The notes beneath the pieces were generated by a model, which made no database searches, was not told the DNA's origin, and saw nothing but the letters and a program-made list of their open reading frames with translations. Below, in pieces: positions 1-64,000 of a DNA stretch of 64,000 nucleotides; the first letter of the stretch is position 1; every line of letters starts with the position of its first letter. The stretch is from contig NC_081810.1 of assembly GCF_030704535.1 (NCBI RefSeq), positions 3,629,501 to 3,693,500 of the forward strand. Reading direction: 5' to 3'. The DNA comes from Vitis vinifera (Eukaryota > Streptophyta > Magnoliopsida > Vitales > Vitaceae). The position numbers and the translations under genes are program-made.

Positions 1-1500
1 GGTAGGGTTGGCTTTTGTGGTGGTGGATTCTTGGCAGTGAGATGATGGATTTGATTCTTTATTAGTAGTTGCCGAGAGGAAACAATAAAGAAAAGAGAGG
101 GGAAAATGAAGAGATTATAAAATAAGTATTAGGTCAATAAGGGCTTGGGATTCCATGGTCTAATTATCAACCTTATCTCTGTCTTTATTTTATGACTTTA
201 AGGGTCATTTTGTAGGGCAGAGTAGGTGGAGATATAGCTGTTTGATGCATGACACACTTTTTGGCTTAAATTATGGGGGAGTTGAGAGGTGGGGTTTTTG
301 CTATTTGGGCTTACATAATGGGAGAGAGACGTTTTGGCTGATTTCTAATGCCCTAGTCTTCATTCTCTGCATTTTCTCATTCCATTGTACACGCCATCTC
401 TCTGTAGCTTCTTAAAGCTAATAAAAGTAATGTTAAGTTTTTTCTCATTTTAATTTTTCTATAATATTTATTTGTATTGGGAAGTAGGCTGAAAAACATA
501 AGTTTGATTTTCCTTTTTTTTTTTTTTAAAAAAAAAAAGAAAGAAATCAAAAAATTATTTCTTCAAACAAGATTGTATCAATATTGTTGATTTAGTAAAG
601 GATTACATAAACAATAATGGAAGTTTGATGACTTTGATCCTGTCTTCATTTGTTCTTTTTATTAGAATGTATATTGTTTAAAATTTAAAATTTCCATAAT
701 AATCCATTTAGAAATAATTTTGAAAGGGATTAAGAGTCAGTTTAATAGTATTTTTTCCTCAAAACATTTTTTAGTGAGTGTTTGAAAGGGATTAAAAGTG
801 TGTTTAATAGTATTTTTATGAAAATTATCTATAAAGTGTTTTTTCAAAAAATATTATAAGTGATTATTCAATACTATAAGAGTAAGTATGATATTGATTC
901 TAAAAAACATTTCTAACTTTTCAAACACTTGAATGATAAAAAATTTTAAATATTAAAAATGTTAGAAACGCTTCTTGAAATTACTGTCAAATAGGCTTTA
1001 AGTGATTTTCCAAATTTTGAAAACTGTTTTTTAAAATTTATCAAATACCTTTTTTTCGTTTTAAAAAAGAAAACACTTTTCAGACGAAACATTTTTAGAA
1101 ATCATTATCAAACAGACTCTAAAAATATATTGTGTTTAATAAAATTTTTGAAAATCACTTTTAAAATTTTTGATAATCATGTAAATACTTTTTATCATAT
1201 AACAAATTACTAAAAATGTTATCAAAACACATTTAAAATTTACATATGATTTTTCTTAAAAGCGTTTCTAATATGATTAAAGTGTTATAGATTTTTCTTC
1301 AAACCATTCCCAAATGGGCTGTAGATCGAATGAAGAAGCCTTTGCTAAGTTTTGATTTAAAAAATATCATGAATTCAGAAACATAACATAAGTAAAATAA
1401 GAACATGATTTAAAAAGTAATAAGAAAAGATATTTTCATTCTTAAACAATTCATTTTCTTTTCAAACTAGTTACGAAGATGGTTGAAATTCTTTAACAAT
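1..1500. other. AT-rich intergenic DNA at left edge
   Basis: No convincing coding region is visible. Read on the minus strand, the first 130 bases look like a pyrimidine-rich leader preceded by a TATA-like stretch near 113-125, so a leftward gene could begin just outside the window; this is weak. Positions 720-1330 carry a repeat described separately. The rest is A/T-rich with short homopolymers. Confidence 0.3.
721..1330. repeat. AT-rich dispersed repeat, MITE-like, with 62-bp tandem start
   Basis: A segment beginning at 721 (TGAAAGGGATTAAGAG) recurs 62 bp later at 783 in slightly diverged form. Similar phrases ending in AATATTAAAAATGTTA appear near 940 and again near 18155. The pattern suggests a non-autonomous DNA transposon family. 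No clean terminal repeats or target-site duplication were found, so class and ends are uncertain. Confidence 0.35.
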
Positions 1501-2924
1501 CTCCCTAATTATAAAAAAAAAAAAAAGAAGGAAGAAAAGTGATTCTAAGGGTTTTCATGTAGGAGAGCCACAATTAGAACTACACGAATGTTAACTTGAT
1601 TAACCATAGGATTAAATGTCTCAATAAAGTCAAAACCAACAAGTTGATTGTAGTCTTTGGCAACTAGTCTAGCCTTATATTGAAAGACAAAACCATGAAC
1701 ATTTCTTTTGATTTTAAAGATCCATTTGCAACTTATAAGCTTTCTATTTAAAGGAGGAGAAATTGGGGTCTATATGTTATTCTTGTTGAGAGCAGTGAAC
1801 TCTTCTTCCATGGTTTGTTTCCATTTCACATTTGATAAGGTTGCAGCAACAGTGGATGGTTCTACATCCTCATTCATAGAAGCAATGGGAACTTTGGGTC
1901 TAAAAATGCCTACCTTGGCCCAAGTAACCATGAGATGAGTATTGGTATGAGTAAGGCCACATGAGGCCTGATCAACTGGTGCAAGGGTTGAAGAATGAGA
2001 TGGTAAGAATTTAAATTCAGGAATAGAAGATAAGAAGATGTATTAAGGGAAGAATCAATAGAACGGATAGATAGAGATAGAATTGAAGGTGGAATAAGAG
2101 GAGGGGCAAAAGGTAGAAAGAAGACAGTTGGTTGTAGATTAATAGATAGAAAATGAGATAAAGAGGGAATGCTCTAAAACTGAAAAACAGTTTCATTGAA
2201 AGTAACATACTTGGAGATATATACTCGACCATTGGAGGTAAGACATTTGTAGCCTTTATGGGAAGGACTATAACCAAGGAAAGCACGAGAGAGAGATTTG
2301 TACTCAAGTTTGTGACTGTTGTAAGGTTGAATGTAAGAGAAACATTGACCACCAAAGAACTTGAACTCAAGAGTAGTTAGTTGAACTTTAAAGAGGACTT
2401 CTAATGGACTTCCGTTGTTAAGAATAGAAATGGGAAGCTGATTAATGATGTGAACAGTAGTAGTGAAAGTTGCATCCTAATATTGAATTGGGAAGTTGGC
2501 TTGAGCAACGAAAGAGAGACTTTTTCCAACAATGTCTCCATATTTCCTTTCTGCAACACCATTTTGTTCAAGGGTATGGGAGCATGAGAGTTGATGAACA
2601 ACTCCAAAATTATGAAATGGTGAAGTAAGAGAATGAAATTCTCCACCCTAATTTGTTCTAAGAGTTTTTAATTTTCAATTAGGATGAAGTTTTGCTTGTG
2701 TTTTGAAATTATGAAAATTTGAATACACTTCAGATTTAGCTTTAAGGAAGTAAAGCCATGTGAATCTTGAATAAACATCTATAAATCTCACATAATATTG
2801 AAAACCATTATGAGAGGGTGAGAGCAAGGACCCAAACATTTAAGTGAACAAACTCTAATGGAGTGTTATGAGCAAAATTTGAAGTTGGAAAAAGTAACTT
2901 GTGGCTTTTGCCCAATTGATAATT

Positions 2925-3128
2925 AAGCTATATAAAATGAAAAATTCTCATTACTAGAAAATTTTCTTTTGCATTGATTCAAGAGAATTGTGACAATCTT
3001 ATAACTTGGATGACCAAGTCTTTGATAAGCTATGTAAAATGAAAAATTCTCATTACTAGAAAATTTTCTTTTACATTGATTCAAGAGAATTTTGACAATC
3101 TTATCAGTTGGATGACCAAGTCTTTGAT
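2925..3128 (-). repeat. In-frame 102-bp tandem duplication in Copia pre-integrase region
   Basis: Two adjacent copies, 2925-3026 and 3027-3128, differ by a handful of bases. The 102-bp unit equals 34 codons, so both copies read in one minus-strand frame and repeat the phrase YQRLGHP...KIV.ILLNQCKRKF. The pre-integrase domain normally has a single RLGHP. Confidence 0.9.
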
Positions 3129-4663
3129 ACCTAAGATCAAGGTTAGACATTGAGCTTTGATTACAATGAATTGAATTGAAATTTGAACTAGAACATAAGT
3201 TGGTTGTTTACTATAAACCTTGGAGACTGAAGGGTGTTGGAGAACCGATTTGTTGAAGATGAAGCTAGAGTATGATGACACCTAGTTGGACTGGTGAAAG
3301 ACTGACTTGAAGGATATGAGAGTCTTGGAAGATGAAATTGATAAAGTCCATTCTTAAGAGTTCCTTTGAGTACAATGGCTCTAATAACCACATCCTTTAC
3401 CAAATAAAGAGAATAGTGAAATTCAAAGTAAACTCCATTATCCTTGGCAAATTTTGAGACACTAATGAGATTTTTAGCTATTTTTGGAACGTAAGAAGCT
3501 TCTTAAAATGAAGAATTTAAAAGAATGAAGACTTGAAAAAAATAGAATGTCTAACATGAGAAATAACCAAACTCGTACCATCACCCATATGCAGCTTATT
3601 AGGGCCATGATAATCAACTCCTACGCTTAGGTTGTTGAATTCATTTGTGACATGATTGTTACACCAGTGTCTAGAAACCAAGCCTCATCATCTTGAGTGT
3701 TTGGTGTTGTAGGCATAGCTTGCATTGCTAGAGGATCCTAAGATGGTAGTGCCAGTATGTGAATTTAAGGGGTAACCGGAAATACCAGTAAAGAATGGGT
3801 TAAAACAATGGTAACATTTGAGAACAGTGTGATCCATTTTCCTATAGAGTTGACATTGAGGCTTATTAATACTTCTATCACCATATCCTCAACCTTTGCC
3901 TCATGTACCACTATGAAACTTGGTGCATGAATTACCATGAATTTGTGAGTTCTATAATGAATTTCTCTAATCAAGATGAGTGAATTCCTTTTATGGATTC
4001 TTAACAGGTGACCTCAGTTGTTGGGACGATATTAGAGGCATTGGTATTATAGTGCTCAAGCCATTTTTCATGTGTAAGCAACAATGCAATTACATGAGTC
4101 AGTTTGTGGACATTCTTATATGTGATTTGCTTAATGATGGATTCATAATCATGGCCTAATCCATCGGTAATAGCTAGTATCTAATCTCTTATGGAAAGAA
4201 TATCACAAACCAAGGCAAATGAATCCATAATGGTCTTCATTTTGTTCAAATAATCTCTCATAGCTAAACTACCTTCTGTAATTCAAATATGAATTGCATT
4301 AAATGAGCTCGGTTTTGAGTCAAGGTAGCTCAAATCTCATGAGAAGTAGTGCATCCAACCAATTGGGAAGGATACTTATGGAAATTGAGCCAAGAAGCCA
4401 AGAGACGGTCAACATATCTTAACATTGCCACAATTCATAATCTAGGTTGAGGACAGAAAAGGGTGCCTAAAGTAAAACCATCAAACCCTAATCACGAATT
4501 ACAACATAGATTTGTTGTTTTCTAAGAAGAAAGTTATCCTCATCAAGCTTCATTGCAATTGGCAATGTGGTTGGATTCATCACTTGAATCAACGAAGATG
4601 ATGAACCAAAAAGTGTTGATATAATCATTTTATTGAACAGTGATATCGGAGTGAAGTCTAATA

Positions 4664-4675
4664 GCTCTGATACCG
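4664..4675 (-). other. Met-tRNA primer-binding site and LTR boundary of Copia element
   Basis: On the minus strand this reads CGGTATCAGAGC, one base from the standard plant Copia primer-binding site TGGTATCAGAGC. The bases just outside (4676 onward, TGAAG on the plus strand) give a CA-ending LTR on the element strand. The outer end of that LTR, above 4676, could not be placed. Confidence 0.8.
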
Positions 4676-4875
4676 TGAAGAGAAATGATAGCATGAGAGA
4701 AATCTGAGTTGCCCTTATTTTATTCCTTTTTGTGTTATACTTGGTACAAAGATATTTTTATATACCTATAATCACACTAGCATTAGTGTTTCTTAAAATA
4801 CAAAAAACAAACAAACAAAACAAAACAAAACATGATTATGCAAAAAGAGACACTTTGCTACTTTAGCACCCTCAT

Positions 4876-5400
4876 TACACAGCTTTTATGTAGGCGCAAC
4901 CCACAATTGGCATGGTCTTCAGCGTCAAATTCCTAATCGCTACTAACTTCTACATTTCTGTTTTCATGATCTTCATTAAGTTCAGGAAGGTTAAGAATTA
5001 GGGAACGAGACCTTTTCAAAGGACATAAGAAGTATGTACTCTCCTTTTCCATCTTCTTCAGAATGTATAGGAAAAGGATGTCACCAAGGGCCAAGATCTA
5101 AGTGTTGTTGGTGATTAATGACACTTGGGTTAACCTTGCACAGATGGAGTTGAAAAAAATGGAGGAACATGCGTCTTGGGAGGTGAAATGGGAAACACAA
5201 GCTGGCTTGAAAGTGGGTATGGTGCAGGGTGGTCTTGCTATGGTTACCTACGGGGAAATTCGATTTCTCATAGTGGGGTAACAAACAGATATGAACTCTC
5301 CATCTACCCAATATATAAACTTAAACATGTCCTCCGGATCGTTAAGGTTTCTTGAATCTGCCATGGATGCAGAAAAAATGGTACCCTCGGGAATTTAGGA
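4876..5400 (-). other. Possible broken gene fragment, unidentified
   Basis: On the minus strand an ATG at 5363 opens 38 codons beginning MADSRNLNDPEDMFKFIYWVDGEF. After a stop, coding-like text continues in other frames to about 4880, including a charged stretch around 5060-4910 (LKRSRSLILNLPELNEDHE). No family is recognised. It could be a pseudogene, an exon of an unmapped gene or chance. It lies immediately outside the Copia 5' end. Confidence 0.2.
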
Positions 5401-6020
5401 AAGAAAAATAGGAAGTCAAGAACAAATTGCAGAAAATTTCCTAATACCTATTTTATTGGTAAAAGCAAAACTTAAAAAGGTACCCTCCAGCCCTTAGAAG
5501 AAATAGGATTCCTCCATTCCTCCATTCCTCCATTCACATAGGGACGGGTCCACATTTCCTAGTGGGATTCTTTGAAAGCCCATCATATTCACATGGGCTT
5601 TGTTGAAAGGGTATGGACCATGGAATCATGGACTAATGACACGAAAAGAACAGAGAATCATCTCTGTCCTCCCCTGTTTACACACACAGACAAGTCTTGT
5701 GATTTGGGAGGTGGTGCTCTGGTAAAACATGTGAAGCCCAAAGGGCCCATTAACTCGGACAAGGATCCTGTGCAAATCATAAATGGGCCTTCCCACATGA
5801 AGGATAGGTCACCATCTGAATGAAAAAGCAAACAAGTGGAATATGATAAGGAAGAAAGCGTGAGCAAGACACATAATTTTAATGTAAAATGTAGAGGAAA
5901 AGAATTGCATTGATTTCAGGTTTGGCATGCGCCTCCCCCTCTGCAATAATGTCCCCAAGGCAGGTGAGGAAATACATACACTCCATTATAATAATTACAC
6001 TCATCAAATTTATATATGTG

Positions 6021-6064
<44 letters not shown>

Positions 6065-6500
6065 AAGGGAGATATGCCCTTTGCTGATCCTTGAAGCCAA
6101 GCAAAAGTGAAAACGCTTCATGCTTCCATTACTTAGAACCATTAACAAAGGCAACAACACATAAAAACAAGGCCGCTCTTCCAATTCTGCACTCACTTAT
6201 TGATGGGGATATAATTTAACACGGCAATGGAGAATAGAAGACATGAGTTTGAGGGCCAACATAATCAATAAGCTTATGAGGAGGATTAATCATAATAAGT
6301 GACAATCATACCTTGGTAACTTCATCTCACTTCCTTCACTGCAGCTTTTTGCTTAACCAGGTGTCCCATATGGGATTGAGCAAGTGCTAAAAAATGAACC
6401 TTAGAAAGGGCATTTTGGGGTGACCAACATTGGCAGAGAACACATTCCCATCATTTTGTTCCCTCTTGAATTCAACTCCAAGGAACAAGCACTTCCCAAG
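5401..6500. other. Non-coding upstream region of the 6.6 kb gene
   Basis: Reading frames here are short and lack family signatures. The stretch contains a dinucleotide tract at 6021-6064 and the likely promoter of the gene starting at 6599. Confidence 0.4.
6021..6064. repeat. (TA)n-(GA)n compound microsatellite
   Basis: About ten TA units run directly into about twelve GA units. It lies roughly 480 bp upstream of the TATA box of the next gene. Confidence 0.95.
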
Positions 6501-6504
6501 GCAT

Positions 6505-6510
6505 TATAAA
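6505..6510 (+). promoter_or_regulatory. TATA box of the small membrane protein gene
   Basis: TATAAA lies 89 bp before the chosen ATG at 6599. This would put transcription start near 6535-6540 with a leader of about 60 bases. Confidence 0.6.
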
Positions 6511-6598
6511 AGCCAGTTCAAAGCCCCCAAAATTTCAACACTCAAAAGCTCTTGCTTCTTTAGCCTCAAGTTATTCAAAAGCAAAAGAAGTGAACAAC

Positions 6599-6991
6599 AT
6601 GAATCCAGCGGCTTCTTTCCTGCTCTTCTTTTCTCTTGCCCTTCTCTCCTTAGCTAGAGCTCAAGGAAGAGCACCCCATGGGCTTGCTTATGAGAACCCG
6701 ATGGCTTTCTCGCCATCTGCATTTGATTTCTTCCATCCGAACGGCCAAAAACCAAGCACCCAAAACCCTTGTGCTGCATCAAACTGCTCACCATTGCCTA
6801 TGGCAGCGCAGGTGGAAGCCAGTCTAGCGCATCAAAGCAAAGCATCAAGCAACCGGGTGGGAGCTGGAGGAATTGCGGGCATTGTGTTTGGGTTTGTGTT
6901 TGCTGTGCTTTTGGCAATGGGTGTTTACTATGTGGCGGTCACACGTCGAGCCAATTTGACCCGAGCCAACTCTGTTCAGCCTGATGCTTGA
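6599..6991 (+). CDS. Small secretory-pathway protein with one membrane span
   Basis: A single exon encodes 130 residues. Residues 1-22 form a signal peptide (MNPAASFLLFFSLALLSLARA). A short luminal or extracellular part follows with two cysteines (NPCAASNC). A hydrophobic span lies at about residues 92-114 (GGIAGIVFGFVFAVLLAMGVYYVAV), followed by a basic Arg-rich stop-transfer end. The predicted topology is type I, with a tail of about 17 residues. The ATG at 6599 was chosen because an upstream in-frame extension could begin only at a GTG; the signal peptide starts directly at this ATG and the TATA box fits. The architecture matches small plant proteins of unknown function; no biochemical role can be assigned. 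Confidence 0.85.
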   Translation: MNPAASFLLFFSLALLSLARAQGRAPHGLAYENPMAFSPSAFDFFHPNGQKPSTQNPCAASNCSPLPMAAQVEASLAHQSKASSNRVGAGGIAGIVFGFVFAVLLAMGVYYVAVTRRANLTRANSVQPDA

Positions 6992-8439
6992 TTTACCTAC
7001 TATAAGCCACTGACAGCAAGCACCCAGGATCATTCCACAGTGATATGATCTTCTTGTTCTCTTTTATTTTTTGTATTTTTCCCAATTTGGGGTAAGAAAT
7101 GTTGTATTTATCATCTTGTTACCAATTAGCTACATGGTATTGTACTATTAGAACTCTTGGCCAAAGCGATTATCAAACCATCCATCTTTAGGAGGGGATA
7201 ACAAATGAATTCTATCACAGCCATGGAGGGGGCAACAGGTTATTGAGATAAAACTACATATATATATATATATAAAAGGAAATAAAGATGTAAAAAGAAT
7301 CACAAGAGAAGAACAGACTTAAGTTCGAACAGTCATGATAATCATCAATACTAAAAATTGGAACAGAACTAAAGATACCCAATGCAGGAAAAGTCTCCTT
7401 TTGGAGCTTATCTGGCATTATAAGTCAGCCAAACACTTCAATATGCCCTTTTTCCACCTTCTAAATTGCATCCACAACACATGTTCTGAACAACAAGCCT
7501 TTTGTTCCGAAGCATTTTATTTTCTTCATGTTTCTTGGACTACATCACGATCATAGAGGTTTAATGCAAACAAGGTCAGTAACTGAAAGTTCTGACATTG
7601 AACCCCTATAGAAGCATTATTATTAAAGAGAGCTTCCATTGTTAGAATCCGAGGTTTTATTCATTTGTAACAGGCATGACATAAGGGGTTTTACTTCCTC
7701 CACAATCCATGATATAACAGAATTAGAAATTAATCTCTTTATGGTTATATCAAGGTGTCGAATTTTGACCCAACAGTTTTTTAGTAGAGTTCCTTAAAGC
7801 AAGAAAGTTTAGAGAGCGCGCAAAAGGATGGTGTAGATAAAAAAGAGGCCCAACCAAGGGATTTATTTACTTCTAAGTCAGGCTGAACCAAATTTTCCTA
7901 ATCATAATATTTTTTGCAAATACTTAATTGGAAAAGAACACTAACTCAGGTTGAAAGCTATCATTGGTTAGTCCTAAACAGCCACAAGCCGGCTCTTATC
8001 AAAAGGAGTCTCCCCATTCATACATACAGTTCAACCATGAACATTTGAAAAGAAAAATACATGCCAAGAAAAGAAAAACCTAGGTGGATCATATTTGCTG
8101 GGTTTGCAAAATACGGCCAAATTCTAAGGTTACATACCATATAGAGAAATTGCTATCATATAATCATCAAGCATCTTCCAGAGATGGACAGAAAAACAGA
8201 ATGTGGGCTGTGTATTATGTGGGGTTATTATAAGGTGGCTGCTGTCTAAGGATGAATCCCTCAAATAATTCAGAAGATTTATAAGATAAAAATGGGGGAG
8301 CAATTCACTTGTATAAAGTAGAAATATATTGGAAGTGAACTTATTTGTACATTTCTACCACCGATACAAGCTAAGAGCTTCAGGTTGCAGGAATAGAAAG
8401 GAAGTTCACATATCGGCAGTAAGATTATTCAAAACATTT
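6992..8439. other. Intergenic region between convergent genes
   Basis: This holds the 3' flank of the 6.6 kb gene (+) and the 3' flank of the minus-strand gene ending at 8440. A short TA tract sits at 7257-7275. No coding signatures or RNA genes are seen. Confidence 0.5.
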
Positions 8440-11400
8440 CTACCATCCACGTGAACTAAGAGCTGCAATGACAGGTCCCAGTGTCTTGTCCACAGTCTTG
8501 TTCCATAGGTGGGCGAACTCCAAACGAGATTTCTTTCCAAATATGGGCTCTGTTTTCTGGAATAAGTTTGACAAAAATAAAAACTATTAGGCCATGTTTT
8601 GACAATGAGTAATTCAAAGAAAATGGATCCATGAGAATGGAGAAGCTTAAAGAGACGTAATGCTATCATATGGTACACTCAAAGGGGGGAAAAAGTGTAT
8701 CTTCCATTTGTTGACAAAGTAAAAGTCAATGGCACCTGTTATCATGAGAAGTTAAATCAAAACCGATACATAGATCAAAATTACACCTATGTGCTAATCC
8801 TCAGTTAAACACCACTACCATAGAATTTCAATGCAATCAAATATGAATAAGGTACAGGCACAAATAATAAGTGCTGCACTTTGATGCAGGTATGGGGATG
8901 CTCGACATGGTTTACACCACAGATTGTAGCAGGAAGGACTTTATTCCCATGCTCATATTTCAGCCCACCTAAATTCCCCAAACCTCACTTGACCACAAGA
9001 TGCTTAATTACATGTACAAACCTGGGTCTTCCAGGGATATGTAGATGCACATACATCCAGCTACCTTGTTGTCATTCTTGCTCATGAAAAGGTTGTCAAA
9101 TTTGAGAAATTTGCATTTTTAAAAGATAAGATATTAGATCCTCCTGGACATAGTCCCTGGTGATGTTCCACGAACTAGATTGAGAAAGTATGACTTCCTT
9201 TCTCAGAAATGAACTCCTCACAAAAATAGTTCTCAGTAACTCATTTCTACAATTCTTAATCAAGAGGCTGTTGGTCAAAGCTGCAAGTTCTTCTGGCAGG
9301 TAAGATACAGGCTGTGGGTCTAGTTCTGCAAATCGGGATGTGATAAAGGGAAACTGAAAGAATTTAGAATGATAAATGAGGGCATTTGTTAAGCATCATT
9401 TGAAGGATGCAGCACAGCAATGTGATTAGTACAGAGATTTGCAGCAGAAAATGAAGAAAAGCAAATGCCTTGAGAAACTCAACAGAATAAGGTTTACACA
9501 AGACCACTCATATTTCACAATCAAGGGCAACACAAGTAAAACATTCCAGTGGGATTCATTAGGCAAAGCAAAGCCACCTGACCACCAGCATGTCAAAGAC
9601 TGCCCAGCCTTTTTATTTTCTTGGTAAATGTAGGCAAAGCACATGGCTGATCTTTCAACAGAATTTCATCTAAGTACTAGTATCCACCAAGAGAACCCAC
9701 TGCATTTGGTAAAGTGGGCAACTGTGTCCTCAGCAAAACAGTATGGAGTTTTGTTAATTCAGAATTTCCTAATTCTGAATAAGGCTTGGTTGGGTAAATG
9801 GTTTTGAAGATGGCATTCTGAGGTGGGAAGGGGCAATAGCCTCAGGTTTTTGGAAAGCTATTCAAAGAGGGTGGGAAGATTTTTTTTTCCCCCGACTTAT
9901 ATTCCTGTGGATAAAAGGCCTAAGTTTTGGTGTGATATTTAGTGTGGGAGCACCATATTTAAAGATCATTTTTGGGATCTTTTTTTCCATCAATTTAAAC
10001 AAAAATATCCTGGTGGCAAATTATTGACAAAGGGAAGGTAGGAGTGACCATAGGAATCCAAGGTTCATCAGGAGATTTTATGATTGAATTGAAAGAGGTG
10101 GAATCCTTTTTTGTTTGTCTTCAGAATGTGATTATGCATGAAGATAAGGAGGATAAGTTAGCCTGGAAGTAAGCAAAAGATGGAAGATTTTTCCTGAAAT
10201 AATTTCATTACATTTTAAGTGCATATTGTTATAACTCTTTCCCACATTGAAGGGTTTGACACCTCACTTGCAACCCCCATAAAGTTGGTTTCTTTGATTG
10301 ATAAGCAATCTAGAAAAACATTCTAACTTTGGACCAGATTATGCAACGGGAAGGGTTTTAGCCAATTGTTGTCATTTGTGCCAGCAGGAAGAAACTACTT
10401 GCCCATCACATATTGGCACAGAGTTATGGTCTTTATTATTCACAACTTTTGGCATCACTTGGGCATTTCTTGAGACAGATAAGGATACATTAATCAGTAG
10501 GTGCAGAGAGATGGTGAGGAAAGGGAAAGGGAAGATATGTTTATTTTGGTGTAATTGGAAGGAATACAAGAGGAGGGTCTTTGATGGTTTGGATTGTCTG
10601 AAATTGCAGCTGAAAAAAGTCAGTAGGACATGGAAGCCTTCTATTATAAATTTGATTGATGTTTTGGGTAGTACTTTAAGAGTGAAGAGTCTGTTCCTTT
10701 TTCTTATCTTTTGTCTTTATGGTCTCTGTATGCATCATGTGTACATGGGGGGGTGTGTCTCCTTTTTGATGCTTACTATATAAAAATTTTACTTATCAAT
10801 AAAAGAAAAAGTCTTACAGCTCAAGGGAGCAAACCAAACAGCTTTCTAATCTTATAAATAAAATAATTCTCCAATTAAGTCTCTCCAACAGTAAGCTTTT
10901 CAATATATCATTCATGACCGTGTTTCTAACTTTTCATAGAACCAAACAATTATATAAGCCATCCAATATAATTTCTTTTGTTCCATCACAATTTATAATC
11001 AAAGGAATAAATGAAAAAAAAAAAGATGTCAACTTCTCTATGCTTTTTTCCCACACAAATAGCACTGCCAAACATGTAGAAAGAGGTGGAACCCTAATAG
11101 TCAAGAATAAACGGGACAGGACACAATTCTTCTGCACTTTCTAATTCAATATTTCTCGAGAACAAATGCCTACCAAAAAAAAAATCTCAAGAACAAATTG
11201 AATGTCAATCTTCTTCCAAACATGGCTTTTTTTGTTGATAAATAAGAGAGTGCATTAAAAAGTGCAACTAGTGCACAAGAGTACACAAAACGTATACAAT
11301 AAGCACTAAAAGGCAAAACAAAAATATACTCCCTCCCTCAACAGGAACCCAACCAATCTATTAAATGGCTATCGATCTACACTGAAGCTACAAACGAACA

Positions 11401-13125
11401 AGTTACCTTTAAAATGTTTTATTTCCTTTCATGATTGTGGTATTTATAGGCATAAAATACTATTAAAAGATCACTTATCATTTAGCCATGGGCAATCAAA
11501 TTCATGTATAATCATATTGAGGTCAATTCAAAAACCTCAAACCCCACTACTTGGTACCAACAACATGAATACCTCTTCAATAAGCAGCTATATCTACAAC
11601 TATATAATCAAATTACATAACATAACAGGCAATCAAGTACTGACTCGCCATCACTGTTTTCAGAAGTCTTCTTCATATTCTTACTTGAATCATTAATTCG
11701 CCTTGATTACACATGACTAAACCCTCTTAATCAAATTTTTTCTCATCACATCTTCCACATGAGAACATTCTTTTTTTTATTTTTTATCTTTGTTTGTCTT
11801 GCATTACCATTCATCCAAGTCAACATCCTCATTTTAGCAATACCCTACTTCTGAACATGTTATTTCCTGTCTGCCTAACATTTGTTAACTTAAAACATAA
11901 ATGGCTGCAGAGCCACCATATAGAATTTTTGGTCTAACTTGAGAGGCATCCCCAAATCACATTAACAGTCTAGACTGACTTCTCTATTTCAGCCATCCTG
12001 CTTCAGTCATGCATACCTGGTTTCTACATCAGTCAGTCATATTTCAGTAAGTTTTTAGCTTGTCTATAAAGCTTTTAAGAGTTTATAAATACGAGTCGTT
12101 TGTATGAAATGAAACTTTCAAGTTTGAACTTGAAAATCTGAAACTTTTAGTTGATTAGAAGGCACGATAGAATGACTCTCTAGATTTCGGTACTGCTTTT
12201 CCTTGTCCTCCTACTCTTTCTCCTACTTTCTTCCAATTCTTAGCACAACTGTATTTCTCCCTGAACCAATAACACCTGTCAGCTTTTTTTATTTCTCAAA
12301 CCTGAGCCCTAGTTTCACGACCCTAAATTTCATCTTCATGATTTTTCCCAAGCATCCAAATTAATTACGAACTAGCTGCTGCCCCAACACTCCAGTAACA
12401 AATCCCCCAGAATCCTAGTAAACATTTACTTTTAAGGCCTTATCTTGAACTCTAAAATTGACTTCAATCTCTAAAAAAATCCCAAAACTATAACCTTTTT
12501 AGGGCCAGGCAAAACAATTGAGAAACCTTTCAATGTTTAAACGCTTGTATTAACTTTTCCCCACATTTTGATCCTACTATAGATCGGAAATTCATCTTCA
12601 AAACAAAGTTTTGAAATTTTAAACATGTATTCAACCGCAATGAATTCGTGAATACATAAAAGAAAGAACTTTGAACCAAGTAGCAAAATTCCCTCTTCTT
12701 ATTTGACCTGCCAACACCAATCCTCTCTCCGCACTTCCCATCAAGTGCCGCAGAACGCATCCAATATAAACAGTTGCAACTCAGATAAAATGAACAATCG
12801 TTTTCTAATTTTAAGGTAGAAACCCTAAAACAATAAATAAAAAAGTCTTATGTTCTAATTTCTAGGGTTTGAAGAATACCAGCGATTGAGGATCCAATTG
12901 AGATTGAGTGTCAGCAATGGATTTGTAAATGCATTTGCGCTGCTCGAAAACAATAACTCCTGTGAATATGCTTCCCAATGCTGCACCAAGAAGGCGCTCC
13001 TGCATCCACACCAACACGCCACTAGGTCACATCACAGAGCAATGTAGATTTATATAAATGAATCAACTGGTTTTCCTCCGAAAGAAAAGAGATCGACGAT
13101 GAACCTGAGCGAGCACGCTGATCAT
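8440..13125 (-). CDS. Small conserved-looking 85-residue protein, three exons
   Basis: Coding exons on the minus strand are 13105-13125, 12880-12999 and 8440-8556. All junctions are GT-AG and all introns fall between codons, giving 85 residues. Exon 1 is only seven codons (MISVLAQ). Exon 2 begins ERLLGAALGSIFTGVIVFEQ and carries a hydrophobic Gly-rich helix at about residues 10-25 that could be a membrane anchor. Exon 3 begins KTEPIFGKKSRLEFAHLWNK and ends SSRGW. The last intron is 4.3 kb and carries a LINE fragment in opposite orientation. I do not recognise the family. The C-terminal half is charged and helical-looking. The intact frame over three exons with good splice sites supports a real gene; its function is unknown. 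Confidence 0.8.
9795..10815 (+). mobile_element. 3' fragment of an L1-type LINE inside an intron
   Basis: The plus strand at about 9825-10060 reads, across frame breaks, like the region after the reverse transcriptase (GFWKAIQRGWEDFF, then FWCDI). A longer open stretch at 10298-10783 contains the RT-associated zinc-binding region (CHLCQQEETTCPSHI...ELWSLLFTTFGITW...CLFWCNWKEYKRRVF). The fragment ends near 10800 in an ATCAATAAAAG-type A-rich tail. The endonuclease and most of the reverse transcriptase are absent, as expected for 5' truncation. It lies in intron 2 of the 85-residue protein gene, antisense to it. Confidence 0.75.
11220..11345 (-). mobile_element. Possible retroposon 3' tail
   Basis: The minus strand ends here in TTATCAACAAAAAAAGCC, resembling the 3' tail of grape-type LINE/SINE insertions such as the one ending near 10815 on the other strand. 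No coding part is visible, so this is tentative. Confidence 0.25.
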
Positions 13126-13818
13126 GGCTTCTTCGTAAGTTTGGATTCTTCCTCGGGAAAGTGGGAAAGGTTTCTGTTTTCACCCCAAACACTGCGCAGG
13201 GGTTCGAGTTTATATTTATGTTTTCTATCATTTAATTGACAAAAATGATGGTTTTACCGTTATCATTGTGCTTTATTTATTTAGAAATGTTGGAATGGAC
13301 ATTTCTGGCAACCGTCATTAAAAATTTTGGAAAAAGTATATTTCCAATTTAATAAATAAAAAAAAATCAATTAAGACTTCTTATACTCTCACCTATTAAA
13401 GGAATTACATGATTTTGCATGATTTAAAATTAGTTTTCAATTAAAGTTAAGATAAAAAAAGTTATCCAATAAGATAATGTTAGAAAAGATATATAGTTCC
13501 TAAAACGTGTTAATGCAATAATAATATCGAGAGTATATATTTTTTATTTCCTTGATTAATCTAATTTCTTTTAATTGCTAGGCAAAATAATGAGTTTTTG
13601 TTGAAAAAACATCATTTTCATCTAATTGGGTCTATATCATTTCTTAAATTGAATATCATTTAATTTCATTATCTTGGACATGGGCGTGAATGTAGACATG
13701 TAAATATAGGCAAGGACATGGACATTACGTGGTTGTCATGGTAGGCAAAGTTCCAAGCATTGTGGCGATCATGGTCGTTCTTCAAAATTTTTAACTAAAG
13801 AAAGTCGTTAGACCAATA

Positions 13819-14250
13819 AAAACTCTGATAACACTTGTTAAGTATGTGGAAGCTCTAATATTACTTGTTGAGAAAAATCACAACACTCCAAACCAATAGC
13901 AAAAATAAAGTAAAATATATAAGACAAAATATTTACGTTGTTATCATCTCCCTTTCATAGACATAGGTAATCACCCATGTCTATGAAAAGGATATCAAAT
14001 TTATAAGTGAGAGATATTTGATTAAAAGACTTCAAATATTATTAAAATTGAAAGAATGATTTTTTATTATTATTATTCTTTAAAGAAAACTCCTTTTGGA
14101 CAATATTACAATTCTTTATTTCCTCAAAATGACATTTATTTCTCATTCCGAGTCATTTGCCTCATTTTCTTCCAATGGATTTTTCCAAATTCTCATCATA
14201 CTCTCTCCCTTTGAAATTTCAGATGAAGTTCAAACCTAAAACAAAGATAA
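13819..14250 (-). mobile_element. Decayed Copia LTR fragment with primer-binding-site-like edge
   Basis: CTCTGATAACACTTGTTAAG near 13822 and CTCTAATATTACTTGTTGAG near 13853 resemble the junction of a Met-tRNA primer-binding site (complement) with an LTR beginning TGTTGAGAA. The sequence that follows includes a perfect inverted repeat at 13953-13988. The outer end is not defined and no coding part is attached. Confidence 0.4.
13953..13988. repeat. Perfect 12-bp inverted repeat
   Basis: TTTCATAGACAT (13953-13964) is followed after 12 bases by its exact reverse complement ATGTCTATGAAA (13977-13988). It could form a hairpin in the transcript of the enclosing LTR-like sequence. Confidence 0.85.
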
Positions 14251-15480
14251 ATGGACAAAGATAAGTCACAACTCTTTCATCCTTCTTTTTTTTTCAAATC
14301 TTTCGTTCTTTTTTTTCTTGTTTTATGACTTATTTTTGTAGTCATTTCAAGTTACCATTACCATTGAAAACTTTACCTTCGTCAAGTTTTTTTTTTTAAC
14401 CAAACTTAACTCTTGTTTAGTTCAAGTGAACATGAAATTAACATTTATTAAATTTGTAATAAATAAAATTTAAACATAATAAATATCTAAAATGAAAACA
14501 ATAATAAGTTGTTTGAGATATAAGATGGTTAGGAAAAGGAAGAAAAAGTGAAATGAAGAGATAGATGTTCTTTTTTGTGGCAAATAAGGAATATAATGAA
14601 TGAAATAGGCGGGAAGACAATGTTTTTTTTTTTTGTGGCAAATAAAATAAAAAGGTTAAAAATGTTCAAAGATGATCATTCCTCCACAAAATTAAAAGGA
14701 ATGAAGGATCGCTTTTATAATTTGAGAGTTATTTTGACCCATGTGTTTAAATAACTCTATTAATAAACTTTAAGAATACAACTTCAAACTCTCCGAGTCT
14801 TCCTTTGCCTAAAACTCAATGTATTATTTGTCTATCTCTCATTACTTTTTTCCTACTTTTTTTTCTCTCCTTTTGTAAATCTATCATAAAACCATATATT
14901 CATAAAGTCCTATGTGTTAATGCTAAAACAATAGTTTCATAATCTCAATCAAATTTTAAAAAGTAAGTTACTATATTAACTTTTCTAAAAATGAAAAATA
15001 AATCATTTGAACCAAGTCTTAACCATTATATCATATCAATAGAAGTGGAATAACAAAGCGAAAACACAAGAAGCAAAAATACTAAAAGACGAGTCTTATA
15101 AAACTAAATATTATAGATATGACACAAGGTGCATGCCTATCACACATTAAAATATTTAATCAAACTTTATCAAGATGAGTAAAAAGAAAAATTAACCATT
15201 TGATTCTAAATGGGAATGCCCATCTAGATTAAGTGTAACGATATCACTTTTAACATGTTCTTTATTTTCTCCTTTATCTTTGAAATATTAGACATTTTTG
15301 TTATGAGTTGCACACAGATAATTTCTTTTCATTAATTTCCTTTTTTGTTTTAATATACATAAATTAATCTTACTAATTCCTTAGTAATTTGCAATATGAA
15401 CCTTGTTGAGGAATGTTTCATACATTGTGCAACAACACAAATTTTTTTATATCAAAGATATTTCTCAAACTTAATCGTAA

Positions 15481-15925
15481 TTGAAACAAATATTAATACG
15501 ATACAAGGCTCTACAACACTACAAGGGCTTTTGGAAAAATGACCATTGTATTAAGAAATTTTGTATCTATGATGCTCTACATTCTAGTAGATCTAAAAGA
15601 AATTTATTTTGTTTTAAAAATATACGTCAATTTGATACCATGCAAGAAAATCATATTGGATATTTTTGTATCACTTCTATACTTTCTAACCAAAAACATA
15701 TCTTACAAAAACTTCTTATATGATCCTATAAGTTATATCATACCACTATTACACCTACTAAAAACTTTTATAGGACATGGCCAATTATGTCATTCAAGTT
15801 TAGGTCTTTGTGAGGTCCTCGACTTCTTAATTATAATAACTTTTTCCTCTCATTGTTTTGGTAGAAACCTTAAAATATTCTTCACCATTTTTATTCAATT
15901 TAAACATTTTCCAATGATTAAAGAT
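15481..15925 (+). pseudogene. Copia pre-integrase fragment
   Basis: The plus-strand frame contains IYDALHSSRSKRNLFCFKNI and, further on, GYFCITSILSNQKHILQKLL. This matches the spacing of the Copia region just before the integrase zinc finger, where a conserved Asn-Leu-(Leu/Phe)-Ser/Cys-Phe-Lys-Asp/Asn-Ile phrase is usual. The frame shifts near 15720 and the expected RLGHP motif is not intact. It is an isolated relic. Confidence 0.5.
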
Positions 15926-18855
15926 CATTGATAATGTTGATGAACCTAATAATTATTTTAATAAAAATGTCATTATCTTGCATATTAAATAATTCGTGAT
16001 TTTTTATTTTTTAACTCAATTTATTTATTTGTGATCATCTCAAGCAATCTTCGTATTTCTTTTGTCTATTCTAGTGAGATTGAAGTAATCCTATATCAAA
16101 AGAAGATAAAAAAGAGAGTTTCCTTATCCTATAAAAGAAAGTCCATCTCCTATACCATTCATCCCCAGAAAGGCTTTTATTATTTTGTAAGTTTTTATAT
16201 TATTTTATCTTAATAGAGATAAAATGTTGTAATTTTATTTTCATATGGTGGATATTTTTCGCTTATTCCCCCTCCAACCTTATATTAATCAATAGTTGAG
16301 TAATAAATTTAAGTAGTAAATTTAATTTGAACATTCAATAATTGAGACAGCTAAAGTGTGAAATTTATTCATTTTATAAATTTAAATTAGCCTTATATTA
16401 ATCATATGACATTTTTTGAAAATTTAAGCATACACAATATCTCATGGAGATAAAAGTATATTGTTTATATAGAGAAGTTAAATTATCATTTAATAATACA
16501 ATTTCACGTGTTATAGTTTAAACTATAAAAAAAGTATTATCATAATTTCTTATATAAAAATGTATTGACTATTTTCCAATCATTATTTATCTCAAAAGTG
16601 GGTATAAATATTTAAAATTTTTCTCAACAATTACCTTCCAATAAATAAATAATTGATATCATATGCTATGATTCAGTAATTTGACTTAACTTCAAAATTT
16701 TAATTATAAAAATGAAATTAATTAAATAGGCTTTTTATTTAAAAAAAGTTCCATTTTAATTTAAAAAATGATTTGATATGCTTCTTTTAAATTTGCCATT
16801 TTTATTACTATGCTTTTTATCTTAATTACCATAATTTAATTAAACTAATAAATGATTTATAATTAAATATAATTTAACTATACATTAAAAATATCTCATA
16901 AATAGTTAATAATAATGAAAAACTAGTGACTTATTCAAGTTGATAACAACAATTTTTTTCTTTTATCGAAAATCATTTAATGTGTCTTAACCTTTATAAT
17001 ATTTAACATAACAAGTGAAGCACACTTACTTATTAATTACATTTATGAATTAAAAATTTGGGATATTTCGTTGAAATATTGAATGTAGGTGGTCGATACG
17101 AAATTGATCACCAAAGAAGTTTCGGCAAATGTGAGCTGCATGCGGGCCTTGCGCTAAGAAATCATCAATTTTTTTAAAATTGCCATTTTTTTTTAAATTC
17201 ATGTTTTTTTTTCTGATTTATCCTCTATTTTAAATTTATATCAACTTTTTATTCAATATTATCCTTTTTATTTATAATTATTTTTCATATTTATCATATT
17301 TAAAAAATTTACGACTACTTCACTTTTAATTTTTTTTTTATATTTATCCTTTTAATTTTATATAATTTTAAATGTTTTTATTTTAAAATATGAAAAATAC
17401 AAATTTATTAAAAAATTGTTACAATATTTAAAAAAATCACGAATTTCTAATATTTTATAAATTAAAATTAATTTAACAAGATAAATTATTAATATAATTT
17501 TTAATAATTTTAATTATTTAAATACATTAATGTTAATAGTAAAAAGTTTGTCACCATAGATTTGTAATAAAATTTTAGAAATTAAATCTTAAATAAAATA
17601 TTTTATATAAATTGATTTAATTTTTTTATTTAAAACATAATAAAGCATGTTTTAATAAAAATAGTTTAAAATTTTTAAAACAAATGAATATAAATATATT
17701 AAAATAATTTAAACTATTTTTTCTAAAATAAATTTGATGAATATTATCTTTCATCTTACTTATATTAATTATACTTACAAAATAACTTTAATTGATGTAT
17801 TATTGCTTATTTTATCATTATTTATTTTTTAAGTTTTTTTAAATATTTTTTTTGAATTTTAAATAATTTCTTTCATATCCATATTTTTATCAAAATATCC
17901 ATTGATATATTTGTAAAATCCAAATATGTTTATTAGTATTTTCATCATTGAGTATATTTAAAATTCGTGCAAATTGATACAAAAATTAACTTAAAATAAT
18001 GAGAATTATAAATGAAAGTGTTTTTAAGCATGAATTTTTTTTAATACTTGAATAATAAAATAATTTTTTAAAATATTAAAACGGTTAAAAATAACCGTGA
18101 CTCACAAAAATAGTTTGTTTGTTTTTTTTAACATTTAAATAATAAAATAAAATTTTCAAATATTAAAAATGTTAAAAATCATGGTGACTTTTCAAGGTGA
18201 TGGTATGTAAGTCTAGCAACTATTACACAAACAAACGATGTATTAAAGGCTCGTGATGAATCATAGGAATACTTTTTAAGAGTCAAAAGATTTACAAATT
18301 AAGTACAATAGCTTAAAGTAGTTGATCTTTATAGCAACTAACCATTGGAAACAATTTCTCATCCGTCAACTGTCATTTAATGAGAGTTGCAGATGACTGT
18401 TGATGCTAAGAGTATGACCGGTCGCCCAATAAGTAGATTGTGCTAAATAGCACAAATTTTGGGTTTAGGTGAGACCGGTTGGCAGCCCAAGTTCATGAGT
18501 TAGAAATTTATGCTCCAATGCTTTCTCCTTACTTGGTCTTTTTAAGGCTACGTTTGGATTTGCGAAAATTTGAGGGAAAGAAAATAGGGAGGAAGAGCGG
18601 AAGAAAGGAGAAAGCAAAGAAATATGTTGAACATTATAGACTGGTTAGAATGTGAGAATAATTAGTGAAATAGAAAAAAAGAAAAGGAAAATGAAGGGTG
18701 TTTTTCGATATGAACCTGTGGAGGGGATGCATGTCTGGAGGTGTAATGGCGGAGCGGAGGATGCATGTGAAGTCTACTGCAATTTTCCATCACCCGCTGT
18801 TCATTGACTTTGACACCCCATCTCATGTGACCATCGTTTCTTCCTGCGTCACTGC

Positions 18856-18883
18856 TGACTCATGACTCATGACCCATGACTCA
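18856..18883. promoter_or_regulatory. Four tandem TGACTCA-type (GCN4/AP-1-like) heptamers
   Basis: TGACTCA, TGACTCA, TGACCCA and TGACTCA follow each other without a gap, a 7-bp period repeated four times. TGACTCA is a classic bZIP recognition core. The array is about 2.7 kb upstream of the receptor-like kinase ATG, so its target gene is unknown. Confidence 0.5.
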
Positions 18884-19915
18884 TAAGTGGTCCCTCTCTC
18901 ATTGCCCTGTTTGTAATTTGTATACCCACCCCTCTGCACCAAACTCCCCTCCAAACCCCTCTCTTGATTTTGACGTTTCCTCTGTGCTCACCCTACTTTC
19001 ACACTTTAGCCCCCTATCATTTTTACCCCTCCCTCCTCTTTAGTCTACCTCCATCTTTCTATGTCCCCCTCTGCTTGCTATGTCCCCTCTGTTTGCCTTC
19101 TCCATTTTTTTTCCTTTTTCTTTTGACTATTATGATGGTAGTTTCTTATGAATGTCAGTGTGTGTTCCCATACCCCAAGAGTTCAGAGCTCAGCCTTATA
19201 TGAAGTTGAGATGAAACGAAAACTCTCTCCCAGTTTCACAAGAATGAGGCAAAGCCCATTTAAATACTTGTGAGTTTTTGTTTCAGGAGTTATAGGAGGG
19301 GATTGGTTAATGCATGGAATCGTACCAACTTTTCTAGTTTTGATTGCTTCCATGCCTCATTCATTGCAACTCTGGTATTTAAGAGTGAGCGAGGTTTTTC
19401 AGATGACACATAATAATTGAAAGAGACCCAGGGATGCACAAATATACTTGTTAATTGATTGAAGGAGAATAACTCTGATATGAGGCCGGTGCTTCAGTGA
19501 TTCTGGTTGATTGGCTTTCAGGCATTTCAGAGATTCATATTCTTTTGTCCTAATGGATTCCATGGAGGGGCAACAGCTAGACCTGCCTTGATCCTAGCTG
19601 AACCCGACGGGTGTTTGTTTGTTTCAATTTTCAAAGGCTAAAAGAAAAGAAAGAAAAAAAAAATATCATCAAATCCATAATTTTGATATTGTGTGTAATT
19701 TCTTTTGCAGTACCTGGAATGTTCATGTATTCCAAGAAGTGATTTAGAAAAAATAACATTTCCCATCTTATAGTACATTGATTGCCCACCTTAAGTCGTT
19801 GGTTGGGCAACCAACCTCTTTACACCACCACATTTCCTCCTCTACCCATGCTTTAACCCAAAAATTTTCAGATTGAGAATAGTTGATGCAGGGGCAGAAA
19901 AGTCAGTTTGGACCC

Positions 19916-20021
19916 CAATCCATTGTCCCAGATGGAATGAGTAGTGAAGAAGCAAGAAAATGAAGTGGCAATCCATTGCCCCAGATGGAATGGCAAGTGA
20001 AGAAGCAAGAAAATAAAGTGG
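19916..20021. repeat. 53-bp tandem duplication
   Basis: Two copies starting CAATCCATTG at 19916 and 19969 share most bases, including CCCAGATGGAATG and GAAGAAGCAAGAAAAT. It lies in the upstream region of the receptor-like kinase gene. Confidence 0.85.
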
Positions 20022-20200
20022 TGTAACAGGGAACAACTGTTGTTTTGCCTCATTGGAAACATCTGGTCCTACATGTAAGATATGAGCACATTAAATATGT
20101 GCTTGTCTTTGCTGCGTTTATTGGGGAGTCTTTGTTTCGTCAATGCCAACCCACAAAAAGAAGGCCTTCTGGTATGTTGAAAAAAGCAGTTTTGTTGTTC

Positions 20201-21555
20201 TTATTTCTCTTCCTTTGATGGTTCTCTTCGGCGTCGTGATTTGCAGGCATGGGCAGGCTTTAATGGCTACGCACCTCTCTCTCTATGCTTTTGTCTGTGT
20301 GCTGTTGGGGTAGGGTTTTGCTGTTGTCTTTGTCTATTTCTTATGTCAATGGTGACTCTTTCTTAGAAAATTTCTTTTCTGTTTTCTGGAGAATGGTTCC
20401 ACAATACATGATAAGTCATTGTAATCAAATGCCTTATTTTTAGTTACCTCTTGCTCTCCCATGGAAAATCATTTTCTTGGGTTTGAAGTTCTTTAGTTTT
20501 GCTGGAAAATCAGAAGGTTCGTGGGCTTATATTTTTTCTTCCCATTCAGGGGTCATAAGATTTTATTTTTTCCAGTTACATTGTTGTTAATGCGACGTTA
20601 GTAAGAGAACCCTGAAATCTTTTGAGAGTTGCCTGGAAATGATTTTTGAAGACCGGGTCTCAGACTTCTTTGGAATATGGTCAACACCCTCTGTTTTTCT
20701 AGAGGATTTACAAGTTTTCCTTGAGTGTGATTTTCAATGTGCGAGGAAAAAGAAAATTTTTGGTTGTGATTGACTCATTGTAAAGAGATCATATAGCAAG
20801 AATATTTCCTTTTTTTTGGGTGGGATTTTTTTGTTCTTCTAGTTGGGGTTCTGAATTTTCAACAATTCTAAGAACCCAGAAATCATTAGGGTTTTCCGGT
20901 CATTCCTGTGGATGTTCTGGCAAGGTTTTTCCCCTTCTTTTTTGTTTGTTTCTTTCTCAGATAGCTTTGATAGCTGTCATTGCAGGTTTAGCCTTTTGAG
21001 ATCCTCTTGGGAATCTTTTGGGATTTGGGATTTGGTTTTCATGAAATTTGTGGGGTTAAAACCATTGAATAATACCAGGGTTATTTCTGTCCATTTCAGT
21101 AAAAATAAAAGTTGTTATGCTCAGCTTTTTCCATGTCTGATTCATTTTTTTTTGTTCTTATTTCCTTGCTAAGCTGGAAGTCTGTCCGAGAGAACCCAGA
21201 ATTATGTTACAATTAGATTTTGAAATATTTACAAGTTTGAGTGACTTAAATAACTGATTGAAAAGAGACACAGAGAAATCATTTGGTTCTTGTTGCATGA
21301 TTGTTAAAACTGTGGTCATCCACAAAACATTTTCTAGTTTGCATAAGCCTTTAGAAATAAATTTGTGTTTGCCTGATTTAATTGGTAAAAGAATCCTGTT
21401 CTTGATGACTTTGTTCTTTTTGTCTGTTCAAACTATTCAGGGGTTATGTAAGTGCAGATAGAGATTGGGTCCGAGTTTAATGCCATCTCTTTAGGCTGAA
21501 AATGTTGGAAATTAATTGGTTGTCGGGGGCTTCAAATGAGTGATGCTTGCCGACA
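20201..21555 (+). promoter_or_regulatory. Probable 5' leader and promoter region of the kinase gene
   Basis: T-rich, intron-like DNA precedes the first coding exon, so the leader may itself be spliced. No decisive TATA box or transcription start was identified. Two short upstream reading frames near the start codon are listed separately. Confidence 0.35.
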
Positions 21556-21598
21556 ATGCGCTTGTACTGGTGGCAACAGCTGCCGCTGCTTATACTGA
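21502..21598 (+). promoter_or_regulatory. Two upstream ORFs, one overlapping the main start
   Basis: ATG at 21502 opens 13 codons ending at 21543. ATG at 21536 opens 20 codons ending at 21598, overlapping the main ATG (21556) in another frame. The second encodes a Cys-rich peptide ([20 protein letters not shown]). If the mRNA includes them, they should lower translation of the receptor. Confidence 0.45.
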
Positions 21599-22217
21599 TT
21601 CAACTTCTAGAACCCAATAGGCTGAGCCACAAACTGTATGGTATGCTTTCATTTCATCCGTTTTTTTTAGTAATTTTTGCATCTTTATTGAGGTGATACC
21701 AACCATTGCAAAAAATTCCTCTTGTTTCTATGCTCAATTTAATCTTAGAAAGCATTGTTTGTACAATTGGCAGCATTGAAGGAAATGATTTGTATCCTTT
21801 TAAAGCTTTGGTTTGCATATTTGTATCCTCAAAGCTCTTGCTCCATTTCTCTTTGATTCAGTTGGCTGACATTGTCATTTGAATTGTTTTTGTCTGCTAC
21901 CTGTGAGGCTCCTTACAAAGCCACAAACTTGGGCCTGATGAGTTTGATCAGTGGGTTGAAAGAGTGGTGGAATCAAATGAGTTCCCACTGAAAATGTCCC
22001 TTTTTTCTTTTAAAGCAATAGTTGACCACTTCTCACTTATGTATAAGGGATACTGATTTCTCACTTATTCTGTTCCTGTAGCTGAAGCTTTACTTACTTG
22101 CAAGAGCACAGTTGGTAGTCCTCGGCAATTCAGTGGTAGGGCCGGGAGATACCCTTGCCTGAGACAATGGGTATTTGTCGATTATCATAAGCTGAAAGAC
22201 CAAGGTGTTGTTTCTTT

Positions 22218-22275
<58 letters not shown>

Positions 22276-25200
22276 TCTATGTGGATAGGTGGGTGGGTAC
22301 TTGACCCGGCTAACTCAAATTCTGATAACAAGTACACTCACTGTTTGCCTTATTTGCCTTGGTGGAGACTTAGTGTCAGTGTTGGACATATAGACCTGTG
22401 TATGTACTGTAGTATTTCAGGTTTCTGGACATTGCTATAATGTGTCCATTTTGGATGTGGTAGTTCTGTTTGGATCCTTGCTATAGAGCCTTTTATGAAG
22501 TAAATATGATAGGATATAAGGTTCTCCGATTTGAACACTGGAGAACTTGGTTAAGTATTATATAACGATGATAATGGATTGTTTCTTCTTTTCACCTCCC
22601 TTTAATCTTCAACTTAAACCTTCTTAACATCTGCAAGTTACTTCATACTGCAGGTTCCCAAAAGCCCATCCTCCGTCTCCACAGATTAGATCAATCAACT
22701 TATCACCTTTTGCTCCAAAGTTGTATCTCTCACACAAATCAATTCAATCACAAGCAAAGCTGCATAAAACAAGAAATTTGAGGATAACAGCAGCAGTTGA
22801 TGGGGATAGTGGTGTTCCTACACTTACGACTTTGCCACCAACTAATGTTAATAAACCAAGCAAGCAGAGACTAGCTGCCATTGTTGGGGGTATTGGTGCA
22901 GCCCTGCTTGTGGTGATAATTGTAGTACTTGTCTACATCTGCTTGATGCGTGTTAAAAGATTTATAAGGCGAACATCTGAGACAGCATCTTCTGTACCAT
23001 CTCCTCCTGGTGAGTCAAGCTTGTGACTGTTTTGACACTCTCCAATTAGTAAGCCAGAGGAGCATGACTTACAATAAAATTTTATGTTTTACCTTGAAGA
23101 CTGTCTAAAAACTGGAAAATTTGGAAATCAGGCATGATCCAGATTGCAGAATCATGTTATAAGACGTAAATTTAAGAGGACAAGTTGAACAAGTTTCACA
23201 AAATTCCTTTGTTTAATGTTTTTTTTTCCTTTTTCTCTTTTCTGCCTTTTTGAGAAAGATGCTAACAAAGTTGAAGGTTCCTACCTTGGCATAATTTCTC
23301 CATATGGTTCTCAGTCTGCTGGCTCTATTTTAATTTTACCATTACCCAAATAATCCCTCAGTACAGAGAACCTGTGTGCATGGACAGAGATGATTCGGTT
23401 ACCAATATTTTAGATAGTTAAAAATTCTAATGATTGCTGGAAGTTCTGAGCAACCCAAGTAGAAAATAGCCCTCTGAAAGTTGAGAGTTAAATTAGTTTG
23501 GACAGGCATCTGACTACAACTATGGTATGTGGAATTCTTGAATTTACATCCTTGGACTTACATATTCAATGAGCACATTATTCCTCGTACATGAGACCAC
23601 TAAATAATAAATTCATCCTCACCAGAGATCTATAGTGGTAAAAGATGAGGATGTTCATATATTTTTGAACAATCTCACTTTACCCAATCATTTTTTCTTT
23701 CTGGCCATGTAAAATCTTTTGAAAAATGCAATTAGAATCTTTTATTTATAGTTAAAGATCATTTGGTATTGGTCTTTTAGGCATCCAGAATTTCTAAAGT
23801 TGGCCATACTAATGACATTCTATGCTCTAATATAATTGTCCACATGTCCAGATTTGGTGCTTTAAAACCCATTGCTCTGTTTTGTGGCTTAGCTGTAAGG
23901 TGCAGGATGCTCCTATGTCAAACTAATGGTTATGTTTTGGCTACTAAATATGTTTGATTAAATAGCATTATGTTTCTTTTCGTTTAGTTGAGTGGGATGG
24001 AAGGAACACTTCTCTACAGGCCAGTGCTCTCTCTCCATATGGTACAACGCATTTAAGACAATTAACAATCATGGAGCTGGAGCATGCTACTTGCAATTTC
24101 AGTCAAAATAATATTATAGGTGAAGGTGGATTTGGTTTAGTTTATAAAGGATTGCTTCTAGATGGATCTATTGTGGCTATCAAAAGACGCTTGCATACCC
24201 CAACTCAATTTTTTGCTCATGAGGTAAATTGAAATTCTGAAGAGGAAAGGTTTTCTTTCTTGTTTTCAAGTTTGATCCATCAATTTATTTATTGTTTAAA
24301 TTTTCCCATGGGAGCACTCGCACCATATTACAAATGCTAGTGTTACTATAGTGATGTTCAAGATTTTAGTGAATTTAATGTGGCCATTTAAGCAGAGTTC
24401 TGCTAGAATTTCCTCCCTTCTAGATATTGAGTTTCTTATAGTTTCAAAAAATCTTTGTTTCATGGCAGAACTCATGAGTATGCTGATTAGTCTCAATGCA
24501 AATTAGGTAAAACGCATAGCTCGTGTCCAGCACAAGCATCTTGTGAAGCTAATTGGTTATTGTGAAGAAAACCATCAACAGCTACTTGTAAATGACTATC
24601 TCCAGAATGGGAATGTTGGGAATCACCTGTATGGTAATCTCTCTCTCTCTATATATATATTTATATATATGTATGTATGTATGTATAATTTATGTGACTG
24701 CCCATGTACACTAATGTGAATAAATATCACCATGTCTATCCATATAAACTCACAGTTTTGCTTCAGATAGTGAAGGTTTACCGATGGGAAGGCTAGAAAT
24801 ATGGCAAAGGTTATCAATTGCACTTGGTGCAGCCAAAGGTATATGTGCTGTTTTGCATTCTTTTGTGCTCTTACCCCAGTACATGAGGCGGATATGATTT
24901 TTATGTTGTATTTTGGCTCAGGGCTTGAGCATCTTCACAGTTTGGTGCCTTCTTTCCTACACATGCACTTCAGAACAAGCAATGTACTTGTGGATGAAAA
25001 CTTTACTGCTAAGGTTTCTGATTTTGGGCTTTCTAGATTGCTGGCTGAGGGTGCTCGAGCTGGATCCTCTTCTGCGATCGACTGCTTTCTTGACCCAGAG
25101 TATGTGCTCTCTCTTTGAACCTAATTAGCTTGGTCGCTTGATACACTGAAGAGATTATCCTTTAGTGCCTTCGTCTGGGTCATTCTATTGGAAAGTTAAA

Positions 25201-26232
25201 TGGTTACTCTAATGATCTTTTCTGAATAGATGTTTGCTACGCATGACAGGAAATAAGTAGATGGAAAAATCTTGTAAGGCCTGAATACGTATGAGCTCCC
25301 TTTTTGACAAATATTAGATATGGGCAATGGGAAAGTCCAGCAGTTGTGTTGGATGAAGAACACAATGTCAGGATCCTGAGAACATCTTCTGTAATGAAAC
25401 ATAGGAAATCTGCAGTTATTTTTAACAAACACCCATTGCTTGATTCCAGGATCTACATTTCCTACTACCATTCACAGTGTCAATCAAACATATGGTTGAA
25501 GTCTATGATATAACCATCAATCATACTAGTCTTTATCCGCCTGCCCTCTTATAATATGACCACCTTTTGGTCAAGCTTGATAAATAGCAAAGACAACCTG
25601 CACCCGAGCACTTCATTGAGTTATTCACATCTGTTCTTCCAATGACAGTTGCTTTATCTATGGCACATTTCCAGATTATGAATATGAAAAATGTTAAAAA
25701 AAATTTCCATGTATGAATAAAGAACTTTTCTGCTGATATCTGATGTCAACCTTCTTCTTAAGGTTGAGATCATCAAAGGATTTTTCAGAGACAAGTGATG
25801 TGTACAGTTATGGGGTCTTCTTACTGGAGTTGATCAGCGGACGTGAAGCACATGGCAGGGATGAGCCAAACTCGCAACAAAATCTAGTACTGCATGTATG
25901 TAGATTCTATTGCCTTTAATTAATGGTTAGTCTCTCTTAAATCCCCTTACGTGTTTGTAAGCAGTTTTGTTCCCCTTAAATTTTTGAAGGCTAGATGCAT
26001 CAATGATCTCAACAATTTCGTGGATAAGACATTAGGAGATCACACAATGGATGCAGTGAAAGAGATGATGGAGTTGGCTCTGGCATGTGTAGACATTAGT
26101 GTGAGAAGACCTACAATGAAGAAGGTGGTTGAAGAGCTAGAAAGGATTCAACACAGGGAAATTGGTCATCTGCAGGCCCAGTTGGGTGAGGAAATTGGTG
26201 TTGTAACACTAGGGAGTGAGCTCTTTAAATGA
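21556..26232 (+). CDS. Receptor-like kinase lacking the catalytic aspartate (likely pseudokinase)
   Basis: Nine coding exons: 21556-21640, 22082-22217, 22654-23009, 23988-24223, 24507-24633, 24767-24838, 24922-25099, 25763-25895 and 25990-26232. All are GT-AG and phases agree, giving 521 residues. Residues 1-22 look like a signal peptide ([18 protein letters not shown]). A short basic, Pro-containing extracellular part of about 120 residues has no LRR or lectin motif. The membrane span is about 147-171. The kinase domain has an intact P-loop (GEGGFG, 237-242), VAIK Lys258, Glu271 and DFG at 371-373. The HRD motif reads HMH at 351-353 and the following Lys is Arg355, so the catalytic Asp is missing while Asn358 is kept. 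ATP binding may persist; phosphotransfer is doubtful. The subfamily is not assigned. Confidence 0.88.
22223..22270. repeat. (CT)24 microsatellite in kinase intron 2
   Basis: An uninterrupted CT run begins five bases after the GT of the exon 2 donor site (22218-22219). Its place beside the splice site means length changes could affect splicing. Confidence 0.95.
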
Positions 26233-26653
26233 GCCCCCCGCCTCATTGGCTCATTGGCTCATTGCATTATTGTAATAATTCTTTTATTAAATTAATTGAT
26301 TGTAATTATTGAACATCACCTTAATCATAAGATAAATTTCTTAATCAGTAAATAAATCAAAAGAAACCTTCCTGGGAAGTGAAGTTGTATTTGGTTAAAG
26401 GGGTTGTATATTGTTACTATTGTATAGCTGTTATTCATCATTGAAAATAATGAGAAAAGGTTCAAAAAAAAAAAAAAAGGAAAGTGAATAGATTCATGTG
26501 AGGTCAGCGGCATGCACGGCACTGCGACAGCAGCGAGTGGACTTAGACCTAAAAAAACCAGATCTAGAAACGACGTCGTTTAAGTTCCTCTTCTCCTCCT
26601 CTAAAAGCCCTACTCATTCAGATCTCACTGGACTCAAACTTGTTGCCATCACA
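26233..26653 (+). promoter_or_regulatory. Intergenic spacer and promoter of the PDI gene
   Basis: The kinase and PDI genes are head-to-tail with 421 bp between stop and start codons. The spacer contains an A run at 26466-26478 and the palindrome at 26568-26581. An in-frame extension of the PDI frame to 26498 could start only at GTG and is read as leader. Confidence 0.5.
26568..26581. promoter_or_regulatory. Perfect 14-bp palindrome with ACGT core
   Basis: AAACGACGTCGTTT equals its own reverse complement and centres on an ACGT core, the kind bound by plant bZIP dimers. It lies 73 bp before the PDI ATG, in the promoter or leader. Binding is inferred, not shown. Confidence 0.55.
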
Positions 26654-29600
26654 ATGTCAGGTCGACTCGTTCTCCTCCTCTTCCTCTCCTCTCTCCTTCT
26701 CTTTTCTCAATTCTCTCCGTCCTTGTCAACCGACAAGAATGACGATGATCTCGACGAAGACCTTTCCTTCCTCGAACAAGACGACGTCGTCGAACCTCAC
26801 CATTCCAAGTCGGGTCACACTTCAGATCTGGACGAATTCGATGACGACGCCCTCGACGACGATTTCGACAACCACTCCGACTTCGATGAGCCCGACTCCG
26901 ATTACGGCAAGTATTCGCAGTCGGAGATCGACGAGAAGGACGTTGTCGTTTTGAAGGAGAAGAATTTCAGTGACGTTATTGAGAATAATCAGTATGTGAT
27001 GGTTGAGTTTTACGCGCCGTGGTGCGGCCACTGCCAGGCTCTGGCCCCGGAGTACGCGGCTGCAGCGACGGAGTTGAAGGGGGAGAAGGTGGTGCTGGCG
27101 AAGGTGGATGCAACGGAGGAGAGTGAGCTGGCTCACGAGTACGATATTCAGGGGTTTCCTACTGTGTACTTCTTCATTGATGGCGTTCACAAGCCGTATC
27201 CTGGCCAGAGGACTAAGTAAGAATTCTCTATCTTTCTCTTCTCAATTGATGGGATCAAATGGAATCAAGTCTGTTTGGTTTCTGAGAAAATGTGGTTAAA
27301 GACAAATGAATTAGACTTTTGAATCTCAGTTATTTCTCATTTGGACCTTAAAAGACTATGCTTTTGAGGAATTCGAGACTACCACAACTTTTGGTTAGTT
27401 AAGGTGATTTCTTCAAAATGAATGTATTGAACCGAATTGGATCAGTTTGATTGCTAAGAAAAGAAGACTGAAAAGAAATTGAGATTATTAATATTAGAAT
27501 TTTCATTAATTAGGAAATTCAAACTTTTTCACAATTGAGACTAATAGGACTATTTGGTTTGGTTTCGTTTTTTCCTTTTCTGGAATTGAATTCCCCCCGC
27601 CCAGTTCTCTGGGTTAATGCCTTCAATGATGGAAGAGTTTTCTCATCATTGAAATTGGACTACTGAACATGAAAATCGAGGAAGCTTATAAATCAAACCT
27701 ATTCCCTAAAAGATGGCATCCCAAGGGAAGCTATTTTCTGTCTTTTTGAATAAATGAAGTGGTGTAGTTAAACTACTGAGCTGCTAGATCAATAATAATT
27801 TGAGGTTTTTAAAATGTGGTTTCCAGTGTTTACTCTTTCCTAATATGGAATGGAAATTTAGTGACTCAACAGCTATGCTTATGACTCATTTTTTCCATTC
27901 ACTTCATTGGGTTAGTACAATCACTCAGGATAGTTTGGAATTTAATACATTTTTTTGGTTAATTTTATTAGCTTGTCGTTGGAGGATGTTAACAATCTTG
28001 AAGGACTCTAGAAAACCCTAAATCAAGTGTCAGACTTGGAATTTCTTCTTATCCATAATAACATTTTTGTTTGGGAAATATTTAGGGGAAATGATGAAGA
28101 ATGCTTTGATTTTTATAGACCTCTTTTTTGAAAAGATCATTCTAAAGATTTTCCTTGAACCCAAATAGCAAATCTCTAATCTCCCTCTTGTTTCAGTTTC
28201 TTTCTTTTGTTCCTTTCATTTTTTTTCTTTTGTTCACCTTTTTTTTTTGGCTCCTTTTTTAGTTGGAAGCTGACAAACAACTTATTTCTTGATTTATGAA
28301 TAGGAAGTACAATAAGGGTGAGTTACTAGAACAAAGCCAAACCCTCCATGCTCTCCCCTTTTCTACCTTTTTATTTCTCTTTCTTCAAGAGCTTCTTTTT
28401 TACCATTAAAAGTGAAACATATCCCAAAGAGTATGAAAAGGTACTTATTAGTTGGTCCATGGAATACATGTTAAGAAGGATTATTTAGTTCTTTGTTTAT
28501 TTTGAAGTTATACATATATGGAAGGCTAATAATTTCTCTGTTTCTTCTTTAGAGATGCCATAATAACTTGGATCAAGAAGAAGATAGGACCTGGTGTTTA
28601 CAACATAACCACAATTGAAGATGGCGAGCGCATATTGACTTCAGAAAATAAAGTTGTTTTGGGCTTTCTTGACTCTTTGGTGGTATTTTCTTACTCTCTT
28701 TATCTTTTGTTGATGAACAATTTTACTTTTATGAAAGCTAATAACTAAGAGAGTGTTTGGCAAATTCAATTTAATGGCTTAATAACTTAATTTAAGTCAT
28801 TAAGTAAATCAAACATATTTGGTAAAATAACTTAATATTACAACTTAAAAATTAATTCTAAATATTAAATCAAAATAATTAATTTATTCTTAATCTTAAA
28901 TTCTTTTTACCTCATTTGCCCATGAGAGTATATTATAGAATTATGATTCCACCATGTTTCAAAGTCATGGTATCGGTCTGAAGTTTGAAGGCATTACTTC
29001 GGTGAAAAATATACCCTACGAGGATGCAAAAACTTGGGTTTGAAGGATGAAAATGAAAATTGGCTTCGAAATTTCCTTATTTTTTTTCCCCACCGCTTTT
29101 GATTCGAGTATCGGTCTAGTACCGGCCATGGCTAAGGCGGATATGACTTGGCCGAGTCTGAGATTTTGAACCCTGGATTCCACAATCCATGACTCAATTT
29201 TTATAATAAATCTTTTTATGGTTATCTTATATATCTACGATACTTTAAATATGGATGTTTTATAAATAATTTTATTGCTTAAAATTAATGAAAATAAATA
29301 TAAGTTAAAATTAATGAGATAAATATTTGAGCCAAACATTGCTTAAGTGTATTTCTTACATTAATAGGTTCAAAATCCCCTTAGTCTCTCACTTCTTTCA
29401 ACAAGCGTTCATAATTTTTAGTTATAGTTTGTGATCTCAAGTTATTCATGGTATCTGCGACTCTTGACTTATTTCTTAAACATTCAAATTCATGATTTTG
29501 CTACTCAACTTGGCCTGCTCAATGATTACAGGGTCCTGAGAGTGAGGAGCTTTCTGCTGGTTCAAAACTTGAAGATGATGTCAACTTCTACCAAACTGTG

Positions 29601-32600
29601 AACCCTGATGTAGCAAAGCTTTTTCATATTGACCCTAAAGTTAAACGCCCTGCATTGGTCCTGCTAAAGAAGGAGGCTGAGAAATTGAGCCATTTCAGTT
29701 AGTTTTTTCATTGCAATAACTTGGCAATGTTTTTCTAATTCAAAATGTCCAGGGATAGTGCTTATCTATTCATTTTTCACTTTTGCAGATGGTAACTTCA
29801 CCAAGTCTGCAATAGCTGAGTTCGTATTTGCTAACAAGCTTCCCTTGGTGACCACTTTTACAAGGGACAGTGCACCCTTGATTTTTGAAAGTCCAATTAA
29901 GAAACAGGTAAAACGACATAATCATGGATTTTATAATATCCATGGCTCTAGAATTAAAGTTTTGTTTGAATTGCAGTCTTTAAGGCTTTATGCTGATGGT
30001 GTTGACACATTCAAATTTTTTGTCTCAGCTGTTGCTGTTTGCTACTGCAAATGATTCAGAAAAGGTTGTCCCAGCATTTCAAGAAGCAGCAAAATCTTTT
30101 AAGGGGAAGGTAATGTAAGATCAGTTACAATAAAAGAGTTTGATTATGCACTGTTAATAATATGAAGTTTTTGCCCATCAGAAAAAGAAAAAGGAAGAGT
30201 TCATATGCTTTGGTTCTAAAGATGAAGTTGTTTCAAATCCATGAAAAACCTTCTTGCTAGATAATGATTTTTATGCTTTACAGTAGGCACATACTTTGAC
30301 TGAATTAGATCTTGAAAGTAATTTTGAGAACTCTTAAGACATATATTCATTGTTAGAAATGGATTATTCACTCAAAAAGTAAGTAAGAAATGAAGTTTCA
30401 AACTCTTGGTTGCAATGCTTTAAAAGGCTAAAGGTGGTCTCAAGGCATTTCACCCAAATAAGGCAAGGTGAAAACATAAATGGGGAATGAGATTTATGCC
30501 TATTATTATATATAATAGTAGTAATAATAAATAGAAAATAAGATTATATCACATAAGAATAGAATAATAAGAAAACTATAAATTCATAATAAGAAAAATA
30601 ATTATTTGTTATTTTCAATAATTTCTAATTTAATTCCTCTTTTTCTCTTCCAAGACTGAACTCTCTCTTGTCATTCTATCAATTTGTCTTTAGCACCTTC
30701 ATTACTATTACTGATAGGATCCTCCAAAGAATCACCATACCTAATTGTTTTTGTCATTCTTACACTGAGGGCTGATTCTACTCATTCTTCTCCTTCATAT
30801 ATCTATGTTTTTTTTTTTTAATATATAGATTTAAAATATCAAAAATGGGAGGAAATTTGTTAAGAGTATTTCAAAAAATAAATAAACAACCAGTAGCTTC
30901 TCTTTCTGTAAGTTCTCTGATAATTTTAGCGTCTTTAGTCATCCCAGGTGAGTTCGAAAGAAGAGTGGTGTCTTAGTGGAATTGATGAATTTAAGAGATT
31001 GAGGGAACTGAAAATTCACTGGGCTGTGAAATATCAGTATTAGGAATATTGGAACTGAGATGATCCAGCCATTTATCTTGTTGATTGGATGGTATCAATA
31101 TTGCGCTGATGTCGGCCAACTTACTGTTGATCTGGAGTATCAATAACTTGCATCCTGTGCTCATCAATCATTGCCGATGTTTACAGGATATTTGAATAGA
31201 TTTTTCCCCTTGCTGGAGATTTCAAGATGCATTGTAGCTTCAAGAAACTTAACCCATGAATCCGTTGACTACTGATTTTTGTTCTGATCAATTGCAGATT
31301 ATCTTTGTATACGTAGAAATGGACAATGAAGAAATTGGAAGGCCTGTTTCAGATTATTTTGGGGTCACTGGGGATGCTCCCAAAGTACTTTCTCCTACCT
31401 TCTCCAAGACTGTTCCTTTCATGCATTTGTGTTGCTATTCTGAACAATTATTGTTTGACATGTGTAGAAAATAACCTTTTAAATTACATTCATTGCTTTC
31501 CAGGTTCTTGCATACACTGGAAATGATGATGCAAGGAAATTCATATTAGATGGAGAAGTGACACTCGACAAAGTTAAGGTTGAGGCTTCATTCTCCTTTT
31601 TTCCCAACTTCTTTTGTTGGTTTGTATTTTATTTTTAGTAATTTATGGTCATTGGATAAAGTAATGGGGTTGGCATATATACCTCTTTTTGTTTATTTGT
31701 ATGAACTTGGTAGGAGAGTGGTACTAACAAGTGTGAATAAACATCTCAATGATGATCTCTCAGGCTTTTGGGGAGGATTTCCTGGAAGACAAAGTCAAAC
31801 CCTTCTTTAAATCAGATCCAATTCCTGAGTCTGTGAGTTACCTAATTTTGTTGTACTGTTATTAAATTGTCATTTCATGTTCTAATCCATTATCCTTCTA
31901 TATTTTGATTGACACAGAATGATGAGGATGTGAAAATAGTGGTCGGGGATAACTTCGATGAAATTGTTTTGGATGAATCAAAGGATGTTCTTCTTGAGGT
32001 ATCATTTCATTCCTAGTAATAAGTGTGTGCTTCCATCTATAATTCTCCATCTCAATTTCTGTACTTTTATGGGAATAATTCTGATATGTGCTTGGAATAC
32101 AGATCTATGCACCATGGTGTGGTCATTGCCAAGCTCTTGAGCCAACATATAACAAGCTTGCCAAACATCTACATGGCATTGAGTCTCTTGTTATAGCCAA
32201 AATGGATGGAACCACAAATGAACACCACAGGGCAAAGGTACTTCCAAAGTCAAATCTTCTGGCTGTCTGAAAATGTTCGATACCTAGATTTTTAACTGAG
32301 GTCATATTTTTGGTTCTTATTTCTATTTGTCTTACTTATCATCAGTTCATGCTGACCTATTATTCCAATTGCCCTTTGGAGTGACCATGTAGCCCAGAAA
32401 AACTGTATTTCATGAAAGAAACCCTTTTTAATCCAATGCATCATGTCCATATTGTTATAAAGCATAATGCAAATATAAACTTATAGTGAAACTCTGTTTT
32501 TCTTTGACAGTCTGATGGGTTCCCCACACTTCTATTCTTCCCAGCAGGAAACAAGAGTTCTGATCCAGTAAGTCATGCTTCAAAATATGCAATCTGGGGT

Positions 32601-32851
32601 TTTCCCTTGAATATTCTGCTTTCCTAGATCTATATGTTGGCTTTTTTCCCCTAGCTAATGGGGATCCTGGGTTTTGGCAGATAACCGTTGACACTGATCG
32701 AACAGTGGTAGCATTGTACAAATTCCTGAAGACACATGCATCAATTCCTTTCAAACTCCAGAAACCAGCTTCAGCTTCAAAACCAGAGGGTTCTGATGCC
32801 AAAGAGAGCGATGAGAGTAGCAGCCCCAGTGATTTGAAGGATGAATTGTGA
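26654..32851 (+). CDS. PDIL1-4: Protein disulfide isomerase-like 1-3/1-4, ER lumen
   Basis: Twelve coding exons: 26654-27216, 28553-28682, 29532-29697, 29789-29907, 30029-30109, 31298-31384, 31504-31578, 31764-31832, 31918-31998, 32103-32237, 32511-32567 and 32681-32851. All are GT-AG, giving 577 residues. It carries a signal peptide (1-25) and an Asp/Glu-rich segment (27-95) typical of the plant PDIL1-3/1-4 group. The first thioredoxin domain has WCGHC (Cys124, Cys127), two inactive b domains follow, and the second catalytic domain has WCGHC (Cys463, Cys466). The C-terminus is KDEL. It forms and rearranges disulfides of secretory proteins and is retained in the ER. The length fits the group. 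The choice between PDIL1-3 and PDIL1-4 is not certain. Intron 2 contains MITE-like DNA. Confidence 0.95.
28751..29345. mobile_element. MITE-like insertion in PDI intron 2
   Basis: The left end reads GTGTTTGGCAAATTCAATT (28752) and the right end includes GAGCCAAACATTGC near 29331, so the ends are imperfectly inverted around TGTTTGGC. The AT-rich body resembles the element at 57972-58390. A GC-richer block at about 28960-29170 looks like a second insertion. Confidence 0.45.
30120..31290 (+). other. Long PDI intron 5
   Basis: This 1.2 kb intron runs from 30110 to 31297 between phase-0 exons. It is AT-rich with no coding signature. The segment 30440-30900 resembles degraded transposon DNA but cannot be classified. 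Confidence 0.4.
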
Positions 32852-33048
32852 TGATTGCTGTGGACTAACACCACTAAGTTATGTGTCATGATAGGGAGGA
32901 AATACTTGTATTAGATGAAAATAGACATCTGACTGGGAAGGGATACAAATTTCCACCCCCTCCCGCCACCCACCACACACCCCCCCCCCCTACTCTCTCT
33001 CAAGTTTTGCCTTTCTCTCGCTTCACTAGAAATTCTGCATGAGGATAT

Positions 33049-33054
33049 AATAAA
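33049..33054 (+). terminator. Polyadenylation signal of the PDI gene
   Basis: AATAAA lies about 200 bp after the KDEL stop codon, in a T-rich 3' flank. Other near-matches could be used instead. Confidence 0.45.
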
Positions 33055-34422
33055 AATTTGCTTTCTCCTTTTCCATTGCTGATTATTCTGTGAGAGGTAT
33101 ATGAACATCAAACATAGGCTTTAGCGGAGAGTGCTTGAGGTACCATTGAGGTTGTGGCATCTAATCTAACGCCCAAAATGTGTCAATGTTCGACTTTCGG
33201 TCACCCATCTTTAAATTCCCCTTGATCTAAAAAGGCCCCTTTTTTTGCATTAGAGAGAAGTTTGCGACTTGCTTGCTCTTGACCTCCCCTTCAATCTTTC
33301 TATACAAAGTTTGAAATTTGTTTCATAACTGTTTTGTAATTATTTTTCTATTTATGTAATGTATAGTTTAAATTTTAAAAATAATGATTTTTATTATAAG
33401 ATATAGTATTTCGATTTTTAATTAATCCATACTCATGGTTTAAAAATAAGCATATTTTATTTATTAAATTTTTTTTAATGATTTATTTAACTTATTCTAA
33501 AATCAAGGGATTTGAAAGAAGGGGTTTTACTTCATCTTCAAGTATTTCAAAAAAGAAAAGAAATGAGATCATTGATTTAATTTCCAAATACAATATCTCT
33601 TATCGACACATCCTACTTGGTGAGATAAATTTCTTTATAAAAAATTTAAAACTATTTTTAAATAGTTAGAAATATTAAAATAAGGAAGTTTACAACAAAA
33701 TAAATCATCATTGTATTTATTTTTACTATATGAATTTTTTTTTTTAAAAAACATAAATATTATCTTATCTTTTTTAATGAAATATTTGGTTATGGGTGGG
33801 CAACAACTTGATTACGAGATAAATTATAAATATAGTAAAATTCTAGATTAAGTCAATTAACCGCAAAGATGGTGAGAAGCGCGTGGAGGTTTAAGTTTAA
33901 CCAAGAGGTTGCAAGTTGCAACTTCCACGTTCCTTGTATGGAAGGAATATTACGAAAGTGGGAGAAAGACAATGCACCGACATAGTGATGGAGAAATACC
34001 GCACCGCAGTCTTCGTGGGCTAATTGGAAATCGCTCTTCCTCCATTACCACCTCAGGCATAGTGCCTCTCCTAAACCTTCACCTATAATTTCTCTCCCTC
34101 ACTTTTTATATTTCCAAATTTTGTTTATTCAAATCCAAATTCTCTCTCCCCCTTTCCTTTCCTCTTAAGTATTTTCCTTCGCTCCTCCGTTTCTTTCTCG
34201 GCATTGGATCTCTCTCCTACGGCTCTCTCGACGTGTCCCGATCTGATTGGGCTCGTCTGTTTCCGTTTTCGATTCTCTTTAGGTCTTCTACCTTTACTTC
34301 AGATCTGCTTTTCTCATCAGATTCAAACTCCAGATCTGTTGTTCTTTAAGTCTAGTTTCTTTTGCTATTTATCTAGTTGGTTTTGAACTTTTTTTTTCTG
34401 CGAGTAAAGTGAACTTTTGGCA
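33055..34422 (+). other. Intergenic region and leader of the glycoprotein gene
   Basis: 33.3-33.85 kb is very AT-rich with no coding signal. From about 34020 to 34422 the plus strand is pyrimidine-rich, as in plant 5' leaders, and probably holds promoter and 5' UTR. A TATA-like TTTATATTT lies near 34106. The frame at 33478-33669 lacks any family feature. Confidence 0.4.
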
Positions 34423-34929
34423 ATGGCGAGATTGTTCAGATTCTGCATTGCGCTTACTGCGGTGTTGCTTTTAGTGGAGTTCGCTGTCGCTGTAGATCCG
34501 CCAGAGTTGTCGCCTGCGCCGGCGCCTGAAAGCGGCGCCGAAGATGTTGCTCCATCGCCACATACATTGTCTCCGCCGCTTTCGCCAACCGCTCCTTCGC
34601 CATCTCCGTATTTTGGATCACCGCCGGCGCCACCACAGGCTTTGGAATCTTCTCCGTCGCCTTCGCCTGACTCGTCTCCTGCGCCGACGCCCTCTCCTAC
34701 ACCCTCTTCGTCTGATGTTGGGGATATTCAGCACACGAGTACTGAGAACGCAGATGGAGAGGAAGGAGAGTCATCCGGTGGACTCAAAGGTGGACAGAAG
34801 GCTGGGATAGCGCTCGGAGTCATCGCCTGTGTTGCTGTGCTCGGAGTCGGTTGTTTGGTGTACAAGAAACGGCAGGACAACATCCAGCGATCCCGATACG
34901 GCTACGCAGCGAGGAGAGAGCTTCTTTAG
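34423..34929 (+). CDS. Hydroxyproline-rich / arabinogalactan-like membrane glycoprotein
   Basis: A single exon encodes 168 residues. Residues 1-23 are a signal peptide. Residues 26-98 are rich in Ser-Pro, Ala-Pro and Thr-Pro dipeptides (for example SPAPAPESG and SPSPSPDSSPAPTPSP), the pattern that directs proline hydroxylation and type II arabinogalactan addition. After an acidic linker (DGEEGESSGG) comes a membrane span at about residues 126-145 and a basic cytosolic tail ending YGYAARRELL. A transmembrane segment with a basic tail, rather than a GPI signal, sets it apart from classical AGPs; this tail type is known from a small plant HRGP group. The ATG at 34423 is preferred; an in-frame TTG six bases earlier is not a normal start. 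It is likely at the plasma membrane or cell wall. Confidence 0.9.
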   Translation: MARLFRFCIALTAVLLLVEFAVAVDPPELSPAPAPESGAEDVAPSPHTLSPPLSPTAPSPSPYFGSPPAPPQALESSPSPSPDSSPAPTPSPTPSSSDVGDIQHTSTENADGEEGESSGGLKGGQKAGIALGVIACVAVLGVGCLVYKKRQDNIQRSRYGYAARRELL

Positions 34930-35056
34930 TTAAGGAAAGCCATGATTTTTATCATTTTTAATTATTTTCACACTATATTCACATAGAGATTTGTTATATT
35001 GAGTTCTATTGTGGTGATGATTATTTCTTTAGTCAGATTTACCCATTGTTTCACTG

Positions 35057-35062
35057 AATAAA
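35057..35062 (+). terminator. Polyadenylation signal of the glycoprotein gene
   Basis: AATAAA occurs 128 bp after the stop codon in an AT-rich 3' flank. Confidence 0.45.
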
Positions 35063-35811
35063 TGGTAGACATTAGTCTAATGATTTTAATAGTTGATTGT
35101 ATAGTGTATTTTGTTTTATTATATTTTATTTAAGTTTTTTTTTCTATCTTGCAGTGCTTCTGCTTCAGTTCTAAATTATTTTCTTCTTTTTTTGTTCTTT
35201 GTTTTTTTTGGATTCAAATCAGAATAATACGGGAAATAATGATTATACCTAGTTGGAAACTGCTTTGTAGTCCTTTTAAAATTTTTAAGTTTCAAATAAT
35301 AAAATTAAAACATCTAGACAAATTGGAAGTGAGCGATTTGACATAGATTATTAGCCTTTCAAAGGCATGTTTTGTGTCCCAGAAGGAATACACGTATAGA
35401 GAGGAAAAAAACTTCATATACAATGAAAAATTAAAATCCTTTTTTTTCTCTTCTTATTTTCCTGGGAAATCCAGCGAAGTTCGTTCTTTTTTCTCTTTCG
35501 TTTTTTTTTTCTCTTCCTTCTTTACTTCCGTCATCTGAATTTTTTATTTTTTAAATTCAATAAAGAAATAAAAAGGCCAGTTATACACCGCCTGCTCTGA
35601 GGATGATGCAAGGATAGCGTGGAGAGTGAGTGGCAAATGAATGGGTGAACTGGCAGTGCACTTTTAGCAGTAGTAGAGTTATTGACGTGGCCCAGTATGA
35701 GAATTTTTGGAGTTGAGCAATTCAAGACCACCCCATCAACCAATGGCGAATAATACCAAACAATGCCAACCCATTTCTGCTGTGTTTTTTGTTTGTTTCT
35801 GGCTTTTATTC

Positions 35812-35813
<2 letters not shown>

Positions 35814-35848
<35 letters not shown>
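35814..35848. repeat. (TA)n microsatellite
   Basis: About 17 uninterrupted TA units. Confidence 0.95.
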
Positions 35849-35851
<3 letters not shown>

Positions 35852-35940
35852 GTTAGTAGTATTCGACTATTAGTGGATGATTAGTGGGTGATTATGTGCA
35901 TATGGGGTTTAGGCAAGCTTCCACCCACAGACCTAGTGAT

Positions 35941-36064
35941 GGTGAATGCGTGCAGCACAAATTGAGGTAGGCAGCTTCCACAAACTCATATAAAAAATGG
36001 CTATGGCTGCTAGTGGTGAATGTGTGCCGAACAAAATGAGGTAGGCAGCTTCCACAGACACATG
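35941..36064. repeat. 74-bp tandem duplication
   Basis: Copies begin GGTGAATG at 35941 and 36015 and share GAGGTAGGCAGCTTCCACA. A weaker third relative lies just before, at about 35912-35940. Confidence 0.8.
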
Positions 36065-36947
36065 AAAAAAAAAAGCTGTTAGTGGGTGTGGGTTTGGGTA
36101 TGATGCAACTTCAAATTTAGGTTGTGGTCCCGTTAGGGTTTATGTGGAAATAAAAGATGGTTGGTGAGTGGATGGATAAGAATTAAGCATGTGAAGATGA
36201 ATCCAGGCTATGCAGCAATACAATTCAGTGCCCATTCCACCAAGAATGTGGAAAAGGTTTCTACCTTGTAATACAAAGTGGAAATGTTTTCTTGAAAGCT
36301 CTAATGGAGTAAATGTTTTGATCCTCCTTAAAAAAAAAAAACAAAAAGTGGTATTTATTTATTAAATTAAAAAAAAAAATACATTTAAAGGTGAATCATG
36401 AATGTTCCAACTAGGCTAACTTGGGTGGGTTGGGTTTGCATCCAATATGCTAAATCCAACCCCCTATCCTTAATTTTTTGAAATTGGGTTAAGTTTGGAT
36501 TAAGTCAAATTGGGATTTAAGTGAGTGGAATCAACCTTTGATTACTTTTTAAATTTTAAATTTTGTTCATTTATATCAAAATTTAAATGGTAAATAACAT
36601 ACTATTTTAAAATTTTAAAAAATATTTATCTTTTTAAAAATAAAACAAACATAATAAATTAATATTGACATTTTTTTCTTTTAAAATAATTTGAAAGGAT
36701 AAGAATTGAGTTGGGTTGGGCTAAACCCGCTCAAATTACATCCCTAGTTGCACCTATCCAGGAGGGAGTCAACTGTTGGCCTCATTGAATGTCGATCTCC
36801 CACGTTGAATGCCACTCCATGGGTGGGTTGTGCCTCGTATTAGCACCAACATTTTGGTATCTCTAAATCATCTTGATCGATAAAATTACTTTGCAGCCAT
36901 TTGACTTGACTCTCCAACTTATATTTTAATTCTTCTTTTCGTCCTTC

Positions 36948-37371
36948 TGTAAGTACAAATTTTGTAAATTTTTGGTCCTGTAAAAATTAGCAAAACAAAA
37001 ATAGGAAAATAATGCGAACAAAATATTTATTAAAATTAAAATATATTATGGGTACAATCTAAAAAAAATAATATTCTTTCCAAAAGAATATTTTTCCTCT
37101 GATTTTTTTTGCCTTGATCACACTTTGTAAGACAATGATGACATTTTCTTGATTTTGAAGATCAATCGGAGGCCACAAATGTAGAGAAAATTTGAATTTC
37201 AAATTCCTGAATTTTTATTGCTTAATTCAATGGATTTAGTTCATTGATTTTAGCAAATTTTCTTCTCCGAGAAGCTTTACCAACAAGATAATAATAATAA
37301 CAATAATTTTCTTCTTTCTTATTATTATTATCCTTTTTATAGTTGGAGATTAGAGAAACTTATTCATAAGA

Positions 37372-37416
<45 letters not shown>

Positions 37417-37480
37417 ATATTTATTCATTTTGAAGACCAAATTAGTGGTAATTTAATCCACTAATTTTTTTATGTCTACA
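36948..37480 (-). repeat. 3' LTR (element orientation), 533 bp, internally deleted
   Basis: It begins TGTAAGTACAAAT and ends TATGTCTACA. It matches the right LTR except for roughly 170 bp missing after GGCCACAAATG near 37180. It includes a (TA)n tract at about 37374-37411. Confidence 0.85.
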
Positions 37481-37497
37481 AATGCCCCCACTTCAAG
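37481..37497 (-). other. Polypurine tract of the gypsy element
   Basis: On the minus strand this reads CTTGAAGTGGGGGCATT directly before the 3' LTR start TGTAGACATA. Purine-rich, G-run tracts at this position prime plus-strand DNA synthesis. Confidence 0.75.
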
Positions 37498-37729
37498 ACA
37501 CATCACGTACATGTGTCATATGGATGGGAAGAGTCTTCGTAATAATTTTTTTTTTCAAAGAAATATTTTAATAGGAAATTTCCTCTTTTTTTTTCAAATA
37601 AAAAATAAAAATTTCCCACTTTTATTCAAACTTTTTTTTGTTTTCCTACTTGCTTTACGCTTTGAATAATCTTTCAATTTGTTTTCCTTCTTGCTTTACA
37701 CTTTCAGTCCTCTCCCAATTTGTCCTCCC

Positions 37730-37760
37730 TATATATATATATATATATATATATAAAGGG
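37730..37760 (+). promoter_or_regulatory. TATA-like promoter candidate for the antisense PMD frame
   Basis: A (TA)n run ends in TATATAAAGGGG on the plus strand, inside the element and about 665 bp before the PMD ATG. The sequence that follows looks like a leader. This could allow expression independent of the LTR promoter. Confidence 0.35.
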
Positions 37761-38419
37761 GATAATAGTTGAAAAACTTGATTTGAACTTTTTCAGAGAG
37801 CTCTTTCGACCTTTAGGTGTAACCCAACTTGAATTCATCGTGAAAAATCTTCACTTCTTCAAACTTGTAAGTGTTTTTTTTTTCAAAGAAGAGAAAGACT
37901 TACTTTTTCGAACATGTGTCGGCCTTCATCATTTGCAGAGACGAATTTAATTTCAGGTAATTTAATTAAATAATTAATTTTTTAGTTACCTTAATATTTG
38001 AGGGGAATTTTTTTAAATAAAATTAAATATCCATAAAAAAATATGAATATTTAAAATTTGACCCTTGTGTAATCAAGTCGTAGCCCTAACGCGAAGCGGT
38101 GTCGTATTTTTGGCACTTAAGTGTTAAAAGTCTTCACTCATGCAAATTGACTTAACTTGAATGCATAGTGATATTTCAAGTTTTAACACTTAATTAAAAC
38201 TGGAATAATACTTGATATTTATGCAAACAAGTTATAGACATGATGCTACACGATGTTGTACTTTCAGCACTTAATACAACTTGAGTGCTAAGGTCTTCAT
38301 CCATGCGAATTGGCTTGACTTAAATGCATAGTGACATTTAAAAATTTAGACCCATATTTTATTCATTTCTTTTTCTACCTTTTTTATTATTTATTATTTA
38401 TTTATTTTTTATTTATAGG

Positions 38420-41400
38420 ATGATGTTCTTCAAATGTTTCAAGGAAAAGACCATAACCATTCTTCAGGATGATAGTGAAGATTTTGAGGAAGGGAGTACC
38501 TTGTTAGTGCATAAGTCACTTATTGACCTTTAATTTTTGTCAGTGTCAATGACAAATGACCCATTACACATTTCTTCCTGGTCCCGAGTTGCATCTTGCA
38601 AGTTTACAAATATCAACAATTCAAAACTTAATAAGGTGAAACCTATTTCTAAGCTCTGCTGTTGAATTCCTCTCACCCAACTACTATTAAGGTTCATGAT
38701 GAATTTGGATTGTTGGGTTCTTGTGTTCGTGACGGAGAAGCCAAATGAGGAAGCTCATTCAAAGTACTTAGGGGAATTTTTCTTTACCGAATGATATTGG
38801 GAATGGGTTGAGAAGGTATTAGGTCGACATGGACCATTCCTTAAAATGATGTAAGCTTTATGAAGCTATCTTTGCATCCTTATTTAGCTATGATCGTCAT
38901 GCCTTTATGATTAGGGCCTTTTGCGAACGTTGGTGTCCTACCACTAACACCTTGCATACTTCCATTTGAGAGGTTTCCATCTCCCTTTGGGACTTATATT
39001 GTATTGCTGGATTACCCATCATTGGATATTTTTATGATGAGATGGTACCGAGCGTGGAAGAGTTATCTAATGATGCAACAAAGTCCTTACTCCCACCAAG
39101 TTGTTGAAATTTATTCCCTTTATATCATCGAATTTGCTATGAGATGAAAGGGAAGTCTTTAGTCAAGTTAGCCTCTTGGGTGTCATTTTGGTACAAAGGC
39201 TCCATGAAGTATGCAAAACCTCCAAAGAAAAGTACAAGGAATAAGGCGCAAAGGCCTAAGGAGACTTATAACCCCTCCGAGGAAATTGATCATGTTAAAT
39301 CTTGTACTCAGTCAGAGATGGAAATTTTTGACAACCTTGGCATAGTCGAGACAGATGTTAAAGAGACTTACTTGACCACTTTCTTGGCATGTTGGTTATG
39401 CAAGTTCGTTCTTCCTTGGGGAGGTGTCAACTTGATTCGTTTAGGAGTCTTCAAGATAGCTAGTAGAATGACTCAATGTGAGACATTTAGTCTTGTTGTT
39501 TCGGTGTTAGCAAACATTTACAACGGCTTAAATGAAATCGCTTGTTCTTTGAAGCCTGAGACTAATGCATCTATTTTCCCTATTCATTATTTATACGGAT
39601 GGTTAGGTGAATATTTTGATACCCATTTTATTTCTCCTTCTTGGAACCATCCCCCACAGATGACTTATTACACCGACGAGTTTTCTGCTAAGTGTTTTGA
39701 TGATTTGCAAGCTTAGACTTTGATAATGTCTTGCAAAGGCATAAAGTTGGACCACTTGGCATTGCGCCACAAGGAGCGTGTGCATTGGGCTGATAATGAA
39801 TCTATTAGTGTTACCAAAGATTATTACCTCATAAGTCTTCGCTCTAGCTATTTATCTTTGCGACAAGGTAACCATTGGGTGATCCAACCATATTATCCTC
39901 ATCAGTTTTCTAGGCAATTTGGGTATCCTCAAGACCTTTTGGGAGGTTTGCTAAAGATTTTTCGCACTAGAACTTTAGAGACGGTGTATCAACATTGGGA
40001 GTCATGCATTAGGCTTGGTACTTACTCCAAAGTTACTATACCATATTATCATAGTCTTAAAGAGTTTTCAGTCACCAAGGCTTATGCGGATTGGTGGATC
40101 AAAGTGCATAATCCTGATAAGGAAATTCTTATTGCTGCTTGCATGGAGCCCCCTTCTGACTCTTCTCGGCAAATACTCTCAAAATCTTTAGAGAGTAGAA
40201 TGCGCAATGATGACTCAAGTGTTTCTACTAAGGAGAATATTAAAGACAATGTTGAGAATGATTTTGATGATTTACCTGATGATTCAAGAGCTTCTTCTAA
40301 GCGCTCAATGGGTGGACATAAAAATAATACCTCTACACACTTAGAGCATGAGGAAACTATTTTCAATGGTGGTAATACTCACTATCACAAGACTTTGAAG
40401 CAAAATAACAATGCACATGGTCTTTGTGAATTAGATGATGATTTTGAAAATACAAATGAATGTCACTTCAAACGTCGAAAGATTAGACCCAACCCTATGT
40501 ACTATGATGAGACTAACTCTCATCCTCTTGATGTAGATGTCTTCTTTGCTGACGTCCCAATTTCTACTCAACCGATGGAACTTGATGGTGAAAAGGTAAT
40601 TTTTTTTTTTTTTTGCATTGATACTAACAAAAATAAATATTTGTCTTAGGTGGCGGGTGACAACCAATTTGTCGATGAAGGGAATGAGTCATCTCCTAAG
40701 GATCAGTTCAAAAATGTTGTTGCTGCTAGGGAGTCAACGCCCTTTACCTCGACTATGCAATGAGATAATTACTCTATCATCCCATTACATTTGTCTCATT
40801 CTTGTTTGGATGATGAAGGTATTACTAACATCTTAAGTGATGTTTTGATTGAATCTCAAGGTTAAAAGACCACAATTGGAGATATAACATATGATGAATT
40901 GACACTTTTATCAGTTGCATGTTTAATTGTTGAACAATAATCTCTATGCCCTACTGTGGTTGCTCATTCTACTTCCACTCACACATTCAACGTCGAACAA
41001 ATCATCCTTAATGCCCAATGCCAAGCAGCGCTTATGATAGGAGAAGACATTAATGAGATGATTATCAAAACTTTCAATGAGTGTCTCCCATTATTGAGAG
41101 GAAAACTTGATGAGCTTTTCAATGCTATCATGAAGATTGGAGTGGACCCTTCACCATTGAAGTCTCAAATTGAGAAGTACATGGAAAGTGTAGATCACCC
41201 CGATGCAGTGCAACACACCCATTCTATGAAGATATCTCTGGAAGTACAAAACGAACGTTTAACTATTGTTGCATCTCAGATTGTGGATGCTCTAAACTCT
41301 GAGGGTGTACAGACAAACCGTCATCAATCATTAAAGGTTGACTTAACTACTCTCGATGTTAAACATGAAGCACTTAAGAAGGAATTGGAGCAACTAAGTA

Positions 41401-41606
41401 TACAAAAGAAGCGCCTTCATAACTCAATCTTAGAGATCGATGAAATTATGACCAAGAAATAGAATGATGTTTCTTGTTTGAGGAAAGAACATGTCATTAT
41501 CGCCCAAACCCCCGTGCTTACTGATGTCGATGTCAAGACTTTAGAGACACTTCAAGAATCCTTAAGGACTCAACGTGACGAGCTTGCATGCTTGGTGTGG
41601 ATGTGA
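38420..41606 (+). pseudogene. Plant mobile domain (PMD)-like gene inside the retrotransposon, antisense to gag
   Basis: One frame runs from ATG 38420 to a +1 shift near 38852, then to 40595, and after a putative 54-base intron (40596-40649, GT-AG) to TGA 41604. That is about 1040 codons with stops at 38531, 38663, 38792, 38852, 38967, 39105, 39714, 40761, 40863, 40938 and 41460. PMD hallmarks are the early RAFCERWCPTTNTLHTS and ISLWDLYCIAGLPIIG phrases (about 38895-39025), a Trp-rich middle (LACWLCKFVLPW), the PIHYLYGWLGEYF block (39580-39620) and HWESCIRLGTYSKV (39990-40040). An acidic, low-complexity part follows, then a coiled-coil-like tail (about 41000-41460). PMD proteins of the MAIN/MAIL group are nuclear; transposon-borne relatives are known. 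Decayed here. Confidence 0.8.
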
Positions 41607-42009
41607 TCATTGTACCTTCTTACTTAGTTTCAACTCTCATTCTTTTCTTTCATTCATTATTTTATTTTTATTAAGATGTAATAAAGTCTAGTATTTGTTA
41701 TCCAGATTTATTTATTAATAAAAATAAGACTTTTTTTTTTTTTTTTGGTAGTGACTGAACTCAAGTGGTTTCCCTGAGTTGCCTACATACCTTTTAAAGA
41801 GAAGGGATCAAGTCAAATGTAGTTCCATTTTTTTTTTAAGCTCTAATATTTGCCAAGACTAAAAGAAAGATTTAATCTTGTGAACATATGTCCTAACTTT
41901 TACCTAAGTCGCATTTTCAGGTTTTCAACTTAGTAGACTTTTTTTTTTTTTTTTGTGTATCGTACGCAGTTTATGCTCACGCGGGCTAGGAACATCACTT
42001 GTCTTGAAG

Positions 42010-42470
42010 GATGATAAATTCATGTTCTTGGAACAAAGTTTAATTGAGGGTCAAATATGACTTATTCTCAACCAAACTTGTGAAAATCTTTCTTAAGCAT
42101 TTTGGAGAACAAAATAAGTCCTTTAAATTCGTCTTAAATTTCTTCAACCTTAAAAGTGGATGAATGACACTTTTGTATTGTGTTGGATATTCTTCCACGA
42201 CCATGTTGAAGAATGTGTCAAGCTTGGACTTGATTTTAATCCAAGGGTGGTAAACACATGTTCTTGGAGCAAAATTTAATTGAGGGTCAATGATGACTTG
42301 ATCTCAAGTAAACTTATCAAAAATTCTCTTAAGTGTTTTGAAAAATCTAACCTTGTTTTCTTTAGCTTTAAAGGTGGATGAATGTCACTTTTGTTTGTGT
42401 TTGATATTCTTCCACGAGCTTGTTGAAGAATGTTTGGAGTTTGATTTTGACTTTTGAAGCTTCATTTTTT
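42010..42470. repeat. Two-copy tandem repeat of about 236 bp inside the gypsy element
   Basis: CATGTTCTTGGA occurs at 42021 and 42257, and each copy continues with TTTAATTGAGGGTCAA and TTCTTCCACGA. It lies between the PMD frame and the nested insertion. No coding content is seen. Confidence 0.8.
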
Positions 42471-42979
42471 TATTTAGCTTCTGGGTTGCATCGCCCTTTT
42501 GAGAACGCATCATGCTGAAAGAAAAGAACATTTGTATGTAGAGAAGTTGGAGATTTTAGTTTGAAATCTCCGAATTTAACTTCTTTAATATAAAGAGTTT
42601 GTTCCTCGGTTTAAGAAGTTTGCCAATAATGATTTTTTATTTTTTATTTTTACTGTAGTTTAAGCTTTTGTAGGATGAAAGCAATATGCAGTCTAGGCTC
42701 ATGCTTTAAGGAGCATCATTGGAATGCCGAGGTTTGAAAACAATTGTGGTAAAATTTGATGTCATGCTCTCTTCATCATCACCAGTGAAAGTGATGGTTG
42801 CACAACATGCTGCACAACTATGACATTTGTTTTCAAATTGTTTTGCCCCCTTTATTTTTGTAGCATAGATTGATGGATTCCTATGTATATGGATCAATGC
42901 AATTCGTGTTTCCTCAAGAAGTTGTAACATTTCATGGATATTGAAGAGCAAGGGTAAGTGATTTCTCGGATTTTGTCTT

Positions 42980-44515
42980 TTGTTGGATCAAAACAAAATT
43001 TATAACCCAATTCACTATTCTATAGTAATTTGTACCCGATCAAAAAGTGGTTTTAGTACAAACTACTGTAGTATAGTGGTTGTTAGGTATCGTCCACAAG
43101 GATGGATTATTCTTGGTAATTAAGGCTTGAATGAGATGATAAGAAATGATTGTGATAAAATGAAATTGATTTGAAAATGTATGATAAAATTTCATAATAA
43201 CAATGATTTCAAATTGAGAGGAAAATGAAGTGTAAAAGAGAAGAAAATTAATAAGATGTGAGATTCTCGGAGTTAGGATTTTCTAGAAAGCAATTTCCAT
43301 GGTGAATAGATGTTGAGATCTAACTGTCATCAAATTAGATTGAAAACCTAAATTTTCATCTAAACCGATTTTTGATTTAGTTTTAGGTCTAGATCTAATT
43401 TCTCTTCAAATTAGGTAATCTAATCCAAGAGGTCAATTCAAATCATATATTCAATTCATCTTAAATTATCTTCCGATGATTCACACAATGCAACTATTCA
43501 ATCTCATCAAATCTAGCATTAAGAATTTGATGAATCTACTTAGCTTGCATTGTAGTAATCATCCAAGACAATTTGAAGAGAAAATTCCCCAAATTTCAAT
43601 TAATCAATCAATTGGATCAAATTACCTTTATAATTCAAGCTCAATTATCTAATTCACCATAGATATTGCTTCTAGATCTCCCCTTCTCCGAGAAAAACGA
43701 GATTTAGCCACTCATGCTTGGAGATTTGATCTCACAAGACATGTTTGGCTATCAAGAAAATAAGAGAAAATGAAGGAAAGTAGAGAATTATATAGAGAAA
43801 AGAAATCTGAAAAGTTCTACAATTAGAAAATGTATCAAAAGTCTTTAAATGAGTCAATCACGTTTCTATTTATAGGTCAAGGTCAAGTGGACACTTGGCA
43901 CCATCTAAGAGGTCTTCCGGAGGCTTCTTCATCAAAGAATCTGGAAAAAATACATTTTGGCATGAGCCCCTAGCAATTTCGCATGATGATGCGAAGTGGA
44001 AAATCCATCAGCTGCATTTTCGTCTTGCTGGAGCGTTTCGCATGACTGTGCGAAAATTTCGCATGGTCATGCGAAACCACTTTTCACATTTCCCTTATTT
44101 GCTGCAGCCAAGCCTATTCTGTTTCATTTCGCATGACTATGCGAAAATTTCGCATGGTCATGCGAAATTGAAAAACATGCTTTTTTCGACTCCTCTTTGC
44201 AATTTCTCTCATTTCTTTCTCTTGATTCCACTTCAATTACCTCCAAATCTCGATCCAAACCGATTGCATTGCTTCTTTCATTATGCATTTGGATCATCAT
44301 CAACTTTATTTGTTTTCTTCAATTTGATTCATCTCTTTTGTCACCAATTTATCAAAATCATACCTTGAAATGACTCCAAAACTTCATAAAACTTGCTAGT
44401 AACTCTTGCAAGGGCAAAAACATATTAATTGAGTGTTTTAGGCATAATTACTACTTAAAAGATGTGAAACTCATGAGAATTATTATCTAAAATATGCTCT
44501 TTTTGAGTAGTAATT
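42980..44515. mobile_element. Nested non-coding insertion, probable LTR-type fragment
   Basis: The gag-derived minus-strand frame breaks off near 44515 into sequence with no link to gag. The insert begins about 42983 (TGTTGGATCAAAACAAAATT), contains the phrase TTAGGTATCGTCCACAAGG often seen just inside plant LTR elements, and carries the hairpin-rich block at 43977-44167. Its exact ends and target duplication could not be fixed. Confidence 0.45.
43977..44167. repeat. Near-palindromic TTTCGCATG...CATGCGAAA repeats
   Basis: Two 41-bp units (44036-44076 and 44127-44167) differ at one base and start 91 bp apart. Each consists of two hairpins of the form TTTCGCATGgtCATGCGAAA and is itself nearly self-complementary. 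A shorter relative is at 43977-43995. Confidence 0.9.
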
Positions 44516-44529
44516 AGTAAGCATTGTAG

Positions 44530-46841
44530 GTTTGTTACTACCTCATCATCTTCCTTAGTTTTGCTTGACTCTGCACCAAAAGCATTTTCTTCATCCTTAT
44601 CTGGCTCATCTTCTTCCAAAATCTCATGACAAGAGACCATATGAGTTGATGTCACCATCCCTTTATTGAAGAACTCCGGAGGGAAGTATTCTCCTAAGGT
44701 GATAGGAATGATAAACTTTTGTACCAATAAGTTATCAACTTGTACAATCGCTTGTTTTCTTTTAGGTTTCTTTTCTTCTTTTTTCTTCGCATGTTGATGA
44801 ATATTTTGCTTACATTGTTATTTCCTAGGAAGATTTGGATATGGATGAGATTTTTGTTTCTTACAAGGTCTTCTTCGTGTCACTAATGTCCAGCCTCCTT
44901 CGTTATACGACATTGATTCATTATCAAAATAGAAGTGAAGAAGGGTGTCTTGACATGACACTTGTGTTTGCTTTGGTTTTGGTGACTTGCATTGGATAGT
45001 ACCGATGCATGCCCCTAGTGTCTTAGGTGGAACATGTAACGAAACAGGATCGATGGATCCAAATGTGACTGTAGCATGATTTGACTCTACTACTTCATCT
45101 AGATCCAAATGGATTCTTCCTTGTTTTGCAAGTTTCATTATGAGATCTTTTAAGATGAAACATTTCTCCACCGGGTGACTGGTGATTCGATGGTAATGAC
45201 AATAGTTCGGATCATTAATATGACCCATTTTTTTTTACGCTTGCACTCAAGTAGTCAATAACTTTTTTCTGGAGCAGGTCTTCCAACATGCTAGGCACAT
45301 CAAAATCAGGAAAATGATACTTCTTCTCCTCTAATTCCTTCAAGGTGAACCGACGCCTCTCATTTTCCTGGGTTGGTCTAGCCTCTTTTACTTTCTTCTT
45401 TTTATCTCGCACTGAGATTTTGATTGGAGTCGCATTTTTCATCATTGACTCCTAGATGGGTTTTATTGAATTCTTATCACTTGTTTTCCCATTGTGTCTT
45501 TCTCTTTGTTGGCCAATGATAAGGTCCTTTTTAGCACCATGGTTGGCTATGCTGAGCTCCATGTCACGTGTTCGAGTAGCTAATTCTTCAAAGGTATGGG
45601 GTCGTATCCCTTGGAGGATGTATAGGAGACTCCAATGCATTCCTTGTAAGCACATCTCCACGGCTGATACCTCAGATAATCTATCTTTGCAATCAAGGCT
45701 TAAAGAACGCCAACGGTTGATATAGTCTACAATCGACTCGTCTTTCCATTGCTTACCGTTAGTAAGCTCCATCATGCTTACAGTTCGTCGGGTGCTATAG
45801 AAACGGTTAAGGAATTCACGTTCCATTTGGTTCCAACTATCGATACACTCAGGTGCAAAGTCTATGCACCAATCGAAAGCATTCCCTCGGAGTGAATGGA
45901 CAAATTGTTTAACTAATAAGTCACCATCTGTACCTGCATTGTTACAAGTTTCAACGAAATGGGCAACATGTTGTTTTGGATTTCCCTTCCCGTCAAATGA
46001 TTGAAATTTTGGAGGTTGATAACCCACAAGCATATGTAGCTTATCAATCCTCTTAGTGTAAGGATTAGAGTACATGAGCGTACTCTGTGAGGGTCCACCG
46101 TACTGCACTTTAATGGTGTTAGTTATCATGTCCTGAAGTTGTTGAACAGATAATGATGTCAGTGAGGCAGATTCCGTCGTTTGTCTCTCAACTTGCATTG
46201 TCCTATACGTATGTGGTGCATCATCGAGAGGAGATGCAACATTCGAAAGGTGGTTGAGTCCTTGACTTGAATCACCCGTATTTTGTACTTGTGCCTCAAC
46301 TTTGTTTATGAGAGAGGATATCTGCATATCCTTTTCCTCAACCGTCTTGGTGAGTTTGGTGATGACGCGAGCCATCTCTGTTAATTGTTCCTCTAAGGAT
46401 GTAGTGTCGATTGCCATTACTGACATAGTCATCGAGAAAGAAGAATTAAAAGAGTCGGAATGATTGGAGTAGTTTTCCTCATTTGACATTCCAATTGGCG
46501 ATCCAGAGTGTGAGTTGGTGCTAGAGTTGGCATTGGTAACAGAGCAAAGAAATTTATCCCCAAAGTCCTGTAGTGTTGAAGGGATTTTTCCTTTTCTATG
46601 AGGACTATGGCTCTTTGCCCCCAGAGAGACCAAGGTGATGAGTGGTTGGTGCTCATCATGTGTTCTTACTTGTTTTAGCAAACAAGCAGACTCACTTGTT
46701 TGTTTTGTTGAGAGTGAAAATATTGATTTTGCTTTGCTACGAGTCATGGGGCCTGTAGCGGTGTCATGTGTCAATTGTGCAATGATAATCTTGTCATTGC
46801 CTTTGTTGACATGCACAACTTGAGTTCTTTTAGGTGTCATC
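44530..46841 (-). pseudogene. Retrotransposon gag of the gypsy element
   Basis: The frame probably starts at ATG 46841, because the open frame upstream of it runs back into the LTR and primer site. It begins MTPKRTQVVHV. A Ser/Thr-rich N-terminal part leads to a coiled-coil-like stretch (about 46420-46310). The gag core lies at about 46060-45540 (YQPPKFQSFDGKGNPKQHV, then FLNRFYSTRRTVSMMELTN). A stop at about 45450, a frameshift in an A run near 45225 and a stop at 44818 break it. Beyond the shift a Cys/His cluster (NYCHYHRITSHPVEKC, about 45200-45150) stands where the zinc knuckle would be. It packages element RNA in particles in the family; here it is inactive. Confidence 0.85.
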
Positions 46842-46889
46842 GACGTACTAGAGATCAATCTTCTAACAAGAAAGATGAGAGGCAGGGAT

Positions 46890-46907
46890 GTCCCATCGGG
46901 CGTGCCA
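46890..46907 (-). other. Primer-binding site of the gypsy element
   Basis: On the minus strand TGGCACGCCCGATGGGAC begins six bases after the 5' LTR end (CATACA). A TGG start and this position are typical of a tRNA primer site. I cannot name the tRNA with confidence. Confidence 0.55.
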
Positions 46908-46913
46908 GAAATT

Positions 46914-47523
46914 TGTATGCACAAATTTCGTAAATTTTTGTCCTGCAAAAATTAGCAAAACAAAAATAGGAAAATAATGTGAACAAAATATTTATTGAAA
47001 TTAAAATATATTGTGGGTACAATCTCAAAAAAAAAAAAAATTTCAAAAGAATATTTTCCCTCTGGTTCTTTTGTCTTGATCACACTTTGGAAGACGACGA
47101 TGACGTTTTCTTGATTTCAAATATCAATCAAGGGGCCACAAGTGGCTTATTCCCGAATGACCTTGTTGAATGGTGAAAAACACATGTAGCAGTTCTTTTG
47201 CTGCTTACCGATTTGCTCCATACGAAGTTACCTTTGGATTTTCTCCTTAGGATTTTCCTTTCTGGATTTTTTTTTTTTTTTTTTTTCTGAATTTCCTTCC
47301 CTGCTTGATGAAAAACAACTCAATTTATAGGCAAAGATAGGGAATTTGAATTTCAAATTCCCGAATTTTAGTTGCTTAATTCAAAGGATTTAGTTCCTTG
47401 ATTTTAGCAAATTTTCTTCTTCGAAAAGTTTTACCAACAAGATAATAATAATAAAAATAATTTTCTTATTATTATTATTATCCTTTTTATAGTTGGATAT
47501 TAGAGAAACTTATCTATAAGAGG

Positions 47524-47554
<31 letters not shown>

Positions 47555-47619
47555 AAATTTATTCATTTTGAAGACTAAATTAGTGGTAATTTAATCCACT
47601 AATTTTTTTTATGTCTACT
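46914..47619 (-). repeat. 5' LTR (element orientation), 706 bp
   Basis: It begins TGTATGCACAAAT and ends near TATGTCTACT, where the last base differs from the expected A. It contains a (TA)n tract at 47525-47551 and a T run at 47270-47286. It is the longer, less deleted of the two LTRs. Confidence 0.85.
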
Positions 47620-48111
47620 ACTTCCTTATCATTTCCCTCACGACGGAGTATTATTTTTAATTTGCAAAAGTTGAGATTTAACAGTGTCCAGTAGAACCCA
47701 CACAGCAAACCCAGCATGAGCTTCTCTTTTTCTGTGACCATTAGTTAGAATTGCAGGGAATATGCCGCCCAAGACAAGTTGCCTTGAACAATAACTCAGA
47801 ATGGAGGAAGGGATTCCTTACTAAAAACATTGAAGCGAGAGTATTTCTTCCAAATGTATGCATTCTGGTAGATAGAATTTTTGTAGCCTCATCTGGATGC
47901 CATATATGTACATATGAAATTTTGCCATTTGTTTTGTCATTGAGAACACTGATTGAAGAACATAATTTACTCTGATGGAAGATTTTTTCATATTTGTCCG
48001 GGCATTTACTACATTGATTTCAGCCTTGAGAACCCGATATACCACAAGGAGACTCAAGGATTTCTCTTTAGCTGACTCTTTATTCCATCAACCAACTAAA
48101 TCTGCCAAGGT
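47620..48111 (-). other. 3' flank of the HDS gene
   Basis: The region between the retrotransposon and the HDS stop codon probably contains the HDS 3' UTR. A minus-strand AATAAA lies at 48079-48084, close after the stop. Frames here have no family features. The retrotransposon therefore sits about 0.5 kb beyond the HDS coding end. Confidence 0.5.
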
Positions 48112-51100
48112 TTACTCTTCTGCGGGAGGGTCCACCCAGCGGCCATGATCTTTTATTAGCTGGATCAAGGCATCAGTTGCATGCTCCATAGCAATTCCTC
48201 GCTTTACAACCGTCTGAAATACAATCCAATTCACCATTAAGTCTAATTGCTGAAGATAGGTAAACACCATAATGGCCATAAATAAGAGATAAGGTGCTTG
48301 CAAATAAACCATATATGAAACCAACAAGCCTACTGATACTAGTTTTGGTTTGCCTACTTATTCATTCTTAGTCTCTATGAAGTGAATAGTGTGTGTGTGG
48401 GCGCATTATTCATTCTTATTTGTTATGCTTACATGTTTTTAGTTTTGCATTTGTGTATAACTAACCCATCCACAAAGGTTTCATCCTGGACTCCTGGTGT
48501 ACAAGACCAAGAGTGGATAATTAACTAGATCTTTTAACTGCCATGTAAAATGCAATTATAGATATCTTGGCTTGTGAAATGGACAGCATGTTGAATTTTC
48601 GGCTCAGACATGCTAATTTTGTTCACAAAAATGCTAGTTTCCACACTCCGATCTTCAATTGTTATTCCTGTAATGAAGCTGGTTCATCTTGTCTAAGAAA
48701 TTCTTTGCCTATAGTTTTTCTACATTACAAAAAAAATTTAGAACAGATTTTGTCAAGTCAATTAATGGGGAATACACTACATACACATGCTGCCATTTTC
48801 TCATACTCCATAAAAGTGAGACCAACATGCAACTTATTTCAGTTTCCATAGGCTGCAGAGATTCTTAAAGAATATTCCAATTTTAACCACATGCCATGTC
48901 AAAGTAGAAAAATATTATGGTACCTTCCCGACATAAAGGTCAATCTTCCCTGGAGCGCCACCAACATACCCAAAATCTGCATCAGCCATCTCCCCGGGTC
49001 CATTTACAATGCAACCCATGATAGCAATCTGCCATGGAACATAGAAAAAGAAAATGGAAACATTGATTTTGTTTTATCCAAGATTAAAAAAGTGGCCTTT
49101 ATAATGTCATCTGATTGTCATGTAAAAGAGGATTAGGAAATTACAGAAACACCAGGCAAGTGAGATGTTTTCTCTCGTATCTGTGCACTTATTTCTTGCA
49201 GATCAAACAAAGTTCGACCACATGATGGGCATGAGACATATTCCTGTAATAAAAATGGTATAACAGAAATATTATCAATATCACTAAACCAGATATCTAT
49301 TCTAGTCCTTTTTTCTCTGAAGAAAATCTTTTTACCGTCTTTGTATTCCTCATTCTGCAACCCTGTAGCAGATTGAAAGAAGTATTCCTAAGAAAATCGA
49401 AGTCCTGCTCTGGGGCTTCTAATAGAAGACCATCCCCAAGACCATCTACCAAAAGAGCTCCCGCATTGGTACCAGCACCGATAACCAAGTCATCTCTGCA
49501 AACAATAATAGTTTTGAGCAAAAAATGCTCATACCTTGCATGCTGCATTTTGGTAAACAACTAGTATGAATTCTTTAATTACCTGTGAATCCCTTTAGGA
49601 AACTGTATGTGGTGAATTACAGGGAAGTTCAGAGCATTGTCAGACAGATACTCAAATAGTCTGCAGCCAGAGAAATATCCAAATTATCAATACCAGAGGA
49701 GATGGTATATAAAGGCACTAAATTTAGCAATAAATTTAGTTAAAAAGGATCTGAAGAGGAAGAAAGACATTTGATACTATTACTTTTATTTTTTTATTTT
49801 TTTAATAGGGTTGCCTCCTTTACTCCCTATGAGATACTATGTTCCATTCACTTATTTCAGTCAAATGCAGGCAGGAGTTAATCTGGGGAAACAAGATTCA
49901 AGATGCATGTAAAATAAGATAAGGTATATTGCTGTCCACTTTTTACTGATTAGCATCAAGGCACAGTGGTAAGAATCACTGCACCCATGGTCCAGCCAAT
50001 TGGGAGAAACTCAATAGATTCCTTTTCCAGGGGACATGCATGCCCAGGCTTTGCTGAATGGCTTTAACTAAAGAATGATTGATAAGTTTGAACAGCCAGT
50101 GACATTACTACCTCCTTGCTGAATGTACTCTGCTGATTTTTTCTTCAGTTAATGGCAGGTCATGAAGAATCATTGTAGCATCAACTTCTTTGAGGATTTC
50201 TAGATCTTCATAGGGCTCATCACCACGTACAGACACAACCAAGCGTGTGCCTGATAAAGCGAATTGAATAATATGTATGAGTAACAACATTAAGCTGCAT
50301 GACTGGAGTGTGACTAATTCAGGAGTCAACTGCTCAAAAAATTGCAATAGAAATGGTACCTTCTGGCAGAAGCTTGTAAGCACCAGTTGATAATTCCTTC
50401 AGGTTCACCAGAGCCATGGCATTGGGCAAGGGTTTTGTCAACTGCTCTGACAGAGGAGTTATAACCCCCATACTTACATCTACCAGCCTTTTGAGAGTTA
50501 GCCGCTGATAACAATACAAAAGGTAATAACAGATCAAGCCATATATTACTTGAGCTTGTACAACATTACAGTAAAATAGTTGTAAGATAAAATGAGGCAT
50601 AACTGATGATAGAAATAAACTAGATCAGGAATTCTTAGCCTATCTCTACTGAAGCAAAAGGGAAATAGGGCCCTTACAGCATCATTGTCGTCTACAGGGG
50701 GAAGCTCTCTCAATAAAATTGAGTCCACTGTTGCCAGATCCTAAATCAAAGCCAAAATTTTATCAACAAAATCATCATCCCAATTCCTCATAAATTAAAT
50801 GCATTACAATCTTGTCATGCAATAAAATGGAGCAGAAATAAACCTTAAATGGCATGCCAATGACAAGCTTTGCTGCTAGTGATTTATAGAAGAGTTCAGG
50901 CGTCTGGCAAAAAAACAAAAGAAAGAATCTCAGGAGGCAATTAAAAAAAATTAAGGTAGTAGTTAGAACCAATTTTGATGAATAAAAATCAGTATGAAAT
51001 CAGGCTAAGATAAAACTGCTTGCCAAAAAACCATATAGAAGGTTAACAAAATCATAATACAATCAGAGTATTATACATATAAATAATTTTGCATCATGAC

Positions 51101-54100
51101 TGTAACTCATCATTTCAATAGGTGAAAACTCTTAAGAATTATTACATTATGACATAGTGGGAGGCAAAAATGAAAAAGGATAAGCTAAATATGTAAAAAT
51201 TCTTCTTTATTGAACACCACAGTTTTGTGGTATAAGCATAACATAACTGAGCTCCAGGCTCAAAGCCTAACAATTTCACCAAATATACATGTTTCTTTGT
51301 GCAGCAGACATCTCTCTTTGCTATTAATGACTGAACAAAGATTCTCCATGATATCTTTCAACGGAGATTTTGATTTTGAATGTATTCAACAATGTTGAGA
51401 TACAGAACAAGAAACGTGTGACAGAATATACAATAAAAATAGGCAAATTGAATGGGAAAATTTAATGGCAAATGTTACCTTCAACTGATCCAGAGAGACT
51501 GACATGAGAACAGAGCCATCACGGTGAAGGACACCCCTATAATCCACCTCTTCACCCTGTATTTAAATGAAGTGACAGGTCTCAGTTTCAGAAGCATTTA
51601 TAGAGCAATAATAAGGCAAAATATAACTCCAATTTTTCCAAAGAACAAATCGAACCTCCTTTTGCACTGGCAATTGACCAGTTCTGCGTTGGAAATCAAA
51701 ATAATGCCTGTGCTTTTCTTCAAATGGAGCCTGACAGAGAACTCCACAAGGTTAGAATTTTAAGTGCATAAGCACATTATCATATAAAGGGTTGTAGAAT
51801 CGTACCACTCCTTGCTGAATATCAGATGCCTTCATACCAAGGTTGGCCAGCCTTCTGCAGGGATCTATCTCTTCTTCTGGTGGTTCTGTAAGAGAGACCC
51901 TGATTGTATCACCCAAACCATCCTGCATTCAAATATAGTTTCTGAGTTCCATTATGATCACTGCAAAGCCACTGTATGTGATATTTCTTCACATGTCATA
52001 TTAAATACAAAGAAACAAATATGGAGAAGAAGTTGGCAGGATAGCATTCATATAAATACAGTTCCACATGTCAACCCAAGATACAGTGTGGAATTCACAA
52101 TAAAACTGTGATCACATGTCTTCCCTTCCAAAGCAGCTACAACCTAAGGAGGTCTGAAGAACACACAACTTGTAATCCAAAATAGCAAAAAAGCAACTTG
52201 CTGGTTGTGGGATTCATCAGAAGACCGTTATTTGAAGCAATAATTTTTTGTGAACTTGGGACAAATATACTGTTAATAATTAAAAAAAAAAAGGTACCTG
52301 AAGTAGGGTTCCAATACCAATTGCAGACTTCATCCGCCCATCTTCACCTTCACCAGCTTCAGTAACTCCTAAATGTAATGGATAATCCCACCCTTGAACA
52401 TACATTTCAGCTACAAGCAGCCGGTATGCCTGGACCATAATGATTGGGTTGCTTGCTTTCATTGAGAAAACAAAGTTGTGGTAGTCCAACTTCCGGCAAA
52501 TCCTTGCAAATTCAAATGCAGATTCAACCTGTTTACTTCATGCATGAGTATCATGCCACTGAATTTCGAAGAATGTAGAATGAAACAAACTTAAAAGTCT
52601 TTGTAACATGAAACAGAATAACTTTTCACCATTCCCCTAGGTGAATCCCCATAGTAGCTCATTATACGATCCGAAAGACTTCCATGATTGGTCCCAATAC
52701 GCATTGCCCTTCCATATTTCTTACATTTCTCAACCAACGGAGTAAAAACCTGGTGCAGTTGAAAGCAGAAGGATTCAATTTTCATGAGGATAATACATTG
52801 ATAGAGTTACATGCCAGATACTTATTTAATGTTTGGCAATTGGCCCCATGCCTTTTGGCATTAAGCCTCTGTTTGGATAAACTAAACTTTCTGCAAAAGT
52901 GATAACAGATATATGAAAAGAACAATGGTGGAAGAGAACATGGCCCCTATAGCAAGTCCTTGATGTGGATTCTAACGTTACTTTAACATGGGTGTCCATC
53001 AGGCCTAGTGACATGAATAATTCCTTTTGTTAAAACTCAGTAGTGATACAGCAATTATGGAAGACTCAGAGCAAGTGTTACTCACTTACCATCAAAGACA
53101 GATCAGGGCAACATTCAGACGTTTTTGCCATAATGTATGTTGCAAATCATAAAAAGGATTGTTGAGACAGCTATAGATATAGAACTTTGATATTAACTGA
53201 ACTTGAAAACAGCAATGTACTGTAGATTGCCTAATTCCTTCTATCTCTAATATATTTACTCTAATACTTGCCATTTGAAGGGAAAAAAACAATTCATATT
53301 TCTATGGTAGATCTAGGAACTAACAAAGTGAAATGGAAGTTTATTTGGTAGGAAATTCTGTTTAGAGAATTGCAGGTTCGAAATAAAATTAATAAGGGTA
53401 ATAAAAAACTGTTTAATAAGTGGTTTGACCTGCTCAATATGCTCAAGTTCTTTTTGATAGTCCTCATCTGTGAACTCTAGCTTCTCAAACTGTGCTCGTC
53501 TATCAGCTGCAAGAAACCACTTCATTGAATATGGCATGTCCACACATATCTCTAAAGAAAAAATAAAGTAATTAATTTTGGACTATGTACCAAAGTTTCC
53601 TGGGTTGACACGGATCTTGTCAAAGCATTCAGCAACTCGCAATGCAACAGAAGGAGCAAAGTGAATATCTGCCACCAGAGGTATATTATAACTGTATAAA
53701 CAGCAAACTGATGACATTAGATTTCCCCATATAAAATAGAGACACTTGATTAAAAGGGATAAAATAATCCTTAAATAGGAAAAATATAACCCTCATTTTT
53801 TAAAAACATGGAAGATGACACTTTTAGATAAAAATACACCATTTTTTTTATACCCATCTTGCATCAAAGAACCTTTTGAAAAAAAAAAACCAATTAAAAC
53901 CATTTTTCCCAAAGCAGGGATTATTTATGATTTTGGGCCAAATATGCCTATAGAATATAATATTGAATACAGTTGAATAAAAAAGACCTACTTTTTCTGA
54001 ACAAGGGAGTTCTTAATTTCAAAGCATGCATCAGCTTCTCTCTTCCCTTGAACTGTGATCCTAACAATATCTGCTCCCTTGTCTGCTATTTTCATTACCT

Positions 54101-55050
54101 ACCAAAACAGCAGTTAATCTGATAACTGTCTGGACATTGCCAAATCATGACAAAGCATAAAAAGATCATCAATGCTCTTCCATTATTTCCACCAATTTGA
54201 TTTATACTTGGGTTTTATAGTTTGCAATGGTTAAATTAGTTTGCAAAGATCACTCAATGCTTTTAAAGGCTTTGGCAGTGTTCTACAACCATAAATCAGT
54301 GCTTTATGGACAGCCATTCTGTGATTTAGATTTAACTAAAACCATCACGTTTTTCCAAAGGTTATACTGAAGGTCAGTCATTTATGCAATTCTTTGAAAT
54401 GAAGAAATGTTAGTAGAATAGTAGGAAAAAGCTAAATAAAAAAAACCTGTTCAACTGTTGCAGCAACATCCTTTGTGTCAGTAGTAGTCATCGTTTGAAT
54501 TCTTATAGGATGCTCACTTCCAAGAGCCACATTCCCAACCATCACAGTGCGTGTTTTCCTCCTCACAGTTTTGTGAATGGACTCACAATACTTTTGCCTG
54601 GGAACTACATTCAAACAATTGGTCATCAGATACACAACAGCCTAACAAGGCAGAAATCATATGCACATAGTAGCTAATACTTTCTACCTTGTTTCTATGC
54701 TGATTGCTCAAAGAAAATGCAGAGAAAGATGTTGAAATGAAATATATAAACCTTAATTTATGAGAATTTCAAACATCAAGACTCCACAATTAATATACTA
54801 AGCAAAGACTGAATAGCATATAATAAATCACAGAAATTATACCTAACAGAGGGCTCCCTTCAGATGAAGCTTGAAGTTCTGCGATGTCTGAACTGGGGTT
54901 TGAATTCCTTATCACCGACACCTTCCTTCTTCCATACGTAATCCTCTGCATATCAGAAACTCTTACAAAATCCACACTCTTTGAAGACCCTAAGTTGCAA
55001 TCCATTCTCCTCAAGCCTGAAAACGAGGTCGGAACAGATCCAGTCGCCAT
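48112..55050 (-). CDS. HDS: 4-hydroxy-3-methylbut-2-enyl diphosphate synthase (ferredoxin), chloroplastic
   Basis: Nineteen coding exons on the minus strand: 54843-55050, 54447-54604, 53992-54098, 53591-53691, 53430-53506, 52630-52749, 52298-52528, 51806-51922, 51656-51730, 51479-51556, 50844-50903, 50678-50740, 50360-50504, 50112-50250, 49583-49660, 49336-49495, 49145-49243, 48924-49028 and 48112-48213. All are GT-AG and in phase, giving 740 residues, the usual plant length. IspG/GcpE converts MEcPP to HMBPP in the plastid MEP pathway, using electrons from ferredoxin. The N-terminal ~70 residues are a Ser/Arg-rich transit peptide. The TIM-barrel part ([13 protein letters not shown]) is followed by the plant-specific insert and the Fe-S domain with Cys644, Cys647 and Cys678 ([15 protein letters not shown]) and Glu685. 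No residue is missing. Confidence 0.97.
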
Positions 55051-55054
55051 TTCC

Positions 55055-55740
55055 CCTGTTTGCCCTCACCTTAGAAGACCCAGAACACAACACACTCAAA
55101 ATTCAATTCAATCCGTACCACTAAATTGATCGAGCCAAAATACAGAAACAACTCTGAACAGTGAAAATACTAATGGTCCGTATGGATGCTCAGGAACCCG
55201 AGGAAGAAAAGGCAACCAAAAAAAAGGAATTTCGCTTTCTCAGTAGACTGATAGTCCGTTTGGTTGATCAGAAACCAGAGAAGAAAAAAAAAACAAAAGA
55301 AAAAAAATAAATTTCTTTTTCTCAGCAATTCTAGTAAGCATCGCACTCGGCTTAGTTCCGTCAATAACAAAAATATGTATTAAACTTCCAACTTCTTTTC
55401 CTTTTCCTTTTCCTTTTCCCTTTCCCACCAATCAAACAACAATTTCCTTTTTCTCACATGAGATCAATTGAACTCACAACAAAAATAAATAAATAAAATC
55501 CAACAAAAAAAGGAAAAAAAAATTAACAACAATATTATCACACAGTCTAATTAGGCTTCGATCACTCCCAAACCTACCACTAAAAACATCCAAAAAAAAA
55601 CAGATTTCCGAAACCGAAAGCGTTTACGAAACCATTTACCTGAAGCAGTTTTGGAAGCTTGGAGGACCAGAAGAGTGTGGAGGTGGAATTGGTGGTGTGT
55701 GGAGTTTCAGACAGAGAGAGACGGCATGTGTCTGAGGATT
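55055..55740 (-). promoter_or_regulatory. HDS 5' UTR with a probable leader intron
   Basis: A good donor (CAG|GTAAAT, exon edge 55640) and an acceptor (AAACAG, exon edge 55055) suggest a 5' UTR intron at 55056-55639, ending five bases before the ATG. The upstream non-coding exon would lie at about 55640-55740. A CCTTTT-type hexamer run at 55396-55425 and a diverged ~78-bp duplication (GTCCGT at 55174 and 55254) are inside the intron. Confidence 0.5.
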
Positions 55741-57971
55741 TTCACAAATTTTGTGATGATATATAATTCATTTTTGCCAGATGGAAGACGACAAATTTGG
55801 ATTTTCGGCATCTTTTTTTTCATAATCCATAAAAAATGGACTTGAATTTATGATTCCGCTGGTTTCCATATATAATCTTGACCCCTATATTTTCATCTTA
55901 TTCCTTTTTATGTCTGTAATTGTTTGTGATTTCTGATTGTGACCCCACATTAGGAAAATCTTTCCATTTGTGACCCATGGGGAAAAAACCAAATTAAAAA
56001 AATCGTTAAAAGTTATGTAGGCCCGGTTTGCAGTTTTGGAAAACAGTTTTAAAAATAGTTTTTTAAAATGATTTTTAAAAGTTAATCTTTTAATATTTTA
56101 TAAAATAAAAATATATTTAAAAATAGGAAATGTTTTAAACTTATTTTAATATTTTTAAATATATTTACAAATAATTTTTATATCTAAGTACTTTATTTTG
56201 ATCATTTTATATATATAATTATTTTTTGAAATAACTCTTAAAAAACAAATGAAAAACAATCCAAAAATAATTAAATTATGTTTTCTAAAAATATTAGGAG
56301 TTGTTTGATCATGTTTTCCTGAAATTTATTTTTAAAAATAAGTTTTAAAAAATATGATCAAATGAGTCCATATTTTCCTTTTGTTTTTTAAAAATCTATG
56401 AAAATAATTTTTACTTATTTTTTAAAATTTATTCTTTATTTCACTTTGTTTTAAAAAAAAATTTCAGAGAACAATGGTCAAATAGAAAATTTTAAAAATA
56501 ATTAAAAAAAAATAGAAAGCTATTTTTAAATCACAAGGCCAAACAAATTCTTATACTTCCTATTTTTTTAGAATAAAAAATAAAAAATAGTTTTTTATTA
56601 TCAAATATATTTTTCTATTTTTTTTAAGTGAATAAATTGCAAAACATATACTTAGAATAGATGGAAACTAATGAGAGAAAGCTAATGATGGTAAGCAAGG
56701 GGAATGAAATCAAAATAATATGGAAAGAAATATTATTTTTTATAAAAATAAATTCATGGTAAAGATTGGTATCAAGTATATATGGATTTTCTTTCTTAAT
56801 ATATATATTTTTTCTTTTTTTTGTTTCTAATTAATTAAATATTTAGCAAATAAAATGAAAAAAATTAATTTAATCCCTTTACTCCCCTTATACCCATAAG
56901 AATATAAAAAAAATTGTATTTAAAAAAAAATAAAGGGGTTTTGGATGAATAGTCAAACATGTAGATTATAATTTGACTAATAGTATAATGTTGCGGGAAT
57001 GGTTGACTGTAGTCAGAATATTTCCCCCTTGGCATTTGAAATATGATTAAAAAAAAGGGACTTTTGTGAAATTTTGAATCCAAATATTAATTTATAATTT
57101 GTTAGAATCCTGCGCTGGAAGGAGTCTAATTTTGAAAAGTTATAGGGCTCAAATGCAAAACTCATGCCACGCACGCGCCGATCAATTTAGGAGGAGGAAT
57201 ATTCCATTCGGGGAAGTGACTAGCTAAAAGCCGGCTACATCTTTGTGCACGTGGGGATTTTTGATTGGGCCGTGACATAGTAAGAGTGCCCCTTGCCAGT
57301 TAGAATGTAGATGGGTGGCATGTGATGCACGAGCCCGTACCGAGACTGATTCAACCACGTGAACCCAATGGCCAAACCCTTGGGTCTTGGCTTTAGTCGT
57401 AGCTAGTGGACCCTGTTTATACTTTCCAAAGATGTTAACATCTAAATCAATCACCACCCAAAATATTAATTAAATAAAATTAAATTAACAAAAAGTGTAA
57501 AAAGGGTAAAGAAATAATAAAGAGGATTTAAATAAGCATAAATATTAAATAATATTTTATGAAAGATTTTATTTTATTTCTAACTTTAATTAAATCATAA
57601 TATATTAGTGCCTAAGGGTGAGCGTTATTTTGTTTTTTTTTTGGGCGATATATTCTGTCGTTTTAATTTTTTTCTAATATGTTTAGACACCGAAAAATTG
57701 GAGGAAAAATGTAAAAGAAATAAAATAAAGAAAAAAATAAAATAAAATTAAGTTAATAAATTGTTTTTATACACTTCTTCAAATTTTCTAATTTATTTTC
57801 CTTCATTATACAAAATTTAAATAAATTTAAAATATATAAACTTTTAATTAATTTTAATTATATTTATATTTTTCTCTTATTTTCGTTTTCATTCCAAAAC
57901 CTAGTAAATGAATTCAAAACTTCCTTTGAATTCATGAGTCATACATTTAACAAATATGTTCATGTTAAGCT
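55741..57971. other. AT-rich upstream region of HDS
   Basis: From 56015 to about 56560 lies a MITE-like stretch starting GGCCCGGTTTGCAG and ending near GGCCAAACAAATT. The rest is AT-rich apart from a GC-richer island at 57110-57440. The minus frame at 57224-57457 lacks any recognisable feature. Confidence 0.4.
57248..57361. promoter_or_regulatory. Two G-box (CACGTG) hexamers
   Basis: CACGTG occurs at 57248-57253 and 57356-57361 in the GC-richer island about 1.6 kb upstream of the HDS leader. G-boxes bind bHLH and bZIP factors; a link to HDS light regulation is only a possibility. Confidence 0.35.
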
Positions 57972-58390
57972 GGTGTTTGATAAATTAATATATTAATTAA
58001 AAGTGACTTAATTTAGTTTAAATCATTAAAAAAATTTAACCTGTTTGGTAAAAAAAAAACATAATAATATTACTTAAAGTTAAAAATAATTTAAAGTAAG
58101 AAATAAAAATAATTAACTTATAATTTAGTCCATATCTTCATTTTTCATTTTTTACCCTATTTACTTTAATTATCTCAACAATCTCCTTTATTATTCCATG
58201 ATGTCTTATGTTAATTTATTTTACTCTAATTATAATTAATAAAGATAAATATATTAATTTAATGATTTAAAAATATTATTTAAAGTTAATTTTATCAATA
58301 AACCTTATATTTAAAGTAAAAATTAAATAATTTAACTTAAAATCAACTTAAATTATTAAATAATTATTATTAAATTATACCAAACACCCC
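57972..58390. mobile_element. MITE with GGTGTTTG...CAAACACC termini
   Basis: The left end GGTGTTTGATAAATTAAT pairs with the right end ATTAAATTATACCAAACACC as an imperfect inverted repeat. The AT-rich, non-coding 419-bp body fits a hAT-like MITE. A related element is in PDI intron 2. The target duplication was not resolved. Confidence 0.6.
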
Positions 58391-59383
58391 CAAATATAAT
58401 TCAACTTAAACTAAAACCATTAAGTAATAAATATTAAGTTTTACTAAACAACCCCTAAAAATGAAAAAAATAATGATATTCGGAATGACTTAAAGTGAAA
58501 AACACATGGCATATAAGAATAGTAACGCTAGATCTGTTGAGTAGACCATTCAACAACAAATGTGTATGAATATCATTTAAAAAAGGGTAAAAACAAAAGG
58601 CCACTATGCTTTGAAATATATATCATTTTGGAGCGAAGTGTAGTAGGTGGACGACTCAACATAGAAATTGCAATAATCGTGTAATGTCTGAATTGACTAT
58701 TACAAATGTCGTTTTTTTCATGTGGACTGTCAATATGCTAAGAATTAAGGACAAAGTTTGGAGCATTAACACATGGGCTCCCACGCTTCAACTCATGTGA
58801 AACATGATTCTAAGGTGCAGCTCCCCATCACTCTGCCCACCAAAATGGACTTTGTTTTTAATGCATACCTTAATTTTGACAACATACCTCATGAAAGGAG
58901 TGCTACCCCATCAACCAATTTGAATTTCCCAAAGGGATTTAAAAATGGAAAGCAAAAGAATCGATTTCTAAGTTCAAAATATAACAAGATTAAGGCTGCT
59001 AAGAGCAGATCTACCATGCAAGAAAGTAATCTGTCTTTTGGGGTCTATAAAGAGATTAGTCTTTGCAAATACATCATCAATCAACAAAAACTCTGAGACT
59101 CCTTCATATTTTTGTTGTCTTTGCAAAATAGGTAATTGGTGGGATACCTCCGGTGACATCCAGAGGATTCAAACCAGCTCCACTTGGGAGCAACCACCAC
59201 CCATAAGGCACCGAGAAAATGCTGAGCAAGTTAATGGACAGCAAGGACTGGATCGGATGTAGAGGCAGGTGCTATCCATGATGTCTGAGTGGCTCCTCCT
59301 TGTCCTCTCAATCACTAAATGCCATCTCATATATGGTTCTTTTCAAAACAAAAGCATGCATTGGAAGGATTAAGTTAAAATTA
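58391..59383. other. Region between MITE and the RuvB-like gene 3' end
   Basis: A 107-codon plus-strand frame at 58773-59096 (starting MGSHASTHVKHDSKVQLPI) and a following one to 59262 have no recognised family; a decayed transposon or chance is likely. The 3' UTR of the RuvB-like gene should occupy the right part. Confidence 0.35.

Positions 59384-64000
<4,617 letters not shown>

Follow-up and report, generated by a model that had tools for sequence, protein, structure and literature searches.

A window of 64,000 nucleotides of Vitis vinifera DNA (the whole stretch that was analysed) contains, at positions 36948-47619, an LTR element of ~10.7 kb bounded by two direct repeats. We interpret this element, with a probability of about 0.8, as an old, decayed LTR retrotransposon of the Ty3/gypsy superfamily that belongs most probably to the Tat group, on its Ogre side, and that carried an antisense plant mobile domain (PMD) gene as an extra ORF, once a convergent unit of its own. 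The PMD extra ORF sits in the 3' half of the element, reversed, between gag and the 3' LTR; both coding regions, gag and PMD, are broken. The features of the element are listed below, the candidate signals among them having been read directly from the letters.

36948..37480, minus strand: 3' LTR (relative to gag), ~533 bp, with TG...CA ends, from alignment with the 5' LTR
37481..37500, minus strand: candidate polypurine tract, adjoining the 3' LTR
37730..38419, plus strand: candidate promoter and 5' leader of the PMD unit
38420..38850, plus strand: stretch possibly encoding the N-terminus of the PMD protein, read in another frame and assigned by position only
38850..40100, plus strand: plant mobile domain (PF10536), degenerate, from a profile match with stops as X
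40596..40649, plus strand: candidate 54-nt intron, GT...CTAAC...TAG, containing the stop at 40647; its removal preserves the frame; uncertain
40650..41606, plus strand: C-terminal region of the PMD gene, broken, with a possible coiled-coil tail, from frame reading and stop counts
41680..41722, plus strand: two AATAAA (sites 41680 and 41717), candidate polyadenylation signals 3' of the PMD frame
42007..42454, no strand: imperfect tandem duplication lying between the PMD unit and that of gag, 75% identical at a spacing of ~236 bp
44455..45234, minus strand: likely gag-side coding continuation, frame shifted from gag, with an internal stop
45452..46951, minus strand: gag-holding open stretch (PF03732), closing with a stop
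46890..46907, minus strand: candidate primer binding site, starting TGG, 6 nt inside of the 5' LTR
46914..47619, minus strand: 5' LTR (relative to gag), ~706 bp, from alignment with the 3' LTR

The two LTRs that the initial annotation had placed around this region are direct copies of each other. The alignment of 36949-37481 with 46914-47620 revealed 91.4% identity over 513 ungapped columns, with 44 differences (27 transitions and 17 transversions) and a K2P distance of 0.092, which, at commonly used plant substitution rates, we take to correspond to an insertion several million years old. A block of ~200 bp in the right LTR, at ~47145-47342, is absent from the left one. Paired direct LTRs with TG/CA ends identify the element as an LTR retrotransposon, the final base of the right copy being T instead of A. 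The flanks CCTTC (36943-36947) and ACTTC (47620-47624) have 4 of 5 positions in common and represent a weak candidate for a target site duplication. The rest of the window yielded neither a further LTR (E up to 1e-5) nor another copy of PMD or gag (E up to 1e-3), so the LTRs, gag and PMD most simply belong together.

Two other regions of the window were noted apart from the element. The block 16001-18000 is very AT-rich, with 17.8% GC against 23-40% in the window's other 2-kb blocks, and an open frame at 26492-27220, with a CGHC motif, resembles by eye the beginning of a gene of the protein disulfide isomerase-like type.

The Pfam scan of the open pieces of the minus strand gave a PF03732 gag match of 54.8 bits (E 1.1e-14, residues 350-439), while Ty3_capsid reached 23.4 bits on gag, under its cut-off of 29.1. 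A retrotransposon-type gag is present, which supports Ty3/gypsy without defining it, the superfamily being defined by the order of pol and by phylogeny. The likely gag-side continuation corresponds to the open pieces 44818-45234 and 44455-44817 (138 and 120 codons, respectively); the former had no Pfam match and the latter had one sub-threshold match. No Pfam match to reverse transcriptase, RNase H, integrase or protease was obtained at E up to 0.01 in the three minus frames of 37480-44460 and the three plus frames of 41600-44460, nor were pol domains matched in ten open pieces scanned separately; of the plus strand of 37480-41600 the coverage was of the PMD frame alone, and of 44460-46950 it was of the gag-side open pieces alone. 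Three copies of a 41-nt unit occur at 43956-44167 (68% and 98% identical to the reference copy), built of short near-perfect palindromes, and the sequence around them, at ~43.0-44.4 kb, looks by eye as if it did not belong to the element and may be a nested insertion.

The PMD gene is located opposite gag and between the LTRs, as had been described from the initial reading. PF10536 was matched on the plus strand and the PF03732 gag on the minus strand. When stops were read as X, the frame 38850-40595 matched PF10536 at 91.2 bits, against a cut-off of 34.9, and the alignment covered profile positions 2-346 of 347 and protein residues 3-416, which is nearly full length. A profile search for this domain had been set beforehand as a check, with the lack of a match to count against the proposal, and the domain was recovered. 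Taken singly, three open pieces of the plus strand matched PF10536 at 19.5, 33.1 and 23.1 bits, all under the 34.9-bit cut-off; this separate scan comprised seven plus-strand pieces, with 38531-38864 and 40650-40940 outside it.

The initial annotation also proposed a frame of about 1040 codons; as an open frame, this is rejected from the stop positions and the likely frame change. Reading from the ATG at 38420, three in-frame stops are encountered before ~38.8 kb, the PMD is encoded in a frame other than this one, itself interrupted by 8 stops, and the longest open piece has 310 codons; the gene length of ~1040 codons is the extent of a degenerate gene and not of an open frame. The proposal of a PMD gene carried antisense in a gypsy element thus holds for the LTRs, for the strand opposite gag and for the PMD match, and is corrected as to the frame, which is not open.

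The PMD frame contains 9 stops over 38851-41610 (8 ahead of one at 41604, with that at 40647 possibly belonging to a short intron), against 52 and 109 in the other plus frames and 51, 52 and 80 in the minus frames. A set of 1000 mononucleotide shuffles, each read in 3 frames, gave 60.5 +/- 7.3 stops per frame, with a minimum of 29. Since 9 stops are found where shuffles give 60.5, the frame has both a clear protein-coding history and a clear loss, and the PMD gene has become a pseudogene, interrupted by several stops in frame and probably by a change of frame. Around the domain, the region 38420..38850 had no Pfam match, and the tail had only sub-threshold matches, the lowest E-value being that of MAD (15.8 bits, cut-off 30). 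The 202-aa open PMD piece found no match among solved structures at E up to 1; in viral contigs, this piece and gag gave 16 and 4 pattern matches, respectively, none of which was confirmed by tblastn, and tblastn against plasmid records found no match.

Several candidate signals accompany the antisense unit, namely promoter, introns and AATAAA sites, all read from AT-rich sequence without a chance control, where such hexamers are common. A TA-rich tract at 37730-37758, on the same strand as the PMD, closes in TATAAAG, and a GT...AG pair delimits a possible leader intron of the PMD unit at 37957-38418. A 59-nt imperfect duplication (81%) was observed inside this candidate intron, at 38127-38348. 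Typical plant introns are longer than 54 nt, and for this reason the second intron candidate, at 40596-40649, is uncertain.

An early report of extra ORFs of such a kind is said to be that of Steinbauerova et al. in 2011. PMD cargo in gypsy elements is already known, and this locus is one more decayed example. PMD is described as the most frequent atypical domain in a set of plant LTR consensus sequences, occurring in ten species after filtering (PMC9289625), the clades PMD-A1/A2 as exclusively Gypsy-encoded (PMC5418596), and the domain itself as confined to angiosperms (PMC8616336). In Ogre elements, PMD is reported among the extra ORFs in 57%, and extra ORFs are classed there according to where they lie and whether they run forward or in reverse (PMC6317226). 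The element shares with Ogre (Tat lineage) the gypsy-type LTR structure, the gag and the PF10536 extra coding region between the LTRs, a likeness taken here irrespective of orientation; the PMD-bearing extra ORF, frequent but not defining in Ogre, is present here as a broken frame. On the other hand, no pol was matched in the scanned stretches of this copy; it is by RT-RH-INT phylogeny and an extra aRH domain that the Tat/Ogre lineage is defined. The LTRs are of 0.5-0.7 kb, while non-chromovirus LTRs are reported to reach ~5 kb (PMC6317226).

Of the recently active Retand elements, also of the Tat lineage, every one studied is described as coding in antisense between pol and its 3' LTR, mostly for Transposase_28 and not for PMD (PMC11963269). 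As in Retand, the extra ORF adjoins the 3' LTR, is antisense to gag and has duplicated sequence close by; however, Transposase_28 (PF04195), typical there, was not matched in the PMD-side and gag-side frames scanned. The anatomy of the initial reading stands, with a PMD antisense to gag and between the LTRs in the manner of Tat/Ogre elements. Since no reverse transcriptase, RNase H or integrase was matched in the stretches scanned, the Tat/Ogre placement follows from layout and cargo rather than from a phylogeny of pol, by which the lineage is defined.

TR-GAG elements are an existing class of non-autonomous LTR elements, in which a whole family lacks pol yet is mobile. It is possible, rather than probable, that the locus is likewise a copy of a pol-less family with gag and an antisense PMD, spread by the enzymes of a relative, given that both LTRs and gag are present and that no Pfam pol domain was detected at E up to 0.01 in the six frames of 41600-44460 and the three minus frames of 37480-44460. 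Nevertheless, the locus differs from TR-GAG by its antisense PMD gene, and the lack of pol is seen in one copy only, a decayed one that cannot separate a family trait from the loss of pol in that copy; the duplicated sequence and perhaps nested insertion at 41.6-44.4 kb hint at rearrangement. A fuller version, which seems quite unlikely to us, is that such a family kept gag together with an antisense, independently promoted and intron-bearing PMD, borrowing its enzymes from others and supplying its own silencing modifier in trans.

The origin and the mode of action of the antisense unit may also be read differently. MULE transposons and host genes are reported to carry PMD as well (PMC5418596), so that the domain could be a later nested insertion, either a copy of a host PMD gene or a PMD-bearing MULE, and not the element's own. 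We consider this very unlikely, as no transposase was matched in the frames scanned, the layout is like that of known Gypsy cargo, and, among the 25 longest of 41 inverted-repeat pairs, none of at least 24 nt brackets the PMD besides AT-rich LTR-to-LTR pairs, a minimum at which short or weak terminal repeats would escape. A nested MULE was accordingly rejected as the most likely source of the PMD on the transposase and inverted-repeat results. The convergence of the gag and PMD units would also fit an antisense unit that acts as RNA, its double-stranded and small RNA products silencing the element or tuning it. This is unlikely in view of the clear coding history of the PMD frame, whose 9 stops, against 60.5 expected, indicate that a PMD protein was once kept.

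We therefore retain the reading of a decayed Ty3/gypsy retrotransposon whose antisense PMD gene was its own cargo. In such an element, the intact PMD gene would have been its own transcription unit, starting just inside the 3' LTR and running towards gag, and its transcription would have been convergent with the genomic RNA. Any introns of the antisense gene would not have been removed from the genomic RNA, where they would lie in the wrong orientation, and so would have been kept through retrotransposition. By analogy with the host proteins MAIN and MAIL1, the PMD protein would probably have been nuclear, acting on chromatin or transcription. The complex of MAIN, MAIL1 and PP7L is reported to be needed for the silencing of some transposons and for MORC1 expression (PMC9899485, PMC8616336). 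The likeness to MAIN/MAIL1 (clade PMD-C) lies in the plant mobile domain, but those are host genes with a silencing role. The protein may either have tuned the element's own expression or have interfered with host PMD-dependent silencing. This role, as counter-silencer or expression tuner, is a hypothesis already in print for transposon-encoded PMDs, an opposition to silencing having been suggested for PMDs captured by DNA transposons (PMC5418596) and for transposon PMDs generally (PMC8616336).

The published 'DOWN' motif, found in genes down-regulated in host pmd mutants, was searched with one mismatch and occurred 6 times in the window, against a chance mean of 6.6, with none of the 6 matches inside the element; a connection of the element to this motif was rejected on these counts. 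Because the PMD frame is broken, the present copy is unlikely to fill the proposed role as a protein. As a pseudogene, the copy could today yield antisense or small RNA at the most.

The reverse-oriented, convergent layout of gag and PMD is clearly visible here, in one decayed copy, and the locus adds an example to the question of why relatives of host silencing factors are so common a cargo of plant gypsy elements.
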